From: Nitrospira sp.
GTDB lineage: Bacteria; Nitrospirota; Nitrospiria; Nitrospirales; Nitrospiraceae
Assembly (NCBI GenBank): GCA_018242665.1
Contig: JAFEBL010000006.1
Coordinates: forward strand, 1-64,000
Reading direction: 5' to 3'
DNA: 64,000 bases
The position numbers were made by a program, and so were the translations under genes. Below, in pieces: positions 1-64,000 of this stretch. The first letter of the stretch is position 1. Every line of letters starts with the position of its first letter. The notes beneath the pieces are model-generated. The model did no database searches. It saw only the letters and a list, made by a program, of their open reading frames with translations, and was not told where the DNA came from.

Positions 1-198
1 TCGTTGACAGGGGAGCTTACAGGACGAGTTCTGCCTTCGCTATCGCAAGGAATTGCAGCAGCCTGAACTGCACAGCGCCATTCAAGAACTAGACAAGCTG
101 GCGCGCACACAGACGATTACGCTGCTGTATGGCGCTGCGGATACGCAGCACAACAAGCGATGGTCTTGAAGGAATTGATCGAACGTGCGGGAAGATAG
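1..198 (+). pseudogene. DUF488-family C-terminal fragment, frameshifted
   Basis: The frame beginning near position 8 reads DEFCLRYRKEL, then LARTQTITLLYGAADTQHN up to position 154. This matches the conserved C-terminal end of DUF488 proteins (small uncharacterised proteins with an FxxRYxxEL segment and a T-LLYAA-D--HN motif). The frame then stops at 167-169. If one base is restored near position 155, the reading continues as AMVLKELIERAGR to a TAG at 196-198, which is the expected family ending. A stop at 5-7 in the same frame suggests a second lesion, or that the true upstream frame differs. The 5' part lies outside the window. It is either a decaying gene or a single-base assembly error. 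The family match is from memory of its motifs. Confidence 0.6.
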
Positions 199-296
199 GA
201 ACAATGCGAAGCAACTCTGGAAGGGGGGCGACACCGCGTGTGAGCCACGCGTTCGGCGGTCAGCCCATTGGGCTGAGGCTAACGCCTCTCTGGGAT

Positions 297-398
297 TTAG
301 CTATTCAGGCCCCACGTGCTCCACAGAGCGACCGCCGCAGCCGCCAGCATCATCCAGGCCAACTCCCGGTCACCCACTTTCTTGATCATCTTCACCAT
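297..398 (-). CDS. 33-residue putative small membrane protein
   Basis: A short frame starts at ATG 396-398 and ends at TAA 297-299. It is preceded by a strong ribosome-binding site (AAAAAGGAG, about 7 bases before the ATG). The product starts MVKMIKKVGDRELAWMM and continues with an alanine-rich hydrophobic stretch ending LWSTWGLNS, so residues 13-30 form one likely membrane helix after a basic N-terminus. No family is recognised. The good start signal and coherent topology argue for a real gene; its length and lack of known homology argue for caution. A regulatory subunit or a stress-induced small membrane peptide are only guesses. Confidence 0.45.
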   Translation of the reverse strand: MVKMIKKVGDRELAWMMLAAAAVALWSTWGLNS

Positions 399-776
399 CG
401 TGTTACTCCTTTTTGACTATCACATCACCGCTGCGATACCTCCCTATCTAGCAAGGCACATGCCATTAGGATCCACTACAAATTTGAAGATTTTTCGCTT
501 CGTCTGGCATGAAAATGAGCGAATTCGCACATAACGCACTGTGCGGATTGCGAGGAAGTGCCCGCTAGACTGTCCGTTGAATCTGCTTTTCGAACTGGTA
601 GGCTGGTCGATGATCTACCTGTCAGGCAAGTGGCAACAGGCCTCAGGAGATTGTCACCTGGCTAGTGACGCGACCTGGAAGCTCAGATGATGCAGCCGGC
701 GCTCGAGGTACGGTTCAAGGCATCAATTGGCAGCTTGGCCGGGGTCTCGACGAAGGATCTTTATGCAGTACAGGCC
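399..776. other. Intergenic stretch without a supportable gene
   Basis: About 380 bases lie between the 33-residue membrane peptide and the inverted repeat beside gltD. The frames here (up to about 80 residues) have no start signal or recognisable content. The AT-rich part around 400-500 is where a minus-strand promoter for the small membrane protein would lie, but no clear -35/-10 pair stands out. Confidence 0.5.
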
Positions 777-887
777 GCTCAAAAAGCCTATCCAGTTGGG
801 CCGCAGCGAACGAAAACCCGAGGCGTACTGTTTTGGTACGTGGAGGGTTTGAGTGAAGCGAGAACGACGCTGGGAGGCTTTTTCAGC
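777..887 (-). repeat. Long imperfect inverted repeat, copy C
   Basis: The outer arms are GCTCAAAAAGCC (777-788) and GGCTTTTTCAGC (876-887). The centre holds a small hairpin, CGTAC (824-828) with GTACG (836-840). Read on the minus strand it shares interior words with copies A (11049) and B (29397): CGTTCTCGC after the left arm and CTGCGGCC before the right arm. Its end overlaps the gltD stop codon (883-885), so the last gltD codons run into the repeat. This third member shows that the family is dispersed and not strand-specific. Confidence 0.75.
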
Positions 888-2316
888 GACCTGCTTTTGC
901 AGACTTGTTCGCTTGCAGATACTGATTGATGCCTGCCGCCATCTTGCGCCCTTCGGCAATGGCCCAGACGATGAGGGAGGCGCCGCGCTTGGTATCGCCG
1001 CCGGCAAAGACCCCGTCGAGGTTGGTCATGAAGTGTTCATTGACGGTCACGCAGCCGCGCGCATCGTAGTTCACGCCGAGGCTGTCGAGAAAGCCGTTTC
1101 TGACCGGGCCGGTAAAGCCCATGGCGAGGAGCACGAGATCCGCATCCAATTCGAACTCGGTATTCGGCATCGTGACGAACTTGCCGCCTTCGAACTTGAC
1201 CCGGTTGGCATGCAACTTCGTCACATGACCGTTGTGACCAGTGAACTTGGTGGTGGACACGCTCCATTGACGATCACAGCCTTCTTCGTGCGCATGCGAC
1301 GTACGAAGCTGCATCGGCCAAAGCGGCCAGGGGGTCGAAGTGGAACGGGACGGAGGTGGCTCGGGCAATACTTCAAACTGATGCGCTTCGCTGCAGCCCT
1401 GCCGATGCGCAGTTCCCAGACAATCGGACCCGGTATCGCCGCCGCCGATGATCACCACCCGCTTTCCCTTGGCGGTGATCGGTTCTTCGGATACGGAGAT
1501 CCCTGCCGTCCGCTTGTTCTGCTGCGTGAGATAGTCCATGGCGAAATGGATGCCCTTGAGTTCACGCCCAGGCACCGGCAGATCGCGCGCCATTTCCGCG
1601 CCCATCGTCAGGCCGACCGCATCGAACTCCTGGCGTAACTGTTCGCCGGTGATATCTTTCCCCACGGTGACGCCGGTTTTGAATTCCACCCCTTCGGCTT
1701 TCATCTGTTCCAGCCGCCGGTCGATGACCCACTTCTCCATTTTGAAATCAGGGATGCCATACCGCAGCAGGCCGCCGATACGATCGGCCCTCTCGAACAC
1801 GGTGACGCTATGACCGGCGCGCGCGAGTTGCTGTGCGGCAGCCAACCCGGCAGGGCCTGACCCAACGATGGCGACCGTCTTCCCGGTCATTCTCACCGGC
1901 AAGGCCGGCTCGACCAGGCCTTCGTTGAAGCCGCGATCGATAATGTTCCATTCAAGCACGCGGATCGACACCGGGTCGCTGTTGATGCCCAGCACGCAGG
2001 CCCCTTCGCAGGGCGCGGGACAGAGGCGGCCGGTGAATTCCGGGAAATTGTTCGTGGTGTGCAACGCCTTCAGCGCATCTTTCCAGCGACCGCGATAGAC
2101 GAGATCGTTCCACTCGGGAATCAAATTCACGACGGGACAGCCGGTATTCCCCTGGCAAAATGGCACGCCGCAATCCATGCAGCGCGCGCCTTGAACCTTG
2201 AGCTTCTCCTCCGGGATGGGCTCGTACATTTCTTTCCAGTCGAGCACGCGCAACTCGACCGCTTTCCGCTTCGGTCCCTCACGCGCGTATTTCAGAAAGC
2301 CCTTTGGATCACCCAT
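883..2316 (-). CDS. gltD: Glutamate synthase (NADPH) small subunit
   Basis: This subunit passes electrons from NAD(P)H through FAD and iron-sulfur clusters to the GltB subunit for making glutamate from glutamine and 2-oxoglutarate in the cytoplasm. The 477-residue length fits the family. Near the N-terminus, cysteine clusters CMDCGVPFC (from about residue 46) and CPAPCEGAC (about residue 99) match the cluster-binding part of GltD and related reductases. An FAD-type dinucleotide motif, VAIVGSGPAGLAAA, lies near residue 148, and a second, NADPH-type motif, VVIIGGGDTGSDC, near residue 289. The C-terminal GVFAGGDTKRGASLIV segment is the usual FAD-closing block. It lies 80 bases downstream of gltB in the same orientation, so the two are probably co-transcribed. 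The stop codon overlaps an inverted repeat. Confidence 0.96.
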   Translation of the reverse strand: MGDPKGFLKYAREGPKRKAVELRVLDWKEMYEPIPEEKLKVQGARCMDCGVPFCQGNTGCPVVNLIPEWNDLVYRGRWKDALKALHTTNNFPEFTGRLCPAPCEGACVLGINSDPVSIRVLEWNIIDRGFNEGLVEPALPVRMTGKTVAIVGSGPAGLAAAQQLARAGHSVTVFERADRIGGLLRYGIPDFKMEKWVIDRRLEQMKAEGVEFKTGVTVGKDITGEQLRQEFDAVGLTMGAEMARDLPVPGRELKGIHFAMDYLTQQNKRTAGISVSEEPITAKGKRVVIIGGGDTGSDCLGTAHRQGCSEAHQFEVLPEPPPSRSTSTPWPLWPMQLRTSHAHEEGCDRQWSVSTTKFTGHNGHVTKLHANRVKFEGGKFVTMPNTEFELDADLVLLAMGFTGPVRNGFLDSLGVNYDARGCVTVNEHFMTNLDGVFAGGDTKRGASLIVWAIAEGRKMAAGINQYLQANKSAKAGR

Positions 2317-2396
2317 CGCTAATTCGTCTCTCGTCCTTCGTCGCTTGGCTATCGGCTGGATTGCTCACACGTGCGCGTCACCAAACGCGCTGCCAT

Positions 2397-6917
<4,521 letters not shown>

Positions 6918-7153
6918 GACACGTATTCTCGTCAAAGAGGCAGGCAATTAACCGGGCAACAGAGTCCCCTTACGGGGACGTTGAAGCTGCCAAACGACCA
7001 CGGTGACTGCTGCCATGCATTTGGGGAAATCAGCGAGCAGTCACCTTACTGGATGGGCCGTGAAACTGTCAAGAGAACGGCGAGCCAATCTGCCTCCGAC
7101 ATACCGCGCCCAGTGCTTGACTTAATGGAGTTTCCTGCCCTACTATCCGCCCC

Positions 7154-8158
7154 ATGTCGAACGGACCGACCACCCTCACGCTCCACAGCATGGCCGATGT
7201 CTGGGACGTGTATCGTGAAGAGCTCGAGGGGGTCGAAGAACAGATCCGGAAAAATCTCGACTCCAGTGTCGCGTTGGTCAACACCGTCGCCGCCCACATC
7301 CTCAACAGCGGCGGCAAACGCGTCCGCCCCCTCTTCGTACTTCTCAGCGCTCATCTCTGCGGTTACGCCGGACAAGATCACCAAGCACTCGGCAGCCTGG
7401 TTGAATTTATTCATACCGCCACCCTGTTGCACGACGACGTGGTGGATGACGCCGACCTGCGACGAGGTCGCCGTACCGCGAGTAAAGTCTGGGGCAATCA
7501 AATCAGTATTCTGGTCGGCGACTATCTCTACTCTCGCGCGATCTGCCAGATCGTCGACTTCCGCAATCAAGGCATCAACGAAGCGCTGTCGGAAGCCTGT
7601 CGGAAAATGGCCGAAGGCGAGGTCTTGCAACTGTATTACAACGGCAATCCGCTGATGCCGGAGCCCGAGTATCTCCGCATCATCGAACATAAAACCGCCG
7701 GGTTGATTGCGGCATCCTGCAAGATCGGCGCGATCGTCGCCGGAGCCACGGAAGAACTACAGGAAGCGCTGTTCCGGTTCGGACAGCGGCTGGGCATTGC
7801 ATTCCAGCTAGCGGATGATACGCTGGACTATACCGCCAACGGTGAGCATCTGGGCAAAACCCTTGGGCAGGACCTTCGGCAAGGCAAAGCGACACTGCCG
7901 TTGTTGCACCTCTTGCAACACTGCCCGGAGCCGGATCGGCAGTTGATTAAAGACCGCATGGAAACCAGAACCTTGACCGATGAGGAACTCCGCCGCATCG
8001 TGGCCTTGATGCAGGAGTACGGGTCCATCGCCTATGCCATGGAACGGGCGCACGCATTTGTCGCTGCCGCCAAACGCGATCTCGATCTGTTTCACGACAA
8101 CACCGCCAAGCGCGCCCTGTCCATTGCCGCCGATTACATGGTGACTCGCGACCGCTGA
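7154..8158 (+). CDS. ispB: Polyprenyl diphosphate synthase (octaprenyl-type)
   Basis: It condenses isopentenyl diphosphate units onto an allylic primer to make the long trans-prenyl chain of the respiratory quinone. Both aspartate-rich motifs are intact: DDVVDD around residue 94 and DDTLD around residue 223, plus the GGKRVRP substrate-binding segment near residue 52. The 334-residue length fits the family. The exact chain length cannot be read with confidence, so a hepta- or nonaprenyl product is possible. An internal ATG at 7190 is an alternative start, and neither start has a strong ribosome-binding site. It is transcribed divergently from gltB and is followed at a distance by a DUF1015 gene. 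Confidence 0.9.
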   Translation: MSNGPTTLTLHSMADVWDVYREELEGVEEQIRKNLDSSVALVNTVAAHILNSGGKRVRPLFVLLSAHLCGYAGQDHQALGSLVEFIHTATLLHDDVVDDADLRRGRRTASKVWGNQISILVGDYLYSRAICQIVDFRNQGINEALSEACRKMAEGEVLQLYYNGNPLMPEPEYLRIIEHKTAGLIAASCKIGAIVAGATEELQEALFRFGQRLGIAFQLADDTLDYTANGEHLGKTLGQDLRQGKATLPLLHLLQHCPEPDRQLIKDRMETRTLTDEELRRIVALMQEYGSIAYAMERAHAFVAAAKRDLDLFHDNTAKRALSIAADYMVTRDR

Positions 8159-8327
8159 GTTGCCGCCGGCTGGATTCACAACGCCCACTGCTCTGCTGAC
8201 CGTCCGACATCGTTCAGCGCCGGAGCCCGTCTCTTCGCCGTCGGTCGATCGAGCGTATCCCTGGGCGCCCCACGCTCGACAGGCGTTTGTTTGCACCGTA
8301 ATCACGCGAGAAAAGGATAGAACCCGC

Positions 8328-9650
8328 ATGGCACATATCATTCCGTTTCACGGCACGCTGTATAATCCCGCGACGGTCGGCGATGTCCGCCAGGTGGTCG
8401 CACCGCCCTACGACATTATCGACAATACGTTGCAGAAGACGCTGCACGATCGCCACCCTAACAACGTGATTCGCTTGGAACTGGGCTACGAGCAGCCGGG
8501 AGACACGGCGACCAACAGTAAATACACGCGTGCAGGCGGTGCCCTGAAAGATTGGCTGAAGACCGGAGCCCTCCGCAAGGATTCCCAGCCCGCGATCTAT
8601 TACCACACGATCGAATACCGGCCTCCCTATTCGGCTCCCGGCACGCCGACGAAAACATTCAAAGGGTTCCTCTCCACGGTGGAGCTCGAAGAATTCGGCT
8701 CAGGCAAGATCTACCCGCACGAGAACACCCGCGCGGCAGCAAAAACCGACCGGTTCAATCTGCTCGAAGCCTGCCGCGCCAACTTCAGCGCCATCATTTC
8801 GCTCTATTCCGATCCGCAGAATGATGTGCTCACCGTGATCGAACAGTCGATCGCTGCAGAGAAACCGCGCATCGATTTCCAAGACGACGAGGGCTTCCGG
8901 CAACGACTCTGGAGCGTGACCGACCCCACTGTCCTCGCCAAGGTCGTCGAGATCATGCACACGAAACAACTGTTCATCGCCGACGGCCACCATCGTTATG
9001 AAACGGCACTGAATTACCGCCGTGCGCGGCGGCAACAGGCCGGCGCACCGACGTCGCCGCAGCCGTACGACAATGTCCTAATGCTGTTCGCGAGCCTGGA
9101 GGACAAGGGCCTGACCGTGTTGCCGACGCATCGTGTGCTCACCACGGCGGTGCCTGCGCCAGCAGACCTGTTACGCACTCTGGATGCACTGTTCGAGGTC
9201 ACCGCCTTGCCGTTCCAGGCGGGCAATGAAACGCAGGTACGCGCGCAATTCATCGAGAAACTGCGCAACCAAGGACAGTCCGTGCCGATGTTCGGATTGG
9301 CCCTGAAGAACGACTCGAACTATTACTTACTGACCCTGAGGCCCTCCCATCGCCCCACGGCATCCACGTCGCCGCGCGATCGGCTCGACGTGTCGTTGCT
9401 TCAGCAGCATATCGTCTCCATCCTCTGCCCCACGCAACAGGCGCAGGAAGCGATGCTCTATTCAAAAGATGACCACGAAGCGTTGAATTGGGTGCGCCAG
9501 GGAACCGGCACGGCAGCATTGCTGCTGAATCCGACCAAAGTGGCGGAAGTCAAAGCCGTTGCCTCCGCAGGCGAGCGCATGCCGCACAAATCGACGTATT
9601 TTTTCCCCAAGCCGTTGACCGGATTGGTCATGAATGTGATGGAAGACTAG
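8328..9650 (+). CDS. DUF1015 family protein
   Basis: The 440-residue cytoplasmic protein matches the DUF1015 family in its hallmark segments: an N-terminal VVAPPYDII (about residues 23-31), IYPHENTRAAAKTDRF in the middle, and LFIADGHHRYETAL near residue 211. Its biochemical role is unknown. The conserved histidines in the GHHRYETA block suggest an enzymatic or nucleotide-related function, which is inference only. The start at 8328 is chosen because the family similarity begins there and a weak AAAAGGA motif precedes it; the open frame extends further upstream. It lies 19 bases before the response-regulator gene and may be co-transcribed with it. Confidence 0.88.
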   Translation: MAHIIPFHGTLYNPATVGDVRQVVAPPYDIIDNTLQKTLHDRHPNNVIRLELGYEQPGDTATNSKYTRAGGALKDWLKTGALRKDSQPAIYYHTIEYRPPYSAPGTPTKTFKGFLSTVELEEFGSGKIYPHENTRAAAKTDRFNLLEACRANFSAIISLYSDPQNDVLTVIEQSIAAEKPRIDFQDDEGFRQRLWSVTDPTVLAKVVEIMHTKQLFIADGHHRYETALNYRRARRQQAGAPTSPQPYDNVLMLFASLEDKGLTVLPTHRVLTTAVPAPADLLRTLDALFEVTALPFQAGNETQVRAQFIEKLRNQGQSVPMFGLALKNDSNYYLLTLRPSHRPTASTSPRDRLDVSLLQQHIVSILCPTQQAQEAMLYSKDDHEALNWVRQGTGTAALLLNPTKVAEVKAVASAGERMPHKSTYFFPKPLTGLVMNVMED

Positions 9651-9669
9651 GAGCTGAACACAGGTTTCA

Positions 9670-11043
9670 ATGAAGGCCAAAGTACTCATAGTCGATGACG
9701 ATCAGGACATCGTGACGATGTTGCAGGATCGCCTCGATGCCGGCGGATATCGAACCCTGACGGCCTCCGACGGCCAGCGTGGCATCGAGCTCATCGAACA
9801 GGAATCTCCCAACCTCGTCCTGCTGGATTTGTACCTTCCACGTCTCAAGGGCATGGATGTGCTCAAACGCATGGCTCAGAACAAGCAATGCGAAGACATT
9901 CCCGTGATCGTCATGACTGCCGCCGGCACGATTCCCGACGCGGTCGAAGCGATGCGGCATGGGGCCTACGACTTCCTGACGAAGCCGCTGGAGAAGGACC
10001 ATCTCCTGATCGTCATTCAGAAGGCGCTGGAACGAGACTCGCTGAAGCGGCAGGTAGCCGCGCTCAAGTCTGACATCCAAAACCGCTACGCGACCATTGT
10101 CGGGGAAAGCCAGAAGATCAAGGGCATCATCGAGTCGGCCCAGCGTGCCGCCAAGTCGGACGCCAGCATTCTTCTGCTCGGCGAAAGCGGCACAGGGAAG
10201 GAACTGTTTGCACGATCCATCCACCAGTGGAGCCCGCGTCAGAGCATGCCCATGGTCGTGATCAATTGCGTGGCGCTCACCGAAACGCTACTTGAGAACG
10301 AACTGTTTGGCCACGAACGCGGCGCATTCACCAGCGCCGACCGCCTACAGAAGGGTAAGCTTGAAATGGCCGACGGCGGGACCGTCTTTCTGGACGAAAT
10401 CGGCGACATGCCTCTGCCCTTGCAGGCCAAACTGCTGCGCGTGCTGCAGGACAAGGAATTTCAGCGCGTCGGCGGCACCAGGTCGATCTCCGTCAACATT
10501 CGGTTTGTGGCAGCCACCAACAAGGACTTGCGGCAGGCGGTGAAGGCCGGACAGTTCCGGGAAGATCTGTTCTTCCGGCTCAATGTGGTGAGCTTTACAC
10601 TGCCACCGTTGCGGGAACGCAGTGAAGATATCGTGGGACTGGCGGAGTTTTTCCTCAAGCGCCATGCGTACGAAGCGAAGCGCCCCGGTGTGACGCTGAG
10701 CTCGGCAGCCAAGGCCGCACTGACCCACTATTCCTGGCCCGGCAACATTCGTGAGCTCGACAACGTGTTGTCACGCGCGGTGGTGCTGAGTCCGAATGAC
10801 GTGATCGAACCGGAATTTCTCGCTCTGTCCCCCGATGAGGTTGCGTGTAAAGGTGGGACAGACCATGCGCTTCCCTATCTGAACCTCACCTATCACGAGT
10901 CCATGGAAGCACACAGTGCCTATATCATCGATCGGGCGCTGGAAAAAGCGGCGGGCAATCAAACCAAAGCGGCGGAATTTCTCGACTTGCAGCGAACCTA
11001 CCTGGCGCGATTGATCAAGCAGCGAAAACCCACCGCCGAGTAA
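9670..11043 (+). CDS. Sigma-54-dependent response regulator, NtrC family
   Basis: It is a 457-residue transcription activator. The receiver domain (residues 1-120) shows the acidic pocket (IVDDDQD), the phospho-acceptor Asp in VLLDLYLP, and the conserved Thr and Lys (VMTAAG, FLTKPLE). The AAA+ domain (about 140-380) has Walker A GESGTGKE, Walker B GGTVFLDEIGD and the arginine-rich LPPLRER segment. The loop that contacts sigma-54 reads GAFTSA instead of the common GAFTGA. A Fis-type helix-turn-helix closes the protein (GNQTKAAEFLDLQRTYLARL). No kinase gene is adjacent, so the partner is unknown, and no sigma-54 promoter stands out nearby. An inverted repeat begins five bases after the stop codon. 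Confidence 0.93.
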   Translation: MKAKVLIVDDDQDIVTMLQDRLDAGGYRTLTASDGQRGIELIEQESPNLVLLDLYLPRLKGMDVLKRMAQNKQCEDIPVIVMTAAGTIPDAVEAMRHGAYDFLTKPLEKDHLLIVIQKALERDSLKRQVAALKSDIQNRYATIVGESQKIKGIIESAQRAAKSDASILLLGESGTGKELFARSIHQWSPRQSMPMVVINCVALTETLLENELFGHERGAFTSADRLQKGKLEMADGGTVFLDEIGDMPLPLQAKLLRVLQDKEFQRVGGTRSISVNIRFVAATNKDLRQAVKAGQFREDLFFRLNVVSFTLPPLRERSEDIVGLAEFFLKRHAYEAKRPGVTLSSAAKAALTHYSWPGNIRELDNVLSRAVVLSPNDVIEPEFLALSPDEVACKGGTDHALPYLNLTYHESMEAHSAYIIDRALEKAAGNQTKAAEFLDLQRTYLARLIKQRKPTAE

Positions 11044-11048
11044 CCAGT

Positions 11049-11172
11049 CCGGAGGCTGAAAAAGCCCGCCAGCGGCGTTCTCGCATCGCTCCGAGGCTCA
11101 ACGTACCGCAAGGGTACGCCTCGCCTCCTCGCATTGCTGCGGCCTTGCTGGCGGAACTTTTTGAGCCTCCGG
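11049..11172 (+). repeat. Long imperfect inverted repeat, copy A
   Basis: It fills the gap between the convergent regulator (stop at 11043) and MurU-like (stop at 11173) genes exactly. The arms are CCGGAGGCTGAAAAAG (11049-11064) and CTTTTTGAGCCTCCGG (11157-11172), with one mismatch in 16. Inner pairing continues with GCCAGC/GCTGGC, and the centre is CGTACC (11102-11107) with GGTACG (11113-11118). The T-runs in the arms could let it end transcription from both sides, but its length and sequence conservation with copies B and C go beyond a simple terminator. Confidence 0.85.
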
Positions 11173-11919
11173 TTATATTGAAGAACCGACCTGTCGAGCT
11201 GACAAACTGAGCAGCCCCGCCCTCGCATCTCGCTCCACTTGCGCGTAACGTTCCGGCGTCCCCACGTCACTCCAAAAGCCGTCGAAATCAAATCCTACGA
11301 TCCGCTCGCCGTCCTGAATGCCTTTCACATAGGCATCGATGATCGAACATTCCTGGCCGACCGGCAGGTATCGCAAGAGTCGTGGATGGAGAATATGGAT
11401 GCCCGCAAACATGCGTGCCGACGTCGCAGTTGGTTCGGAGAGTCCGCGTCCTGTGATACGGACGACTTCGGCATGATCGGTCACCTCGACCAACCCCCAT
11501 CGAGCCGCCTCGGGATCTTTCCGCAACACCAAGGTCGCAGCGGCCTGTTGCTTGTGGTGGAAGGCCATCACGGCTCCGAGATCCAGCTCGAACAGCGTAT
11601 CCCCGTTCAGCACCAAGATCGGCTCGCCCTTGAAATACGGTTCCGCCTGCTTGATCCCACCGCCAGTGCCGAGAATGACCGGCTCGTGAGAATAGACAAT
11701 GCGCATCCCGAGTGCGCTGCCGTCTTCCAGAGCTTGCGAAATCATCGTGCCGAGATGATGGAGATTGATGATGACGTCACGAATGCCATGCCGCCTCAGG
11801 AGTAACAGGTTCCAGACGATCATCGGCGTGCCGGCGACCGGAAGAAGCGGTTTCGGAGTGGTATCGGTGAGCGGCCGCAAGCGAGTGCCGAGGCCGGCGG
11901 CGAGAATCATGGCCCTCAT
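11173..11919 (-). CDS. Sugar-1-phosphate nucleotidyltransferase, MurU-like
   Basis: It is a 248-residue GT-A-fold nucleotidyltransferase. The signature AAGLGTRLRPLTDTTPKPLLP is at residues 7-27, the metal-binding LVLNGDTLF near residue 103, and SDVGTPERY near the C-terminus. The family includes mannose-1-phosphate guanylyltransferases and MurU, which makes UDP-N-acetylmuramate from N-acetylmuramate-1-phosphate. The gene lies directly downstream of an AmgK-like sugar kinase gene, and that pairing is the known layout of the MurNAc salvage route that bypasses de novo MurA/MurB. The MurU assignment therefore rests mainly on context. A guanylyl- or other uridylyltransferase acting on a different sugar is possible. 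Confidence 0.82.
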   Translation of the reverse strand: MRAMILAAGLGTRLRPLTDTTPKPLLPVAGTPMIVWNLLLLRRHGIRDVIINLHHLGTMISQALEDGSALGMRIVYSHEPVILGTGGGIKQAEPYFKGEPILVLNGDTLFELDLGAVMAFHHKQQAAATLVLRKDPEAARWGLVEVTDHAEVVRITGRGLSEPTATSARMFAGIHILHPRLLRYLPVGQECSIIDAYVKGIQDGERIVGFDFDGFWSDVGTPERYAQVERDARAGLLSLSARQVGSSI

Positions 11920-11934
11920 AAAGAGTCTTGAGTG

Positions 11935-12007
11935 GTGAGTGTTGAATACTGAGTGCGGAATTCAAAATTCTTGGCGCGCAACTTCAGACTCATAACTCAA
12001 CACTCAC
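11935..12007. repeat. Hairpin of short seven-base-like repeats between amgK- and murU-like genes
   Basis: Left arm 11935-11954 and right arm 11988-12007 pair almost fully: GTGAGTGTTGA with TCAACACTCAC, then ACTGAGT with ACTCATA with mismatches. Each arm is built from short tandem words (CTCAACA, CTCAC). It lies in the 97-base gap of the presumed two-gene operon, so it could act as a processing or attenuation signal between kinase and transferase. Its composition resembles the repeat at 20091-20182. Confidence 0.65.
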
Positions 12008-12016
12008 AATTGAGCA

Positions 12017-13114
12017 CTATTGCAGCTCCGCCACGTAGGGCGCCATGTGCTGCCGCAATGCGCCCAGATCTGGATACTTTGCGAGATTGCGCCTCACGTA
12101 GCCTAAGACCCGAGGGATATCGGCAAGAAATTTTGGATTGTGCTTAACCTGATCGATGTAGACGAACCGGCCGGCGGCTTTGAGATTCCGCTGGATGCTG
12201 GTGAGGTCGAAGAGCCGGCGAAACGCGGGCCGATCCATCTTCACGCCCTGCGAGGCCAGGCCTTCGAGAAAATGCTCGATGAGTGCATCGACCATCGGCT
12301 CGTCCAATTCAATGTACGCATCCTTGAGGAGCGACGCCAGATCATACGTAGCCGGACCCATGAGCGCATCCTGAAAATCGATGATGCCCATATGCGCGCC
12401 ATCCACCATGAGATTCCGTGAGTGGTAATCACGATGGACGAACACTTGCGGCTGGCCTGCCAACAGCTCGGCAATGCGCTGAAACTCGGCCCGAATCCCC
12501 GTATCGTCTTCGGCCTTCATCGGCCGACCGATCCGGGCCACAATGCCGTATTCCAAGAAGTGATCGAATTCCCACATCAACAGCGGGACATCGAACCGCC
12601 GGTGAAACGCAAGACATCCCGGCGCGGGCGGTGTGGTGCCCTTGACCTGCAGGAGAACCAGTTGATCGATGGCCTGGCGATACAGCGCATCGACCCTGGC
12701 AGGCTCGGCGCCGCGGCAGGCTTCCGCCAGCGTCAGGTCGCCGAAATCTTCCAGGTACAACAGGCCGGCCTCACGATCATAATATTCCAAGCGTGGAACC
12801 GTGACGCCCGTACGCTGGAGATGAGCGAGCACATTGAGAAAGGGGAGCTCGGCGATGTGGACAGAGGCTCCGCTGACGGCTTCCTCGGATTTCTTGAATC
12901 CTTCCGGATCTGCCAACTGCATCAAAATCAATGATGCAGGGCTGCCCTTCAAGGCAATCCGGAAATACCGGCGATTGGACGCATCACCGGCCAGCGCGCT
13001 GAGCCCAGTCATCTCACCGCGAAAGGGCAACTTGGTCGCGACGGTCTTGGCGATATGTTCGGGATCGGGAGGCGCAAGCGGTGCCGCTGGCGCGGCTGGA
13101 TTTGTTGTGGTCAT
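12017..13114 (-). CDS. Anomeric sugar kinase, AmgK-like phosphotransferase
   Basis: It is a 365-residue aminoglycoside-phosphotransferase-fold kinase. It shows the N-terminal block LAGDASNRRYFRI (about residues 41-53), the catalytic loop FVHRDYHSRNLM near residue 229, and the metal-binding IIDFQDALMGPATYDLASLL. This wording is characteristic of AmgK, which phosphorylates N-acetylmuramate and N-acetylglucosamine at the anomeric carbon during peptidoglycan recycling. The gene is upstream of the MurU-like gene on the same strand, which supports the assignment. The first ~20 residues are Ala/Pro-rich and a start further in is possible. The substrate is not proven by sequence. Confidence 0.85.
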   Translation of the reverse strand: MTTTNPAAPAAPLAPPDPEHIAKTVATKLPFRGEMTGLSALAGDASNRRYFRIALKGSPASLILMQLADPEGFKKSEEAVSGASVHIAELPFLNVLAHLQRTGVTVPRLEYYDREAGLLYLEDFGDLTLAEACRGAEPARVDALYRQAIDQLVLLQVKGTTPPAPGCLAFHRRFDVPLLMWEFDHFLEYGIVARIGRPMKAEDDTGIRAEFQRIAELLAGQPQVFVHRDYHSRNLMVDGAHMGIIDFQDALMGPATYDLASLLKDAYIELDEPMVDALIEHFLEGLASQGVKMDRPAFRRLFDLTSIQRNLKAAGRFVYIDQVKHNPKFLADIPRVLGYVRRNLAKYPDLGALRQHMAPYVAELQ

Positions 13115-13267
13115 ACGATCGGCATTATAGCCAAACCCTTCTGAACTGCCAGCAGAAACTCACCTGCTGCATCCGACCGCCGCCCCTCACGCTTCCACGC
13201 ATGCGGTCACTGGTTGTCAGCATCCAGCGGAAGCCGGTATTCTGATTGCTCTAGGCAAGGAGGCCCC

Positions 13268-14239
13268 ATGCAATACGTTCACCTCGGACGCTCCGGTTTG
13301 CGCGTCAGCCGCCTCTGTCTCGGCACAATGAACTTCGGCCCGCACACAACTGAAGCCGACAGCTTTCACATCATGGACCGCGCGCTTGAGCTCGGCATTA
13401 ACTTCTTTGACAGCGCCAATGTCTACGGATGGAAAGTCGGCGAAGGAATTACGGAGCAGATCGTCGGGCGCTGGCTTGCGCAAGACGGCGGTCGGCGCGA
13501 AAAGGTCGTGCTGGCGACCAAGGTGTACGGACGGATGGGCGATTGGCCCAATGAGTCACGCCTGTCGGCACGGCACATCAAACAGGCCTGTGAAGGCAGC
13601 CTGCGGCGCCTCCAGACTGATCACATCGATCTCTACCAGATGCACCATATTGATCGTGATTGCCCTTGGGAGGAAATCTGGCAAGCGATGGAGCAACTCT
13701 GCCGCGAGGGCAAGGTGCTCTATGTCGGCAGCAGCAATTTTGCCGGTTGGCACATCGCGCAAGCGCAGGAGCTGGCAAAATCGCGCCATTTCCTCGGACT
13801 CATATCCGAACAAAGCCTCTACAATCTCCTTGAACGCACCATCGAACTTGAAGTGATTCCCGCCTGCCAGGCCTATGGCCTCGGCATCATTCCCTGGAGT
13901 CCCCTCGCGCGAGGGTTGCTCGGCGGCGCCCTGGGATCCAAGGCCAACGGTCGTCGAGCCCAGGAGGACGTGCGCAAAGAGATGGACACCAACCGGCCAA
14001 AGCTGGACGCCTATGAGGGATTTTGCCAGCGGCACCAACTGACTCCCGCCGCCGTAGCTCTAGCCTGGTTGCTCCATCAACCGGCCGTGACGTCGCCCAT
14101 CATCGGGCCTCGCACCATGGAACAGTTGACCGGCGCCTTGCAGAGCCTGGACTTGTCGCTCAGTACGGAACAAAGACGGGAGTTAGACGAGATGTTTCCT
14201 GGTCCCGGCGGCGCAGCTCCGGAAGCCTATGCCTGGTAG
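13268..14239 (+). CDS. Aldo/keto reductase
   Basis: It is a 323-residue NADPH-dependent oxidoreductase of the AKR superfamily with a TIM-barrel fold. Catalytic residues are visible: Asp and Tyr in FFDSANVYG (about residues 46-54), Lys in VVLATKVYG (about 84-92) and His in LYQMHHIDRD (about 124). The C-terminal cofactor segment SPIIGPRTMEQL is present. The overall pattern matches the YghZ/GSP69-like branch (SRLCLGTMNFG at the N-terminus). The ATG at 13268 follows AAGGAGG at ideal spacing, so the longer upstream frame is rejected. The substrate is unknown; detoxification of reactive carbonyls is a typical role. Confidence 0.92.
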   Translation: MQYVHLGRSGLRVSRLCLGTMNFGPHTTEADSFHIMDRALELGINFFDSANVYGWKVGEGITEQIVGRWLAQDGGRREKVVLATKVYGRMGDWPNESRLSARHIKQACEGSLRRLQTDHIDLYQMHHIDRDCPWEEIWQAMEQLCREGKVLYVGSSNFAGWHIAQAQELAKSRHFLGLISEQSLYNLLERTIELEVIPACQAYGLGIIPWSPLARGLLGGALGSKANGRRAQEDVRKEMDTNRPKLDAYEGFCQRHQLTPAAVALAWLLHQPAVTSPIIGPRTMEQLTGALQSLDLSLSTEQRRELDEMFPGPGGAAPEAYAW

Positions 14240-14405
14240 GCCTCTGTCGAACAAGGACAGCTGCGGCACAAGGTGCCACCACTGTCCTTATCATTCTTGA
14301 TCATCTTCTCCGCCAATCGCTCCGCGCTCTACTCCGTCGGAGGCATCCTCCTTGCGTCTACTCATGGGCCTACCACCCACCACCTTCATGAGCAGGAGGC
14401 CCTCC

Positions 14406-14708
14406 ATGCCGCCACATTCCATTCCCAGCAAGCCAGGCGCAGGAATCTCCACCACCTCCGCCACCAAACCTGCCAATTTGACATGCTCACACTGTCAAGG
14501 ACACCTCGTTGCCGATCTGTATTTTGACAGGGTCGACTCCGCCGGCCATGTTTGGATTCGCGTACGCCGTTGTGTCAGATGCGGACATATAGAAGAGGCC
14601 GGACAAGGCGGACTCGCATCACTCATCCAAGGCAGGAAAAGCCTCCGGAAGCAGGAAGGCACATCGCAGGAAGGATTGGATGACGAAATAATTGTGCTAG
14701 GGACGTGA
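14406..14708 (+). CDS. Small zinc-ribbon protein, hypothetical
   Basis: The product is 100 residues. The ATG at 14406 follows AGGAGG by six bases, which favours it over upstream ATGs. After a disordered Ser/Pro-rich N-terminus it carries LTCSHCQGHLV (about residues 27-37) and RRCVRCGHIEE (about 55-65), two CxxC pairs about 24 residues apart. This fits a single treble-clef or zinc-ribbon site. No known family is recognised. Its last 12 bases overlap the 3' end of the convergent VanZ-like gene. Confidence 0.65.
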   Translation: MPPHSIPSKPGAGISTTSATKPANLTCSHCQGHLVADLYFDRVDSAGHVWIRVRRCVRCGHIEEAGQGGLASLIQGRKSLRKQEGTSQEGLDDEIIVLGT

Positions 14709-15155
14709 TCGCGATGCGGTATCTGCGCGCCGGTGTCGGTTCAGAACCGCCCACCCCCAAGCCCCTGCGGTGCCGCCTATCGTATCGGCCACGAGATCGA
14801 GGACATCCGCTTCGCGGAACGGCACAAACCATTGATGAGTTTCGTCACTGAGGCCATAGAGTGCGGCCCCGATTGCCGCCGCCGCCACAGCATGCCGCGC
14901 TATCCACTCCCCTGAGGCATGCCGACATGCCCGAAACAACAACGCTCCCAGCATCGTGTATTCGCAGAAGTGGAGAACCTTGTCGGAAAGCTTCTGCAGA
15001 AACGAAGCGAGCACTTCAGGCGGACTCGACAGGGATGATCCGTAAAAAATGAGTCCCGCATACAGCGCCACCGGCCCCCAATACTGCAAGAGCGATGACG
15101 GCGTCACGAGACTTCCTCTCCGGAAGCCGGCGGAGAGAATTTGATCAGAGGCCAT
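14697..15155 (-). CDS. VanZ-like family membrane protein
   Basis: It is a 152-residue inner-membrane protein with about four hydrophobic segments (YWGPVALYAGLIFYGSS, a helix around LGALLFRACR, AVAAAAIGAALYG, and a C-terminal glycine-rich helix). The conserved VanZ features SDKVLHFCEYTMLG and LSDETHQWFVPFREADVLDLVAD are clear. VanZ-like proteins are widespread and mostly of unknown function; VanZ itself gives low-level teicoplanin resistance, and a role in resistance here is not implied. The gene is convergent with the small zinc-ribbon gene and divergent from the GH57 gene. Confidence 0.87.
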   Translation of the reverse strand: MASDQILSAGFRRGSLVTPSSLLQYWGPVALYAGLIFYGSSLSSPPEVLASFLQKLSDKVLHFCEYTMLGALLFRACRHASGEWIARHAVAAAAIGAALYGLSDETHQWFVPFREADVLDLVADTIGGTAGAWGWAVLNRHRRADTASRSRP

Positions 15156-15304
15156 CGTACCGTCGTCTTCCGGTTCTCACCTGATTCGTTCTGACACAAC
15201 CATCACTCACGAAGAAGCTCGCGTAAGAGTTTCGAACCTGCCGTTTCGTTGCAACCCCTCTACCCCTATGACATACTGCCCGTGAGTCTGCAAGAAACTT
15301 CCCG

Positions 15305-17503
15305 ATGAAAACTGTTCAGCTCTGTTTTCTCTGGCATATGCACCAGCCGTACTACACGGACCCGCTCACGGGGTCTGCGAGTATGCCCTGGGTCCGCCTG
15401 CATGCGACGAAGGCCTACTATGACATGGCCTTCCTGCTCGATCGTTTTCCACAGGCCCGTTCAACCTTCAACTTCACGCCGTCGCTTCTCCTGCAACTTG
15501 AGGAGTTTTCCGCTGGTCGCGTGCGGGATCTCTTCCTGGAGTATGCCCAACGTCCGGCCACCGACCTGAGCCCGACCGAAAAAGCCTTCCTCATCCGCCA
15601 TTTTTTTTCGGCCAACTGGGCCACGATGGTGCGCCCATTTTCCCGCTATCAAGAGTTGCTGGTGAAGCGCGGCCTCGATGTCCGAGGGCAGGACTTGGAG
15701 CGGCTGGCCAAGCAGTTCTCCACGCAGGACTTGCTTGATTTACAGGTGTGGCACAATTTGGCCTGGTTCGGCTACGGCAGCCTGGAGCGATTCCCGCGCC
15801 TGGCGGAACTGCGCGCAAAAAACCGCGGATTCACGGAGGAGGACAAGCAGGAAGTGCTGGCGCTGCAACAAACGGCCATCAGGCAGATCATCCCAATGTA
15901 CCGCGCGCTGCAGGACCGTGACCAGATCGAACTGACCACCACTCCGTTCTTTCACCCGATCCTTCCGCTGGTCATCGATTCGGAGTTCACGCGCCGCGCC
16001 AGACCAGATCTCCCACTGCCCGCACGGTTCCATGCGCCGGCAGATGCGGAAGCCCAGGTTCGGCGAGCAGTCGAATATCACACGCAGACGTTCGGTCGAG
16101 CCCCGGTCGGGCTCTGGCCGTCCGAAGGATCGGTCTGTCCCGAAGTGTTGCCGATCGTGGGCAAGGCCGGCATCCGCTGGCTCGCAACGGACGAGGGCAT
16201 TCTGTATCGCTCGCTCCAGATGGCGGGCCAGACGTGGAACCGCCACTATCATCTCTATCAGCCCTACCGGGTCGGCACAGATGCCCAGCCCTTGTCGATC
16301 TTGTTTCGCGACCGTGAGATCTCGGACGCCTTCGGCTTCATCTACCACAAGACCACGCCCGAATCCGCCGCCGACGACGTGCTGCGCCGGATTCGCAGCC
16401 TGGCCTACGACATCCCGCTGGAGAACGGCATCATCGGCGTGATTCTGGACGGAGAAAATCCCTGGGAGCATTACCATGATGGGGGCGAGCGGTTTCTCTC
16501 GCTGTTGTTCCAGGCATTTGAACCGGATGGCCTGCAGGTTGGCCAAGGGATCCGTGTCCGCTTGAATACCGTGGCACGCGCCATGGAAACGGCTCCGCCA
16601 CGCGAGCACCTTGCCCAACTCCATTCCGGCTCCTGGATCAATCAGGACTTTAAAATCTGGATCGGCCATCAGGAAGACAACCGCGGCTGGGATCTGCTGC
16701 AACATACGCGGTCTCGTCTGGTCGAACTGACGCCATCCCTCGCCCCCGATCGCGCGCGAGCCGCCTGGGACGAGTTGTATGCCGCGGAGGGAAGCGACTG
16801 GTTCTGGTGGTACGGCGACGACTTCGACACGGACTACAAACAGGAGTTCGACCGCCTATTCCGCACCCACCTGCGCAATGTCTGGACCTATGCCGGCATG
16901 ACGCCGCCGGAAATTTTGAATCAGCCTCTGGTGGAAGCCCGCACTCCGCAAGGCCTGGATCTGGTGCAGCAACCGCTGTCCCTCATCACCCCAATCCTGG
17001 ACGGCATGGCCTCAAATTTTTTCGAGTGGCGCGGGGCCGGTAGCATCAACCCGACGCCGCCTCTGGGCGCGATGTGGAAATCCGAAGGGCTCTTCACCGC
17101 GATCTTCTTTGGATTCGACCGCGAGCATTTGTACCTTCGCTTGGATCTTGATGAGGCATCGGCACCACGTCAGGAGCACTGCACCGCGGACCTGTACATC
17201 GGGTCGGGCATCCAACAGTATCGCCTATCATTTCCCCTGGCAGACGCCGACCGGTTTCTGCTGGCGCGGGCAGACGAGTCCGGCACCTATCGCGACGTCG
17301 GGTCGTATAGCACGATCTGTCGCCGGAAAATTCTGGAACTGGGGGTCGCGTTCAAAGACCTGGAGATCGAAGTCGGCACGGAATTGCGGTTGACGCTCAC
17401 GGTTTCGGAACATGGAATGGAAATCGGCCGCTATCCCCATCATGCCCCGGCGACCTTCAATCGACCGGACGACGACTTCGCGTCGACGATGTGGCGCGTC
17501 TAG
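15305..17503 (+). CDS. Glycoside hydrolase family 57 protein
   Basis: The 732-residue protein starts with LCFLWHMHQPYY, the first conserved region of GH57 enzymes (alpha-amylase, 4-alpha-glucanotransferase and branching-type activities on alpha-glucans). The nucleophile region is GLWPSEGSVCPEV (about residue 260) with Glu as the expected nucleophile. The acid/base region is GVILDGENPWEHYHDGG (about residue 378), with Asp as candidate. No signal peptide is seen, so a cytoplasmic role in glycogen or maltodextrin metabolism is likely. The C-terminal 200 residues look like a beta-rich accessory domain. The following galT gene, 41 bases away, supports an alpha-glucan or sugar-phosphate context. 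The exact reaction is not decidable. Confidence 0.9.
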   Translation: MKTVQLCFLWHMHQPYYTDPLTGSASMPWVRLHATKAYYDMAFLLDRFPQARSTFNFTPSLLLQLEEFSAGRVRDLFLEYAQRPATDLSPTEKAFLIRHFFSANWATMVRPFSRYQELLVKRGLDVRGQDLERLAKQFSTQDLLDLQVWHNLAWFGYGSLERFPRLAELRAKNRGFTEEDKQEVLALQQTAIRQIIPMYRALQDRDQIELTTTPFFHPILPLVIDSEFTRRARPDLPLPARFHAPADAEAQVRRAVEYHTQTFGRAPVGLWPSEGSVCPEVLPIVGKAGIRWLATDEGILYRSLQMAGQTWNRHYHLYQPYRVGTDAQPLSILFRDREISDAFGFIYHKTTPESAADDVLRRIRSLAYDIPLENGIIGVILDGENPWEHYHDGGERFLSLLFQAFEPDGLQVGQGIRVRLNTVARAMETAPPREHLAQLHSGSWINQDFKIWIGHQEDNRGWDLLQHTRSRLVELTPSLAPDRARAAWDELYAAEGSDWFWWYGDDFDTDYKQEFDRLFRTHLRNVWTYAGMTPPEILNQPLVEARTPQGLDLVQQPLSLITPILDGMASNFFEWRGAGSINPTPPLGAMWKSEGLFTAIFFGFDREHLYLRLDLDEASAPRQEHCTADLYIGSGIQQYRLSFPLADADRFLLARADESGTYRDVGSYSTICRRKILELGVAFKDLEIEVGTELRLTLTVSEHGMEIGRYPHHAPATFNRPDDDFASTMWRV

Positions 17504-17544
17504 CAGGATGCGGACACGCATTACAGTGACCCTGAGGAGACACA

Positions 17545-18546
17545 ATGCCTGAGTTACGTAGAGACCCGATCGTCGGCCGGTGGGTGATCATCTCCACCGA
17601 GCGAAGCGGCCGCCCGCAGGATGTCCATATGCCGTCCGCGCCGCTCCCGTCAGCCGCCCTCTGTCCATTCTGTCCAGGACAAGAACGGCTCACCCCGCAC
17701 GAGATCCTTGCCTACCGGCCGCATGCGTCCGAGCCGAATGGCCCCAATTGGACCGTGCGCGTCATTCCCAATAAGTTTCCCGCGCTGCACGTGGAGGGAG
17801 ACATGGGACGTGAAGGGCTCGGCCTGTATGACCGCATGAACGGCATCGGCGCCCATGAGGTCATCATTGAAACCCCGACCCACAAAGAACACCTGGCCGA
17901 TCTACCGGTCAAGCGCGTGGAGGATGTGCTCTGGGCGTACCGCGACCGCATTCTCGATCTCAAAAAGGATCTGCGGTTACGCTACATCCTGATCTTTAAG
18001 AACCATGGCGCGGCAGCCGGCGCCACCTTGGAACACAGCCATTCGCAATTGATCGCCCTGCCGGTGGTTCCGACCAGCGTGCTCGAAGAAATCGACGGCT
18101 GCCGACAACACTTCCAGCAGAAGGAACGCTGCATTTACTGCGATATCCTGCGGCAGGAATCGTCGGAAGGGGCGCGAGTCGTCCTGGAGAACCCGGAGTT
18201 TCTCTGCATCACGCCCTACGCCGCGCGCTTTCCCTTTGAGATGTGGATCCTGCCGAAACGGCATGCGGGATATTTTGAGGAGTGCCAGCGCACGCAGTTC
18301 GAGTTTCTCGCCCCGATCCTCGGGGAAGCGCTCCGGCGCATGGATGCGGTCCTGGCGCATCCGGCCTACAACTTCATCCTGCACAGCTCTCCCTTGCATG
18401 AAAAGACCGGAGACTTTTACCACTGGCATATCGAGATCATTCCTAAACTCACGCAGGTCGCGGGATTCGAGTGGGGCACGGGATTCTACATCAACCCCGT
18501 CTCACCGGAAGAAGCCGCCGAGTGCCTGCGGGAGGCCGTCCTCTAG
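17545..18546 (+). CDS. galT: Galactose-1-phosphate uridylyltransferase family protein
   Basis: The 333-residue HIT-superfamily transferase swaps UMP between UDP-glucose and galactose-1-phosphate. Zinc ligands CPFCPGQE lie near residue 38. The catalytic block LEHSHSQLIALP (about residue 164) has the two histidines of the HxH motif, with Ser where E. coli GalT has Pro and Ser where it has Gly. The C-terminal histidine cluster FYHWHIEIIPKL (about 292) is also present. The start follows GAGGAGACACA. Since GH57 lies immediately upstream, a role with glucose-1-phosphate (as in ADP- or UDP-glucose phosphorylase relatives) is an alternative to galactose metabolism. Confidence 0.88.
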   Translation: MPELRRDPIVGRWVIISTERSGRPQDVHMPSAPLPSAALCPFCPGQERLTPHEILAYRPHASEPNGPNWTVRVIPNKFPALHVEGDMGREGLGLYDRMNGIGAHEVIIETPTHKEHLADLPVKRVEDVLWAYRDRILDLKKDLRLRYILIFKNHGAAAGATLEHSHSQLIALPVVPTSVLEEIDGCRQHFQQKERCIYCDILRQESSEGARVVLENPEFLCITPYAARFPFEMWILPKRHAGYFEECQRTQFEFLAPILGEALRRMDAVLAHPAYNFILHSSPLHEKTGDFYHWHIEIIPKLTQVAGFEWGTGFYINPVSPEEAAECLREAVL

Positions 18547-18641
18547 ATGAAACCGGACGGGTCGCCTTAATCGTCCACCTGCCATCGCGCCGAAGAAACA
18601 GACGGCGCATCATCCACTGCATTCCCGCACATCTTCCGTGA

Positions 18642-19330
18642 ATGAAACGAGCGAGTCTTCCAATCATCAGCGTCGTCCTGGGAACCCTGCTGGCGCTCCT
18701 GGCTATGGAAACGGTGTTGCCGAGAGCCTGCTGACATACAAGAATGAACCGGGGCACGCCTATTTCGTGGAGGATGGCGAGGGAGCACTGACGCTCCAAC
18801 GCATCGATTATCAGCCGTCATGGTAGCGGCGCATCATTCGCCGGTCAGCCCTGGTACGTTATGTAACGTTGAACACGGATGTGCTTAATTTTCTCTTGAA
18901 GTGGCAACACCTGCCGTTCGGACGACCGTCCAACCACCTCGCATTCGTTGGGAACACCGCGGCCCAGACCGACCCAGTGCGAATTGCAGATGCGCATCGA
19001 GCGATCGACACGTTCCTCGCACGCGTCGGAGGAACCGCCGGTCTCCTACCACAGCGCATCCTGTTCGCAGTGGACGGCATGCGCCCGCACATCTATGATG
19101 CCACCGGGTCCTACTTTGATGTCGTGCGGCGATACTTTATGGAGCAGGCCCGGCGGCGTGGGTTCGAGGTCCTGGACCTGCAACCTCAGTTTATCCAGCA
19201 TTTTGCTCAGTACCAGCACCCGATGAAATTCCCGACCGACAACCATTGGAATTCATTGGGACATGAGGTCGCTGAACAGGCCCTCACTGATTCCGCCCTG
19301 TATGGCTGGTTCCGCAGCCTCGCCCCGTAA
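18642..19330 (+). pseudogene. Decayed SGNH-hydrolase-type gene
   Basis: The pieces of one gene are readable across two frames. From ATG 18642 the sequence encodes a membrane-anchor N-terminus (MKRASLPIISVVLGTLLALL and on to VLPRAC, then a stop). In the next frame it continues as HAYFVEDGEGALTLQRIDY to QPSW, meets TAG at 18824-18826, and then reads on as RRIIRRSALVRYVTLNTDVL through to the C-terminal DNHWNSLGHEVAEQAL. In related cell-surface SGNH proteins the tryptophan is usually followed by a second Trp and basic residues, so TAG probably replaced TGG. The segment with the catalytic GDS motif is missing. I infer a deletion, a frameshift and a nonsense change. The C-terminal 153-residue frame alone could still be translated but would lack the nucleophile. 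Confidence 0.7.
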
Positions 19331-19599
19331 CGCTTCTCCTGATCGCCAACCGATCCGGCCACTCCCTGCCATACCTCGACACACGTGATTAGACAAATTC
19401 CAATCGATACCTGGATTTTGTCTAGTAGCTTTTCTTGCAATCCTTCGTAAGCGAGCGTATACAAACCAGGGTGCATCCCTAGGGCCTTCGTGGTATGCAA
19501 TCGTCATTCACGCGCGAGCGCAGACATGCACACATTCATTCCAAGGATCGGGATGGGGAGGCAGGAGCTACCGGGAGGGTAGAAGGATAGGAGGAGAGA

Positions 19600-19752
19600 G
19601 TGAACGGACAGAACCTCGATTTTAAAACCTCATCATTCAGTGCGCTGGACGTGACCAATCAGAAATTTAAACGTCTGGCATTGGCGTCAGCGATGTTGTT
19701 CCTCGGCGTCGTCGGCTGGCTGATCTATCAAATGATCCAGGGCATCAAGTAA
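19600..19752 (+). CDS. 50-residue putative membrane-anchored protein
   Basis: A GTG start at 19600 is preceded by GGAGGAGAGA, a strong ribosome-binding site. The product has a polar N-terminal half (starting [17 protein letters not shown]) and a basic turn (KFKRL), followed by one hydrophobic helix (about residues 28-46, [18 protein letters not shown]) and a short charged tail. It resembles other single-pass small proteins, but I recognise no family. It lies between the SGNH remnant and the TtuB-like gene, in the same orientation. Confidence 0.6.
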
Positions 19753-19891
19753 CGACTCCCGCCGGTTTCCCAGGCCTCCAGTCGGCCCACCTCGACATCG
19801 AGCGCCCCAGTGTGACCTCCTCTGCCTGCCTGGTTTCCTCAGGACGCCTGCTCCGATTGCAATCCCGCGCGCGTCAGCCGTATCATCGCGC

Positions 19892-20089
19892 ATGCTCGTG
19901 CAACTCAGTCACCCGAATCGTCAGGTCGAGATCAAAGGGCCCAAGCGCACCAAAGACTTGTTGCGCGAACTCAATCTCGTCATGGAAGCGCACTTGGTGA
20001 TTCGGGGTGATGAACTCGTCACGGAAGATGAAATACTGGCCGATGCCGATCAGATTGAGATCCGCCCGGTGATCTCCGGCGGAATCTAG
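19892..20089 (+). CDS. Ubiquitin-like sulfur carrier, TtuB/MoaD/ThiS type
   Basis: The 65-residue beta-grasp protein matches Thermus TtuB in layout: an N-terminal strand, RTKDLLRELNL, then VIRGDELVTEDEILADADQI, ending in VISGGI. TtuB carries a thiocarboxylate on its C-terminal glycine and donates sulfur to the tRNA thiolase TtuA for 2-thioribothymidine at position 54. A TtuA-like gene lies 103 bases downstream, which strongly supports this pairing. Unlike TtuB, the protein ends Gly-Gly-Ile, so the last residue would have to be removed before activation. The ATG at 19892 has no obvious ribosome-binding site. Confidence 0.82.
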   Translation: MLVQLSHPNRQVEIKGPKRTKDLLRELNLVMEAHLVIRGDELVTEDEILADADQIEIRPVISGGI

Positions 20090-20090
20090 C

Positions 20091-20182
20091 CATCAGCGGT
20101 CCGCAATCAGCTCTCAGCCGAGGAATCGATATGACGCGATCCCTTCTGTCGCTGAACGCTGATCGCTGAATACTGACCGCTT
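20091..20182. repeat. Imperfect inverted array of TCAGC-type short repeats
   Basis: The gap between the ttuB-like and ttuA-like genes contains TCAGC words on the left (20093-20118, e.g. ATCAGCTCTCAGC) and the complementary GCTGA words on the right (20150-20182, e.g. GCTGAACGCTGATCGCTGA). They can pair imperfectly around the core at 20119-20149. The seven-base periodicity (GCTGAAC, GCTGATC, GCTGAAT) resembles the hairpin at 11935-12007 in style, though the word differs. It may influence expression of the second gene of the pair. Confidence 0.5.
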
Positions 20183-20192
20183 GTGAGAAGCC

Positions 20193-21134
20193 ATGAACTG
20201 CACAAAATGCCCGACCAGTACCCGAGCGGTGATCGGCCTCCCGCGCCACAATGCCGCCTTCTGTAAAAGCTGCTTCATCACCTTTGTCCACGAACAGGTC
20301 GCCCGGGCGATCAAATCGTTCAAGATGCTGTCGCACGAAGACCGCATTCTTGTGGCAGTGTCCGGCGGCAAAGACAGCTTGGCGCTCTGGCACATTCTCC
20401 TGACCCTCGGCTATCGCGCCGATGCGCTCTACGTCAACCTCGGCATCGGCAGCTATTCCGAGGAATCACACCGAAAAGTCCGGCACTATGCCGACACCGT
20501 TGCCGCCGGTTATGGCGCGAAACTCCTGGTGCATGTCGTCGAGCAAGAAGCCGGGGCCGGCATTCGAGAGTTAGCCACGATTCTCCATCGTCCGACCTGC
20601 TCGACCTGCGGTACCATCAAACGCTATCAGTTCAATCGGGCCGCGATCGAGCAAGAATATGATGTGATGGCCACCGGCCACAATCTCGATGACGAAGCGG
20701 CGCGACTGCTGGGCAACGTGCTGCACTGGCAAAACGACTATTTGGATAAGCAGAGCCCGACCCTGCCGGCGTCGGTGGAAGGATTTGCAAAGAAGGTCAA
20801 ACCCCTCTGTCGGTTGTCCGAGCGGGAAATTGCCGCCTATGCCGTGGTGAATCGCCTCGACTACATCGTTGAAGAATGCCCGATGGCCAAGGGCTCCAAG
20901 ATGATTTTGTATAAGGAAGTGCTCAATCGATTGGAAACGGAATCACCCGGGACCAAGCAGCGCTTCTACTGGGGCTTTCTCGACAAACAAGCCAAGCCGG
21001 ATGCGCCGGCCGAGTCCATGGCGGACAAGGATCAGCGTACCCTTGTGCCCTGCGACTCCTGCGGGCAGCCTACCACCGCCGGCACATGCACCTATTGCAA
21101 GATGATGGCGAAGGCGAAACGATCCGCAGTATGA
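20193..21134 (+). CDS. tRNA 2-thiolation enzyme, TtuA/Ncs6-like
   Basis: It is a 313-residue PP-loop ATPase. The N-terminal zinc site has CTKC and CKSC pairs, the PP-loop is VAVSGGKDSLALW (about residues 51-63), and the catalytic cysteines are in CSTCGTIKRY (about 134) and in the ECPMAKGSK region. ATGHNLDDEAA is the typical adenylation helix, and a C-terminal zinc ribbon follows (CDSCGQPTT, then CTYC). This is the TtuA/TIGR00269 architecture, in which an Fe-S cluster and a sulfur carrier thiolate a tRNA uridine. Which tRNA position is modified (54 as in TtuA, or 34 as in Ncs6) cannot be told from sequence; the adjacent TtuB-like gene favours position 54. Confidence 0.87.
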   Translation: MNCTKCPTSTRAVIGLPRHNAAFCKSCFITFVHEQVARAIKSFKMLSHEDRILVAVSGGKDSLALWHILLTLGYRADALYVNLGIGSYSEESHRKVRHYADTVAAGYGAKLLVHVVEQEAGAGIRELATILHRPTCSTCGTIKRYQFNRAAIEQEYDVMATGHNLDDEAARLLGNVLHWQNDYLDKQSPTLPASVEGFAKKVKPLCRLSEREIAAYAVVNRLDYIVEECPMAKGSKMILYKEVLNRLETESPGTKQRFYWGFLDKQAKPDAPAESMADKDQRTLVPCDSCGQPTTAGTCTYCKMMAKAKRSAV

Positions 21135-21348
21135 TTGCCGCCATGGTGGCATGTATCCAGTTTGATACGCGTTTCCAATCTTCACACGGTTACCTACCCA
21201 ACCTATCCTTGGTCTTCATCGCCTTCTGGTCCTGCACGCAGATGGCCTGGGGCTGTCCGAATACAATCACAAGAGATGGTGGCACGGTGCTTGCCCTACT
21301 CATGAGTGTCCACCACAGCATCTCACCCATCTCCAGCGAGTCCCCGAT

Positions 21349-23004
21349 ATGCCACTCCGGGAAAAGCAGCCCCCTGCCCATCAACCACCCATACGTTCTC
21401 AGGCAGTCCATTCTCCTTTGGAGTCCTCAGAAATATGCCCCGCCAAGACACGTTTCCCACAACTGGGACACATTCTTGACCTAGGGCTCATCAGTGCCGG
21501 GCTCACCGGTCTCGCGTTTTGCCTCTATCTCTCGTTTCGTCATGGTGCGACGTGGGCATACGGGTTGGGCCTGGTCGCCGCGTTCTTGCTTCTGACCTGT
21601 ACATGCCTCTCCGTCGCGCACAAATCCAACCTGGTGCTGGTTGTGCTAGGTCTCCTTATGCCTCTCTATGCCACGGAGGCTGTGTTTTCCTTTCTCGCCC
21701 CCGACGATCTCGACAGGACAGGCACGCCATATATTGCATCCGGCTGGATGCGGTTGAATGCGACGGACAAGCTCGTACGTCAACCGGAAGTCGTGGCTGC
21801 ACGACGAGGAATCCCCTTCGATGCCAGAAACAAAATCGCTGTGGTTCGAGACCTTCGGCGAAGCGGCATTGACGCGTTTCCGTCCATTCCGGTTCCACCG
21901 CTCTTCCGAACAGCAGCAGACAATTCCATGGAACCGGTTCTTTCGATAGAAGGCAGCCCGCTGGTTCCTCTCGGTGGAATCTCCCAAAAGCGAATCGTCC
22001 TGTGCAATGAAACCGGTTTGTATGCCGTCTACTCCAGCGATGAACATGGCCTGAACAACCCCCTTGGCATCTGGAACACCCAAAACATCGATATCGCCGT
22101 GCTCGGCGACTCCTTTATGGAAGGCCAATGTGTCGCCTCGGACCGCACCGTATCGGGAATGATCCGACAGCGGTATGGTGCGACCCTGAACCTCGGCAGA
22201 GCCGGCAATGGCCCCCTACTGGAGCTCGCCGGGATCAGAGAATTCTTGACACATCTTCAGCCACGGATCGTCATCTGGGCGTATTTTGAAGGGAACGATC
22301 TTCAGGATCTATTTGGACGAGAAACGCGCAGTTCCTTGCTTCGCAACTACTTATATCCCGATTTTAGTCAGGGACTCATCGGAAAACAGCGCGAGATTGA
22401 TCGAGCCCTGATTGCCCATACCGAGGCTGTTGAAACGCTCATTGATCAGGGACTCAATCAGCGGGAACCGTTGGAAGTCCGGTTTGAACGGTTTGTCAAA
22501 CTGGGGAATCTCCGCGAACGGATGGACGCGCTCTCTGGCAAACAGCCGCTCTCACTGCTTCAGGGCGAGCGACTGGAATTTCTGAGCGACTCAGACCATG
22601 CAGCACTGTTTCGGCACATTCTCCTCGAGGCACGAAATGCGGTTCAATCGTGGAATGGACAGTTGATCTTCCTCTATCTTCCGCAAGGTTCCCGGTATGG
22701 GAACCAGGCGGTGACCAGTAAGGACCGAGATCGCGTCCTGCAATTGGTGGAACAATTGGGCATCCCGATCATTGACGTCCATCAAGTATTTTCCTCTGCG
22801 CCTGACCCGTTGATGTACTTCCCGTTCCATATTCCAAACGTGGGTGGCGCAGGTCATTATACCGAGCAAGGGTACGAGGTCATCGCTCATCACATCCTTC
22901 GATGCATCGAGGAGTTTGATCTGCTCAACCCGATCACTCACCGAACCACCACGTGTCGCTCCAGAGCGATAGATCTGCAACAAGGCTCTCAGAAGGGACT
23001 GTAG
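21349..23004 (+). CDS. Membrane-anchored SGNH/GDSL-type hydrolase
   Basis: The 551-residue protein has two or three N-terminal hydrophobic helices (about residues 42-120) and a periplasmic SGNH-like domain. Block I is DIAVLGDSFMEGQ (about residue 249) with the nucleophile Ser, an Asn-containing block is YFEGNDLQD (about 306), and the C-terminal catalytic region holds AGHYTEQGYEVIAHHIL, with a candidate His. Proteins of this type act as esterases or O-acetyl transferases on cell-surface polysaccharides. The substrate is unknown. The start is uncertain because no clear ribosome-binding site precedes 21349. It resembles the decayed gene at 18642-19330 and may be its functional counterpart. Confidence 0.75.
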   Translation: MPLREKQPPAHQPPIRSQAVHSPLESSEICPAKTRFPQLGHILDLGLISAGLTGLAFCLYLSFRHGATWAYGLGLVAAFLLLTCTCLSVAHKSNLVLVVLGLLMPLYATEAVFSFLAPDDLDRTGTPYIASGWMRLNATDKLVRQPEVVAARRGIPFDARNKIAVVRDLRRSGIDAFPSIPVPPLFRTAADNSMEPVLSIEGSPLVPLGGISQKRIVLCNETGLYAVYSSDEHGLNNPLGIWNTQNIDIAVLGDSFMEGQCVASDRTVSGMIRQRYGATLNLGRAGNGPLLELAGIREFLTHLQPRIVIWAYFEGNDLQDLFGRETRSSLLRNYLYPDFSQGLIGKQREIDRALIAHTEAVETLIDQGLNQREPLEVRFERFVKLGNLRERMDALSGKQPLSLLQGERLEFLSDSDHAALFRHILLEARNAVQSWNGQLIFLYLPQGSRYGNQAVTSKDRDRVLQLVEQLGIPIIDVHQVFSSAPDPLMYFPFHIPNVGGAGHYTEQGYEVIAHHILRCIEEFDLLNPITHRTTTCRSRAIDLQQGSQKGL

Positions 23005-23182
23005 CAGCGCATCCAGCCACGAAGATGTCGGCACCAGACAACGTGTCTTCAGGCGCGACGACTAGTAAGCCACGACCGCATCACCATCAATCATTGACCC
23101 CGCTCGCGGGTGATCGTCACAAACCCATGGTCGCGTCCGAAAACGGCCGGAATTTATCCGCTGGATATGGCAGAGTGTGGGC

Positions 23183-24652
23183 ATGGAAGCCCTCGATCCC
23201 GAGATCAGCTACCGTGCCCTGCAGACCCGCGATGCCCGATTTGATGGCCGCCTCTTCGTCGGCGTGACCTCGACGGGCATCTATTGCCGGCCGATCTGTC
23301 CGGCCCGTACGCCGAAGCGAGAACACTGCCGGTTTTTCTCCGGCAGCGCGGCCGCACAAGCGGCCGGCTTCCGCGCCTGCCTACGTTGCCGCCCAGAAAT
23401 TGCGCCCGAGCTGCCCGGATGGCGCGGCACCTCGAACACCGTCTCGCGTGCGCTGACGCTGATCGCCGATGGATTTCTCGATCATGAGGACGGCACGGTC
23501 GAATCACTCGCGATGCGGGTCGGCATGGGTGCGCGGCAGTTACGCCGGCTCTTCGATCAACATCTCGGCGTGGCACCGGTCGCGGTGGCTCAATCCAGAC
23601 GCCTGCTGTTCGCGAAACAGTTGCTCCACGAGACGACACTCTCGATGACCGATGTGGCCCTGGCAGGGGGATTCGGCAGTGTCCGCCGATTCAATCATGC
23701 CTTCCGTTCCCTCTATCATCGAGCACCGGGCGAATTGCGTCGTGCCACCACCGCTGCGACGGCAAACCTTGCCAGTACTGCGCCTGTCGTGCTGCAGATT
23801 CCGTATCGGCCACCATACGACTGGGACAGCATGTTGCAATACTTGCGCGCACGCGCTATCGAAGGCCTAGAGGTTGTCGAAGAGCCTGTCTACCGCCGTA
23901 GCGTCCTCCATGAAGGGCTGGCAGGCACTATCACCATCGCGCATAGACCGGACAGGCACAGCCTGATGGCCACCATCGATTTTCCATCGGTCCGCGCGCT
24001 CCAGGCCATCGTCTCCCGCATCCGGCATCAATTCGACTTAGCAGCAGACGTCGAGGCGATCGCAGCCCATCTCTCACAGGATGAGGCCCTGGCTCCGCTG
24101 ATTGCCGCGCGACCGGGATTGCGCGCCCCCGGTTGTTGGGACGGGTTTGAACTGGCCGTCCGCGCGGTGTTGGGGCAGCAGGTGACGGTCGCGGCTGCAC
24201 GTCGGTTGGGTGGAATAGTGGTCGATCTGTGGGGAGAACCCTTGCCACACGCAGAGGGAAGCCGACTGACGCGAACGTTTCCCACGGCCCGCTGTCTCGC
24301 GACTGCCGACTTAAGCCGGCTCGGCATGCCTGCGGCGCGGCGGGCGACGATTACCGCGCTCGCACAGGCGGCAACTTCTCACCCGCGACTCTTCATGCCT
24401 GGTGGATCGGTCGAAGAACGTCTCGCGCAACTCCGGGCGATTCCTGGGATCGGAGCGTGGACCGCGCACTATATCGCCTTGCGTGCCTTTCGTGAACCGG
24501 ACGCCTTCCCGGCCACCGATCTCGGCCTGCTTCGTGGCGCAAGACATCTAGGCGGAGGACAGACCAACGCCGCTCACCTGATGCAGCGCGCGGAGGCCTG
24601 GCGACCATGGCGAGCCTACGCGGCACAATACCTGTGGACGGTCGATCGATAG
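23183..24652 (+). CDS. Ada-type regulator fused to AlkA-type 3-methyladenine glycosylase
   Basis: The 489-residue fusion combines three parts. The N-terminal Ada zinc domain (about residues 1-80) carries the four cysteines of YCRPICPA and ACLRCRPE and takes a methyl group from phosphotriesters. The AraC-type helix-turn-helix (about 85-180) includes VALAGGFGSVRRFNHAFR. The AlkA portion (about 195-489) shows the helix-hairpin-helix IPGIGAWTAHYIALRA and the catalytic Asp in FPATDLGL. The protein therefore probably senses methylation damage, activates transcription and excises alkylated bases. ogt follows 28 bases later on the same strand, making an adaptive alkylation-repair unit. Such fusions are known in other bacteria. 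Confidence 0.92.
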   Translation: MEALDPEISYRALQTRDARFDGRLFVGVTSTGIYCRPICPARTPKREHCRFFSGSAAAQAAGFRACLRCRPEIAPELPGWRGTSNTVSRALTLIADGFLDHEDGTVESLAMRVGMGARQLRRLFDQHLGVAPVAVAQSRRLLFAKQLLHETTLSMTDVALAGGFGSVRRFNHAFRSLYHRAPGELRRATTAATANLASTAPVVLQIPYRPPYDWDSMLQYLRARAIEGLEVVEEPVYRRSVLHEGLAGTITIAHRPDRHSLMATIDFPSVRALQAIVSRIRHQFDLAADVEAIAAHLSQDEALAPLIAARPGLRAPGCWDGFELAVRAVLGQQVTVAAARRLGGIVVDLWGEPLPHAEGSRLTRTFPTARCLATADLSRLGMPAARRATITALAQAATSHPRLFMPGGSVEERLAQLRAIPGIGAWTAHYIALRAFREPDAFPATDLGLLRGARHLGGGQTNAAHLMQRAEAWRPWRAYAAQYLWTVDR

Positions 24653-24680
24653 CCCTGTCACATCTACACGGAGATTCATC

Positions 24681-25271
24681 ATGTCTGGACAACTTCATCT
24701 GTTGACGGAAACCTTGCTCACGCCGATTGGAACCTTAGTGATGATGTCGGACGAAGACGGGCAATTGCGGGCGGTCGATTGGGTAGACTTCGAAGATCGC
24801 ATGCGAAAACTGTTGGCGCGCCACTATGGCCCCCAGGGCGTGAGGCTGACACCGGCGGTGAACGCCACGTGCCATGCTGCGGCGCTCTCGGCGTACTTTG
24901 AAGGTGATCTCCACGCCATCGACGCTCTTGTCACCGCAACGGCAGGCACCCCGTTTCAGAAACGCGTCTGGAAGGCATTACGCGAGATTCCCGCAGGTGA
25001 GACGATAAGTTACGGCGACCTGGCGAAACGCATCGGGCAGCCGATGGCGGTACGCGCCGTCGGACTCGCCAATGGCGCGAACCCCGTCAGCCTCGTTGTC
25101 CCTTGCCACCGAGTGATCGGTGTCGACGGCTCCCTCACCGGCTACGGCGGGGGGCTGGACCGCAAACGGTGGTTGCTGTCTCACGAAAAGCAGGCGACAG
25201 CACATGCCGCGCGTTCTGCGGCGTCAAGCCATACCACCGCCATGGCAGGATGTGCGTCTGTTCATCATTAG
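24681..25271 (+). CDS. ogt: Methylated-DNA-protein-cysteine methyltransferase
   Basis: This suicide repair protein removes methyl groups from O6-methylguanine and O4-methylthymine by transferring them to its own cysteine. The active-site block is LVVPCHRVIG (about residue 139), preceded by the DNA-binding helix QPMAVRAVGLANGANP and the GTPFQKRVWKAL segment. At 196 residues it is slightly longer than usual because of a low-complexity Ala/Ser/His tail after HEKQ. It is the second gene of the alkylation-repair pair. The reading frame ends 12 bases before a truncated VOC-type gene begins. Confidence 0.93.
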   Translation: MSGQLHLLTETLLTPIGTLVMMSDEDGQLRAVDWVDFEDRMRKLLARHYGPQGVRLTPAVNATCHAAALSAYFEGDLHAIDALVTATAGTPFQKRVWKALREIPAGETISYGDLAKRIGQPMAVRAVGLANGANPVSLVVPCHRVIGVDGSLTGYGGGLDRKRWLLSHEKQATAHAARSAASSHTTAMAGCASVHH

Positions 25272-25283
25272 GAGGGCACGGAC

Positions 25284-25358
25284 ATGAAGGTTCCATTTAC
25301 GCTCGGCGCCGTATGGCATTTCGGACTGGCGGTTCGTAATCCGCGCGCAAGCGCGCGG
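25284..25358 (+). pseudogene. Truncated start of a glyoxalase/VOC-type gene
   Basis: From ATG 25284, preceded by TAGGAGGG, the sequence reads MKVPFTLGAVWHFGLAVRNP, then RASAR. This is the typical first strand of a VOC-superfamily protein. After about codon 25 the frame loses family character (SQKSSTWF) and turns into the antisense of the fibronectin-type gene. So only the first 75 bases survive and the rest of the gene is gone. A real start signal in front of a fragment argues for a former gene and not chance. The VOC identity is a judgement from a short segment. Confidence 0.55.
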
Positions 25359-25968
25359 TCACAGAAAAGTAGTACGTGGTTCCCACGGTTAAGTTGCCTG
25401 CCGTATAGTTGGTCACATTCCCCACGTCTACCGGTGTGCCATAGCGGCCTGACGAGGTCCCCATATACACCTTGTATCCAGCCAGGTCCGTATCAGTGTT
25501 GGGCGCCCAGGACAGTGTTGCCGTTGTGATCGTCGCCAGCGATTTCGCTGAGGCCGCAGAGGCGACCGTCAAGGTGATAGGAATGGATAGGCTTCCCCCT
25601 TTACTCAGCGTCACCTTCAACGAGGCGCTGTAGGTGCCGGCAGCCAACCCGCTGGCATTCACCACCACCACGATCTGGCCCGAACCGGCCATGGTTCCAG
25701 TAGCAGGCGCAGCACTCAACCACGTCGCATTGTCGACCGCCCTCCAGCCTACCTGTCGGGAGGTGCTTTGGGAGATGGTCACCACCTGACTCGTCGGGTT
25801 AGGCCCACCCTGGACGGCGTTGAAGCTGAGGCTGGCCGGTGCGACTTGAACAGCCCAGGCATCCGCAATGGCAACCAGGACAAGGGACCATGTCAGTACC
25901 CCGCCGATCGTCATCCGAAGCAGATGGCCAAGCATGGGCGAAACCGCATGTGGTTGCAGGCTTTTCAT
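25297..25968 (-). CDS. Secreted BACON/fibronectin-type III protein, 3' end replaced
   Basis: The 223-residue product starts at ATG 25968 after GGAGGAACT. The N-terminus has a hydrophobic export signal (about residues 15-36, ending AWA). A BACON-like beta domain follows (NATWLSAAPATGTMAGSGQI, GLAAGTYSASLKV), then one fibronectin type III domain (LSWAPNTDTDLAGYKVYMG, TTYYFSVTA). Normal FN3 domains continue after FSVTA with a Gly/Asn-rich strand; here the sequence changes to RLRADYEPPVRNAIRRRA, which is the antisense of the VOC fragment. The true C-terminus appears lost at about 25355-25361. The role of the exported protein is probably adhesion or carbohydrate contact, without further evidence. 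Confidence 0.7.
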   Translation of the reverse strand: MKSLQPHAVSPMLGHLLRMTIGGVLTWSLVLVAIADAWAVQVAPASLSFNAVQGGPNPTSQVVTISQSTSRQVGWRAVDNATWLSAAPATGTMAGSGQIVVVVNASGLAAGTYSASLKVTLSKGGSLSIPITLTVASAASAKSLATITTATLSWAPNTDTDLAGYKVYMGTSSGRYGTPVDVGNVTNYTAGNLTVGTTYYFSVTARLRADYEPPVRNAIRRRA

Positions 25969-26283
25969 AGTTCCTCCGTCACACCAGCACCCCGCAATCG
26001 TCAACGGGCCCCTGGTTGAACTGCGAGCGTTCTGATCGGTCGATATGTCGACCACGCTGCTTTCTCGCTACATACACTAGCAGTGGTCATGCCAGAAGGA
26101 ACGCCTATGCAAGCCTTCGTCTTCACGACGGTTTTTCTCGGCCCTCTGAATGACAGGCCATGCCGGTGTAGGCATGACACTCCTCTCGAGACCCAAATTG
26201 TGCAATCCGCCGCAGTCGGCATGTCCACCGGTTGCACCTGGTGGTTTTGCATCACCCGGCCGGACTGTGTATAACCTGACAGC

Positions 26284-27663
26284 GTGATGCGATGGATATC
26301 TTCACGTCAGCGCATCCAGCGTCCTCGACAGTCGTGTGCCCTTACGGTATCTCGCTGGATCGTCCTGCTCACGCTCATCCTGCTCACGGGCAGTACCGGT
26401 GTCGCTCCCGCAGCATCTTCTCTCGAGGTTGCCGCCACCACTTCGAAGTCGCACGTCACGCTGCGTTTTGTTTCCTGGAAACCAGACCACCCTCGCGTCT
26501 GGGACGATGCCCTTGCACAATTTACCGCCGCGCATCCGCACATCACCGTGGTGCGTGAACTCGCCCCGCACTCCTCCACCGCCTACCACGACCTGCTGAC
26601 GCAAAAATTGAAAAATGGGGATACCACGGTCGATGTCTTCTTCATGGATGTGATCTGGGTCCCGGAATTTGCCGCGGCCCGCTGGGCCAGGCCGCTGGAG
26701 GACCGATTTCTTCCGGCTCTGCAACAGGCGTTTCTGCCTGCCACGCTTGAGGTAGGTCGGTATGACAAGCATCTCTATGGCGTGCCAAGCCGTATCGACG
26801 CGGGATTACTCTACTACCGCAAAGATCTGCTGACGAAATACGGCTTCCTTCCCCCGACGACCTGGGACGCACTCGTGCGCCAGGCGGAGACCATCTTGGC
26901 CGGGGAACGAACCGCCTCTCCCATCCTTCAAGGATATGTCGCCCAGTTCAAACAATATGAAGGACTGGTCTGCAATATGCTCGAGATGATTGAGGCCCAT
27001 GGCGGCAGTCTGCTGACCGCTGATGCGACCCGCTCGACATTGTCGGCGGAGCCGGCGCTTCACGCCGTACAATTTGTCCGCGATCGGCTAATCGGCCGGA
27101 TCACCCCACGCGCCGCACTCACCTACCAAGAACCGGAATCGCTTACCCTCTTTCTTCAAGGCCATGCGATCTTTCATCGGAATTGGCCCTACGCGTGGGA
27201 ACTTGCCAACAACCACGCGCGCTCCACCGTTGCCGGGCAGATCGGGGTCGCGCCGCTGCCGGGATTTGCCGGAGGCCGCAATGCGGCGGCGCTCGGCGGC
27301 TGGCTGTACGGCATCAGCGCCGGCTCGCAACATCCGCAAGAAGCCTGGGCGCTTATCGAATTCCTGTCGAGTGAGACGATGCAGAAACGGTTTGCGCAAG
27401 AGGCCGGCATCGCCCCATCGCGGACCGCCCTGTTTTCCGACCCCGATCTTCTCGCCACATCACCCCAGCTTCTCAATCACCTGGCGGTGTTGCAGACGGC
27501 GACGCCGCGCCCACGATCTCCAATCTATCCCGCGTTGTCGCACCTGCTGCAGCGCTATTTCGGCCGCGCCCTGGCTGTAGACGGTGTCGATCTCCAGCAG
27601 GAAGCCGCCATCGCGGATGCCCACATCGATCGCCTGCTGGCCCTGACGAGGTCGCGACCATGA
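26284..27663 (+). CDS. ABC sugar importer, extracellular solute-binding protein
   Basis: It is a 459-residue family 1 solute-binding protein. The N-terminus is basic and followed by a hydrophobic signal segment (WIVLLTLILLTGSTGVAPAA), so the protein is exported. Family features include FVSWKPDHPRVWDDALAQF, DVFFMDVIWVPEFAAARW and the hinge-like YGVPSRIDAGLLYYRKDLL. It delivers a carbohydrate, perhaps a disaccharide such as trehalose or maltose, to the downstream permeases; the ligand is not certain. The stop codon overlaps the start of the first permease gene by four bases (ATGA). Confidence 0.88.
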   Translation: MMRWISSRQRIQRPRQSCALTVSRWIVLLTLILLTGSTGVAPAASSLEVAATTSKSHVTLRFVSWKPDHPRVWDDALAQFTAAHPHITVVRELAPHSSTAYHDLLTQKLKNGDTTVDVFFMDVIWVPEFAAARWARPLEDRFLPALQQAFLPATLEVGRYDKHLYGVPSRIDAGLLYYRKDLLTKYGFLPPTTWDALVRQAETILAGERTASPILQGYVAQFKQYEGLVCNMLEMIEAHGGSLLTADATRSTLSAEPALHAVQFVRDRLIGRITPRAALTYQEPESLTLFLQGHAIFHRNWPYAWELANNHARSTVAGQIGVAPLPGFAGGRNAAALGGWLYGISAGSQHPQEAWALIEFLSSETMQKRFAQEAGIAPSRTALFSDPDLLATSPQLLNHLAVLQTATPRPRSPIYPALSHLLQRYFGRALAVDGVDLQQEAAIADAHIDRLLALTRSRP

Positions 27664-28571
27664 CTCGTCATCAGCGGCTTACTCCATATCGTGAGAGCCT
27701 AGCCGCCTGGTCAATGGTGGCTCCCGCGCTGCTGGTCACCGTGACCTTCGCCCTCTATCCGGTGGTCGACTCGCTCTGGCTCAGCCTGCACCGGATCGTC
27801 ATCGGCCTCCCGCAACTCGGCAATTCGTTCGTCGGACCGGACAACTATCTTGCATTACTCCGCGACCCAGTGGCACGGCAAGCCTTGCTCGTCACCTTGG
27901 GCTTCGTCCTGTGCTCGACGCTCTTAGAATTGGCCTGCGGGCTGGTGATCGCCTTGGTGATTCACGAACGGTTTCACGGGCGAGGGCTCGTCCGCGCCGC
28001 CATTCTGATTCCCTGGGCAATTCCCACGGTCGTCGCCTCGCAACTGTGGCGCTACATTTTTAATGATCAGTATGGATTCGCCAATCTCCTGTTGTTCGGC
28101 AATCAGGTCACCGACTACATCCCATGGCTGTCATACCCAAGCCTCGCATTCGGGATCGTGGTGCTGGCCGATGTGTGGAAAACTTCGTCCTTCGCCGCCC
28201 TGCTGATCCTCGCCGGGCTCCAGCTCATTCCGGACGATCTCTACGATGCCGCCAGGGTGGACGGCGCCGGCGCCTGGCAACGCTTCCGACACATCACGCT
28301 GCCGCTGTTGAAGCCGGCCCTGCTCCTCGCGCTGCTGTTTCGCACGATGGACGCCTTTCGCGTCTTCGATCTGGTGTTTGTGATGACGCAAGGCGGACCA
28401 GGCGATGCGACGCAGGTCCTGCAGTTTTACGGCTACCAGACGCTCTTTACGGAAGGCCGGATCGGGTATGGCTCGGCCGTGTCGGTGGCCGTCTTTCTGA
28501 TGATCCTGGCCCTGTCGTTGATCTACCTGCGTGCCATCGGGTCGAGCCTCTTGGAGCAGAGACGAACATGA
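27660..28571 (+). CDS. ABC sugar importer permease (MalF-like)
   Basis: The 303-residue inner-membrane permease has about six membrane helices. The EAA loop that docks on the ATPase is visible as DAARVDGAGAWQRFRHITLPLLKP, from about residue 197. Upstream of it lies LADVWKTSSFAALLILAGL, typical of the MalF/UgpA family. The ATGA overlap with the binding-protein gene and the four-base overlap with the next permease gene indicate coupled translation. It forms the channel together with the MalG-like subunit. Confidence 0.92.
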   Translation: MTRHQRLTPYRESLAAWSMVAPALLVTVTFALYPVVDSLWLSLHRIVIGLPQLGNSFVGPDNYLALLRDPVARQALLVTLGFVLCSTLLELACGLVIALVIHERFHGRGLVRAAILIPWAIPTVVASQLWRYIFNDQYGFANLLLFGNQVTDYIPWLSYPSLAFGIVVLADVWKTSSFAALLILAGLQLIPDDLYDAARVDGAGAWQRFRHITLPLLKPALLLALLFRTMDAFRVFDLVFVMTQGGPGDATQVLQFYGYQTLFTEGRIGYGSAVSVAVFLMILALSLIYLRAIGSSLLEQRRT

Positions 28572-29383
28572 GCCGCCGCATCCTGCTCGCCGTCGGCATT
28601 CTCGTTTCGGTCGGGCTCAGTCTCCTGCCGTTTCTGTGGTTCGTACTCACCTCGTTCAAATCTCAAGCCGCCATCGAAGCCATCCCGCCGACCTGGTGGC
28701 CGTCGGGCAACTTGGGATTTTATCGCAGCGCGCTGTTCGACCATCGCCTGTTCGACTACATGCTCAACAGCATGGTGGTTGCCGGCTCGACGACTATCTT
28801 GGCGCTGGTCTTCGCCATCCCTGCCGCCTATGCGCTGGCGCGGCTGACTATCCCCGGCAAGCGCGGTCTGCTCGCGGTGTTGCTCTGCGTGTCCATGTTC
28901 CCTCAGATGGCCATTGCCGGGCCCATTTGGCGGTTGCTCGACAGCCTGGGCGGACTCAACCACCGCTGGGGCGTCGTGTTACCGTACGTCGCACTAACCT
29001 TGCCGTTGGCGATTTGGATCCTCGCGAGCTTCTTTAAGGAGTTGCCGCCCGAGCTGGAAGATGCTGCGCGCGTGGACGGCTGCGGGCCTTGGGGCACGCT
29101 GTTTCGTATCACGCTGCCGCTGGCGACGCCGGGGATTTTTACGGCCGCGATTTTGATTCTGATTTATGCCTGGAACGAATTCTTCTTTGCCCTCTTGATA
29201 CTCACTCAGCCGGAACAACAGACCTTGCCTGTGGGCATCGCACTCTTCCAAGGAGAATTCACCATGCCTTGGGGCGAGCTGGCCGCGGCGTCGGTGGTCG
29301 CCACTCTGCCCTTGATTGCCGTGGTGCTCCTGTGTCAGCGGTGGATTGTGAGCGGGCTCTCCGCCGGGGCCGTCAAGGGATGA
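28568..29383 (+). CDS. ABC sugar importer permease (MalG-like)
   Basis: The 271-residue second permease subunit has six helices. ATG 28568 overlaps the previous stop (ATGA), so the much longer upstream open frame is rejected. The EAA loop reads DAARVDGCGPWGTLFRITLP, and the N-terminal LPFLWFVLTSFKS and central NSMVVAGSTTILALVFAIPAAYALAR segments are typical of MalG/UgpE. Immediately after the stop codon begins copy B of the dispersed inverted repeat, which separates this gene from the ATPase gene. Confidence 0.92.
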   Translation: MSRRILLAVGILVSVGLSLLPFLWFVLTSFKSQAAIEAIPPTWWPSGNLGFYRSALFDHRLFDYMLNSMVVAGSTTILALVFAIPAAYALARLTIPGKRGLLAVLLCVSMFPQMAIAGPIWRLLDSLGGLNHRWGVVLPYVALTLPLAIWILASFFKELPPELEDAARVDGCGPWGTLFRITLPLATPGIFTAAILILIYAWNEFFFALLILTQPEQQTLPVGIALFQGEFTMPWGELAAASVVATLPLIAVVLLCQRWIVSGLSAGAVKG

Positions 29384-29396
29384 GAGGATGTTGAAA

Positions 29397-29518
29397 GATG
29401 TTGAAAAAGGCCTCCAGCTTTGTTCTCGGCTTGAAAACATCCTCAACGTACCCCAGAGGGTACGCCTGCGGTGTTTTCTTCGCCTGCGGCCGCGCTGGAC
29501 GACCTTTTTGAACATCCT
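29397..29518 (+). repeat. Long imperfect inverted repeat, copy B
   Basis: The arms are GATGTTGAAAAAGG (29397-29410) and CCTTTTTGAACATCCT (29503-29518). The central hairpin is CGTACCC (29447-29453) with GGGTACG (29458-29464). Interior words TGTTCTCG and CTGCGGCCGCGCTGG correspond to those of copy A (CGTTCTCG, CTGCGGCCTTGCTGG). Just upstream, a second partial left arm (GGATGTTGAAAGATG) is seen. It sits between the permease and ATPase genes of an otherwise continuous transporter operon, so it would lie in an untranslated spacer of the transcript. Confidence 0.85.
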
Positions 29519-29578
29519 ATTCTTCAGATGACGACGAGAGACGAACGACGTTTCACGAACGACGGATGATGGGGACAG

Positions 29579-29594
29579 CCTTTTTGAACATTCT
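29579..29594 (+). repeat. Extra right arm of repeat copy B
   Basis: CCTTTTTGAACATTCT repeats the right arm of copy B (29503-29518) with one change, 60 bases further on. The spacer between them contains short ACGA/GAACGACG words. This looks like a partial duplication of the element end, and the ATPase start lies 30 bases downstream. Confidence 0.6.
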
Positions 29595-29623
29595 GTGAGC
29601 AGTGTTGTTTTGTAGGAGTCTCT

Positions 29624-30724
29624 GTGGCTGAACTCGAACTGCGTGCGGTTTCCAAATCGTTCCGTGACCAGCAGGTTTTGCGCGACGTATCATTGCTGGT
29701 TCCCGACGGGAGCTTCACCATTCTGCTCGGCCCATCCGGCTGCGGAAAATCCACACTGCTGCGGATTATCGCCGGGCTCGACCACCAGACCGCCGGCGAG
29801 GTGTTCATCGACGGCAACCCGGTGGATCACTTGCCTCCTGCCGAACGCGACATTGCCATGGTGTTTCAGCAATACGCGCTCTACCCGCACCTTTCCGTTC
29901 GTGAGAACCTGGCCTTTGCGCTGAAGATGCGGCGAGTCCCGCGCGATACCATTGAAACCCGCATCAGCGAAGCCGCGCAATTACTCGACATTCAACCGCT
30001 CCTGGACCGCAAACCCAAGGATCTCTCCGGCGGGCAGCGACAACGCGTCGCCATGGGACGAGCCATTGTGCGCAAGCCGAAGTTGTTCCTCTTTGACGAA
30101 CCGCTGTCCAATCTCGATGCGCAACTGCGCACCTCGACGCGGATTGAGTTGAAGAAACTGCAGCAACGCCTGGGCGCCACCATGATTTATGTCACCCACG
30201 ACCAGGTTGAAGCGATGACGCTTGGCGACCGCATCGTCGTGATCGAAGGCGGCCAGATTCACCAGGCCGACGAGCCGCAACGGACCTATGCGGCGCCGGC
30301 AGACCCGTTCGTCGCCTCCTTCATCGGCACCCCGCCCATGAACCTCTGGGAGGGAACCCTGACCATGGATGACGGGCACGCGACCTTCCGAAGTCATGAC
30401 ATGGTGCTCTCCCTCCCGGGCGATGTCGTGGATGCGTCTCCCGCATCAAGGACTTCGATCACGATCGGAATTCGGCCGGAAGACATTGTCCTTCACGAGG
30501 TCCCACAGGCGATAGCCGTCGAGGCGCAGGTGGAACTCGTGGAGGATCTCGGGGCCGATCTGGTCTTGCACTGCGCGATCGGTAGTCTGAAGCTAATGGT
30601 TCGCGCCGGCCGGAGTATGACGTTCAACGAGGGCGTGACTGTGCACCTCTGGTTCCCCTTGACGCAACTGCACCTGTTCATCGACAACCGCCGATCCGAT
30701 CCTCCCGTCGCCTCATCCCCTTGA
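29624..30724 (+). CDS. ABC sugar importer ATPase (MalK/UgpC family)
   Basis: The 366-residue ATPase powers the importer. Walker A is GPSGCGKSTLL (about residue 36), the signature LSGGQRQRVAMGRA (about 134), Walker B LFLFDEPLSNLDA, and the switch His is in IYVTHDQVEAMTL. The C-terminal third is a TOBE/OB-type regulatory domain (SITIGIRPEDIVL, about 283-293). Its closest functional setting is the binding protein and two permeases directly upstream. It is separated from them by 240 bases containing inverted repeat copy B, so its expression may be partly uncoupled. The start codon is GTG 29624, following GTAGGAGTCTCT. Confidence 0.92.
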   Translation: MAELELRAVSKSFRDQQVLRDVSLLVPDGSFTILLGPSGCGKSTLLRIIAGLDHQTAGEVFIDGNPVDHLPPAERDIAMVFQQYALYPHLSVRENLAFALKMRRVPRDTIETRISEAAQLLDIQPLLDRKPKDLSGGQRQRVAMGRAIVRKPKLFLFDEPLSNLDAQLRTSTRIELKKLQQRLGATMIYVTHDQVEAMTLGDRIVVIEGGQIHQADEPQRTYAAPADPFVASFIGTPPMNLWEGTLTMDDGHATFRSHDMVLSLPGDVVDASPASRTSITIGIRPEDIVLHEVPQAIAVEAQVELVEDLGADLVLHCAIGSLKLMVRAGRSMTFNEGVTVHLWFPLTQLHLFIDNRRSDPPVASSP

Positions 30725-30882
30725 CTGCGGCGCCGTCTGGCTTATCTCATCAGTAACGAGCCGAAGCGGCGGAGAAAAACCGTTCGTTTACTTGCAATGC
30801 GCCGGGAGACCTCGTAAGCTCCGGAAAGGATTGCATTCTTCGCTTCAGTGCGACGAACAAGTGAGATAGGAACCGACTCCTG

Positions 30883-31923
30883 ATGGCGACAGCACAACGC
30901 GGCTATTACGAAATTCTCGGGATTCCGCGCGAGGCCTCGGCCGACGACATCAAGAAAGCCTTTCGTCGTCGCGCCCGTGAGATCCACCCCGACCTCCATA
31001 CCGGCGCGAAGAAAACGGAGATGGAGAAGAAGTTCAAAGAACTGAACGAAGCGCATGAGGTGCTATCGGACCCCGATAAGCGAAAAAAATACGATCAATA
31101 CGGCCAGAACTGGGAACAGGCCGAGGCCTATGAAAAAGCCCGCCAGCAAGCAGGCGCCCAAGCGGGACGCGGCGGACCCGCCGGTGGATTCAGCGGCGGC
31201 GACTTCGGTGATATTTTCGAGACGTTTTTCGGCGGTCGTGGGCGGGGCGGCGGAGGGGCGGGAACCGCGGGATTTGCCGTCGATGGCGAGGACTTGGAAA
31301 CCGACGTGCACCTCAGCATGCATGACGTCTTGACCGGCGTCACCCGCCGAATCGATCTGACGGAGCGCGTCACGTGCAAGGCCTGCGGCGGCAGCGCCAT
31401 CGTTCGAGGGCGGCCCTGCGTGGTCTGCGGAGGGTCCGGGACGCAGGCGGAAAAACGTACCATTGAAGTCCGGATTCCCGCCGGCGTCGAAAACGAGACT
31501 CGGGTTCGCATTGCAGGCAAAGGCCAACCAGGTGTGAACGGAGGCAAAGCTGGCGATCTCTATCTGCGTGTTCATCTGCAGACGAATGGCGTGTTCCGGC
31601 AAAAGGGCTCCGACATTCATGTGACGCTCCCGGTCTGGCCCTGGGAAGCGGCGTTGGGCGCCGACGTCATGGCCCCGACATTGACTGAACCGGTGAAGGT
31701 CAAAATTCCCGCCGGCAGTAAGGCCGACGGTAAGCTGCGCCTCAAGGGAAAGGGCCTGCCCACCGCCACCGGCGACCGGGGCGATCTGTTTCTCAAACTG
31801 AAAATCGTCATGCCCTCCGCCGTCTCCGACGAGGAACGTGCGCTCTACGAACAACTGAGCCGCAGTCGCCACAGCGATCCGCGCGCGGACATTCTCGCCG
31901 CATCCAAACGCAGTTCATCCTGA
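30883..31923 (+). CDS. DnaJ-type co-chaperone with a single zinc centre
   Basis: The 346-residue protein has a J-domain (residues 6-70) with HPD in REIHPDLHT, a long Gly-rich linker ([21 protein letters not shown]), and DnaJ C-terminal substrate-binding repeats from about 135. The zinc region contains only two CxxC motifs (CKACGGS and CVVCGGSGT) instead of the four repeats of classical DnaJ. It therefore resembles DnaJ-CbpA intermediates with one zinc site. It stimulates DnaK ATPase. It lies downstream of the transporter but separated by 158 bases, and dnaK/grpE are not nearby. Confidence 0.9.
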
Positions 31924-31949
31924 CCACCAGGCACGGAGGCCGGCCGTCC

Positions 31950-32597
31950 ATGACGATGGTCGAATACGCGCTCCTCGCGTTCAGTTCGCTGTTCGTCATC
32001 GTGGATCCCATCGCCGTGGTCCCGGCCTTTCTGGCCATGACGCCGCGAGATTCCGTGGCCCAGCGGCTTCGAACCGCGCGGGTCGCCTGCCTCGTGACCG
32101 TCGGCCTGTTGACCGGCTTCGCATTGTTCGGCCAGACCTTGCTCAAACTCCTAGGAATTTCCCTACCCGCCGTCCAAATCGCCGGCGGGCTCATTCTGTT
32201 GCTGGTCTCGCTGGACATGTTGCGCGCGCAACGGTCCACAGTTCAGGAAACCGCCGCAGAAACCGCTGCCGGCACGAGCAAGGACGACATCGCGGTCACC
32301 CCGCTGGCCATTCCCATGCTCGCGGGACCGGCCGCGATCTCGACCGTCATTTTGTTGGAAACCCAGGCCACCACCTGGGCGCTGCGCGCGGTATTGCTGG
32401 CATGCCTTGTACTGATCGGACTGGCGAGTTACAGTATATTGGCGATCGGCGCACGCAGCGCGAAGTGGCTGAATCCCATTGCCGAGAAAATCATCGCTCG
32501 CTTGATGGGGCTGTTGCTGGCGGCGCTGGCCGTTCAATTTATGGTGAATGCCCTCACCGGTGACCAGGGCTTGCTCCGTGGGCTGACAGGACATTAA
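31950..32597 (+). CDS. MarC family integral membrane protein
   Basis: The 215-residue inner-membrane protein has about six helices. Family motifs are FVIVDPIAVVPAFLAMTP near the N-terminus and VTPLAIPMLAGPAAISTVI in the middle, with a closing MGLLLAALAVQFMVNAL. The function of the MarC/UPF0056 family is unresolved, and older multidrug-resistance links are not supported for MarC itself. It starts 26 bases after dnaJ-like and is followed 26 bases later by a His-rich periplasmic protein gene, so a transcript covering these genes is plausible. Confidence 0.9.
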   Translation: MTMVEYALLAFSSLFVIVDPIAVVPAFLAMTPRDSVAQRLRTARVACLVTVGLLTGFALFGQTLLKLLGISLPAVQIAGGLILLLVSLDMLRAQRSTVQETAAETAAGTSKDDIAVTPLAIPMLAGPAAISTVILLETQATTWALRAVLLACLVLIGLASYSILAIGARSAKWLNPIAEKIIARLMGLLLAALAVQFMVNALTGDQGLLRGLTGH

Positions 32598-32623
32598 TCG
32601 CACTTAACCGAAGGAGGATCCGC

Positions 32624-33232
32624 ATGACGACAAAACTCTTTACACTGGCCACCGCGTCGGCCCTCGCCTGCGCGCTGACGATGTCTCCCGCCTGGGCAAA
32701 CCCCGAAGGTGGATACGGCGGGCACGGCGGCGGCTACGGCAAAGGCGGCCACGCGATGGGTAGTGCCATGGCCGAGATGATGATGCACGGCGGCGCAGGC
32801 CACCTCATCCGCCATCTGCTCAAACATGAGAAGGAAATCGGTCTCTCCGCGGACCAGGTGACCAAGCTCAAGGACCTGCAACTGACCCTGGACAAGACCC
32901 GCATCAAGATGGAAGCGGATGTGCAGGTCGTCGAGCGGGAATTGAAGGCGCTCACCGATGAAGAAAAGTCGGACCTCGGCGCGATCGAAGCGAAACTCAA
33001 GCAGAGCGCGGACGTGCAGGTGGCTCTCCGTATGATGTCCATCAAGACCCGACGGGAGGCGTTGGGCGTGTTGACGGCGGACCAGCGCGCGAAGGAAAAA
33101 GTCGAGCATGAGAAGGCCATGCAGGAGCACAAGAGCATGGGGAAGGGATCCTCTCATGGCGCGAACCCGCACGGCAGCTCCGGCGTGAACCCGCATGGCG
33201 CCAATCCGCATGGTGCGGCAAAACCTCAATAA
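32624..33232 (+). CDS. Spy/CpxP-like periplasmic protein with His-rich ends
   Basis: The 202-residue protein has a cleavable signal peptide (MTTKLFTLATASALACALTM, cleavage after SPAWA). A Gly/His/Met-rich segment follows (GGYGGHGGGYGKGGHAMG, MMMHGGAGH), then a long helical part (about residues 65-160) with LSADQVTKLKDLQ and VLTADQRAKEK. These are the two LTxxQ-like motifs of Spy/CpxP/CnrX-type chaperones and metal sensors. The C-terminus holds three NPHG repeats. Metal binding (Cu or Ni) or periplasmic chaperoning is the likely role, inferred from composition. ATG 32624 follows AAGGAGG. Together with the following gene it forms a probable envelope-stress pair. Confidence 0.72.
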   Translation: MTTKLFTLATASALACALTMSPAWANPEGGYGGHGGGYGKGGHAMGSAMAEMMMHGGAGHLIRHLLKHEKEIGLSADQVTKLKDLQLTLDKTRIKMEADVQVVERELKALTDEEKSDLGAIEAKLKQSADVQVALRMMSIKTRREALGVLTADQRAKEKVEHEKAMQEHKSMGKGSSHGANPHGSSGVNPHGANPHGAAKPQ

Positions 33233-33264
33233 GCTATTCACCTGCACTGAATTGGAGGTCATCG

Positions 33265-33633
33265 ATGATCAAGCACCTGGCAATCCCCGCGCTGATGGTA
33301 GCGGCGCTGTGTGTTACGACGACTCCCGCCTGGAGCGACAAGGGGCACAAGGGCAAGGACGAGAAGTGTGATGTCGCCGACTTGGTGAAAGATGCCAAAG
33401 TCACCATCGACCAAGCGATCAAAACCGCACTGGACGCAGTTCCTGGTACGGCGGTCGAAGCCGAGCTTGAGAAGAAGCACGACAAGACCGTCTGGGAAGT
33501 TGAGGTGCTTGGAGCCGACGGCGCGATGACGGAAGTGCACATCGACGCCGCAACCGGCGCCGTCATCGACAAAGAAGCCAAGCACGAGAAACACGAGAAG
33601 AAAGAAAAGCACGAGAAGAAGGACAAGCATTGA
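33265..33633 (+). CDS. PepSY-domain periplasmic protein with Lys/His/Glu tail
   Basis: The 122-residue exported protein has a signal peptide (MIKHLAIPALMVAALCVTTT, cleavage near PAWS). One PepSY domain (about residues 40-100) contains VTIDQAIKTALDAVPGTAVE, WEVEVLGADG and HIDAATGAVID. The tail is a charged repeat of KHEKKEK type that could bind metal or polyanions. PepSY domains are often inhibitory or sensory in the periplasm. The start follows TTGGAGGTC. It is the last gene before a strong terminator at 33642-33682, so it ends the transcript that includes the Spy-like gene. Confidence 0.82.
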   Translation: MIKHLAIPALMVAALCVTTTPAWSDKGHKGKDEKCDVADLVKDAKVTIDQAIKTALDAVPGTAVEAELEKKHDKTVWEVEVLGADGAMTEVHIDAATGAVIDKEAKHEKHEKKEKHEKKDKH

Positions 33634-33641
33634 TCATACTT

Positions 33642-33682
33642 GCGGCAGGGTCGCATCGTGAGGTGCTTCCCTGCCGCGTTTT
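33642..33682 (+). terminator. Rho-independent terminator after PepSY gene
   Basis: A stem formed by GCGGCAGGG (33642-33650) and CCCTGCCGC (33669-33677), nine perfect pairs, is followed by GTTTT. It lies eight bases after the PepSY stop codon and ahead of ilvD. Confidence 0.82.
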
Positions 33683-33861
33683 CACGACTGCCCTCCACTT
33701 CCGCCGCTTCACCACTCCAGCATAGCCACGGCCCTGTCAGGTCTCAGCGCAAGAGCTGCAGATTGACCCCCTCGGGGCATCTATGCGAAAGTTTGCGATC
33801 CATCTCCCACATAGATTGAACTGAACCCGTAGTGTCCCGTCCCGTAACTGAAGGAGTTTCC

Positions 33862-35535
33862 ATGACGACCGACCCTCGACACAAAAGCCACAACCTGCTC
33901 GACGGACCGGGCCGCGCGCCGGCCCGCGCGATGTTGAAAGCCGTCGGCTTTACCGATGCCGACCTCGAACGCCCGCTGATCGGCGTCGCCAACACCTGGA
34001 TTGAAGTCATGCCCTGCAACTTTCACCTGCGCCGCTTATCGGAGCGGGTCAAAGCTGGCATCCGCGCGGCAGGCGGCACCCCGATCGAATACAACACCAT
34101 CGCGGTCTCCGACGGCATTTCCATGGGCACCGAGGGCATGAAGGCCTCGCTCATCAGCCGCGAGGTCATCGCCGATTCCATCGAGCTCGTCGCACGCGGG
34201 CACCTCTTCGACGGCGTCGTTGCCCTTTCGGGATGCGATAAGACCATTCCCGGCACAGTCATGGCGCTCTGCCGGTTGAACGTGCCATCCCTCATGCTGT
34301 ACGGCGGCTCCATCATGCCCGGGCAGTTCCAGGGGCACGACGTCACCATTCAGGACGTCTTCGAGGCGGTCGGCAAACATGCGTCCGGCAAAATGTCGAA
34401 CGCCGAATTGAAAGACTTGGAAGATCACGCCTGCCCCGGGCCCGGCGCCTGCGGCGGCCAGTTCACGGCCAATACGATGGCCATTGCGTTTGAGTTCCTT
34501 GGCATCTCGCCGATGGGGCGTAACGGCGTGCCGGCTATGGACCAGCGCAAGGATGACGTGGCGTTCGAATGCGGCAAACTGGTCATGGACCTGCTCAAGA
34601 AAGACATTCGCCCGAAACAGATCATCACGCGCCGCTCTATCGAGAATGCCATCGCCGCCGTGGCGACGACCGGCGGATCGACGAATGCCGTCTTACACCT
34701 GCTGGCTGTCGCGCGCGAGATGGGCGTGCGTTTGACCATCGACGATTTCGACAAGATCAATCGAAAGGTGCCGCTGCTGGCCGATCTCAAGCCGGGCGGC
34801 CGATTCACCGCCGCGGATCTCTATGCGGCTGGAGGCACTACCCTGGTCGCCAAACGGTTGGTCGACGCCAAAATCCTGCACCCGGACCAGATCACCGTCA
34901 GCGGGCGAACTATTGGTGAAGAAGCCAAGTCCGCCGCAGAGCAGCCTAATCAGCAGGTCTTGCGCCCGATTACGCAGCCGATCAAGCCGACGGGCGGCCT
35001 CGTCATTCTGAAAGGCAACCTGGCGCCTGATGGATGCGTCGTCAAAGTAGCCGGTCACTCCATCATGCATTTCAGCGGACCGGCGAAGGTCTACGAGCGC
35101 GAAGAAGATGCCTTCAAGGCCGTGCAGGCCGGGAAGATCAAGGCCGGCGATGTCGTCGTGATCCGGTACGAAGGACCGTCCGGCGGGCCCGGCATGCGGG
35201 AGATGCTCGGGGTCACCGCGGCGATCGTCGGCGCGGGACTCGGTGATTCCGTGGCACTGCTGACCGACGGACGGTTCTCAGGAGCTACCCACGGCCTGAT
35301 GGCGGGACACGTGGCGCCGGAAGCCATCAAGGGCGGTCCGATTGGGGCCGTGAAGACCGGCGATATCATCACGTTCGACATTGCGAAACGGCGGCTGGAT
35401 GTCAACGTGACGCAGAAAGAACTCGCCGCCCGCTTGAAAAAGGTCAAACACCCGGCGCCCCGCTATATCTCCGGCGTGATGGGGAAATATGCCCGCCACG
35501 TCTCTTCCGCCTCTGAAGGCGCGGTAACCAGCTAG
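33862..35535 (+). CDS. ilvD: Dihydroxy-acid dehydratase
   Basis: It dehydrates 2,3-dihydroxy-3-methylbutanoate and its isoleucine counterpart to the 2-keto acids in branched-chain amino acid biosynthesis. The 557-residue length and the cysteines in [12 protein letters not shown] (about residue 125) and [13 protein letters not shown] (about 195) that ligate the iron-sulfur cluster are typical, as is the C-terminal [19 protein letters not shown] 33862 follows AAGGAG, so ten upstream codons of open frame are rejected. A secreted-protein gene starts two bases after the stop. Confidence 0.95.
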
Positions 35536-35537
35536 CC

Positions 35538-36446
35538 ATGGCAATCCTGCCCCAATGGAGTCTTGCGGCGGCGATCTTCGCCGCCGCCTGCCTTCTCGGG
35601 GTGAGTGGTCCCGGTCACGCGGCCGAGCCGGCTGAATCCCTCTGCACCGACTGGCAAAGCCGCCATCCCCAGTGGATCTGGTGTGACGATTTTGAAGTCG
35701 ACCGTCTCAGCAGCTATTTCGAATATGACATCCGTCACGGCCGTTTCGTCCGGGAACCCGGAGCGGGAACCGGCGCATCGATCGGCATGCGCGCGGAATA
35801 CCTGCCCGGCGATCCGCACGGAGGTTCGCTCCATCTGGCCTTCGGCAAGACGCCCATCGCATACATGAAACCGGTCGATGCCGGAACTGCGCGCTACCGC
35901 GAGATTTACTGGCGCTTTGACCTGCGCCTGCAACCGGGATGGACCGGAGGCGGCGCCGATAAACTCACCCGAGCGACGATTCTCTCGAGCGACCGGTTTG
36001 CGCAGGCCGCCATCGGCCACCTGTGGAGCGGCGGGCTGCCCGGCTCAGACCCCGAACGGCTGTACCTCGATCCCGCTTCCGGCACGGACGAGTTCGGGGA
36101 CTTGCGCACCACCACCTATAACGACTTTCCCCGCTTGCGATGGATCGGTGCGGCCGGCGGCGAAACGCCGTTGTTCAATCCGATCCATATCGGGAAATGG
36201 TTCTGCATCGAACTGCATATGAAATTGAACCAGGCCGATGCGAGCGACGGCGTGTTTGAATATTGGATCGACGACCGCCTGGAAGCGCAGCGCACCGGCC
36301 TGAACTGGATCGGCGCCTATAGTACGTACGGCATCAACGCGGTCTATCTGGAGCAGTATTGGACCTCGGTTCCCTTCAGCAAGGTGCAGCAGCGCTACTG
36401 GGACAATTTCGTGGTCTCCACCGCCCGCATCGGATGTAGCCGATGA
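35538..36446 (+). CDS. Secreted protein with polysaccharide-lyase-like fold
   Basis: The 302-residue protein has a signal peptide (about 1-29, cleavage near GHA). The mature part contains WFCIELHMKLN, GVFEYWIDDRLEA and WDNFVVST, a pattern seen in concanavalin-like secreted polysaccharide lyases and related sugar-binding jelly-roll proteins. I cannot identify a catalytic set. Two cysteines near the N-terminus (CTDW, WCDD) and one at the end may form disulfides. It follows ilvD after two bases, so it could be cotranscribed, though a functional link is not obvious. A degradative or structural role in the cell envelope is inference. Confidence 0.6.
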   Translation: MAILPQWSLAAAIFAAACLLGVSGPGHAAEPAESLCTDWQSRHPQWIWCDDFEVDRLSSYFEYDIRHGRFVREPGAGTGASIGMRAEYLPGDPHGGSLHLAFGKTPIAYMKPVDAGTARYREIYWRFDLRLQPGWTGGGADKLTRATILSSDRFAQAAIGHLWSGGLPGSDPERLYLDPASGTDEFGDLRTTTYNDFPRLRWIGAAGGETPLFNPIHIGKWFCIELHMKLNQADASDGVFEYWIDDRLEAQRTGLNWIGAYSTYGINAVYLEQYWTSVPFSKVQQRYWDNFVVSTARIGCSR

Positions 36447-36542
36447 CGGTAGACGCCTGTGGCCGTTCAGGCCGTAACCGGAAAAGTTAACCGTTTCTTG
36501 ATCTCCCAACTCGCCCGACTGGTGTAGACTGCACACCCGCTC

Positions 36543-38684
36543 ATGATGGCACCACGACGTACTGCTCTAGTCCCCCAGTCATCGCCTCCGGCTGCGCCAC
36601 CCGCCGAGGGGCGCCCCCTCACCAGTGATCTGTCCCGTCCGGAATGGTTCATCAATCGCGAATTAAGTCTCTTGGAATTCAACCGCCGGGTCCTCGATCT
36701 CGCGAAAGATTCGAACGTTCCCCTGTTGGAGCGGCTGAAATATCTCTGCATCGTCAGTTCCAATCTCGATGAATTTTTCGAAGTGCGCGTGGCCGGACTC
36801 AAAGAACAAGTCACGCACGGCGCCGAGCAGCGGGGCGCCGACGGCCTGACCCCGTCCGAACTCCTGAGCCGCATTGCCGTCCTCACTCATCAGTTAGTGC
36901 AGGAGCAATATCATGTGCTGAATCACTCGCTGATTCCCAAGCTCGCCGAAGAGCGCATCCGCTTTCTGAAGCGAGTCGACTGGATGCCTTCGCACATTCG
37001 CTGGATGCGCCGGTTCTTTTCGCGGGAGTTGTTGCCGCTGCTGAGCCCGGTCGGCCTCGACCCCGCGCACCCGTTTCCGAAACTCCTCAATAAGAGTCTA
37101 AATTTTCTGGTCACGCTCGAAGGAACGGACGCCTTCGGCCGTCCCAACGGCACGGCCATCGTGCAAGTGCCACGTTCACTGCCGCGGGTCATTCATCTGC
37201 CCAAGCGGAGCGCCGCCTGGCCGCATGATTTCGCATTCCTGTCGTCAGTCATTCACGCCTTCGTTCATAAGCTGTTCCCCGGCATGCAAGTCACCGGGTG
37301 TTACCAGTTTCGGGTGACCAGGAACAGCAATCTCTTCGTCGACGAGGAAGATGTCGACGATCTGCGCCGAGCGCTCGAAGGCCAATTGCCGGAGCGCCGT
37401 TTCGGTGACGAAGTGCGGCTGGAGGTGGCGGACAACTGCCCTCCTGATCTGGTCTATTTTCTTCGGGAGCAGTTTCACCTGGAGGCGCGGGACGTCTATC
37501 AATGCCACGGGCCGGTGAACTTGCATCGGCTCATGGCGGTGCCGGACCTGGTCGATCGCCCCGATCTCAAGTTCGCGCCCTTTACGCCGAGCACGCCCAC
37601 CTCTCCGGTGCCGAGTGAAGATTGGTTCGACGCCATCAGGCAAAGCGATATCTTGCTGCATCACCCCTATCAGTCCTTCACTCCTGTGACGGAGTTTCTC
37701 CGACAGGCCGCCACGGACCCGCATGTCCTGACCATCAAGCAGACGCTGTATCGCACTGGCGCGGATTCCGCCATTGTGCAATCACTGGTCGATGCCGCGC
37801 GAGGCGGGAAAGAAGTCACCGTGGTCATCGAATTGCGCGCCCGTTTTGACGAGGAAGCCAATATCGAACTGGCGCACGATTTGGAAGAGGCCGGCGCGCA
37901 CGTCGTGTATGGGGTGGTGGGGCTCAAGACCCACGCCAAGATGAGTTTAGTGCTTCGGCGGGAAGGCCGGCTCTTGCGCAGCTACACCCATCTCGGAACG
38001 GGCAACTACCACGCCCGCAACGCGAAACTGTATACCGATTTCGGCCTGCTCACCTGTGATGCGGCGATCGGCAGGGATGTCCGAACCGTTTTTCAACAGC
38101 TCACCTCGTTGGGACAACCGGGGCGACTCAAACACCTGCTGCAATCCCCGTTCACCTTACACACGACTTTACTGAAATGGATCGCGCGTGAAACCGACCG
38201 CGCCAAACAGGGCAGACCGGCTCAGATCATCGCGAAGATGAACGCCTTGCTGGAACCGCAGATCATCCGCGCCTTATACAAAGCGTCCCAGGCCGGCGTG
38301 AAAATCGATCTGATCGTCCGTGGACCTTGCGCCCTGCGGCCGGGGATTGTCGGCCTCTCGGAACATATTCGCGTACGCTCCATCATCGGCCGGTTTCTCG
38401 AACACAGCCGAATCTTTTATTTTTTGAACGACGGCGACGACCGCATATTTCTGTCCAGCGCCGACTGGATGGATCGGAACTTTTTCAGACGAATTGAAGT
38501 CGCCTTCCCCGTGTTGGAGAAAACCTTGCGGCAACGGGTGATCGACGAGGGCCTCCGGCCTTACCTTGAAGACAATACCCACGCCTGGATTCTTCATCGA
38601 GACGGCACCTACAAACGGCAGACGCCAGGCCGAAGAACGGCGCGTTCGGCCCAACAATGGTTGATGAACCAACTCGTCCCATAG
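36543..38684 (+). CDS. ppk: Polyphosphate kinase 1
   Basis: This enzyme polymerises the terminal phosphate of ATP into polyphosphate reversibly. The 713-residue length fits. N-terminal family blocks are PEWFINRELSLLEFNRRVL and SSNLDEFFEVRVAGLKE. The autophosphorylated His is in VGLKTHAKMSLVLRRE (about residue 463), followed by YTHLGTGNYHARNAKLYTDF. A second conserved His lies in the C-terminal SLADWMDRN-like region (reads SSADWMDRNFFRRIEV). The N-terminus has about 30 low-complexity residues, and the start may be ATG 36543 or 36546. It precedes a 70-base gap and the opposite-strand zinc-ribbon gene. Confidence 0.95.
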   Translation: MMAPRRTALVPQSSPPAAPPAEGRPLTSDLSRPEWFINRELSLLEFNRRVLDLAKDSNVPLLERLKYLCIVSSNLDEFFEVRVAGLKEQVTHGAEQRGADGLTPSELLSRIAVLTHQLVQEQYHVLNHSLIPKLAEERIRFLKRVDWMPSHIRWMRRFFSRELLPLLSPVGLDPAHPFPKLLNKSLNFLVTLEGTDAFGRPNGTAIVQVPRSLPRVIHLPKRSAAWPHDFAFLSSVIHAFVHKLFPGMQVTGCYQFRVTRNSNLFVDEEDVDDLRRALEGQLPERRFGDEVRLEVADNCPPDLVYFLREQFHLEARDVYQCHGPVNLHRLMAVPDLVDRPDLKFAPFTPSTPTSPVPSEDWFDAIRQSDILLHHPYQSFTPVTEFLRQAATDPHVLTIKQTLYRTGADSAIVQSLVDAARGGKEVTVVIELRARFDEEANIELAHDLEEAGAHVVYGVVGLKTHAKMSLVLRREGRLLRSYTHLGTGNYHARNAKLYTDFGLLTCDAAIGRDVRTVFQQLTSLGQPGRLKHLLQSPFTLHTTLLKWIARETDRAKQGRPAQIIAKMNALLEPQIIRALYKASQAGVKIDLIVRGPCALRPGIVGLSEHIRVRSIIGRFLEHSRIFYFLNDGDDRIFLSSADWMDRNFFRRIEVAFPVLEKTLRQRVIDEGLRPYLEDNTHAWILHRDGTYKRQTPGRRTARSAQQWLMNQLVP

Positions 38685-38757
38685 ACCGGCGGTCTGCTTC
38701 ACGTCAGTCGCTCCAACCCCTCGGGCACATTCTTTCCTCACCACTGATCTGTTGCCA

Positions 38758-38973
38758 CTACAAGGCATCGGCTGCAAGGTGGTCCAGTCGTTTGTCTATG
38801 CATCCAGGGCACAGTGTAGCCTGAGGCCTACGGACAATGAAGACAGAGCGAAAACTGCTATTGCAGTCACGGCACATGCCGCGGATCTTGGACACGTCAT
38901 GGCGAAACGACAAGATATCTTGGCGGCGTGGACGAGATGGCGCAATTTGTAGCCGCTCATGTACAGAGCTCAT
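38758..38973 (-). CDS. Small zinc-ribbon protein (71 residues), hypothetical
   Basis: ATG 38971-38973 follows GAAGGAGGC, a strong ribosome-binding site, and ends at TAG 38758. The product contains RGMCRDCNSSFRSVFIV (about residues 31-47) and ATLCPGCIDKRL (about 53-64). These two CxxC pairs are about 20 residues apart, which fits a zinc ribbon. The N-terminal 25 residues are basic (SRPRRQD). No family is recognised. A longer frame opens 16 codons upstream, but the ribosome-binding site supports the internal ATG. The spacing from the next lipoprotein gene is 235 bases. Confidence 0.6.
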   Translation of the reverse strand: MSSVHERLQIAPSRPRRQDILSFRHDVSKIRGMCRDCNSSFRSVFIVRRPQATLCPGCIDKRLDHLAADAL

Positions 38974-39208
38974 GTGATGCCTCCTTCGTCGGTAGTGAGG
39001 TGCGTCGATCACGACCAGCATACAGGCGGAACATCACAGACGATTCTCGGGAAGGTCAACGCAGTGTTAACGAAAGTGGCACTTGTGGAAAAGCAGTTGA
39101 AACGGATTCCGAGCAGGGAACACAGAAGCAGGCTCACGGCAGGCCACGCCACATCCTGTCTCGCACTTTCCCGTGGTGCGCATCCTCATATCCGGTACGA
39201 TCCGCCCT

Positions 39209-39961
39209 CTACTTCGCGGGCGTTCGATACCGTTCGATGACCGGCGCCCAGGACGGTTCAAGGTCGCGTTTGGCGGTCGACAGGAAGCGAGTCTCGGCAT
39301 CGGCGTCACGGCTCCCTCGCTTGACGCCGACTGTATGGACGGCGAAATAGGCCGGCGTTCCCAACACCTGGAGATCCGCGATCACACGAGCCAACGGCTT
39401 GCCCCAGAACGTCTCGAAATAGTGCTCCTGCACCTCGTCGGCCGCCTTTTCCTGCAGCACCATCGTCGAGGTGCCCACCTCATATTCCCCCATAAACGCG
39501 ATGGCACCGGGCGCCACGGTCGTGTCGCTTTGCACCACCACCGCCTTCGGCAGGAGGAACAGCGTCACCTCCCGTACTTTGCCAAATCCTCTTTCAGAAG
39601 TGCTGAATGCCACGGCTGCATACCGCCCGGGCGGGACATTTTGTACGTACACCGTCCCGCCTCCGCTACCGCCGGGCGGAGGAGCGACGATGCTGGTCGG
39701 AATCAATTTCGTCCCCTCCAGCAGATCCCGGTCCTTCTCGATCTTGACGAGATAGAGTCGATCTTCCGTATTCGGCACCCAGGCAGGGCTCCTGAGAGCC
39801 AGCCCGATCACCGCGCTTTGCTGATCCATCGGTTTGGTAATGTGAACGGGCGACACAAATTCACCGGCGAGCAGCTGGAACTGCTTCTTTGGAGGCTTAC
39901 TGGAACAGGCCTCGCTGAACAGCAAGACCACAGCACACATGGCAAGCAGCAGGTTTTTCAT
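39209..39961 (-). CDS. Hypothetical lipoprotein
   Basis: The 250-residue protein has an N-terminal signal with a possible lipobox (LFSEACSS, Cys19), suggesting a lipid-anchored protein. The mature part contains several beta-like segments (VYVQNVPPGRYAAVAFSTSE, AIAFMGEYEVGTSTMV) of the type seen in transthyretin-like or DUF-type lipoproteins. No known family is recognised. It is the middle of a run of minus-strand envelope genes. Confidence 0.6.
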   Translation of the reverse strand: MKNLLLAMCAVVLLFSEACSSKPPKKQFQLLAGEFVSPVHITKPMDQQSAVIGLALRSPAWVPNTEDRLYLVKIEKDRDLLEGTKLIPTSIVAPPPGGSGGGTVYVQNVPPGRYAAVAFSTSERGFGKVREVTLFLLPKAVVVQSDTTVAPGAIAFMGEYEVGTSTMVLQEKAADEVQEHYFETFWGKPLARVIADLQVLGTPAYFAVHTVGVKRGSRDADAETRFLSTAKRDLEPSWAPVIERYRTPAK

Positions 39962-40144
39962 GAATCTTCCTCAGGGTGAATGCCATCAGATTGGCGGGCC
40001 CAGTGTAGGAGATTCGTCGTTACGCCTCAAGAGCTACGTAGGCAGGGTGGAGGGATGTGCGAGACGGTGATGGCACAGCAAAGGTGAAGATACGCGGTTG
40101 GAGCCGGCCGCACTTGCACAGGAACAGCGGCGGATCAGGAGCGG

Positions 40145-41407
40145 TTAGGGAACAGGCACAACCGGGGCGAGAGGAACCTCGGCAGCGGTTTTCCCCTGGC
40201 TTTGATTTTCCTGCGAGAGGCGTTTCAGGACACTCTTGGCCCGTTCCTCCAAGCGGTCAGCCTCCCCAGATCGCTGTCTCCGCCTCAGGAGCGAGGCATA
40301 ATTCTTTAAGGTCTTGACGTAGGCATCCCGATCATAGCCCACGGCCTGCTCGTAAATCCCCAACGCCTGCTTGTAGAGGTCCTCGGATTGGTCCAACTTG
40401 TTTTGCGATTGATACAGCGCAGCGAGATTTTTCAGTTCGCCGGCTACCTGGGGATTGTCGACCCCCTGCTGTTTCTCACGAATCGCGATGGCCTGCTGAA
40501 ACAACGGCTCTGCCTGAGAATAGAGCCCTTGGAGCTCATACAACTGCCCGAGGCGGCTCATGGCTTCAGCCGTATCCACATGGTCATTGCCAATCGATTT
40601 GCGGAAAATGCTGACGGCGCGCTGATACAACACTTCCGCCTGGGGGTACTGGTTTTGCCAGCGGTACGTGTCGGCCAGGTTTTCAAGATTTCTGGCCACG
40701 ATGGGATGATAGGGCCCGAAGGCCTTTTCATGAATCGTCAGCGTGCGCTGATACAGAGGCATGGCCCGGGCATGTTGCCCTTGCGCCTGATAGAGTTTCG
40801 CCAAATTGTCGCGCGTGATGGCGGTCAGGCTGTGCTCTGGGCCCAATTGCTTTTCGAGGATCTCCAAGGCCCGTTGCAACACCGGCTCCGCGTCGGCGAA
40901 TCGATGTTGATCCTGGTACACCACGGCAATGTTGTTCAGACTCTCAGCCGTCTTGCTGTGGTCCGCCCCGAACACTTTCTCTCGAATTTCTCGAGCACGT
41001 TGGTGGAGCGCCTCGGCTTGCGCGTACAGTCCTTGAAGTCGATACAATTCTCCGAGATCCGTTAAACTCGCCGCCGTCTCCGCATGAGCAGGCCCATAGA
41101 CACGTTCCCGGATGGCCAAGGCTTCCTGAAACAGCGCTTCGGCGCGAGGATAGCGGCCCAACTCACGGTTGACCTCACCCAACTGGCTCAGGGTTTCAGC
41201 CAAGCGCTTTCCTTGCGGATCCAAGACTTCCGCTTCTTTGCGAGCGGCGACAAACAATTCTTCCGCATGCGTGTAATCCCCGGCGCGCATCGCGTTGGTC
41301 CCGCCGGTCATCGCCGAACGCCAGCGGTGATCTTCAGCGCACCCTGAGAGAACACTCAGGAAAGCCACACCGATGGTCAGTGTTCGGGCATGTAATCGCA
41401 TACTCAT
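40145..41407 (-). CDS. Tetratricopeptide-repeat lipoprotein
   Basis: The 420-residue protein begins with a lipobox (SVLSGCAEDH, Cys about 22), then holds about eight tetratricopeptide units of roughly 42 residues. These repeat the pattern ALxIREKxxGxxHxxTAxSLxNLAxLYxxQG (for example the units with LNNIAVVYQDQHRFADAEPV and LENLADTYRWQNQYPQAEVL). The pattern matches kinesin-light-chain-type TPRs. It probably acts as a protein-interaction scaffold at the outer membrane. The upstream 41408-41636 gap is AT-rich and carries no gene that I can support. Confidence 0.85.
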   Translation of the reverse strand: MSMRLHARTLTIGVAFLSVLSGCAEDHRWRSAMTGGTNAMRAGDYTHAEELFVAARKEAEVLDPQGKRLAETLSQLGEVNRELGRYPRAEALFQEALAIRERVYGPAHAETAASLTDLGELYRLQGLYAQAEALHQRAREIREKVFGADHSKTAESLNNIAVVYQDQHRFADAEPVLQRALEILEKQLGPEHSLTAITRDNLAKLYQAQGQHARAMPLYQRTLTIHEKAFGPYHPIVARNLENLADTYRWQNQYPQAEVLYQRAVSIFRKSIGNDHVDTAEAMSRLGQLYELQGLYSQAEPLFQQAIAIREKQQGVDNPQVAGELKNLAALYQSQNKLDQSEDLYKQALGIYEQAVGYDRDAYVKTLKNYASLLRRRQRSGEADRLEERAKSVLKRLSQENQSQGKTAAEVPLAPVVPVP

Positions 41408-41636
41408 GATGGGTAACTCGTGGATGGTGAGGGCGTTAGGACCGTTTGGAGATGCTGTTTGACCCGCAGGATACCATTAACACTTACCCCCTCCAAGGCC
41501 TCAAATCAACCCCAGAAGACGAACTTTTTTAACTATCAGAATTCGATCATTCTTTCAATGAGTTAGTATTACCATCAATCAGCGATCAACACCGACGATG
41601 GTGAGTCGGGGAAGGACGGACACGGCAACGACGAGG

Positions 41637-43652
41637 TTATCGGGGTGGCGCGTTCGAATCGACGGACGCAGCAAGTCTGGCAATCGAGGACGTATCGTAT
41701 GGAAGGACGCTGAAGACCTTCGCCACATCTATCGCCGGCTTCCCGGGACGCAGGGCCTTTTGCGCCAACGTGGCCAGCCAGGACAGCGGGACAAGAACAC
41801 ACCTCGGCAGCCAACATACCGACAGATCCGGATTGGCGCGCCGAAGGCGATCCAGAAGTTCCTGCTTCGTCGGTGAGACGGGATCGAGCAGATTGAGCGG
41901 ACTCGTCACCTGGTCCCAGGCATCCGTCATCCAGCCCAAGAATCGGCCCGCGAACCCGACATCCACGACTCCGAGGCGGTCACCCGGCGACCCCACGGCT
42001 ACGAAAATATTCCCCAATCGCTTGCCGAGCCGGCCGGGGGGATCAAAATCCCGATAGTCGACCAAGGCCCCAGGGCGAACCACCTTCACAGAGATCCCGA
42101 GGTCCTTCCCGAGTTGAACCGCCAATCGCTCCGATTCCAGTTTGCCCCACACGTAAGGCCCGGAACCCTTGCTGTTCGGCTCGAGCGGATGATTGTCAGG
42201 GATCGGCTGCCCCGTGCCTTGGGCCAACACGGCCAAACTGCTCACATGCACGACGTGTTTGATGCCCGCGTTGGCAGCGCCACGAATCATGTGCTCCGTG
42301 GCATCGAGAGAGTTTCGCTGATGTTCCGGCCAGCCACCGGCGGTTTCCGCCGCAGCATGGATGACGGTGTCCACTCCCTTGAAGAGGTCGGCGCCCGCTC
42401 CGGTCGCTACATCGGCGACCACATATTCAGTGCCGGAAATGCGTTCCCAGGGAGAGGGCTCTCGGCGCGCCACCACGCGCACAGGACGGCCGCGCGACAA
42501 CAACGCCCGGACGATCTCCTTGCCCAAAAATCCGGTTCCACCCGTGACCAACACGCCACGACTCTCAACCGGCTTCGGAGCGGCCGCCGCCAACGCCTTG
42601 GCCTCGCCCACCTTCAGCGCCTTTGCCACTCGCTCGCAGATTCGAACGGTCTCCAACAAACTCTCGGGAGACAAGGGTGACGGACTGCCAGAGCGAGCCG
42701 ACTCGTAAAAGGCCGAAAACAGTTCGGCCAATCCCGGATAACTCCGCTGGCTTTTGAGAAACCGGTTCGCCATCGCAGAGGTGGTGCCAGTCAAGAGTTG
42801 CCACGCTTGACGGTAGGGGGCGAATAACTTGTCAATGCCGGACGATCCCGGTCCGATGGCCCGTTGGGTGGTACTGCGGACGTAATCGGCAAAGAGGGAT
42901 CCGTTCTTCCCGATGATTCGCAGATAACTCTCGACCGGGCGCCCTTCCAACGTCACGATCAAGGTGCCGGTCACGCCGCCCCGACGCACCAAGGCATGCA
43001 CCGTCCCGGCCTGACTGACCTCCAGCGACAACAGTTCCGTGCGTCCTTCTCCGGCCTGCTCCAACACTTGAAGCAACAGATAGACCGGATGCGGCAGAAT
43101 ATCGAGTAATTGGTGATCGGCGCGAAGCACCTTTCGTCCGCCCGGAGCATGCCGAACGGTCCGGAAGGAAAAGTAGCTCTCGACATGCACCACACGGCCG
43201 ATCGAGGGCAAGTATTGCGTCAACACCCGCGTCGGCGGTTCGTAGAGCAACTGGTGGCCGGCGCAGACGCGGAGCCCTTTGGCGCCCGCCTCATCCAGCA
43301 CTTGCTGCGCATCTTCGACCGATTCGGTGAACGGTTTCTCTACATAAATGTGGCAGCCGGCCTTGATCGCCATGCGTGCAAGGGGCGCGTGGGACGCCGG
43401 CGGGGTAATGATATGGACGACATCCAACCGTTCTGACGCGAACAACTCTTCGGGCGTCCGGAAACAGCCGATGCCCGGCACAATGTCGCGCATGGCGGCC
43501 TGGGCCACGTCGGAAGGATCCGCTACGGCAACCAACTGCACCGCGGGGCAGCGCAGGATCGCGCGAGCGTGATGCTGCGCGTGGCGGCCGGCGCCGATCA
43601 GCGCGATTCGCAACGGACGTGAGGATGGAGATGTCGGGCTAGGGTTCGTCAC
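41637..43652 (-). CDS. Gfo/Idh/MocA oxidoreductase fused to NAD-dependent epimerase
   Basis: The 671-residue fusion has two NAD-binding halves. Residues about 12-350 are Gfo/Idh/MocA-like: ALIGAGRHAQHHA dinucleotide motif, then IYVEKPFTES with the conserved EKP, and AGHQLLYEP. Residues about 368-671 are an extended short-chain dehydrogenase/epimerase: GVLVTGGTGFLGKEIV, the YVWGK catalytic pair and VVRPGALVDYRDFD. Two sequential reactions on a sugar nucleotide or inositol-type substrate are implied, and the substrate is unknown. The gene is next to a surface-polysaccharide cluster and behind a two-component system. Confidence 0.88.
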   Translation of the reverse strand: MTNPSPTSPSSRPLRIALIGAGRHAQHHARAILRCPAVQLVAVADPSDVAQAAMRDIVPGIGCFRTPEELFASERLDVVHIITPPASHAPLARMAIKAGCHIYVEKPFTESVEDAQQVLDEAGAKGLRVCAGHQLLYEPPTRVLTQYLPSIGRVVHVESYFSFRTVRHAPGGRKVLRADHQLLDILPHPVYLLLQVLEQAGEGRTELLSLEVSQAGTVHALVRRGGVTGTLIVTLEGRPVESYLRIIGKNGSLFADYVRSTTQRAIGPGSSGIDKLFAPYRQAWQLLTGTTSAMANRFLKSQRSYPGLAELFSAFYESARSGSPSPLSPESLLETVRICERVAKALKVGEAKALAAAAPKPVESRGVLVTGGTGFLGKEIVRALLSRGRPVRVVARREPSPWERISGTEYVVADVATGAGADLFKGVDTVIHAAAETAGGWPEHQRNSLDATEHMIRGAANAGIKHVVHVSSLAVLAQGTGQPIPDNHPLEPNSKGSGPYVWGKLESERLAVQLGKDLGISVKVVRPGALVDYRDFDPPGRLGKRLGNIFVAVGSPGDRLGVVDVGFAGRFLGWMTDAWDQVTSPLNLLDPVSPTKQELLDRLRRANPDLSVCWLPRCVLVPLSWLATLAQKALRPGKPAIDVAKVFSVLPYDTSSIARLAASVDSNAPPR

Positions 43653-43797
43653 AAGTCGTCTGCAACTGTGCAGTGCTACTATAGTCTATTCTGCGGCGTT
43701 CTTGAAGCCTTCTCGAAAATTCGTGCGAGCCAGCCGGCCAGACAGGCTTCTGTTCGTCACTCTCCGTGGATGACCGTGTGAGGGCATGCCGGCGCGG

Positions 43798-44802
43798 CTA
43801 CCTGTACCCTCCGTCACAGGGAAAACACTGATTCATGCAATCTGGGCAGAGCCCGCCGTTAAATTGAATCGCTGAACGCTCGGCAATGAACGTGGCCAAG
43901 TCATACCACTCACCGGATTGATCCGGCACACGCTTGCACCATGAGCACAAATTGATGACCCCGTGCGGCCGGCTGAGAGCTGATTCCATCTTCCAGCTCG
44001 CATCATCTTGACCGTTCGGCCGACTGAGTTCCTGGCCACGCGTGGACATCTCATGAAACACCAAGACGGCGCCAAGCACAGTCCCCACATCATCCACGAC
44101 AGGAGCCACCGTGCCACAAATCGCCCGCCTGCTCCCCTGTCTGGACGTCAACGTGGCATCATCAATCGAGATCAGGCACACTCCCGCCATCGCCTGCTTG
44201 ACGGGATTACTTACATCCCGAAGCGGCTGATCGTCAGAGAACCCCATGAGCGCCATCACACTCATCCCCATCGCGTCCTCTTGGGTCCAGCCAGTCCAAG
44301 CCTCAGCGGCCGGGTTCATATAGGTCATGCGCCCACCCTGATCCGTCGTGACGATCCCGTCGCCGATACAGCGGATCGTGGTGGCGATCCACCGCAACTG
44401 CTCCCGCAGGTGTCGGTCATGCTGCGCGCGATGGAGCGCCAACTCGATCGTCGTACGTAGTTCATTAGCCTGGTAGGGTTTCAGCATATACCCGGCAGGG
44501 GACGTCACCTTCGCCCGCTCGAGCGTATGATGGTCGGCATACGCGGTCAGATAGATCACCGGCACGTCTTGCCGACGCTGGATCTGCCGGGCTGTTTCGA
44601 CGCCATCCATTTTCCCTTTCAGCACGATATCCATCAAAATCAAATCGGGATGCGTGTCCCCTGCTTTGCGGATCGCTTCTTCCCCTGAGGTCGCCGTCGC
44701 CGGAACCCGATACCCCAACCGCTGCAAGCTCAGCTGAATGTCCTTCGCCACGACAGGTTCGTCTTCTACGATCAAGATGTTCGCTGGCTCCATGGTAGTC
44801 AT
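43798..44802 (-). CDS. Response regulator with PAS and Cys4 module
   Basis: The 334-residue protein has a receiver domain (ILIVEDEPVVAKDI; phospho-acceptor Asp in LILMDIVLKGK; Thr/Lys in IYLTAYAD and GYMLKPY), and then a PAS domain (about residues 138-250). The C-terminal module reads INLCSWCKRV, then LCPDCMNQC, a Cys4 pattern known from other PAS-linked signalling proteins. No DNA-binding output is seen. ATG 44802 overlaps the histidine-kinase stop (ATGA), confirming the partner gene. Signalling probably passes to another protein. Confidence 0.87.
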   Translation of the reverse strand: MTTMEPANILIVEDEPVVAKDIQLSLQRLGYRVPATATSGEEAIRKAGDTHPDLILMDIVLKGKMDGVETARQIQRRQDVPVIYLTAYADHHTLERAKVTSPAGYMLKPYQANELRTTIELALHRAQHDRHLREQLRWIATTIRCIGDGIVTTDQGGRMTYMNPAAEAWTGWTQEDAMGMSVMALMGFSDDQPLRDVSNPVKQAMAGVCLISIDDATLTSRQGSRRAICGTVAPVVDDVGTVLGAVLVFHEMSTRGQELSRPNGQDDASWKMESALSRPHGVINLCSWCKRVPDQSGEWYDLATFIAERSAIQFNGGLCPDCMNQCFPCDGGYR

Positions 44803-46637
44803 ACCCTTTCTGAATAATGCAGTTGCTGGAAACGGATTCGCCATTCCGTCCCGGCTCCGCTCCGGAGTTCCGTCCTGCCATCGAGTTTCTCCGCGAGCAG
44901 GCTGACGAGCTCAAGCCCCAACGAATCGGGGTTGTTGAGCACGCCGTCTGTGGGAATGCCGATGCCGTCATCACCGACACACAAGGTAAAGGTCCCGTCT
45001 AGGTGGTCTACCAATTCAATGTGCACCGTCCCGCGTCCGTGATCGACAAATGCGTGCTTGAGGCAATTCGAGACTAGTTCATCGATGATCAATCCGCAGG
45101 TCAATCCGGTGTCGATATCGAATTCGACATCATCCACATGTAACTCAAGCGCGATCAGAGCGGGATCCACTCCGTACGAACGGAACAGATGACCGATCAA
45201 CGTACGGATGTAGTCGCCCATTTTGATGTGCGAGAGATCGTGCGAGCGATGCAGGGTCTCGTGCAGTAGGGCGATCGACGTGATCCGTACCTGACATTCC
45301 CGGAATAACTGGTTGGCCGCCGGATCCTTGATGGATGCCGACTGGAGGTTCAGCAGGCTGGAAATCACTTGAAGATTATTTTTCACTCGATGGTGGACCT
45401 CCCGCAGCAGGCTCTCCTTCTCCTTCAGCATGCGGCGGAGTTGATCCTCCATGTCTTTCCGCTCCGTCAAATCCATGCAGGTGCCGATGTACCCGCCGAA
45501 TCGGCCGTCCTCGTCGAACAACGGCACGCCGGTGTCCATGATCCAGCGATACTCGCCATCGTGGCGGCGTAGGCGGTACTCCAATGAGAAGGGCCGTTCG
45601 GACTTAAAGGCATCCAGATACGACTGCCTGCAGCGATCCAGATCATCGGCATGAATGCCGGTGAACCAATTGTCTCCAATCTCCTCCTGCATTGTACGCC
45701 CGGTGAATTCCACCCATCGTTTATTGATGAAGGTGATGTGCGTGTCCGGCCCGGCCATCCACACCATGACCGGGGCCGTGTCGGCCATCATCCGGAACCG
45801 CGCTTCGCTTTCACGCAACGCGGCCTCGATGCGTTTCTTCACCGTCACATCCCGCGCGATGGCCGAGGCGCCCATGACGCAGCCATCGGAATCCTTGACC
45901 GGTGACATCGTCAGCGACACGTCGATGCGATCGCCCTTCTTTCGCCGTTGCACCATCTCGACGTTGCGCACATGCTCACCGCGTGCAATGCGACCCAACA
46001 TCGTCGACACGTCATCCAACCGATTCGTGGGACAGAGCAAGGAGATCGACCGCCCGAGCACTTCTTCTGCGCTGTATCCGTAGACTCGCTCGGCGCCGCC
46101 GTTCCAATTTTGAATCGTGCCGGTCAACGTCATGCCGATGATGGCGTCGTCAGAGGACTTTACGATCGCCACCAGTTCCGACACCGCCTCGGCCCGCAAG
46201 ATTTCCAGTTCTTGATTGGCGGTGGCCAGATCAGACGTGCGTTCCTGTACCTGCTGCTCGATGTCTTCGTTGATCCGCAGCAACTCCGCCTCGTCACGCT
46301 GGCGACGCAAGCAGAGCAACGCCGTCACCCAGATCACCATTAAGGCAAACGCCCGGTTGAGGGCGGTCACCCAGGTCAGTGCAGAGAGCGGATTGTGAAA
46401 CAGGTCGAGCATCGTCACAAAAGACGCGGTGGCCGCGACCCAGAAGGTGATGCGCGGATAGGGAATTCGGGAGGCAATGAGCACCGGCACCACGTAGAGC
46501 GTCGTGATGGTCAATCCCAGGGGCAGCCACCAGTCGATCGCTCCGATCACGGCAATGAGCGCCAGTGCCACAACCAAAATTGAGTAGCTGCTGCGAATCA
46601 TGCCCAGGAAGAAAGATGAGGGAATTGTCATTATCAT
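44799..46637 (-). CDS. PAS-containing histidine kinase, HisKA_2 type
   Basis: The 612-residue membrane sensor has three or four hydrophobic helices in the first 125 residues, a coiled linker (INEDIEQQVQERTSDLATAN), two PAS domains (about 155-280 and 290-400), the phosphorylated His in LLREVHHRVKNNLQVISSLL (about 413), and a HATPase domain (IIDELVSNCLKHAF, GDDGIGIPTDG). HisKA_2 kinases of this sort often signal to receivers without a DNA-binding output, as is the case here. ATG 46637 is chosen because it follows AAGGGGTGGTG; the open frame continues upstream. Confidence 0.88.
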   Translation of the reverse strand: MIMTIPSSFFLGMIRSSYSILVVALALIAVIGAIDWWLPLGLTITTLYVVPVLIASRIPYPRITFWVAATASFVTMLDLFHNPLSALTWVTALNRAFALMVIWVTALLCLRRQRDEAELLRINEDIEQQVQERTSDLATANQELEILRAEAVSELVAIVKSSDDAIIGMTLTGTIQNWNGGAERVYGYSAEEVLGRSISLLCPTNRLDDVSTMLGRIARGEHVRNVEMVQRRKKGDRIDVSLTMSPVKDSDGCVMGASAIARDVTVKKRIEAALRESEARFRMMADTAPVMVWMAGPDTHITFINKRWVEFTGRTMQEEIGDNWFTGIHADDLDRCRQSYLDAFKSERPFSLEYRLRRHDGEYRWIMDTGVPLFDEDGRFGGYIGTCMDLTERKDMEDQLRRMLKEKESLLREVHHRVKNNLQVISSLLNLQSASIKDPAANQLFRECQVRITSIALLHETLHRSHDLSHIKMGDYIRTLIGHLFRSYGVDPALIALELHVDDVEFDIDTGLTCGLIIDELVSNCLKHAFVDHGRGTVHIELVDHLDGTFTLCVGDDGIGIPTDGVLNNPDSLGLELVSLLAEKLDGRTELRSGAGTEWRIRFQQLHYSERV

Positions 46638-46676
46638 CACGACACCACCCCTTCGCGTTCTCTCCCTTACCAGCAA

Positions 46677-47150
46677 TCCCTATGCCGCCTGGTTCGCGCT
46701 GTAAACCTGCCGGCTTCTCAGAGAACCAGCCTCCCAGACATGCCTCCTGAAAATCAGCACCAGGCCCAAGCCCATGCGGTCTTCCCGGAATTAAACAGAG
46801 GCAGCAGGACGTGGCGTGTTCTCATGGTGCCGCAACCATGTCTCAAGCGACATGGCCTGGGCAGTCAGCCCAGGTCGGCGTCATGTACGGCAATGCCTCC
46901 TGATTGTTCGGAGTTGAACAACGCGTCAGCAACGTACCTGTCGTTGATTCAATGACGAGCGATGAGGCTGAAAGGAGACTCAGCAGGGCCTGGCATTCTG
47001 CGTGAGACGTGAAGCAAGGATGGAGGTGAAGCACCCCGTGCAGGGGAAGGCCTGTTGCAGCCAGGCCTCAATAAGATGACGGAGGACGGAGGCATTGCAG
47101 GGGCTGCCGAGCGCGGAACACACCACGCGCCACGACGGTCGAGGAGCCGG
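46677..47150. other. Intergenic stretch without a supportable gene
   Basis: About 470 bases separate the histidine kinase from the aminotransferase gene. Short frames of 60-70 residues on both strands lack start signals and recognisable content. It could hold the promoter of the kinase/regulator pair, but no confident motif is visible. Confidence 0.5.
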
Positions 47151-48269
47151 CTATCGTTTGCGATAAAACGCGGCCATCATCTGCACGACGTATTGAAGTT
47201 GCTCATCGTTCAACTCCGCATAGATCGGAATCGAGAGCACTTCTTCAGCCGCGCGCTCCGATTGCGGGAACGACCCTTTCGGACACCCCAGGTCGCGATA
47301 GCAATTTTGCAGATGCAGCGGCAGTGGATAATACACTTCCGTACCCACGCCCTGATCTTTCAAATAGCTCCGCAGCTCATCCCGCTTCTGCACACGCAGG
47401 GTGAATTGGTTGAAGACGTGAAAATTATCCTGGCCTACGGTGGGTAACATGACGCGATCAGTCAATTGTGCGTCGGTGAAGAGCTGCCGATATCGCGCGG
47501 CATTCCGACGTCGGCCCTCCGCCCACTGATCCAACCGCTTCAATTTCACCAGCAACACCGCCGCTTGCAGCGCATCCAATCGGCTATTGATCCCGATCGC
47601 TTCATGCACGTAGCGCACGCGGCTGCCATGGACCCGCAACATGGCGATGGATTCCGCCAACGCCTTGTCGTTGGTAGTCACCATCCCGGCGTCGCCAAAG
47701 CCGCCCAGATTCTTCGAGGGGAAAAAGCTGAAACAGGCCACATCGCCCAACACACCGGCTCGCCGCCCCTGCTGCGCAGCCCCAATGGCCTGACAGGCAT
47801 CTTCGATCACGCCGATCTTGTGTCGTCGCGCAATATCATTGATCGCGCCCATGTTTGCGCATTGGCCGAAGAGATGCACGGGAATAATCGCCTTGGTCCG
47901 CTTGGTGATAGCCCGTTCCAGCAACTGCGGGTCCATATTGAAATCATCGGGACGAATATCAATAAAGACCGGCTTGGCGCCCAACCGGGAAATCGCCCCC
48001 GCCGTGGCAAAAAACGTGAAGGGCACCGTGATCACCTCGTCGCCGGCCTTGACGCCCAGGGCCATCAACGCCAGCAGCAATGCATCACTCCCGGATGCGA
48101 CGCCCACGCCATGTGCGCTGCCGACATAGGCCGCCACCGCTTCTTCGAGTGCCACCACCCGAGGCCCCAGGATAAAACCCTGCTCGTCACAGGTTGCTTC
48201 GATCGCGGCTAAGATTTCGCTGCGCATGGATTGGTACTGAGCTTTCAAATCAAGCAACGGAATGTTCAT
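47151..48269 (-). CDS. DegT/DnrJ/EryC1 sugar aminotransferase
   Basis: The 372-residue pyridoxal-phosphate enzyme forms amino sugars on nucleotide-linked intermediates. The lysine that binds the cofactor lies in FSFFPSKNLGGFGDAGM (about residue 185), the family motif IIPVHLFGQCANM precedes it, and the N-terminus has NIPLLDLKAQY. ATG 48269 follows GAGGGAGACG and starts 17 bases after the upstream gene on the minus strand. The specific substrate (a 3- or 4-keto sugar) is unknown. It belongs to the polysaccharide cluster. Confidence 0.92.
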   Translation of the reverse strand: MNIPLLDLKAQYQSMRSEILAAIEATCDEQGFILGPRVVALEEAVAAYVGSAHGVGVASGSDALLLALMALGVKAGDEVITVPFTFFATAGAISRLGAKPVFIDIRPDDFNMDPQLLERAITKRTKAIIPVHLFGQCANMGAINDIARRHKIGVIEDACQAIGAAQQGRRAGVLGDVACFSFFPSKNLGGFGDAGMVTTNDKALAESIAMLRVHGSRVRYVHEAIGINSRLDALQAAVLLVKLKRLDQWAEGRRRNAARYRQLFTDAQLTDRVMLPTVGQDNFHVFNQFTLRVQKRDELRSYLKDQGVGTEVYYPLPLHLQNCYRDLGCPKGSFPQSERAAEEVLSIPIYAELNDEQLQYVVQMMAAFYRKR

Positions 48270-48286
48270 CGTCTCCCTCGGTCCTC

Positions 48287-49480
48287 TCACGACAATCGAT
48301 TGGGCTGCAACTTCATCATATCCCTGGCAGGCCGCCGACTATGCAGGAGGTACGTATACAACGACTGGTACTGTTTCACGGTTTCCTGAATGGTAAACTC
48401 TTCCGGCAACTCGTCGCTCCCGTTCCTAAGATCTGCACGAAGTCGGGCATCTCCCAGAATCTGACAGACCCGCCCTGCCATGGCCCGCACATCGCCGGCC
48501 GGGCACAGCGTCCCCTGGATGCCTTCAACGATCGCTTCGGCGGCACCACCCACGCGGGTCGCCACGATCGGAACCCGGCTGGCCCTCGCTTCCAATATCG
48601 CGCAGGGTAACCCTTCCCATTGAGAGGTCAGCACGAACACGTCCAGCGCCTTCAACAAGGCAGGGACATCGCGGCGCCAACCAAGCAAGGTGACCCGCCC
48701 CTGCAGCCCCTCGGCCTCAATCATTGCCTCGATGCGCGGCCGTAATTCGCCGTCGCCGACGAGGAGGCATTTTGCCGCAGGCATGCGCCGGCATACTAGT
48801 GCCGCCATGCGGACAAAATCTTCGGGCGATTTTTGCGGTTTCAGGCACGAAACCGTCCCCACGAGCAGATCATCCGGGCTCACGCCCAACGTAGCCCGAA
48901 GACGATCACGCTCCGACGCTTCAATCCGCGCAGAAAACGCTTTTGGATCAATGCCGGGCCTGACCACCGACACCTTGGAAGCCGTGAACAGTTCCCACTC
49001 AAGGCCCTGCCGGCGATCGGCCTGCGACACCGCAATCCAATGGGTCGTCACGCGGCCAACCATCCGTTCAATCCCGATCAAGAGCCGTTGCAGCCAAAAC
49101 GGTTGGGTGGGCGTCACGCCGTAGCCGTGTATCGTATGCAGAATACAAGGGACACCGGCCAACCAGGCCGCAACGCGCCCTAGGATACCAGCTTTTGAAC
49201 TATGGGTGTGGACAATCTTTGGCTGGAGCCGTCGGAATGTCGCCACAAGCTCCCAGAGAGCACGCAGATCCTGCAGCGGATGAATCTCCCGGACCAGGGA
49301 GGGAATCAGCTGCACGTCAACACCCTGAAGCGCGCACGCCTCTTCAGTCAGCATCCCACCTGGCCCGGCAATCAATACCGGCCGAAATCGCCGACGATCC
49401 AGGCTCAACACCACCCGCATCGCGACTTCCTGTGCCCCGCCCAGTTCCAACTTGGTAATGACGTGACAGACTACATCCAT
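48287..49480 (-). CDS. Family 4-type glycosyltransferase
   Basis: It is a 397-residue GT-B glycosyltransferase. The N-terminal acceptor domain contains VITKLELGGAQEVAMRVV and VHTHSSKAGILGR. The C-terminal donor domain holds SCLKPQKSPEDFVRMAAL, LLVGDGELRP and the EGLPCAILEARASRVPIVAT stretch with the conserved Glu pair spaced about seven residues apart. It transfers a sugar to a growing polysaccharide repeat; donor and acceptor are unknown. It lies 13 bases after the FAD enzyme gene. Confidence 0.92.
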   Translation of the reverse strand: MDVVCHVITKLELGGAQEVAMRVVLSLDRRRFRPVLIAGPGGMLTEEACALQGVDVQLIPSLVREIHPLQDLRALWELVATFRRLQPKIVHTHSSKAGILGRVAAWLAGVPCILHTIHGYGVTPTQPFWLQRLLIGIERMVGRVTTHWIAVSQADRRQGLEWELFTASKVSVVRPGIDPKAFSARIEASERDRLRATLGVSPDDLLVGTVSCLKPQKSPEDFVRMAALVCRRMPAAKCLLVGDGELRPRIEAMIEAEGLQGRVTLLGWRRDVPALLKALDVFVLTSQWEGLPCAILEARASRVPIVATRVGGAAEAIVEGIQGTLCPAGDVRAMAGRVCQILGDARLRADLRNGSDELPEEFTIQETVKQYQSLYTYLLHSRRPARDMMKLQPNRLS

Positions 49481-49493
49481 AACGTTTCCGCGT

Positions 49494-50804
49494 TCAGGCA
49501 GCGGCCTTCACCCGTAACTGCGCGGCGACCTGCTGCCCCTGAGCGATGGCGTCCTCCATCGATGTATGCTCCCACAATCCATACCTCCCGATCGACGAAA
49601 TGCCTCTCCGCTCGAGTTCTGCCAAAAGTTCCTTCACCGCCCGTCCCCGATACCGGTCGAACAGGACATAGGCGTAATACAGATCCTTCACGTCCGACAT
49701 CACCAACTCATCCGTCGGCTGCAACACACCGGCCTGTTCCAATCCACGGCGAACCCGCTCGATCAGTGACGCCTCTGACTCCCGCTCCGTCGGTTGATGA
49801 GAAATTTCCACATACAAGGAACTACAGCCGGGTCGCCCCATGGCCGGAGAGAAGTTCATGGGAAATCCGGCACGATAGAAGGGGTACCGATGTTCAGGGA
49901 AATAGATCCAATGCTTGTCGGAGAGCTGTTCGCGAGCCACAGCCAGGTTCACATTATAGACCGACACCCAGCGCAGCGATTGTGCCAGCTCTCGCATCGA
50001 CGCCGGAAGATCAACACATCGGCGAATCAGATCCGGCAACGGAATCGTCGAGATGATGCGGTCATACTCCTCGGTGCGCTCTCCCTGCGCACTGCGGAAC
50101 ACCGCACGCCGACGGCCCGTTTCGATCTCCACCAATTCGGAATCGTAGGACAGATTCTCCACCGACGGCAGGAAGGCCTGAGGCAAGACGCTGATCCCCC
50201 CACTCACCGGATATTGAAACGAGGGGTTGTAACCAAACGCCTTGTCCTTGATCCCGAGCGCACCGTTCACGACATCCTTCACGTCCGGCTTCGGCACGAG
50301 CCAGGACACCCAGTCGGACGTCAACTCATCGAGAGACACCTGCCACAGCTTTTCATTGAACGGCACCATGAAATGCTTCGCAATTCCCTCGCCCAGACTC
50401 TCGACTATCCACTGTTTGAAGGATCGAGCCTCCACCGGCGGCTTGGACGCGGGCGCCGACAACGTGGCGATAAAACCCAACAAGCATTCGCGCACGACCT
50501 CAGGCGGAAGGCCATGGGTATTCACCTGGAACGGATACTCCGTGTAGGTGTCATGTGAAAATACGTACGACTTGCGGGCATGTCGCTGCAATCGGCTGGG
50601 CAGCAAACCTTCCACCAAGGCCTTGATCGCCGTTTGGCGGAAATGGAGCAGATGCCCGGTATAGTCGAAGGTGAAGCCGTCTTTGACGTAGGAGCGGCAT
50701 AGACCGCCGACTTCGCGTTCCCGCTCCAGGATCTTGTAGCGCATGCCGCGCAGGTGATAGGCCGCGCTCAATCCCGCCAACCCGGCCCCAACAATCAAAA
50801 TCAT
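49494..50804 (-). CDS. FAD-dependent amine-oxidase-like protein
   Basis: The 436-residue flavoprotein begins with MILIVGAGLAGLSAAYHL, a perfect dinucleotide-binding motif, followed by LEREREVGGLCRSY. Similarity runs to the protoporphyrinogen-oxidase/UDP-galactopyranose-mutase-like COG1232 group often found in polysaccharide loci. Contraction of a sugar ring or oxidation of a lipid-linked sugar is possible; the reaction is not known. The ATG at 50804 overlaps the stop of the WecA-like gene (ATGA), so the upstream long open frame is an antisense-like shadow. Confidence 0.85.
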   Translation of the reverse strand: MILIVGAGLAGLSAAYHLRGMRYKILEREREVGGLCRSYVKDGFTFDYTGHLLHFRQTAIKALVEGLLPSRLQRHARKSYVFSHDTYTEYPFQVNTHGLPPEVVRECLLGFIATLSAPASKPPVEARSFKQWIVESLGEGIAKHFMVPFNEKLWQVSLDELTSDWVSWLVPKPDVKDVVNGALGIKDKAFGYNPSFQYPVSGGISVLPQAFLPSVENLSYDSELVEIETGRRRAVFRSAQGERTEEYDRIISTIPLPDLIRRCVDLPASMRELAQSLRWVSVYNVNLAVAREQLSDKHWIYFPEHRYPFYRAGFPMNFSPAMGRPGCSSLYVEISHQPTERESEASLIERVRRGLEQAGVLQPTDELVMSDVKDLYYAYVLFDRYRGRAVKELLAELERRGISSIGRYGLWEHTSMEDAIAQGQQVAAQLRVKAAA

Positions 50805-51859
50805 ACGGCGCCGGTCCTTTCTGTTGAACGTGCCGAGACAGCCTGAGGGCTCACCGCGACCACGCCGCTGGAAACATTCACCCGCGTCAACGCCACGGCC
50901 GCAGCGGCCAGACCAATGACGGTCAGCCCGCTCACCCCCAAGGCGAGATCCTGAGGCACCGCCATAACGAGGAGGCCAATGCCGCCGAGCACGGCCGCGC
51001 CGAGATAACTCAGCAGCACGACTTGCGTCACTGAAAGTCCCCAGTGCCGTAACCGAATGGCCATGTGATCCGGGCTGCCGAGAAAAATTGGGAGACCGCG
51101 CAAGAACCGGATGTACATAACGAACAGCGTGTCGAAAATCGGCATGCCCAAGATCAACACTGGAGTCAGCAGCGACACGGAATGGCCTTCCGTGTATTTG
51201 CCGATCATGGACAACGCCCCCAACATCAGGCCGATGAACATCGCCCCGGAATCCCCCATGTAAATCGACGCCGGGCGCCAGTTGTAGCGAAGGAAACCCA
51301 GGAGGCTGCCGATCAATGCCGCGAGCATGAACGCGATGGCTTGATCGCCGTTGAGCACCGCCACGACGCACAGAAATATGGCGCTGATGATGCCGACACC
51401 GGCCGACAATCCATCCATGATATCCAGCAAGTTGAAGGCGTTGATGATGCCGATCATCCAAAACACAGTCAGCACAAGGTCGACCCAATCGGGAAGGGAT
51501 GCGATTTCGATCCTAATGCCGCTCTTGATCAAGACAAACACCGCCAGAAACTGTCCCGCCAGTTTTATCCCGGGCGAAAGCACGCCGAAATCGTCGATCA
51601 GTCCCAGCATGACGATCAACGTTCCCGACAGCACGATACCGAGGACGTCCTGCCGAAACTCGAAGGTAAACGCCAGACTGACGAGGAAAGCCAGGTAGAT
51701 CGCCAAGCCACCCAAGTACGGAACCGACTCCTGTTGGTGCTTGAGTCGACCATCGGGATTGTCGACGATGCCGAACTTCAGGGCAGCCCGGCGCGCGATC
51801 GGCACCCCGTACATCGCCAGCAACACGGCGACCACGAATGTCAGCGTGAGGAGAATCAT
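50801..51859 (-). CDS. Undecaprenyl-phosphate sugar-1-phosphate transferase, WecA/TagO family
   Basis: This 352-residue polytopic protein (about ten helices) starts a lipid-linked glycan by moving a sugar-1-phosphate to undecaprenyl phosphate on the inner membrane. Family motifs are VMLGLIDDFG, NAFNLLDIMDGLSAG, YMGDSGAMFIGLMLG and the C-terminal SPDHMAIRLRHWGL. The ATG at 51859 overlaps the previous glycosyltransferase stop (ATGA), so the frame that begins 190 codons further upstream is not used. It is the likely initiator for the glycan of this cluster. Confidence 0.92.
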   Translation of the reverse strand: MILLTLTFVVAVLLAMYGVPIARRAALKFGIVDNPDGRLKHQQESVPYLGGLAIYLAFLVSLAFTFEFRQDVLGIVLSGTLIVMLGLIDDFGVLSPGIKLAGQFLAVFVLIKSGIRIEIASLPDWVDLVLTVFWMIGIINAFNLLDIMDGLSAGVGIISAIFLCVVAVLNGDQAIAFMLAALIGSLLGFLRYNWRPASIYMGDSGAMFIGLMLGALSMIGKYTEGHSVSLLTPVLILGMPIFDTLFVMYIRFLRGLPIFLGSPDHMAIRLRHWGLSVTQVVLLSYLGAAVLGGIGLLVMAVPQDLALGVSGLTVIGLAAAAVALTRVNVSSGVVAVSPQAVSARSTERTGAV

Positions 51860-52995
51860 CGCCTCACCGTCGAAGGGGGATGGCTCGGCATCGAGGGTGG
51901 AACAGGATGCGGCGTGGCCGGATGCCGTTGACCATCCGCAAACCCGCGATACACATCGGCCAGGCGAGGCCCCCACAGCGCCAGGGAATAGCGTGACTCC
52001 ACCGTTCTGCGGCCGGCCTGTCCCAGGCGCGCGCGCAGGTGCGGTTGACGGCAGAGGGCGTGCAATTGCTCGTACCACTCGTCCTCCGTCATCGCGAGCA
52101 ATCCGTTTTCCCCATTCACGATGACGTCGCTGTTGACGCCCACGGGAGAGGCCACCGCCGGAAGGCCGCAGGCGAGATACTGAAGCAGCTTCAGTCCACA
52201 TTTGCCTCGCGCCCATTCGGTATCTTCCAGCGGCATGACCCCAATCGTGGCATCCTGGAGATCCGCCACCTCGCGGGCGAAATCCCAGGATCGGAACTCC
52301 ACGTCGATCCCTGCGAACGTCGGTGCATGCGAACAGACTACTCGAAGTCTGATCGGGTACTGGGACTGAAGCGCGCGGAGTGCTGGGACCAGCACATGGA
52401 GATATTTCAAGTTGTAGGCCAACCCCATCCACACAATCGTGATCGCTTGATCCGCATGGCTGTCTGAACTGACGCTCCGACTCCCGAGCGGGGCGAACCG
52501 GTCTGTATCAACCACCGTCGGCACCACACGCACATTCGACGAACATTGCCTAGCATAGGCGGCCAGACGATCGTTGCCGGCAATCACACCCGTGGCCATC
52601 CGTAAGAGCGCCGGGATCTTTTCCTCTTGCCCTTGGGTGAGATAGATCGCGTCGTCCATTTCGACCACGAACCTCTGCCCCAGCCGGCACAGGAGTCGCT
52701 CCGCTATCGGAGGTGCATAAGGAAAGAGCGGCCCCTCCGTGATCACCAAATCCTGCCGGCGAAGCGTCAACAGGGTTCCCAGCCGTTTGAGAAAGCGGGC
52801 ACACACATAGGGAATCTTGAGACAGGTCTGCAGAGCGCGTGACCGTACCTCAAGGATGGAAAAATACGTTTCGCCAAACAGGGGCTCTACCCGACAGTCG
52901 ATGCCTTCAGCTTGAAAGCGAGACAAGAACTGAAAGACGCGATACCGGCTACTCGGGCCGACGCTCGAGCACTTTGAAAAATAGGTCACCGTCAT
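51856..52995 (-). CDS. Glycosyltransferase, GT-B type
   Basis: The 379-residue glycosyltransferase starts at ATG 52995. The N-terminal half contains GPSSRYRVFQFLSRFQAEGI, FVVEMDDAIYL and a GxNDRLAAYA linker. The C-terminal donor site includes GKCGLKLLQYLACGLPAVAS and GVNSDVIVNGENGLLA. Starts further upstream are possible (53028). The last codons form a Pro/Ser-rich tail that overlaps the WecA-like start. The gene follows a 209-base gap without a visible gene (52996-53204), which could contain an internal promoter. Confidence 0.88.
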   Translation of the reverse strand: MTVTYFSKCSSVGPSSRYRVFQFLSRFQAEGIDCRVEPLFGETYFSILEVRSRALQTCLKIPYVCARFLKRLGTLLTLRRQDLVITEGPLFPYAPPIAERLLCRLGQRFVVEMDDAIYLTQGQEEKIPALLRMATGVIAGNDRLAAYARQCSSNVRVVPTVVDTDRFAPLGSRSVSSDSHADQAITIVWMGLAYNLKYLHVLVPALRALQSQYPIRLRVVCSHAPTFAGIDVEFRSWDFAREVADLQDATIGVMPLEDTEWARGKCGLKLLQYLACGLPAVASPVGVNSDVIVNGENGLLAMTEDEWYEQLHALCRQPHLRARLGQAGRRTVESRYSLALWGPRLADVYRGFADGQRHPATPHPVPPSMPSHPPSTVRR

Positions 52996-53204
52996 GGCAC
53001 GCGTGCGCCTGTGGCCTCGAAGTTTCAAGCAGTTGCGCGGACAAACCCAACTAGTGAAATAGTACCGAAGTTCTCGGGCAAGGATAGGTTTTTCGATGTT
53101 TTTGCGCGGGCGCGCGGCGGCGGCTTCGACGGGAATCCACTATCTGAGAGACAGGAGCGCGTTCAGTTCAGCGCATTGGTGATCGCCGAACAGAAACACT
53201 CCGG

Positions 53205-54557
53205 TTATCTCCCGCATGACCAGGTGATGACACGATTCGCGAGACCTCTCATCCCGGTCATGCGGTAGTGATAGAGGGCCCGTTGCAGGTAATACTGCCA
53301 AGCATGCTTGGGCCACCCCTGAGAGTGTTCGAGGCAGGCACTCCATACGTCCCCATACTCCTTGTCTCGAGCTCGTACCGGTGTGCGACACCAGGCAAGG
53401 ACCGGTTCGAAGGCACGCTCCCAGGAAAAGTCCTGCGCGGTCGTCAGGCAATGCTGTTTCCACGCATGCCTGGTTGCGGGAGCATCCGCAGCCTGTACAA
53501 TGGCGTGAGCCAGCGACTCGACATCTCCGCACGGCACGGTGAGCCCAAGTTCCTGTTGCTTCACCAGATCACTCAATGGATCGCCTTCCGTCGTAATAAT
53601 GGGAAGACCGGCCCAGAGGTAATCCATCATGCGAGTCCGGAACGAAAATCGTGTTTCAAGATTGTCACGATGGACATTCAACCCCAGATCCGCCTCCAAC
53701 AGGAAGTTCTCGCGGTCCTCGTAGGCGACCCAATCATTGAAAAACACCAGATGATTGGTCAGGTCCAGTTGATCGGCCAGCGCGATGGTTTGCTCGGCAG
53801 TATGTGACGTGGTCACCGTGGCGTTGGGTCGCTTGACTCCCATGAAGAATAGCTTGATGTCGCTTCGTTTGCGGCCAACGATGTGCATCGCCTTCACTGC
53901 CATCATGGGATCAAACCATTCCCAAAGCCCTCCACCCCACAGCAGGACGACATCGTCACGATCAATCCCAGGCCACACGCCCTTCAAGACCTGTCGCCGA
54001 TGCGCGGGGGCCTGAGTCGGAACACCGAACGGTGCCACCATCAACACACGTCGAAGCATCCGGTCGTCGTGATAGATCACCGGATTGATTCTTCCTGCCG
54101 CCATGAGCATCCCGACCCAGAAGTCCCACTGTCGCTGGCTCGCGCAGATGAAGGCATCTCCGGCGCGTAAATAGTTGTAGTGTTCCCGGACCAGCGCATG
54201 ATGACTTTCCAACTGCCCCTTGATCGTATTCGGAGGAGTCGTCTCTAAATATCCGACGGGCGAAGGATCATAGAGGTCAATCACCTTGGCGATCGAGTGG
54301 TCACAGAGGAACGGATACCGGCTGAGTATCTGCCCCTGACCTATTACGACATCATGCGTATCGGCACAGGTTCGGACAGAGGCCTGGGTCGATAGCTGAG
54401 TCGACAGACCGGGATGTTGAAGATCAGTGCGAGTGGGAGTCAACAACGTCACGGTATGTTCAGTTGCAAGCAGCTTTGCCAATTCCCATGTTCGAATACC
54501 CGGCCCAGCCATCTGCTTACCGATGACGTCGTTGCTAATGAGCAGTATCTTGCTCAC
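53205..54557 (-). CDS. Glycosyltransferase, putative
   Basis: The 450-residue glycosyltransferase has an N-terminal KILLISNDVIGKQMAGPGIR segment and a donor domain containing RTRMMDYLWAGLPIITTEGD and GLTVPCGDVESLAHAIV. The middle block LLWGGGLWEWFDPMMAVKAM is also typical. Its last 60 residues are specific and not clearly a domain. The GTG start at 54557 overlaps the methyltransferase stop as GTGA. It is one of at least three glycosyltransferases in the operon, giving a glycan of several sugars. Confidence 0.85.
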   Translation of the reverse strand: MSKILLISNDVIGKQMAGPGIRTWELAKLLATEHTVTLLTPTRTDLQHPGLSTQLSTQASVRTCADTHDVVIGQGQILSRYPFLCDHSIAKVIDLYDPSPVGYLETTPPNTIKGQLESHHALVREHYNYLRAGDAFICASQRQWDFWVGMLMAAGRINPVIYHDDRMLRRVLMVAPFGVPTQAPAHRRQVLKGVWPGIDRDDVVLLWGGGLWEWFDPMMAVKAMHIVGRKRSDIKLFFMGVKRPNATVTTSHTAEQTIALADQLDLTNHLVFFNDWVAYEDRENFLLEADLGLNVHRDNLETRFSFRTRMMDYLWAGLPIITTEGDPLSDLVKQQELGLTVPCGDVESLAHAIVQAADAPATRHAWKQHCLTTAQDFSWERAFEPVLAWCRTPVRARDKEYGDVWSACLEHSQGWPKHAWQYYLQRALYHYRMTGMRGLANRVITWSCGR

Positions 54558-56194
54558 GATGCGCTCACCTCATGCATGCAAGCCGGTTGGTCTCGGTGGT
54601 GCACCATGAACACCAACGTGAATCCGTTTCCGACCTTTGTATCGATGTCCTCTTGCGCAACCAGCTTCCATTCACAGAGCCTGTTGCGGCGCATCCACTC
54701 CACGACCTGCAAGATCGAGTCGGGTGTGAAGGTATGGTAGTGCCCCATTTTTCCGCCCGGCACTCCATCGAGCGAATGGCTATCGAGCGAGGCGTGCTGA
54801 TGATAGTCGTCGATGAAATGTTTGAATGGCGTGAGTTCTCGGGTTGCATCCAGGGCGAATGCCCACTTGTGCGGCACAATCATGAATACATACCCGCCGT
54901 CAATGACGATGCGGTTCCATTCGATGAAGCCCGCCACGATATTAGGGAGATGTTCCACGATGTGACTGGTCAGGATAAATCCTTCGCTCTGATCCGGGAC
55001 AGGGATGCTATCGGCCGCAGCCCACAGATCGACCTGCGGGGGTTCAAGGCCTGACAGTCGCTGCTGCTCTGCCGCGTAGAATTCATGTGCCGCAGGTAGC
55101 TCGACATTCCTGGTGTTGAGTCCGAACGGATTGTGGGCCGCCGGCCCGATCTCCAAACCTTTCAATCCATCAAGGAGCGAATGCGCCAACGCAGATTCTT
55201 GAGCGATCGGAATGGGCTCCGGCCTCGCAATCATTATTTCAATATCACCAGTTGCCCCCTCATCTGAGGCAGGCCAGCCCATCCGGCGCACTGCATTCCA
55301 TGCACGCTTGAACAGCGACCGCCATTCCCCGTTCATGAGGATGAGCAACGCCGACCGCAGCGACAGGTAGACCGAGAGCCTTGTGCTATGGAGGGGGCAC
55401 AGTTTCTCGCGCAGTCCTTTGAGATAGACCGAAACTTTCCAGCCGATTGATTGCTCAACCTTCTCCAAACGCCGTTCCAGCTGCTGAATCACCCTTCTCT
55501 GTTCTTCGTCGGTCTGGGCAAACGTCTTGCGCAACTGCTCGCGCTGCTGCAGCAGCGCATCGATGACACAGAGTCGCACGGGTTTCTTGACGAATCGCAT
55601 CGCATGGGGAGCAATTCGCGCGGCATCAAACTCCACATCCAAATCGAAGCCCTGCTCCGCAAACAACGCATTCCAGTAAGACCGGGGCCGCACGTTGATA
55701 TGGGTGGGTTCGGCAAAATCATCGGGAGTAGAGGAAAAGAGAATGTCGTCCGTACTGCGACAGAGATTGGCAATGACATGCCGTCCGATCTCTTCAGGAA
55801 TATGTTCGAGGACTTCGATGCAGACGACGAGGTCGAACCGTTCAGCAATCGGCTCCGTCAACGACGCGACTCGGCAATAGGGCCTGATATCTCGACGCAC
55901 TTCGCTGATTGCATATTCAGACAGATCGATTCCGTACGCCTCGACGCCTCGATCCCGAAGCGCCTCAACCAAAAATCCCTTCGCACACCCCGCATCCAGA
56001 ACCTTCCTCGGCCCGATCTGCTTGATGATATGATCCGCGACCAATCCGAAAAACTGAAGCCATTTCCCTTCGTACCGGTTGTACGGGATAGGCCCCAGGC
56101 AAGACTCATAGTATGCCTGATTGTACGGATGGGGCGGACGCTTCCCGGCTACGCCTGCTGCCTCGTGCTGATCGATGTGCGATGGAGATTTCAT
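54554..56194 (-). CDS. Tandem class I methyltransferase protein
   Basis: The 546-residue protein carries two SAM-dependent methyltransferase-like domains. The first (about residues 45-205) has VLDAGCAKGFLVEALRDRG and LVVCIEVLEHIPEEIG. A coiled segment (QQLERRLEKVEQSIGWKV) links it to a second domain (about 340-540) with LKGLEIGPAAHNPFG and LTSHIVEHLPNI and a histidine-rich region ending GHYHTFTPDSILQ. Such proteins in O-antigen clusters can cap the chain by methylation and so control its length; whether this one does is inference. It lies directly downstream of the Wzt gene and upstream of the glycosyltransferase genes. Confidence 0.82.
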   Translation of the reverse strand: MKSPSHIDQHEAAGVAGKRPPHPYNQAYYESCLGPIPYNRYEGKWLQFFGLVADHIIKQIGPRKVLDAGCAKGFLVEALRDRGVEAYGIDLSEYAISEVRRDIRPYCRVASLTEPIAERFDLVVCIEVLEHIPEEIGRHVIANLCRSTDDILFSSTPDDFAEPTHINVRPRSYWNALFAEQGFDLDVEFDAARIAPHAMRFVKKPVRLCVIDALLQQREQLRKTFAQTDEEQRRVIQQLERRLEKVEQSIGWKVSVYLKGLREKLCPLHSTRLSVYLSLRSALLILMNGEWRSLFKRAWNAVRRMGWPASDEGATGDIEIMIARPEPIPIAQESALAHSLLDGLKGLEIGPAAHNPFGLNTRNVELPAAHEFYAAEQQRLSGLEPPQVDLWAAADSIPVPDQSEGFILTSHIVEHLPNIVAGFIEWNRIVIDGGYVFMIVPHKWAFALDATRELTPFKHFIDDYHQHASLDSHSLDGVPGGKMGHYHTFTPDSILQVVEWMRRNRLCEWKLVAQEDIDTKVGNGFTLVFMVHHRDQPACMHEVSAS

Positions 56195-56309
56195 GTGTGC
56201 CTCAACTGTCCGCTTCTACCTTCTGTCACTTGCATTGTGCGTGGCACAGGAGAGATGCCGACCTGCCGCACATGCTGCACCTCTGCGCATCGCCACGGCC
56301 AGAATCTGC

Positions 56310-57080
56310 TCACGCAGCGGAAATGCGATTGTCTGCATGTCTCGAACGCGTGGCCTGTTCGTATTGCGGAATCACGACGCCCGGTGCGCCCTCTCCCAAG
56401 ATGTGGCCCTTCTCCAACCAAACGACTCGATCACAGAGCCTCCGGACATGGTCCATCGAGTGCGAGACCAGTACCATGGTGATCTGCTTGCGTTTGAATT
56501 CATCGATCTTGGCGTTGCACTTCAGCTGAAACGCTAGATCACCGACCGATAGAATCTCATCAATCAGCAGGATCTCCGGGTCAAGATGTGAGGCAATGGC
56601 AAATCCCAGCCGCGCAATCATGCCGCTGGAATAGGTGCGCAGCGGCTGATCCATAAAGGGTTCCAGTTCGCTGAAAGCGATGATGGCCGGCATTCGTGAG
56701 CGCACTTCCCGTCTGGTCAGCCCAAGCAGTACGCCATGCAGCACAATATTTTCAGCGCCCGTCAAATCAAAATGGAACCCGGCCCCCAGTTCAAGCAAAG
56801 GAGAAACGCGGGTGCTGACCGTCACGTTTCCCGTGTCGGCCTCGACGATGCCGGCCATCAACGCCAAGGTCGTGCTCTTCCCTGCGCCGTTCGGACCGAT
56901 CAACCCCACGGTTTCTCCCTTTTCGATGCAGAACGACACGTCCTCCAACACAGTGATTCGTTCTCGCTTCAGAGACCGAAGCGTTTCAGGCAAGTGCAAC
57001 AATGACGATTTGATCCCATGGGAAAGGGATTGGTATCTCGGATACCATTTCGAGACATGCTCAAAAGAGATCGACGTCAT
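56310..57080 (-). CDS. wzt: Polysaccharide ABC exporter ATPase, Wzt/KpsT type
   Basis: The 256-residue ATPase powers glycan export. Walker A is GLIGPNGAGKSTTLALMAGI, the signature region is YSSGMIARLGFAIA, and Walker B is ILLIDEILSVGD. Unlike many Wzt proteins it ends soon after the core (last residues ATRSRHADNRISAA), without a C-terminal carbohydrate-binding domain. The start is ATG 57080, which overlaps the permease stop by four bases; the 33 codons upstream are not used. Chain termination therefore would not depend on a Wzt-borne binding domain. Confidence 0.93.
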   Translation of the reverse strand: MTSISFEHVSKWYPRYQSLSHGIKSSLLHLPETLRSLKRERITVLEDVSFCIEKGETVGLIGPNGAGKSTTLALMAGIVEADTGNVTVSTRVSPLLELGAGFHFDLTGAENIVLHGVLLGLTRREVRSRMPAIIAFSELEPFMDQPLRTYSSGMIARLGFAIASHLDPEILLIDEILSVGDLAFQLKCNAKIDEFKRKQITMVLVSHSMDHVRRLCDRVVWLEKGHILGEGAPGVVIPQYEQATRSRHADNRISAA

Positions 57081-57886
57081 ACTACCTCGGCAAACTTGGG
57101 GGACATCCGCCAGTACACGAAGGTGCCGACGAGGATCGTGCCGAGGGCGCTGAGATAGCACAATCCGACCACCAGCCAACTGAACTGTCCATGCATAAAT
57201 AATTCGCGCCAGCTCTCGATCAATGGCGCCACCGGGTTGGCATAGAGGAATGAGCGATAGAGGCCTGGGGCCATCTCACTGGAGTACGTAATCGGGGTCA
57301 GGAAGAACAATAGCGTGATGAACAGTGCCGTCAATCGCTCCAAGTCTCTAAAAAACAGATTGGCTGACGCCAGCGTAATGGCGATCCCATACACAATCAG
57401 AAACTGCGCCGCGAGCAACAGCGGAATGCCGGCCAGCCAGCTCCACGATGGACGTATTCCATTCTCTACCAACAGCCCGACGATCACGGGTATCGAGAGC
57501 AGGAAGTGAATCCCTTCGTTCAGCACATACGAGACGACCAGGACATGCCGGGGAAACCGCACCTTCTTAATCAGCGTCGCGTTGGCGAGAAAGATATGCG
57601 GCGCGGCAATGACTGAATTGGCCAACCACTGCCAGGGCAGGAGCCCGGCGATCAGAAAGACGGCATAGTTCTCGATCGGCACCTTCATGATCTGCCCAAA
57701 CACGATGTAGTAAATGACCGCAAACAACAACGGATTCGCCACAGACCATACATACCCCAGCGCGCTGTTCTTGTAACGGGACTTCATTTCCTTCTGCGTC
57801 AGGATCACGACCAGATCCCAGAGGTGTTCCCAATACACAGCTCGCGGTGTGCGAGCCTGTGGTACGGTGAGGGATGGTGCGTGCAT
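57077..57886 (-). CDS. wzm: Polysaccharide ABC exporter permease, Wzm type
   Basis: The 269-residue inner-membrane permease has six helices. It reads LTQKEMKSRYKNSALGYVWS, then the cluster of hydrophobic segments FLIAGLLPWQWLANSVI and LLVENGIRPSWSWLAGIPLLL, ending MSPKFAEVV. With Wzt it moves undecaprenyl-linked glycan across the inner membrane. The N-terminus up to about residue 15 is soluble. The start at 57886 has no strong ribosome-binding site, and 48 bases separate it from the upstream ABC-2 permease stop. Confidence 0.93.
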   Translation of the reverse strand: MHAPSLTVPQARTPRAVYWEHLWDLVVILTQKEMKSRYKNSALGYVWSVANPLLFAVIYYIVFGQIMKVPIENYAVFLIAGLLPWQWLANSVIAAPHIFLANATLIKKVRFPRHVLVVSYVLNEGIHFLLSIPVIVGLLVENGIRPSWSWLAGIPLLLAAQFLIVYGIAITLASANLFFRDLERLTALFITLLFFLTPITYSSEMAPGLYRSFLYANPVAPLIESWRELFMHGQFSWLVVGLCYLSALGTILVGTFVYWRMSPKFAEVV

Positions 57887-57934
57887 ATGGATGTCTTCGA
57901 AGTGAAATGGCGTGTGAGCGCGAATTTCTCCCGC

Positions 57935-58699
57935 TCAGAAATCCCGCTGCTGAAACACTAAACAGGCACCGACGATCAAAGCCCCCGCATACATCACCCC
58001 GTAGAGCGATGCCAGCACCACATACTCCGGCGTTGCCACCACTCCCACCGCGGCCTGCCCTTTGATATTCAGCATCTCGAGGTTGGGGCACAGATAATAG
58101 AGCAGATCGACCAGCGACTTGACCGGCCCGCTTTCGCTGTTGGCCACGATGGCCCGCAAGTCAGCCGTCAGATGGCCGATCACATAGAGACCCAGCGTAA
58201 AAATGGCGCTCAATGTGGTCGATGTGAAGGTCGAGAAAAAGAGTGCGATGGCCGTCACCACCAGAATTTCCACGAAGATCAGGGCCACCGCCTGAAACAT
58301 GGAACTTTGAATCGGCACATGGTAGAGCCACAAGGTCAGCAGAAACACCGCCAACATGATGGCCATGTTCACGAACAACGTCAGCGCCAGCCCGAGATAC
58401 TTGCCCATGATGAATGATGCCCGGCTGATGGGCCTCGCCATGATGGTGTAAATCGTCCGGCGCTCGATTTCTTTGTTGACTAGGCTGATGCCGACGAAAA
58501 TGGCGATGATGACTCCGATCAGGTTGATAGCTGCCAGGCCCATATCGGCAATGACCTTGTGGTGCTCGGTAATCGACAAATCCGCCAGCAGCACGGATAA
58601 CCCGATGAGCAGGCCCGCGAAGAACACGAGGTTGTAGAGAATCTTGTCTCGCAAGCTTTCACGGAACGCGTTCACAGCAATGACACCGATCGCACCCAT
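57935..58699 (-). CDS. ABC-2 type transporter permease
   Basis: The 254-residue permease has about six helices, including FAGLLIGLSVLLADLSI, AAINLIGVIIAIFVGISLV and IMLAVFLLTLWLYHVPI. The segment IYTIMARPISRASFIMGKYLG is shared by ABC-2 permeases of the NosY/GldF type. Its start overlaps the ATPase stop (TAATG), so the two are a couple. It is a second exporter in the same operon, distinct from Wzm/Wzt, with unknown cargo. Confidence 0.88.
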   Translation of the reverse strand: MGAIGVIAVNAFRESLRDKILYNLVFFAGLLIGLSVLLADLSITEHHKVIADMGLAAINLIGVIIAIFVGISLVNKEIERRTIYTIMARPISRASFIMGKYLGLALTLFVNMAIMLAVFLLTLWLYHVPIQSSMFQAVALIFVEILVVTAIALFFSTFTSTTLSAIFTLGLYVIGHLTADLRAIVANSESGPVKSLVDLLYYLCPNLEMLNIKGQAAVGVVATPEYVVLASLYGVMYAGALIVGACLVFQQRDF

Positions 58700-59670
58700 T
58701 ACGACGCCCTCCCACTGGTCAGATGCGGTAACGGCGGCGAGGCCTGTTGAGTGGTCTCCTGAAAAAACAAATCCTCCAGCGACGCCTTGTGAGGAGTTAC
58801 CGACAGCAATCGCCCGCCCTGGCGGCGAATCTCCCCGACCAGTGCATCGACGGCGTCAGGACTCGGCAACACAATTAAACATTGCTGTCCCTGCTGCAGC
58901 ACGCGAGTGGCCAACGAGTGAATCAAGGCATTGCCTTCGACCTTGAGCTGCTGGCAGACCACTTCAACGGACTTGGTATGATCCTGCCGCACGAGTTCAT
59001 CGACGCGACCACTCGCCACGAGACGGCCTTTCATCACAATGCCGACACGGTCGCAGATCATCTCCACGTCATGCAGAATGTGCGTGCTGAAAAACACGGT
59101 CTTCCCGCGATCGCGCAGGCTCAAAATCAGATCGCGAACCTGCTTGCGTCCAACCGGATCCAGGCCGGTCATCGGCTCATCGAGAATGATCAGCTCAGGA
59201 TCATGAATCAGCGCCTGCGCCAAACCGACACGTTGCAACATGCCCTTGGAGAACTTTCGCAGCTGACGCGTACGCGCCTCCGCCAGCCCGACCAACCCCA
59301 GCAAATCCGTCACGCGCTGGCTGATCGCGACGCGATCCAATCCCGCCAATTGACCATAAAATCCGAGAAACTCTTCGGCCGTGAGATAGTCGTAAAAATA
59401 GGGAGACTCCGGCAAAAAGCCGATCCGGCGCCGCGCAGCCACATCACCGGCTGGCTGCCCCAGCAAGTAGGCCTGTCCGCTTGTCGCCCGAACGAGTCCC
59501 AGCAAAATCTTCAAGGTTGTGGTCTTTCCCGCCCCGTTCGGGCCGAGGAAGCCGAAAATCTCTCCCCGCCGAACAGTGAGAGATAATCCATCCAGCGCAA
59601 CAAACGGCGGCCGCCCCGGCCAACCGGAGGCATAGGATTTGGTCAACTCTTCTGTGACAATATCGTCCAC
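58699..59670 (-). CDS. ABC-2 type transporter ATPase
   Basis: The 323-residue ATPase carries Walker A FLGPNGAGKTTTLKILLGLV, the signature LRKFSKGMLQRVGLAQALI, Walker B LIILDEPMTGLDPVG, and the switch His in FFSTHILHDVEMICD. It has an extended C-terminal domain beyond 220 residues, as in NatA/CcmA-type proteins. It works with the downstream permease. The upstream TPR gene ends 15 bases before it, so the group is likely one operon. Confidence 0.92.
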   Translation of the reverse strand: MDDIVTEELTKSYASGWPGRPPFVALDGLSLTVRRGEIFGFLGPNGAGKTTTLKILLGLVRATSGQAYLLGQPAGDVAARRRIGFLPESPYFYDYLTAEEFLGFYGQLAGLDRVAISQRVTDLLGLVGLAEARTRQLRKFSKGMLQRVGLAQALIHDPELIILDEPMTGLDPVGRKQVRDLILSLRDRGKTVFFSTHILHDVEMICDRVGIVMKGRLVASGRVDELVRQDHTKSVEVVCQQLKVEGNALIHSLATRVLQQGQQCLIVLPSPDAVDALVGEIRRQGGRLLSVTPHKASLEDLFFQETTQQASPPLPHLTSGRAS

Positions 59671-59685
59671 GACGATCCTCCACCT

Positions 59686-60648
59686 TCACTGCACAGTCGG
59701 CAGCGGAATTTCCATCAAACCGGTTGCGCTCGAAGACTGCGGCACAGTCCTCAACCGGCAGGCCACTTTTTCGTGAATCCGAAGCCGTTCGCGTGTTGAA
59801 GTGGCGCTGACGGTGCCGGTGAGACTGTTGAGTTCATACTGCCCGCCTAACGGATCGACCGGCAGCCTAGTCATGATGCCGCGCAACAGAAGATCATCCA
59901 ATTTCGCCGGCGCCTGACTATACCGGGCTCGATAGCGACGAATGCCGTCTTCAAGCTGACGCAGATCCTGTTCCTGGACCACTTCCTTCATTCGCCGGTA
60001 CAGTGCCTCGCGTACTCGCTCATCCGTCACGCTCCGCGAAAATCGATCGAGGAATTCCAGTGCTGCGGAGGAATCACCGCTTTCCATTGTCATCCGCGCG
60101 GCCAATTGGGGAAGGTATGCCGGCGCACCGGGCACACGCGCGGCCAATCGAAAAAACTCTCCCCCTGCCGCCGGATCACAGCGCTCGTAATACGAGATGT
60201 AGCCCGCCAGAAACGGCAGGTGCCAGCTGCCGGGATTGTGCTCAATCCCTTTCTTCAAGATCGCCACGCCTTCTTCGTGCCGGCCGGCCAGGACGCCGAG
60301 AAAGAGTCCGGTGGCCTGATAGGGAGGAACAAACGTCGGATCCAGATCCGTCAGCACGTCGACGGCATGGTACGTCCACGTATAGCCCAACTGCGTGTCC
60401 CGCTTCGCGCCGATATGCTGAACCGCCTGGAGCCAGATGAGATCCGCCACGACCTGCCGATAGCCCAGCACGGCCAGCTTTAAGTATTCTCCCTTCGGGA
60501 GGTACGCCAGCTGCTCGGCACGCGCGATGCCATTCCGGTCGCGATCAATAACTTGCAGCAGGCCCGAGGCACCGGCCAGCAAGGCGACCCCGCAGAGGAC
60601 CTGACCGACGATCCGCTTCACGCCAGAACTGGAGGATCTGGAATTCAT
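59686..60648 (-). CDS. TPR-like membrane-anchored protein, hypothetical
   Basis: The 320-residue protein has an N-terminal signal/anchor helix (QVLCGVALLAGASGLLQVI). The body contains helical repeats with YHAVDVLTDLDPTFVPPYQA and GVAILKKGIEHNPGSWHLP, TPR-like. Its ATG at 60648 overlaps the ligase stop (ATGA), so it may be a partner of the WaaL-type protein upstream. No specific function is known. Confidence 0.7.
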   Translation of the reverse strand: MNSRSSSSGVKRIVGQVLCGVALLAGASGLLQVIDRDRNGIARAEQLAYLPKGEYLKLAVLGYRQVVADLIWLQAVQHIGAKRDTQLGYTWTYHAVDVLTDLDPTFVPPYQATGLFLGVLAGRHEEGVAILKKGIEHNPGSWHLPFLAGYISYYERCDPAAGGEFFRLAARVPGAPAYLPQLAARMTMESGDSSAALEFLDRFSRSVTDERVREALYRRMKEVVQEQDLRQLEDGIRRYRARYSQAPAKLDDLLLRGIMTRLPVDPLGGQYELNSLTGTVSATSTRERLRIHEKVACRLRTVPQSSSATGLMEIPLPTVQ

Positions 60649-62669
60649 CCGGCCACGTCCTTGTCATGCAGGGCTGCGCGAAGAGCGGCGACATCCACAT
60701 TGAGGAATGCCTGGTCGAGACCGTTCTTGTTCCATTGCCGGTATCGGTCTTGGCGCAATTGAATCTCCTGCAGTTGATGCCTGGCCTCGTCGACCTGGCC
60801 CTGATCCATCCACAAACGAGCGAGGAGCGCACGAGCTGGGAGGAAATTCGGCTCCAACCGTTCCGCTTCCTGAGCGTGCTGCTCGGCGTGCTCACGTTCC
60901 CCTAACATCCAATGCAATCGAGCCTGTTCATAGCGGTATGGGGCTGAATAGGGCGCACGTTGAACGGCTTGCTCGTAGGCTCGCAGCGCAGCGCGCAGCC
61001 AACTGTTCCGTTGTTCCAAAGACTGACCGGCACCTGGTGGCGACTGTGCCGCCGAGACGTAGAGTTGTGCCAGGAGCCCCAGCAACCGACTATCCAATGG
61101 ATTTAATTCGATTGCGGTGGTGAATTCCGCCTGCGCGAGTCGAAATACCTCCTGATCACGAGAGGTGTCGAAGGCTTTCGCATAGACCGATCCAAGGCCA
61201 TGGTGGTACAACGACTTCCCTGGGTCCCACGCGATGGCCCTGTGCAAACCCTGGATAGCCGAATCCGTCTCTCCTGCCACAGCCCGGCGTGAAGCCGAGT
61301 CAAATGTCATCCAGGCCATGCCAAGACGCAGGACATCCAGGCCGATCACGAGTAGCAGGACCGCCACACCGATTCCCCAGGCCGCTCGCGATCGGATAGG
61401 AACGACATGCACAGCGGCCGTCTCGCGGTTCGTCAGTCGTCTGACCGCCACAACCAGCCCGGCGCACAGCACCAGCAGAATCGCCAGAGCCGATTCGCGC
61501 AAGCTGGAATCGAGCGCGGCATGGACCAGAAGCGCAATCCCTCCGGCTCCCAATCCAAGGACGAGGCTTCTCTGCCGGCGGGACAATCGCGCCTGAAGGA
61601 CGCGTGTAAAGTCTCGCCCCACTATGAACAGGCCGGTCACACACACCACCAACGCACCGACGCCCATTTCAATCCCCATTTGCAAATAGTCGTTGTGCGG
61701 CGTTTGTGCGACCTTTCCGTACCGTGCAATCTCACCTTCGACCGGAAACGCATAGCGGGGGTAGGTGTATTGATAGAGTCCCAGTCCGATTCCAAATGGA
61801 TGATCGACCATTTGCGTGATCGCGCCTTGCCACATCTGCCAACGCGCATAGGAGACAGGATTGTGTTCGTGTTCCATCCGCACCCGCTCCCGAAGCGGCG
61901 TGGGCAGCACCAGGCCTGCTACCACCACGAGCGCCAGACAGGTACCTGCTCGCTTCCAGCCGTATCGCACGGTCAAAACAAAAGCGGTCGCTACCAATAA
62001 TACGATCATGCCGCCGCGCGACTGAGTCAGCACAATCGCCAGGAGCAGGCTGCAGAGCGAGGCGGCCATGCCGCACCACCACAACGCCGGAGGGAATGAG
62101 CGCCAGGACGGCGCCATCACTCGCCGATATCCATACACGGCGCCGCTCAGAAGGATCGCCCAACTGACCGCGAGATAGCCTGCGAGAAAGTTGGGGTTGA
62201 AGAAGGTGCCGCTCGGTCTCACGACATTCCCGACAAGGCCTTGGACGATGGTCAAGACGGCTTCGCCGACTCCCATCAAGACGATCACCATCGTCACTGT
62301 ATGAACATGCTCCCATCGGTCCACAAAAGAGACAAGCAAATAGAAAAACGTCACATAGCCGATGATCGTCAGCAGCCACTGCCGGCTGGGATGAGCATAG
62401 GGGGAGAACAGGGTGGCGGCTAGCGCAAGCCCAAGAAACGCCAGCACGACATATCTGACCGATAACAGGGGAATCGTCAGATGCCCCTGCCGGATACACA
62501 CGACCATCGTCCCTCCGGCCCACGCAAGTAGCAGGAGGCGGATCACCATCTGCGCGAGATGCGTCGTGCCGCCCTCCTGGAGCGGCGAAAAGATCACGAG
62601 CGCGCTGGTCATGATCAGCGGAACGAAACACAGAATGCTTGTGGATGGATGTCGACCGCGCGCGTTCAT
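60645..62669 (-). CDS. O-antigen ligase/oligosaccharyltransferase-like protein with TPR tail
   Basis: The 674-residue protein has about eleven hydrophobic helices (1-430), with a Wzy/WaaL-type periplasmic loop around MEHEHNPVSYARWQMWQGAI. The conserved HNDYLQMGIEMGVGALV block follows, typical of the ligase/polymerase family. From about residue 440 to the end it has TPR-like repeats (LYHHGLGSVYAKAFDTS, LGLLAQLYVSAAQS, AYEQAVQRAPYSAPYRYEQA). It could transfer undecaprenyl-linked glycan to lipid A or to protein. The gene is next to pilin genes, so a role in O-glycosylation of pilin is a serious alternative, but it is not shown. ATG 62669 follows AAGAGAAG. Confidence 0.82.
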   Translation of the reverse strand: MNARGRHPSTSILCFVPLIMTSALVIFSPLQEGGTTHLAQMVIRLLLLAWAGGTMVVCIRQGHLTIPLLSVRYVVLAFLGLALAATLFSPYAHPSRQWLLTIIGYVTFFYLLVSFVDRWEHVHTVTMVIVLMGVGEAVLTIVQGLVGNVVRPSGTFFNPNFLAGYLAVSWAILLSGAVYGYRRVMAPSWRSFPPALWWCGMAASLCSLLLAIVLTQSRGGMIVLLVATAFVLTVRYGWKRAGTCLALVVVAGLVLPTPLRERVRMEHEHNPVSYARWQMWQGAITQMVDHPFGIGLGLYQYTYPRYAFPVEGEIARYGKVAQTPHNDYLQMGIEMGVGALVVCVTGLFIVGRDFTRVLQARLSRRQRSLVLGLGAGGIALLVHAALDSSLRESALAILLVLCAGLVVAVRRLTNRETAAVHVVPIRSRAAWGIGVAVLLLVIGLDVLRLGMAWMTFDSASRRAVAGETDSAIQGLHRAIAWDPGKSLYHHGLGSVYAKAFDTSRDQEVFRLAQAEFTTAIELNPLDSRLLGLLAQLYVSAAQSPPGAGQSLEQRNSWLRAALRAYEQAVQRAPYSAPYRYEQARLHWMLGEREHAEQHAQEAERLEPNFLPARALLARLWMDQGQVDEARHQLQEIQLRQDRYRQWNKNGLDQAFLNVDVAALRAALHDKDVAG

Positions 62670-62803
62670 CGCTTCTCTTGCTTTATCAGAGAGCCTCGAT
62701 TTGACAAAGCGAAATTGAATACCCTGGCGAGACGCGGACGCGTGCGGAAGGAACCGATGGTGATCGTGGAAGGAAAATTACCGAGCGGTCAGCTGAAATG
62801 ACA

Positions 62804-62832
62804 ACGGGGGAGGAACATCGTTCCTCCCCCGT
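62804..62832 (-). terminator. Strong hairpin after pilin gene
   Basis: A 13-pair perfect stem, ACGGGGGAGGAAC (62804-62816) with GTTCCTCCCCCGT (62820-62832) and a three-base loop, lies 25 bases after the pilin stop. The minus-strand trailer TTGTCATTT is only modestly T-rich. It can end the pilin transcript or protect its 3' end, and it isolates the pilin from the polysaccharide operon. Confidence 0.75.
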
Positions 62833-62857
62833 CTCTGAGCACACTAACGAGTGATGC

Positions 62858-63394
62858 TTAGCTGACCACGTCGTCAGGAACCGCCTGGGTCAAACCACCC
62901 TTGACGTCATTGACCGACCAGCCATCGATCGTGGCGTCATTGTCGATGCTGGCAGCCGCCGACGCGGTGAAGCCAATCGGACCCGCCGTTCCATCGCTTG
63001 CAGCGGACGAGACGGCAGGAGCTGCGTCGGTCTGAACCGCACAGCCCGCAGGAGCACCGCAGGGAATCTGGTCATAGTTGGCAGCCGGATAAGCCGTTCC
63101 GCCGGACGCCGCGTTACCGAGTCTCGCCGGGCTACGATAGGTGTATCGATTGGTGTTACCAGCCAAGGCGTAACCGATTTCCGAGAAGCTACCATAGCGC
63201 GAGTTTTCGCTGAGGTAGGCCGTCTCAGCCACGAAGATCGCGCCCAGGTTGGTCTTGGCTTCCGACTGGCGCGACTTCGCCTGGTAGCGCAAGAAGTTCG
63301 GAATGGCGATGGCCGCCAAGATACCGATGATCGCCACGACGATCATCAACTCAATCAAGGTAAAACCTTTCTGACCCTTCACTTGCTTCAACAT
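62858..63394 (-). CDS. Type IV major-pilin-like prepilin
   Basis: The 178-residue prepilin starts at ATG 63394 after AAAGGGAGGC. The leader is MLKQVKGQKG, cleaved by prepilin peptidase before FTLIELMIVVAIIGILAAIA, with the usual Glu5 of the mature chain. The first 25 residues form the hydrophobic assembly helix. The globular part has one close Cys pair (PCGAPAGCAV) and ends IDNDATIDGWSVNDVKGGLT, then DVVS. It could give a thin pilus for surface attachment or motility. The next pilin gene upstream is a related copy. Confidence 0.93.
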   Translation of the reverse strand: MLKQVKGQKGFTLIELMIVVAIIGILAAIAIPNFLRYQAKSRQSEAKTNLGAIFVAETAYLSENSRYGSFSEIGYALAGNTNRYTYRSPARLGNAASGGTAYPAANYDQIPCGAPAGCAVQTDAAPAVSSAASDGTAGPIGFTASAAASIDNDATIDGWSVNDVKGGLTQAVPDDVVS

Positions 63395-63429
63395 AGTGCC
63401 TCCCTTTCCTATTGTGACCACTTCATCCA

Positions 63430-63512
63430 ACACAGGCTTCATTTCTGTGTCTCTGTCCGGAACAACCTGTTCACGACTAGCAGATCTTGGGAATAGCAGC
63501 TTCTATGCCCAA
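63430..63512 (-). promoter_or_regulatory. Structured pilin leader with candidate short ORF
   Basis: Upstream of the pilin on the minus strand, a GGAGGAAGGAGG ribosome-binding site precedes TTG 63512, which could start an 11-codon frame (MGIEAAIPKIC, stop at 63477-63479). Downstream of it lie the small palindrome GAACAACCTGTTC (63460-63472) and a weak hairpin ACACAG/CTGTGT (63430-63435 with 63445-63450). The strong ribosome-binding site so far from the pilin ATG is odd. No sigma-54 promoter sequence is visible. Confidence 0.35.
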
Positions 63513-63647
63513 CACCTCCTTCCTCCAGTTTTCTCTCTTTCGTTTCATATTCCAGGTAGTTACATCCATCGCTGAGTTTCGTTCTGGTTTGCCTACTAGC
63601 GCCCGGTACCATTTTCCGTCACTTGGCGACAAGATTTGCTGCCACCG

Positions 63648-64000
63648 TCAGCTCGTCACGTCATTCGGCTCGGCGCCAATCAATCCCTGCTTGGCATCAT
63701 TCACATACCAGCCATCGTGAGTCGCGTCGGTATCCAGATCAGCCGCCGCAGTTGCTGTAAATCCTGAAATCGAGGTCGTCGCGACACCTACGGAGCCGGT
63801 ATAGGTAATCATTCCTACGGACGGACTTTCCGTCTGAATCGTGTCACAACTAGTGGCAGGCCCGCAGAGCGTCCCTCCGTTCGGTCCTGTTCCGGCCCCA
63901 ACCCCCAAACCGCTTCGGTATGTGTATCGGTTCGTCCCGCCCGCAGCAATCGCAAACCCGATATCCGTAAAGTTGCCGAATTCTTTTCGTTCAGTAAAAA
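63648..64000 (-). CDS. Type IV pilin paralog, N-terminus outside window
   Basis: The open frame runs off the right edge. The visible C-terminal 117 codons contain FTERKEFGNFTDIGFAIAA, GGTNRYTYRSG, a Cys pair (LCGPATSCDT) and end DTDATHDGWYVNDAKQGLIG, EPNDVTS. The layout matches the neighbouring pilin (RYGSFSEIGYALAG, NRYTYRSP, IDGWSVNDVKGGLT), so the two are tandem paralogs, about 250 bases apart. The signal peptide and start lie beyond position 64000. Confidence 0.85.
   Translation of the reverse strand, partial: FTERKEFGNFTDIGFAIAAGGTNRYTYRSGLGVGAGTGPNGGTLCGPATSCDTIQTESPSVGMITYTGSVGVATTSISGFTATAAADLDTDATHDGWYVNDAKQGLIGAEPNDVTS

Follow-up and report, generated by a model that had tools for sequence, protein, structure and literature searches.

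Sulfur carrier proteins are activated by adenylation of their terminal glycine (PMC6006322, PMC3980101), so a carrier that is encoded with residues beyond its diglycine (a capped carrier) needs to be trimmed beforehand. Capped carriers (PtmS2, PtmS3) and a trimming JAMM peptidase (QbsD) are described in PMC6006322, and the locus reported here resembles the QbsE/QbsD and PtmS2-PtmS3/PtmS1 systems in having one or two residues after the GG, a JAMM in the genome and, by the logic described there, trimming before adenylation. In Deinococcus radiodurans, DRJAMM is reported to cleave MoaD-MoaE to the terminal Gly, a cut required for activation (PMC8832034). The s2T54 pathway of Thermus thermophilus (TtuA, TtuB, TtuC) includes a single E1, TtuC, common to TtuB, MoaD and ThiS, and deletion of the JAMM is reported to leave about half of the tRNA thiouridine and to give aberrant TtuB conjugates (PMC3980101). 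Reviews place s2T54 in thermophiles (PMC6313347, PMC8584467).

PfJAMM1 of Pyrococcus furiosus, known from a structure with SAMP2, is an archaeal deconjugating enzyme, and SAMP2 in that entry ends at GG. HcyS is reportedly another capped carrier, with HcyD as its JAMM maturase and the same trimming logic. The QbsE, PtmS2 and HcyS carriers serve siderophores, thioacids or methionine, whereas the carrier described here would serve tRNA thiolation, most carriers of its genome are capped at once, and the caps drift. Nitrospira such as N. defluvii, and the family of the present organism generally, are mesophiles.

The genes examined lie in a window (the whole stretch of 64,000 nucleotides that was analysed) from a Nitrospira sp. 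They had been read in an initial annotation as a TtuB/TtuA-type pair, a reading borne out by sequence and fold matches; the solved proteins closest to them are TtuB and TtuA of Thermus rather than NcsA. The T. thermophilus pathway is the nearest in sequence and fold; its E1 is shared between carriers, as the E1s are here by elimination, and a JAMM acts there too. It differs in that the TtuB sequence in the PDB (5ztb_E) ends at GG, whereas the window carrier is capped. Activation here would also require prior cutting by the JAMM, whose part would go beyond deconjugation, and the host is probably not a thermophile. All the parts are of known kinds, and capped carriers and JAMM trimming are already known. 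A capped carrier of the TtuB type looks new, and so does capping that extends to most carriers in a genome and across much of a phylum; a search of titles and abstracts in the open literature found no report of capped carriers in Nitrospira.

A capped carrier gene beside a thiolase gene

The pair comprises the following features, all on the forward strand.

19892..20089 (+): TtuB-type beta-grasp sulfur carrier, 65 amino acids, a putative pro-form ending ..RPVISGG-I (profile, PDB sequence and predicted fold)
20078..20083 (+): Gly63-Gly64, the conserved diglycine (VISGG identical in 90/90 related loci)
20084..20086 (+): Ile65, a one-residue C-terminal cap (relatives have 0-19 unconserved residues there)
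20090..20192 (+): 103-bp intergenic stretch from the carrier stop to ttuA (degenerate TCAGC/GCTGA-like repeats, by eye)
20193..21134 (+): TtuA-type tRNA 2-thiolase, 313 amino acids (profile and PDB sequence matches)
20361..20378 (+): PP-loop SGGKDS, TtuA residues 57-62 (alignment to T. thermophilus TtuA)
20598..20609 (+): C136-x-x-C139 (aligns with Fe-S ligands C130/C133 of T. thermophilus TtuA)
20877..20879 (+): C229 (aligns with C222 of T. thermophilus TtuA)

The carrier ORF (19892-20089) closes with GTG ATC TCC GGC GGA ATC TAG (V I S G G I stop), confirming the VISGGI ending given in the initial annotation; the diglycine is not the encoded C-terminus of this carrier, as Ile follows it. The protein matched Pfam ThiS (PF02597) with 27.8 bits (cut-off 22.5). 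The last profile position corresponds to residue 64, and Ile65 falls outside it, the protein being one residue longer. A PDB sequence search returned TtuB (5ztb, 3.6e-7), and SAMP2 (5lda_B) was also among the matches. The structural model is a beta-grasp (mean pLDDT 92) with 5ztb_E (T. thermophilus TtuB) as its top PDB fold match (TM 0.89, 34% identity), so the predicted fold, the conserved diglycine and the proximity to TtuB all point to a carrier of this type. Its closest relatives are 89-97% identical and mostly from Nitrospira. An Rfam scan of positions 19000-21600 gave zero matches.

The downstream ORF (20193-21134) matched TtuA_LIM_N (34.5 bits, above the cut-off), ATP_bind_3 and NCBIfam TtuA, and aligned with T. 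thermophilus TtuA over 299 residues (5e-72). The full TtuA cysteine/zinc set attributed to this PP-loop thiolase is all present: the zinc-site cysteines (C3/C6/C24/C27 near the N-terminus and two C-terminal CxxC motifs) are accompanied by C136, C139 and C229. The role of C130/C133 as Fe-S ligands in the T. thermophilus enzyme is described in PMC8584467 and PMC3980101. By its residues, the protein combines a LIM-like zinc site, SGGKDS, three Fe-S cysteines and a C-terminal zinc site. It is also nearer to TtuA than to NcsA/Ncs6 or TtcA, as judged from the PDB search (T. thermophilus TtuA, 5gha, 245.7 bits; P. horikoshii TtuA, PH0300, 229.4; NcsA, 6scy, 77.6) and from the NCBIfam scores (TtuA 264.9 bits, NcsA 99.1, TtcA 82.2). 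Because the score falls short of the 450-bit equivalog cut-off of the TtuA model (NF049949), a model named for Pyrococcus, the protein is filed as TtuA-type and not as an equivalog. K143 aligns with K137, a target site of T. thermophilus TtuA. Strong ttuA matches (E below 1e-100) occur in 29/32 genomes of the window's family. The genome also encodes MnmA (s2U34) and TrmFO, which makes m5U54, and has eight rhodanese matches.

Residues following the diglycine in related carriers

Ninety-seven related loci were read, 67 from genome contigs and 30 from 148 genomes of the phylum. A carrier was present in 90, a set that includes some genomes seen twice. VISGG was invariant in 90/90, followed by an immediate stop in 51/90 and by 1-19 further residues in 39/90. 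The tails share no sequence (I, V, A, T, R, SG, SV, SLG, SPRFTSHE, ELSADSSQLDA and others), and they are also found in single-contig genomes, as SV in Ca. Nitrospira defluvii (L020), ARANSEL (L082/G141) and A (L085/G145). The question of whether orthologs keep the extra residue thus has a divided answer: a substantial minority run past the GG, but the others end there and Ile65 itself is not conserved. The position after GG is labile. That Ile65 is a sequencing error, the doubt attached to the initial annotation, was rejected since the other capped loci carry unrelated tails in many genomes, single-contig ones included. A cap that is a conserved functional motif was likewise rejected for the TtuB-like carriers, as their tails differ in both sequence and length.

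A tree built from 54 distinct TtuA proteins, with many weak branches, shows at least 14 switches between the capped and the uncapped state. The carrier itself is well conserved, with 26/65 positions invariant across 21 aligned sequences. Immediate stops (51/90) are far above the 4-6% expected from local triplets, which points to inertia or to mild selection for an exact GG end; an account by unconstrained tail drift alone is not supported.

In 61/90 loci the carrier gene precedes a co-directional ttuA (gaps of 6-1354 bp). The stretch read around the TtuB-like carrier contains no ttuA in 29/90 loci, for example L040 of Nitrospira moscoviensis, some of these stretches being short. Among these 29 carriers, 27 end exactly at GG, and carriers linked to ttuA are more often capped. 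By eye, degenerate repeats near the carrier stop (TCAGC/GCTGA here; TTCACGTTTCACG in other genomes) seem to supply several of the tails.

Carriers, E1 enzymes and the JAMM peptidase of the genome

Capping is not special to the window carrier, a point missed in the initial annotation. PF02597 identified five ThiS/MoaD-type carriers over the cut-off in this genome, and four of them are capped: the window carrier (..GG-I), MoaD (..GG-NQ), ThiS (..GG-AK) and a second ThiS (..GG-R), the SAMP1/CysO-like carrier having an exact GG end. The R cap is constant in the second ThiS; in this genome it is accounted for by an overlap with the cysteine synthase gene, CGGTGA overlapping the GTG start codon of the latter. 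The capping of most carriers suggests that one common peptidase must trim them before they function.

Both a JAMM-type peptidase and a MoeB/ThiF-like activator, which the initial annotation had proposed to look for elsewhere in the genome, are encoded there, in one operon on contig C15. PF00899 matched at three places: two MoeB/ThiF-type E1s belong to this operon, and the third match, on contig C56, is a fusion of E2 and E1 within a CBASS-like locus. The matches to PF14464 were also at three places: the JAMM that ends the C15 operon, which is the one carrier-type JAMM, a JAB in the C56 locus and a RadC-like ORF on contig C41 (CBASS and RadC labels assigned by eye). The fear that no activating enzyme exists is thus unfounded. 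By elimination, all five carriers would depend on the two C15 E1s, and for the caps a single peptidase stands out as the candidate.

The operon runs in the order second ThiS, cysteine synthase, E1, threonine-synthase-like protein, SAMP1/CysO-like carrier, NIL-domain protein, E1 and JAMM. Its JAMM accompanies the capped second ThiS and the uncapped carrier, and the window pair is unlinked to it. E2-like families gave zero matches among the eight operon proteins scanned. The arrangement is of the ThiS/MoaD + E1 + JAB + cysteine synthase type tabulated by Iyer et al. 2006 (PMC1779556, table row 4c), beyond which it has the threonine-synthase-like gene, a second E1 and the NIL-domain gene; neither E1 is fused to a rhodanese.

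The C15 peptidase has the JAMM/MPN+ zinc site (E ... H-S/T-H-x(7)-S-x(2)-D) and a JAMM fold, and its residues E25/H105/H107/S115/D118 are identical in 21/21 JAMMs aligned from 21 genomes. Its model (mean pLDDT 81) has PfJAMM1 with SAMP2 (5lda_A, E 3.5e-10) as best fold match, SAMP2 being the protein that also matched the window carrier in sequence. The sole NCBIfam match is to the desampylase model (53.8 bits, cut-off 130). As in systems of the QbsE/PtmS2 kind, residues past the GG coincide with a JAMM in the genome that is, to judge by its residues, catalytically complete.

Capped carriers and JAMM peptidases in the Nitrospirota

The survey covered 192 carriers from 58 genomes and 22 TtuB-like carriers from the related-locus set, and 213 with GG were counted among the matches listed. 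Profile matches stopping before the profile end (about six plus five), one match without GG in G022 and TtuB-like rows already read were left out. The genomes counted as JAMM-bearing numbered 52, and 147/197 of their GG-carriers among the matches listed were capped or run-on, 130 with 1-30 residues and 17 running on further. At least one capped carrier occurred in 48/52 of these genomes among the matches listed, and two of the remaining four were read for one carrier only. The ALSGG type of carrier was uncapped in 6/6 JAMM-bearing genomes (among the matches listed).

One family (f8; five genomes with carriers) had 0/7 carriers capped among the matches listed, and its JAMM search gave weak RadC-like matches only. 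The contrast between JAMM-bearing genomes and f8 (Fisher p 1e-4, by carrier) represents one evolutionary event, because f8 is one clade. In another five genomes, which lacked a strong JAMM match, 8/9 carriers were capped among the matches listed. G118 was considered as a JAMM-less counterexample and rejected, its JAMM being cut by a contig end; the C-terminus at the first bases of contig C17 matches that of G116. G018 gave no carrier-type JAMM match and no E1 match above the cut-off; with both missing, the whole operon probably fell into a gap of the assembly. Two further genomes are incomplete, G076 at 74% and G064 at 78%, the latter with a JAB-type match scoring 25.9 bits. In G122, which is 100% complete in 150 contigs, the caps measure 4 and 12 amino acids and the JAMM search gave only a weak RadC-like match; this genome remains an unexplained counterexample to the link between caps and JAMM.

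The MoaD-MoaE layout of the D. radiodurans substrate, a carrier-partner fusion reported to be cut after the carrier Gly (PMC8832034), recurs in the Nitrospirota; D. radiodurans has one such carrier, whereas here a genome can have as many as four or five capped carriers. MoaD-MoaE run-ons that keep the GG were seen in L149, L164, L182, L184, L191, L198, L201, L205, L208, L215, L217, L226 and L241. Other run-ons with GG at the junction lead into a NIL-domain gene (L131, G131), ThiG (L180, G107) and cysteine synthase (L267, G050). The partners (MoaE, ThiG, cysteine synthase, NIL) were identified by eye from the downstream sequence. A ThiS-family match at G022:C8:17624-17806 (L307), in a JAMM-less genome, ends FPPVARR with no diglycine.

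Proposed pathway and alternatives

Judging from the sequences, we think it probable that the window pair is a tRNA-thiolation module, in which a capped pro-carrier is trimmed by a shared JAMM, activated, and used by TtuA on tRNA U54. The JAMM of the cysK/thrC/E1 operon would cut after Gly64, releasing Ile65. The exposed diglycine would then be adenylated by one of the two operon E1s and receive sulfur to form a thiocarboxylate, from which TtuA, with its ATP-binding PP-loop and three-Cys Fe-S site, would pass the sulfur to tRNA U54 or to m5U54, the latter supplied by TrmFO. We infer the cleavage, the acting E1 and the tRNA product from this set of genes. Maturation of the other capped carriers (ThiS, second ThiS, MoaD) would fall to this JAMM and these E1s as well. 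Because the tail would be cut off, the sequence after GG would be free to drift, and overlap bases, intergenic repeats and whole downstream genes could land there.

For the Nitrospirota at large, there is perhaps an even chance that the JAMM is obligatory for nearly the whole carrier set (tRNA thiolation, Moco, thiamine, cysteine/methionine). The diglycine would then be an internal cleavage site, which would let tails, overlaps with neighbouring genes and fusions of carrier to partner build up, and all carrier-borne sulfur, including that for s2T54 in mesophilic nitrite oxidisers, would be gated by a single zinc enzyme. Nitrite oxidoreductase needs the molybdenum cofactor. If the proposal is true, a single peptidase would act upstream of Moco, thiamine and the thiolation of tRNA in this important nitrifier group. 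A diglycine at the C-terminus is an unsafe criterion in the annotation of sulfur carriers, and the pair offers a simple test for s2T54 outside thermophiles.

The cap might instead be removed by a non-JAMM peptidase (a general carboxypeptidase or an unknown enzyme), with a JAMM that, like Mec+ or the desampylases, serves chiefly cysteine/methionine metabolism or deconjugation. The capped carriers of G122, where a JAMM was not found, fit such a scheme, as do the exact GG end of the carrier encoded beside the JAMM in this genome and the sub-cut-off desampylase match (53.8 of 130 bits) that is the only NCBIfam match of the JAMM. We regard it as unlikely, given that caps number 0/7 in JAMM-less f8 and are common elsewhere among the matches listed, and that long run-ons require an endopeptidase cutting after GG, as reported for DRJAMM (PMC8832034). 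It is hardly probable at all that the carrier is used untrimmed or scarcely used, with TtuA taking free sulfide on its Fe-S cluster, the carrier being lost and its tail irrelevant: a TtuB-free sulfide route has been proposed (PMC8584467) and the tail does drift, but VISGG in 90/90 loci and 26/65 invariant positions (21 sequences) are unlike a decaying gene, and ThiS and MoaD, also capped, presumably must function for thiamine and Moco.

The substrate, too, could be different. TtuA might modify a site other than U54 (for example U34, like NcsA), in which case the pair would not be an s2T54 system. The mesophily of Nitrospira and the TtuA score under the NCBIfam equivalog cut-off would agree with another site. 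So would the description of s2T54 from thermophiles (PMC6313347, PMC8584467), but the protein scores 246 and 229 bits against TtuA enzymes and 78 against the U34 enzyme NcsA, a separate MnmA is encoded for s2U34, and TrmFO is encoded for m5U54, which leaves this option a small chance of being right. A carrier that is chiefly a protein modifier, kept inactive by its cap, with a JAMM that activates and deconjugates it and thiolation as a secondary role, is very improbable. In T. thermophilus, TtuB is conjugated to TtuA and TtuC and loss of the JAMM gives aberrant conjugates (PMC3980101), the K137 target site has K143 as its aligned counterpart in the window TtuA, and E1 and JAMM share an operon; against these stand the gene order, with the carrier directly or more distantly ahead of a co-directional ttuA both here and in 61/90 loci, and the lack of E2-like families among the eight operon proteins scanned.

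Additional genes

The threonine-synthase-like gene of the C15 operon (L007:10765-12087, G000:C15), situated between an E1 and the carrier/NIL-domain genes, encodes an N-terminal zinc-ribbon-like stretch. The substrate of its product may be other than that of ordinary threonine synthase. The CBASS-like defence locus on C56 (G000:C56, L008:8596-12895) contains a CD-NTase-like ORF, the E2-E1 fusion and a JAB-TIR-SAVED-like ORF, with domains called by eye except for the PF00899 and PF14464 matches. In the window, SGNH/AlgX-like ORFs lie on both sides of the pair, at 18869-19327 (apparently a fragment) and 21349-23004.
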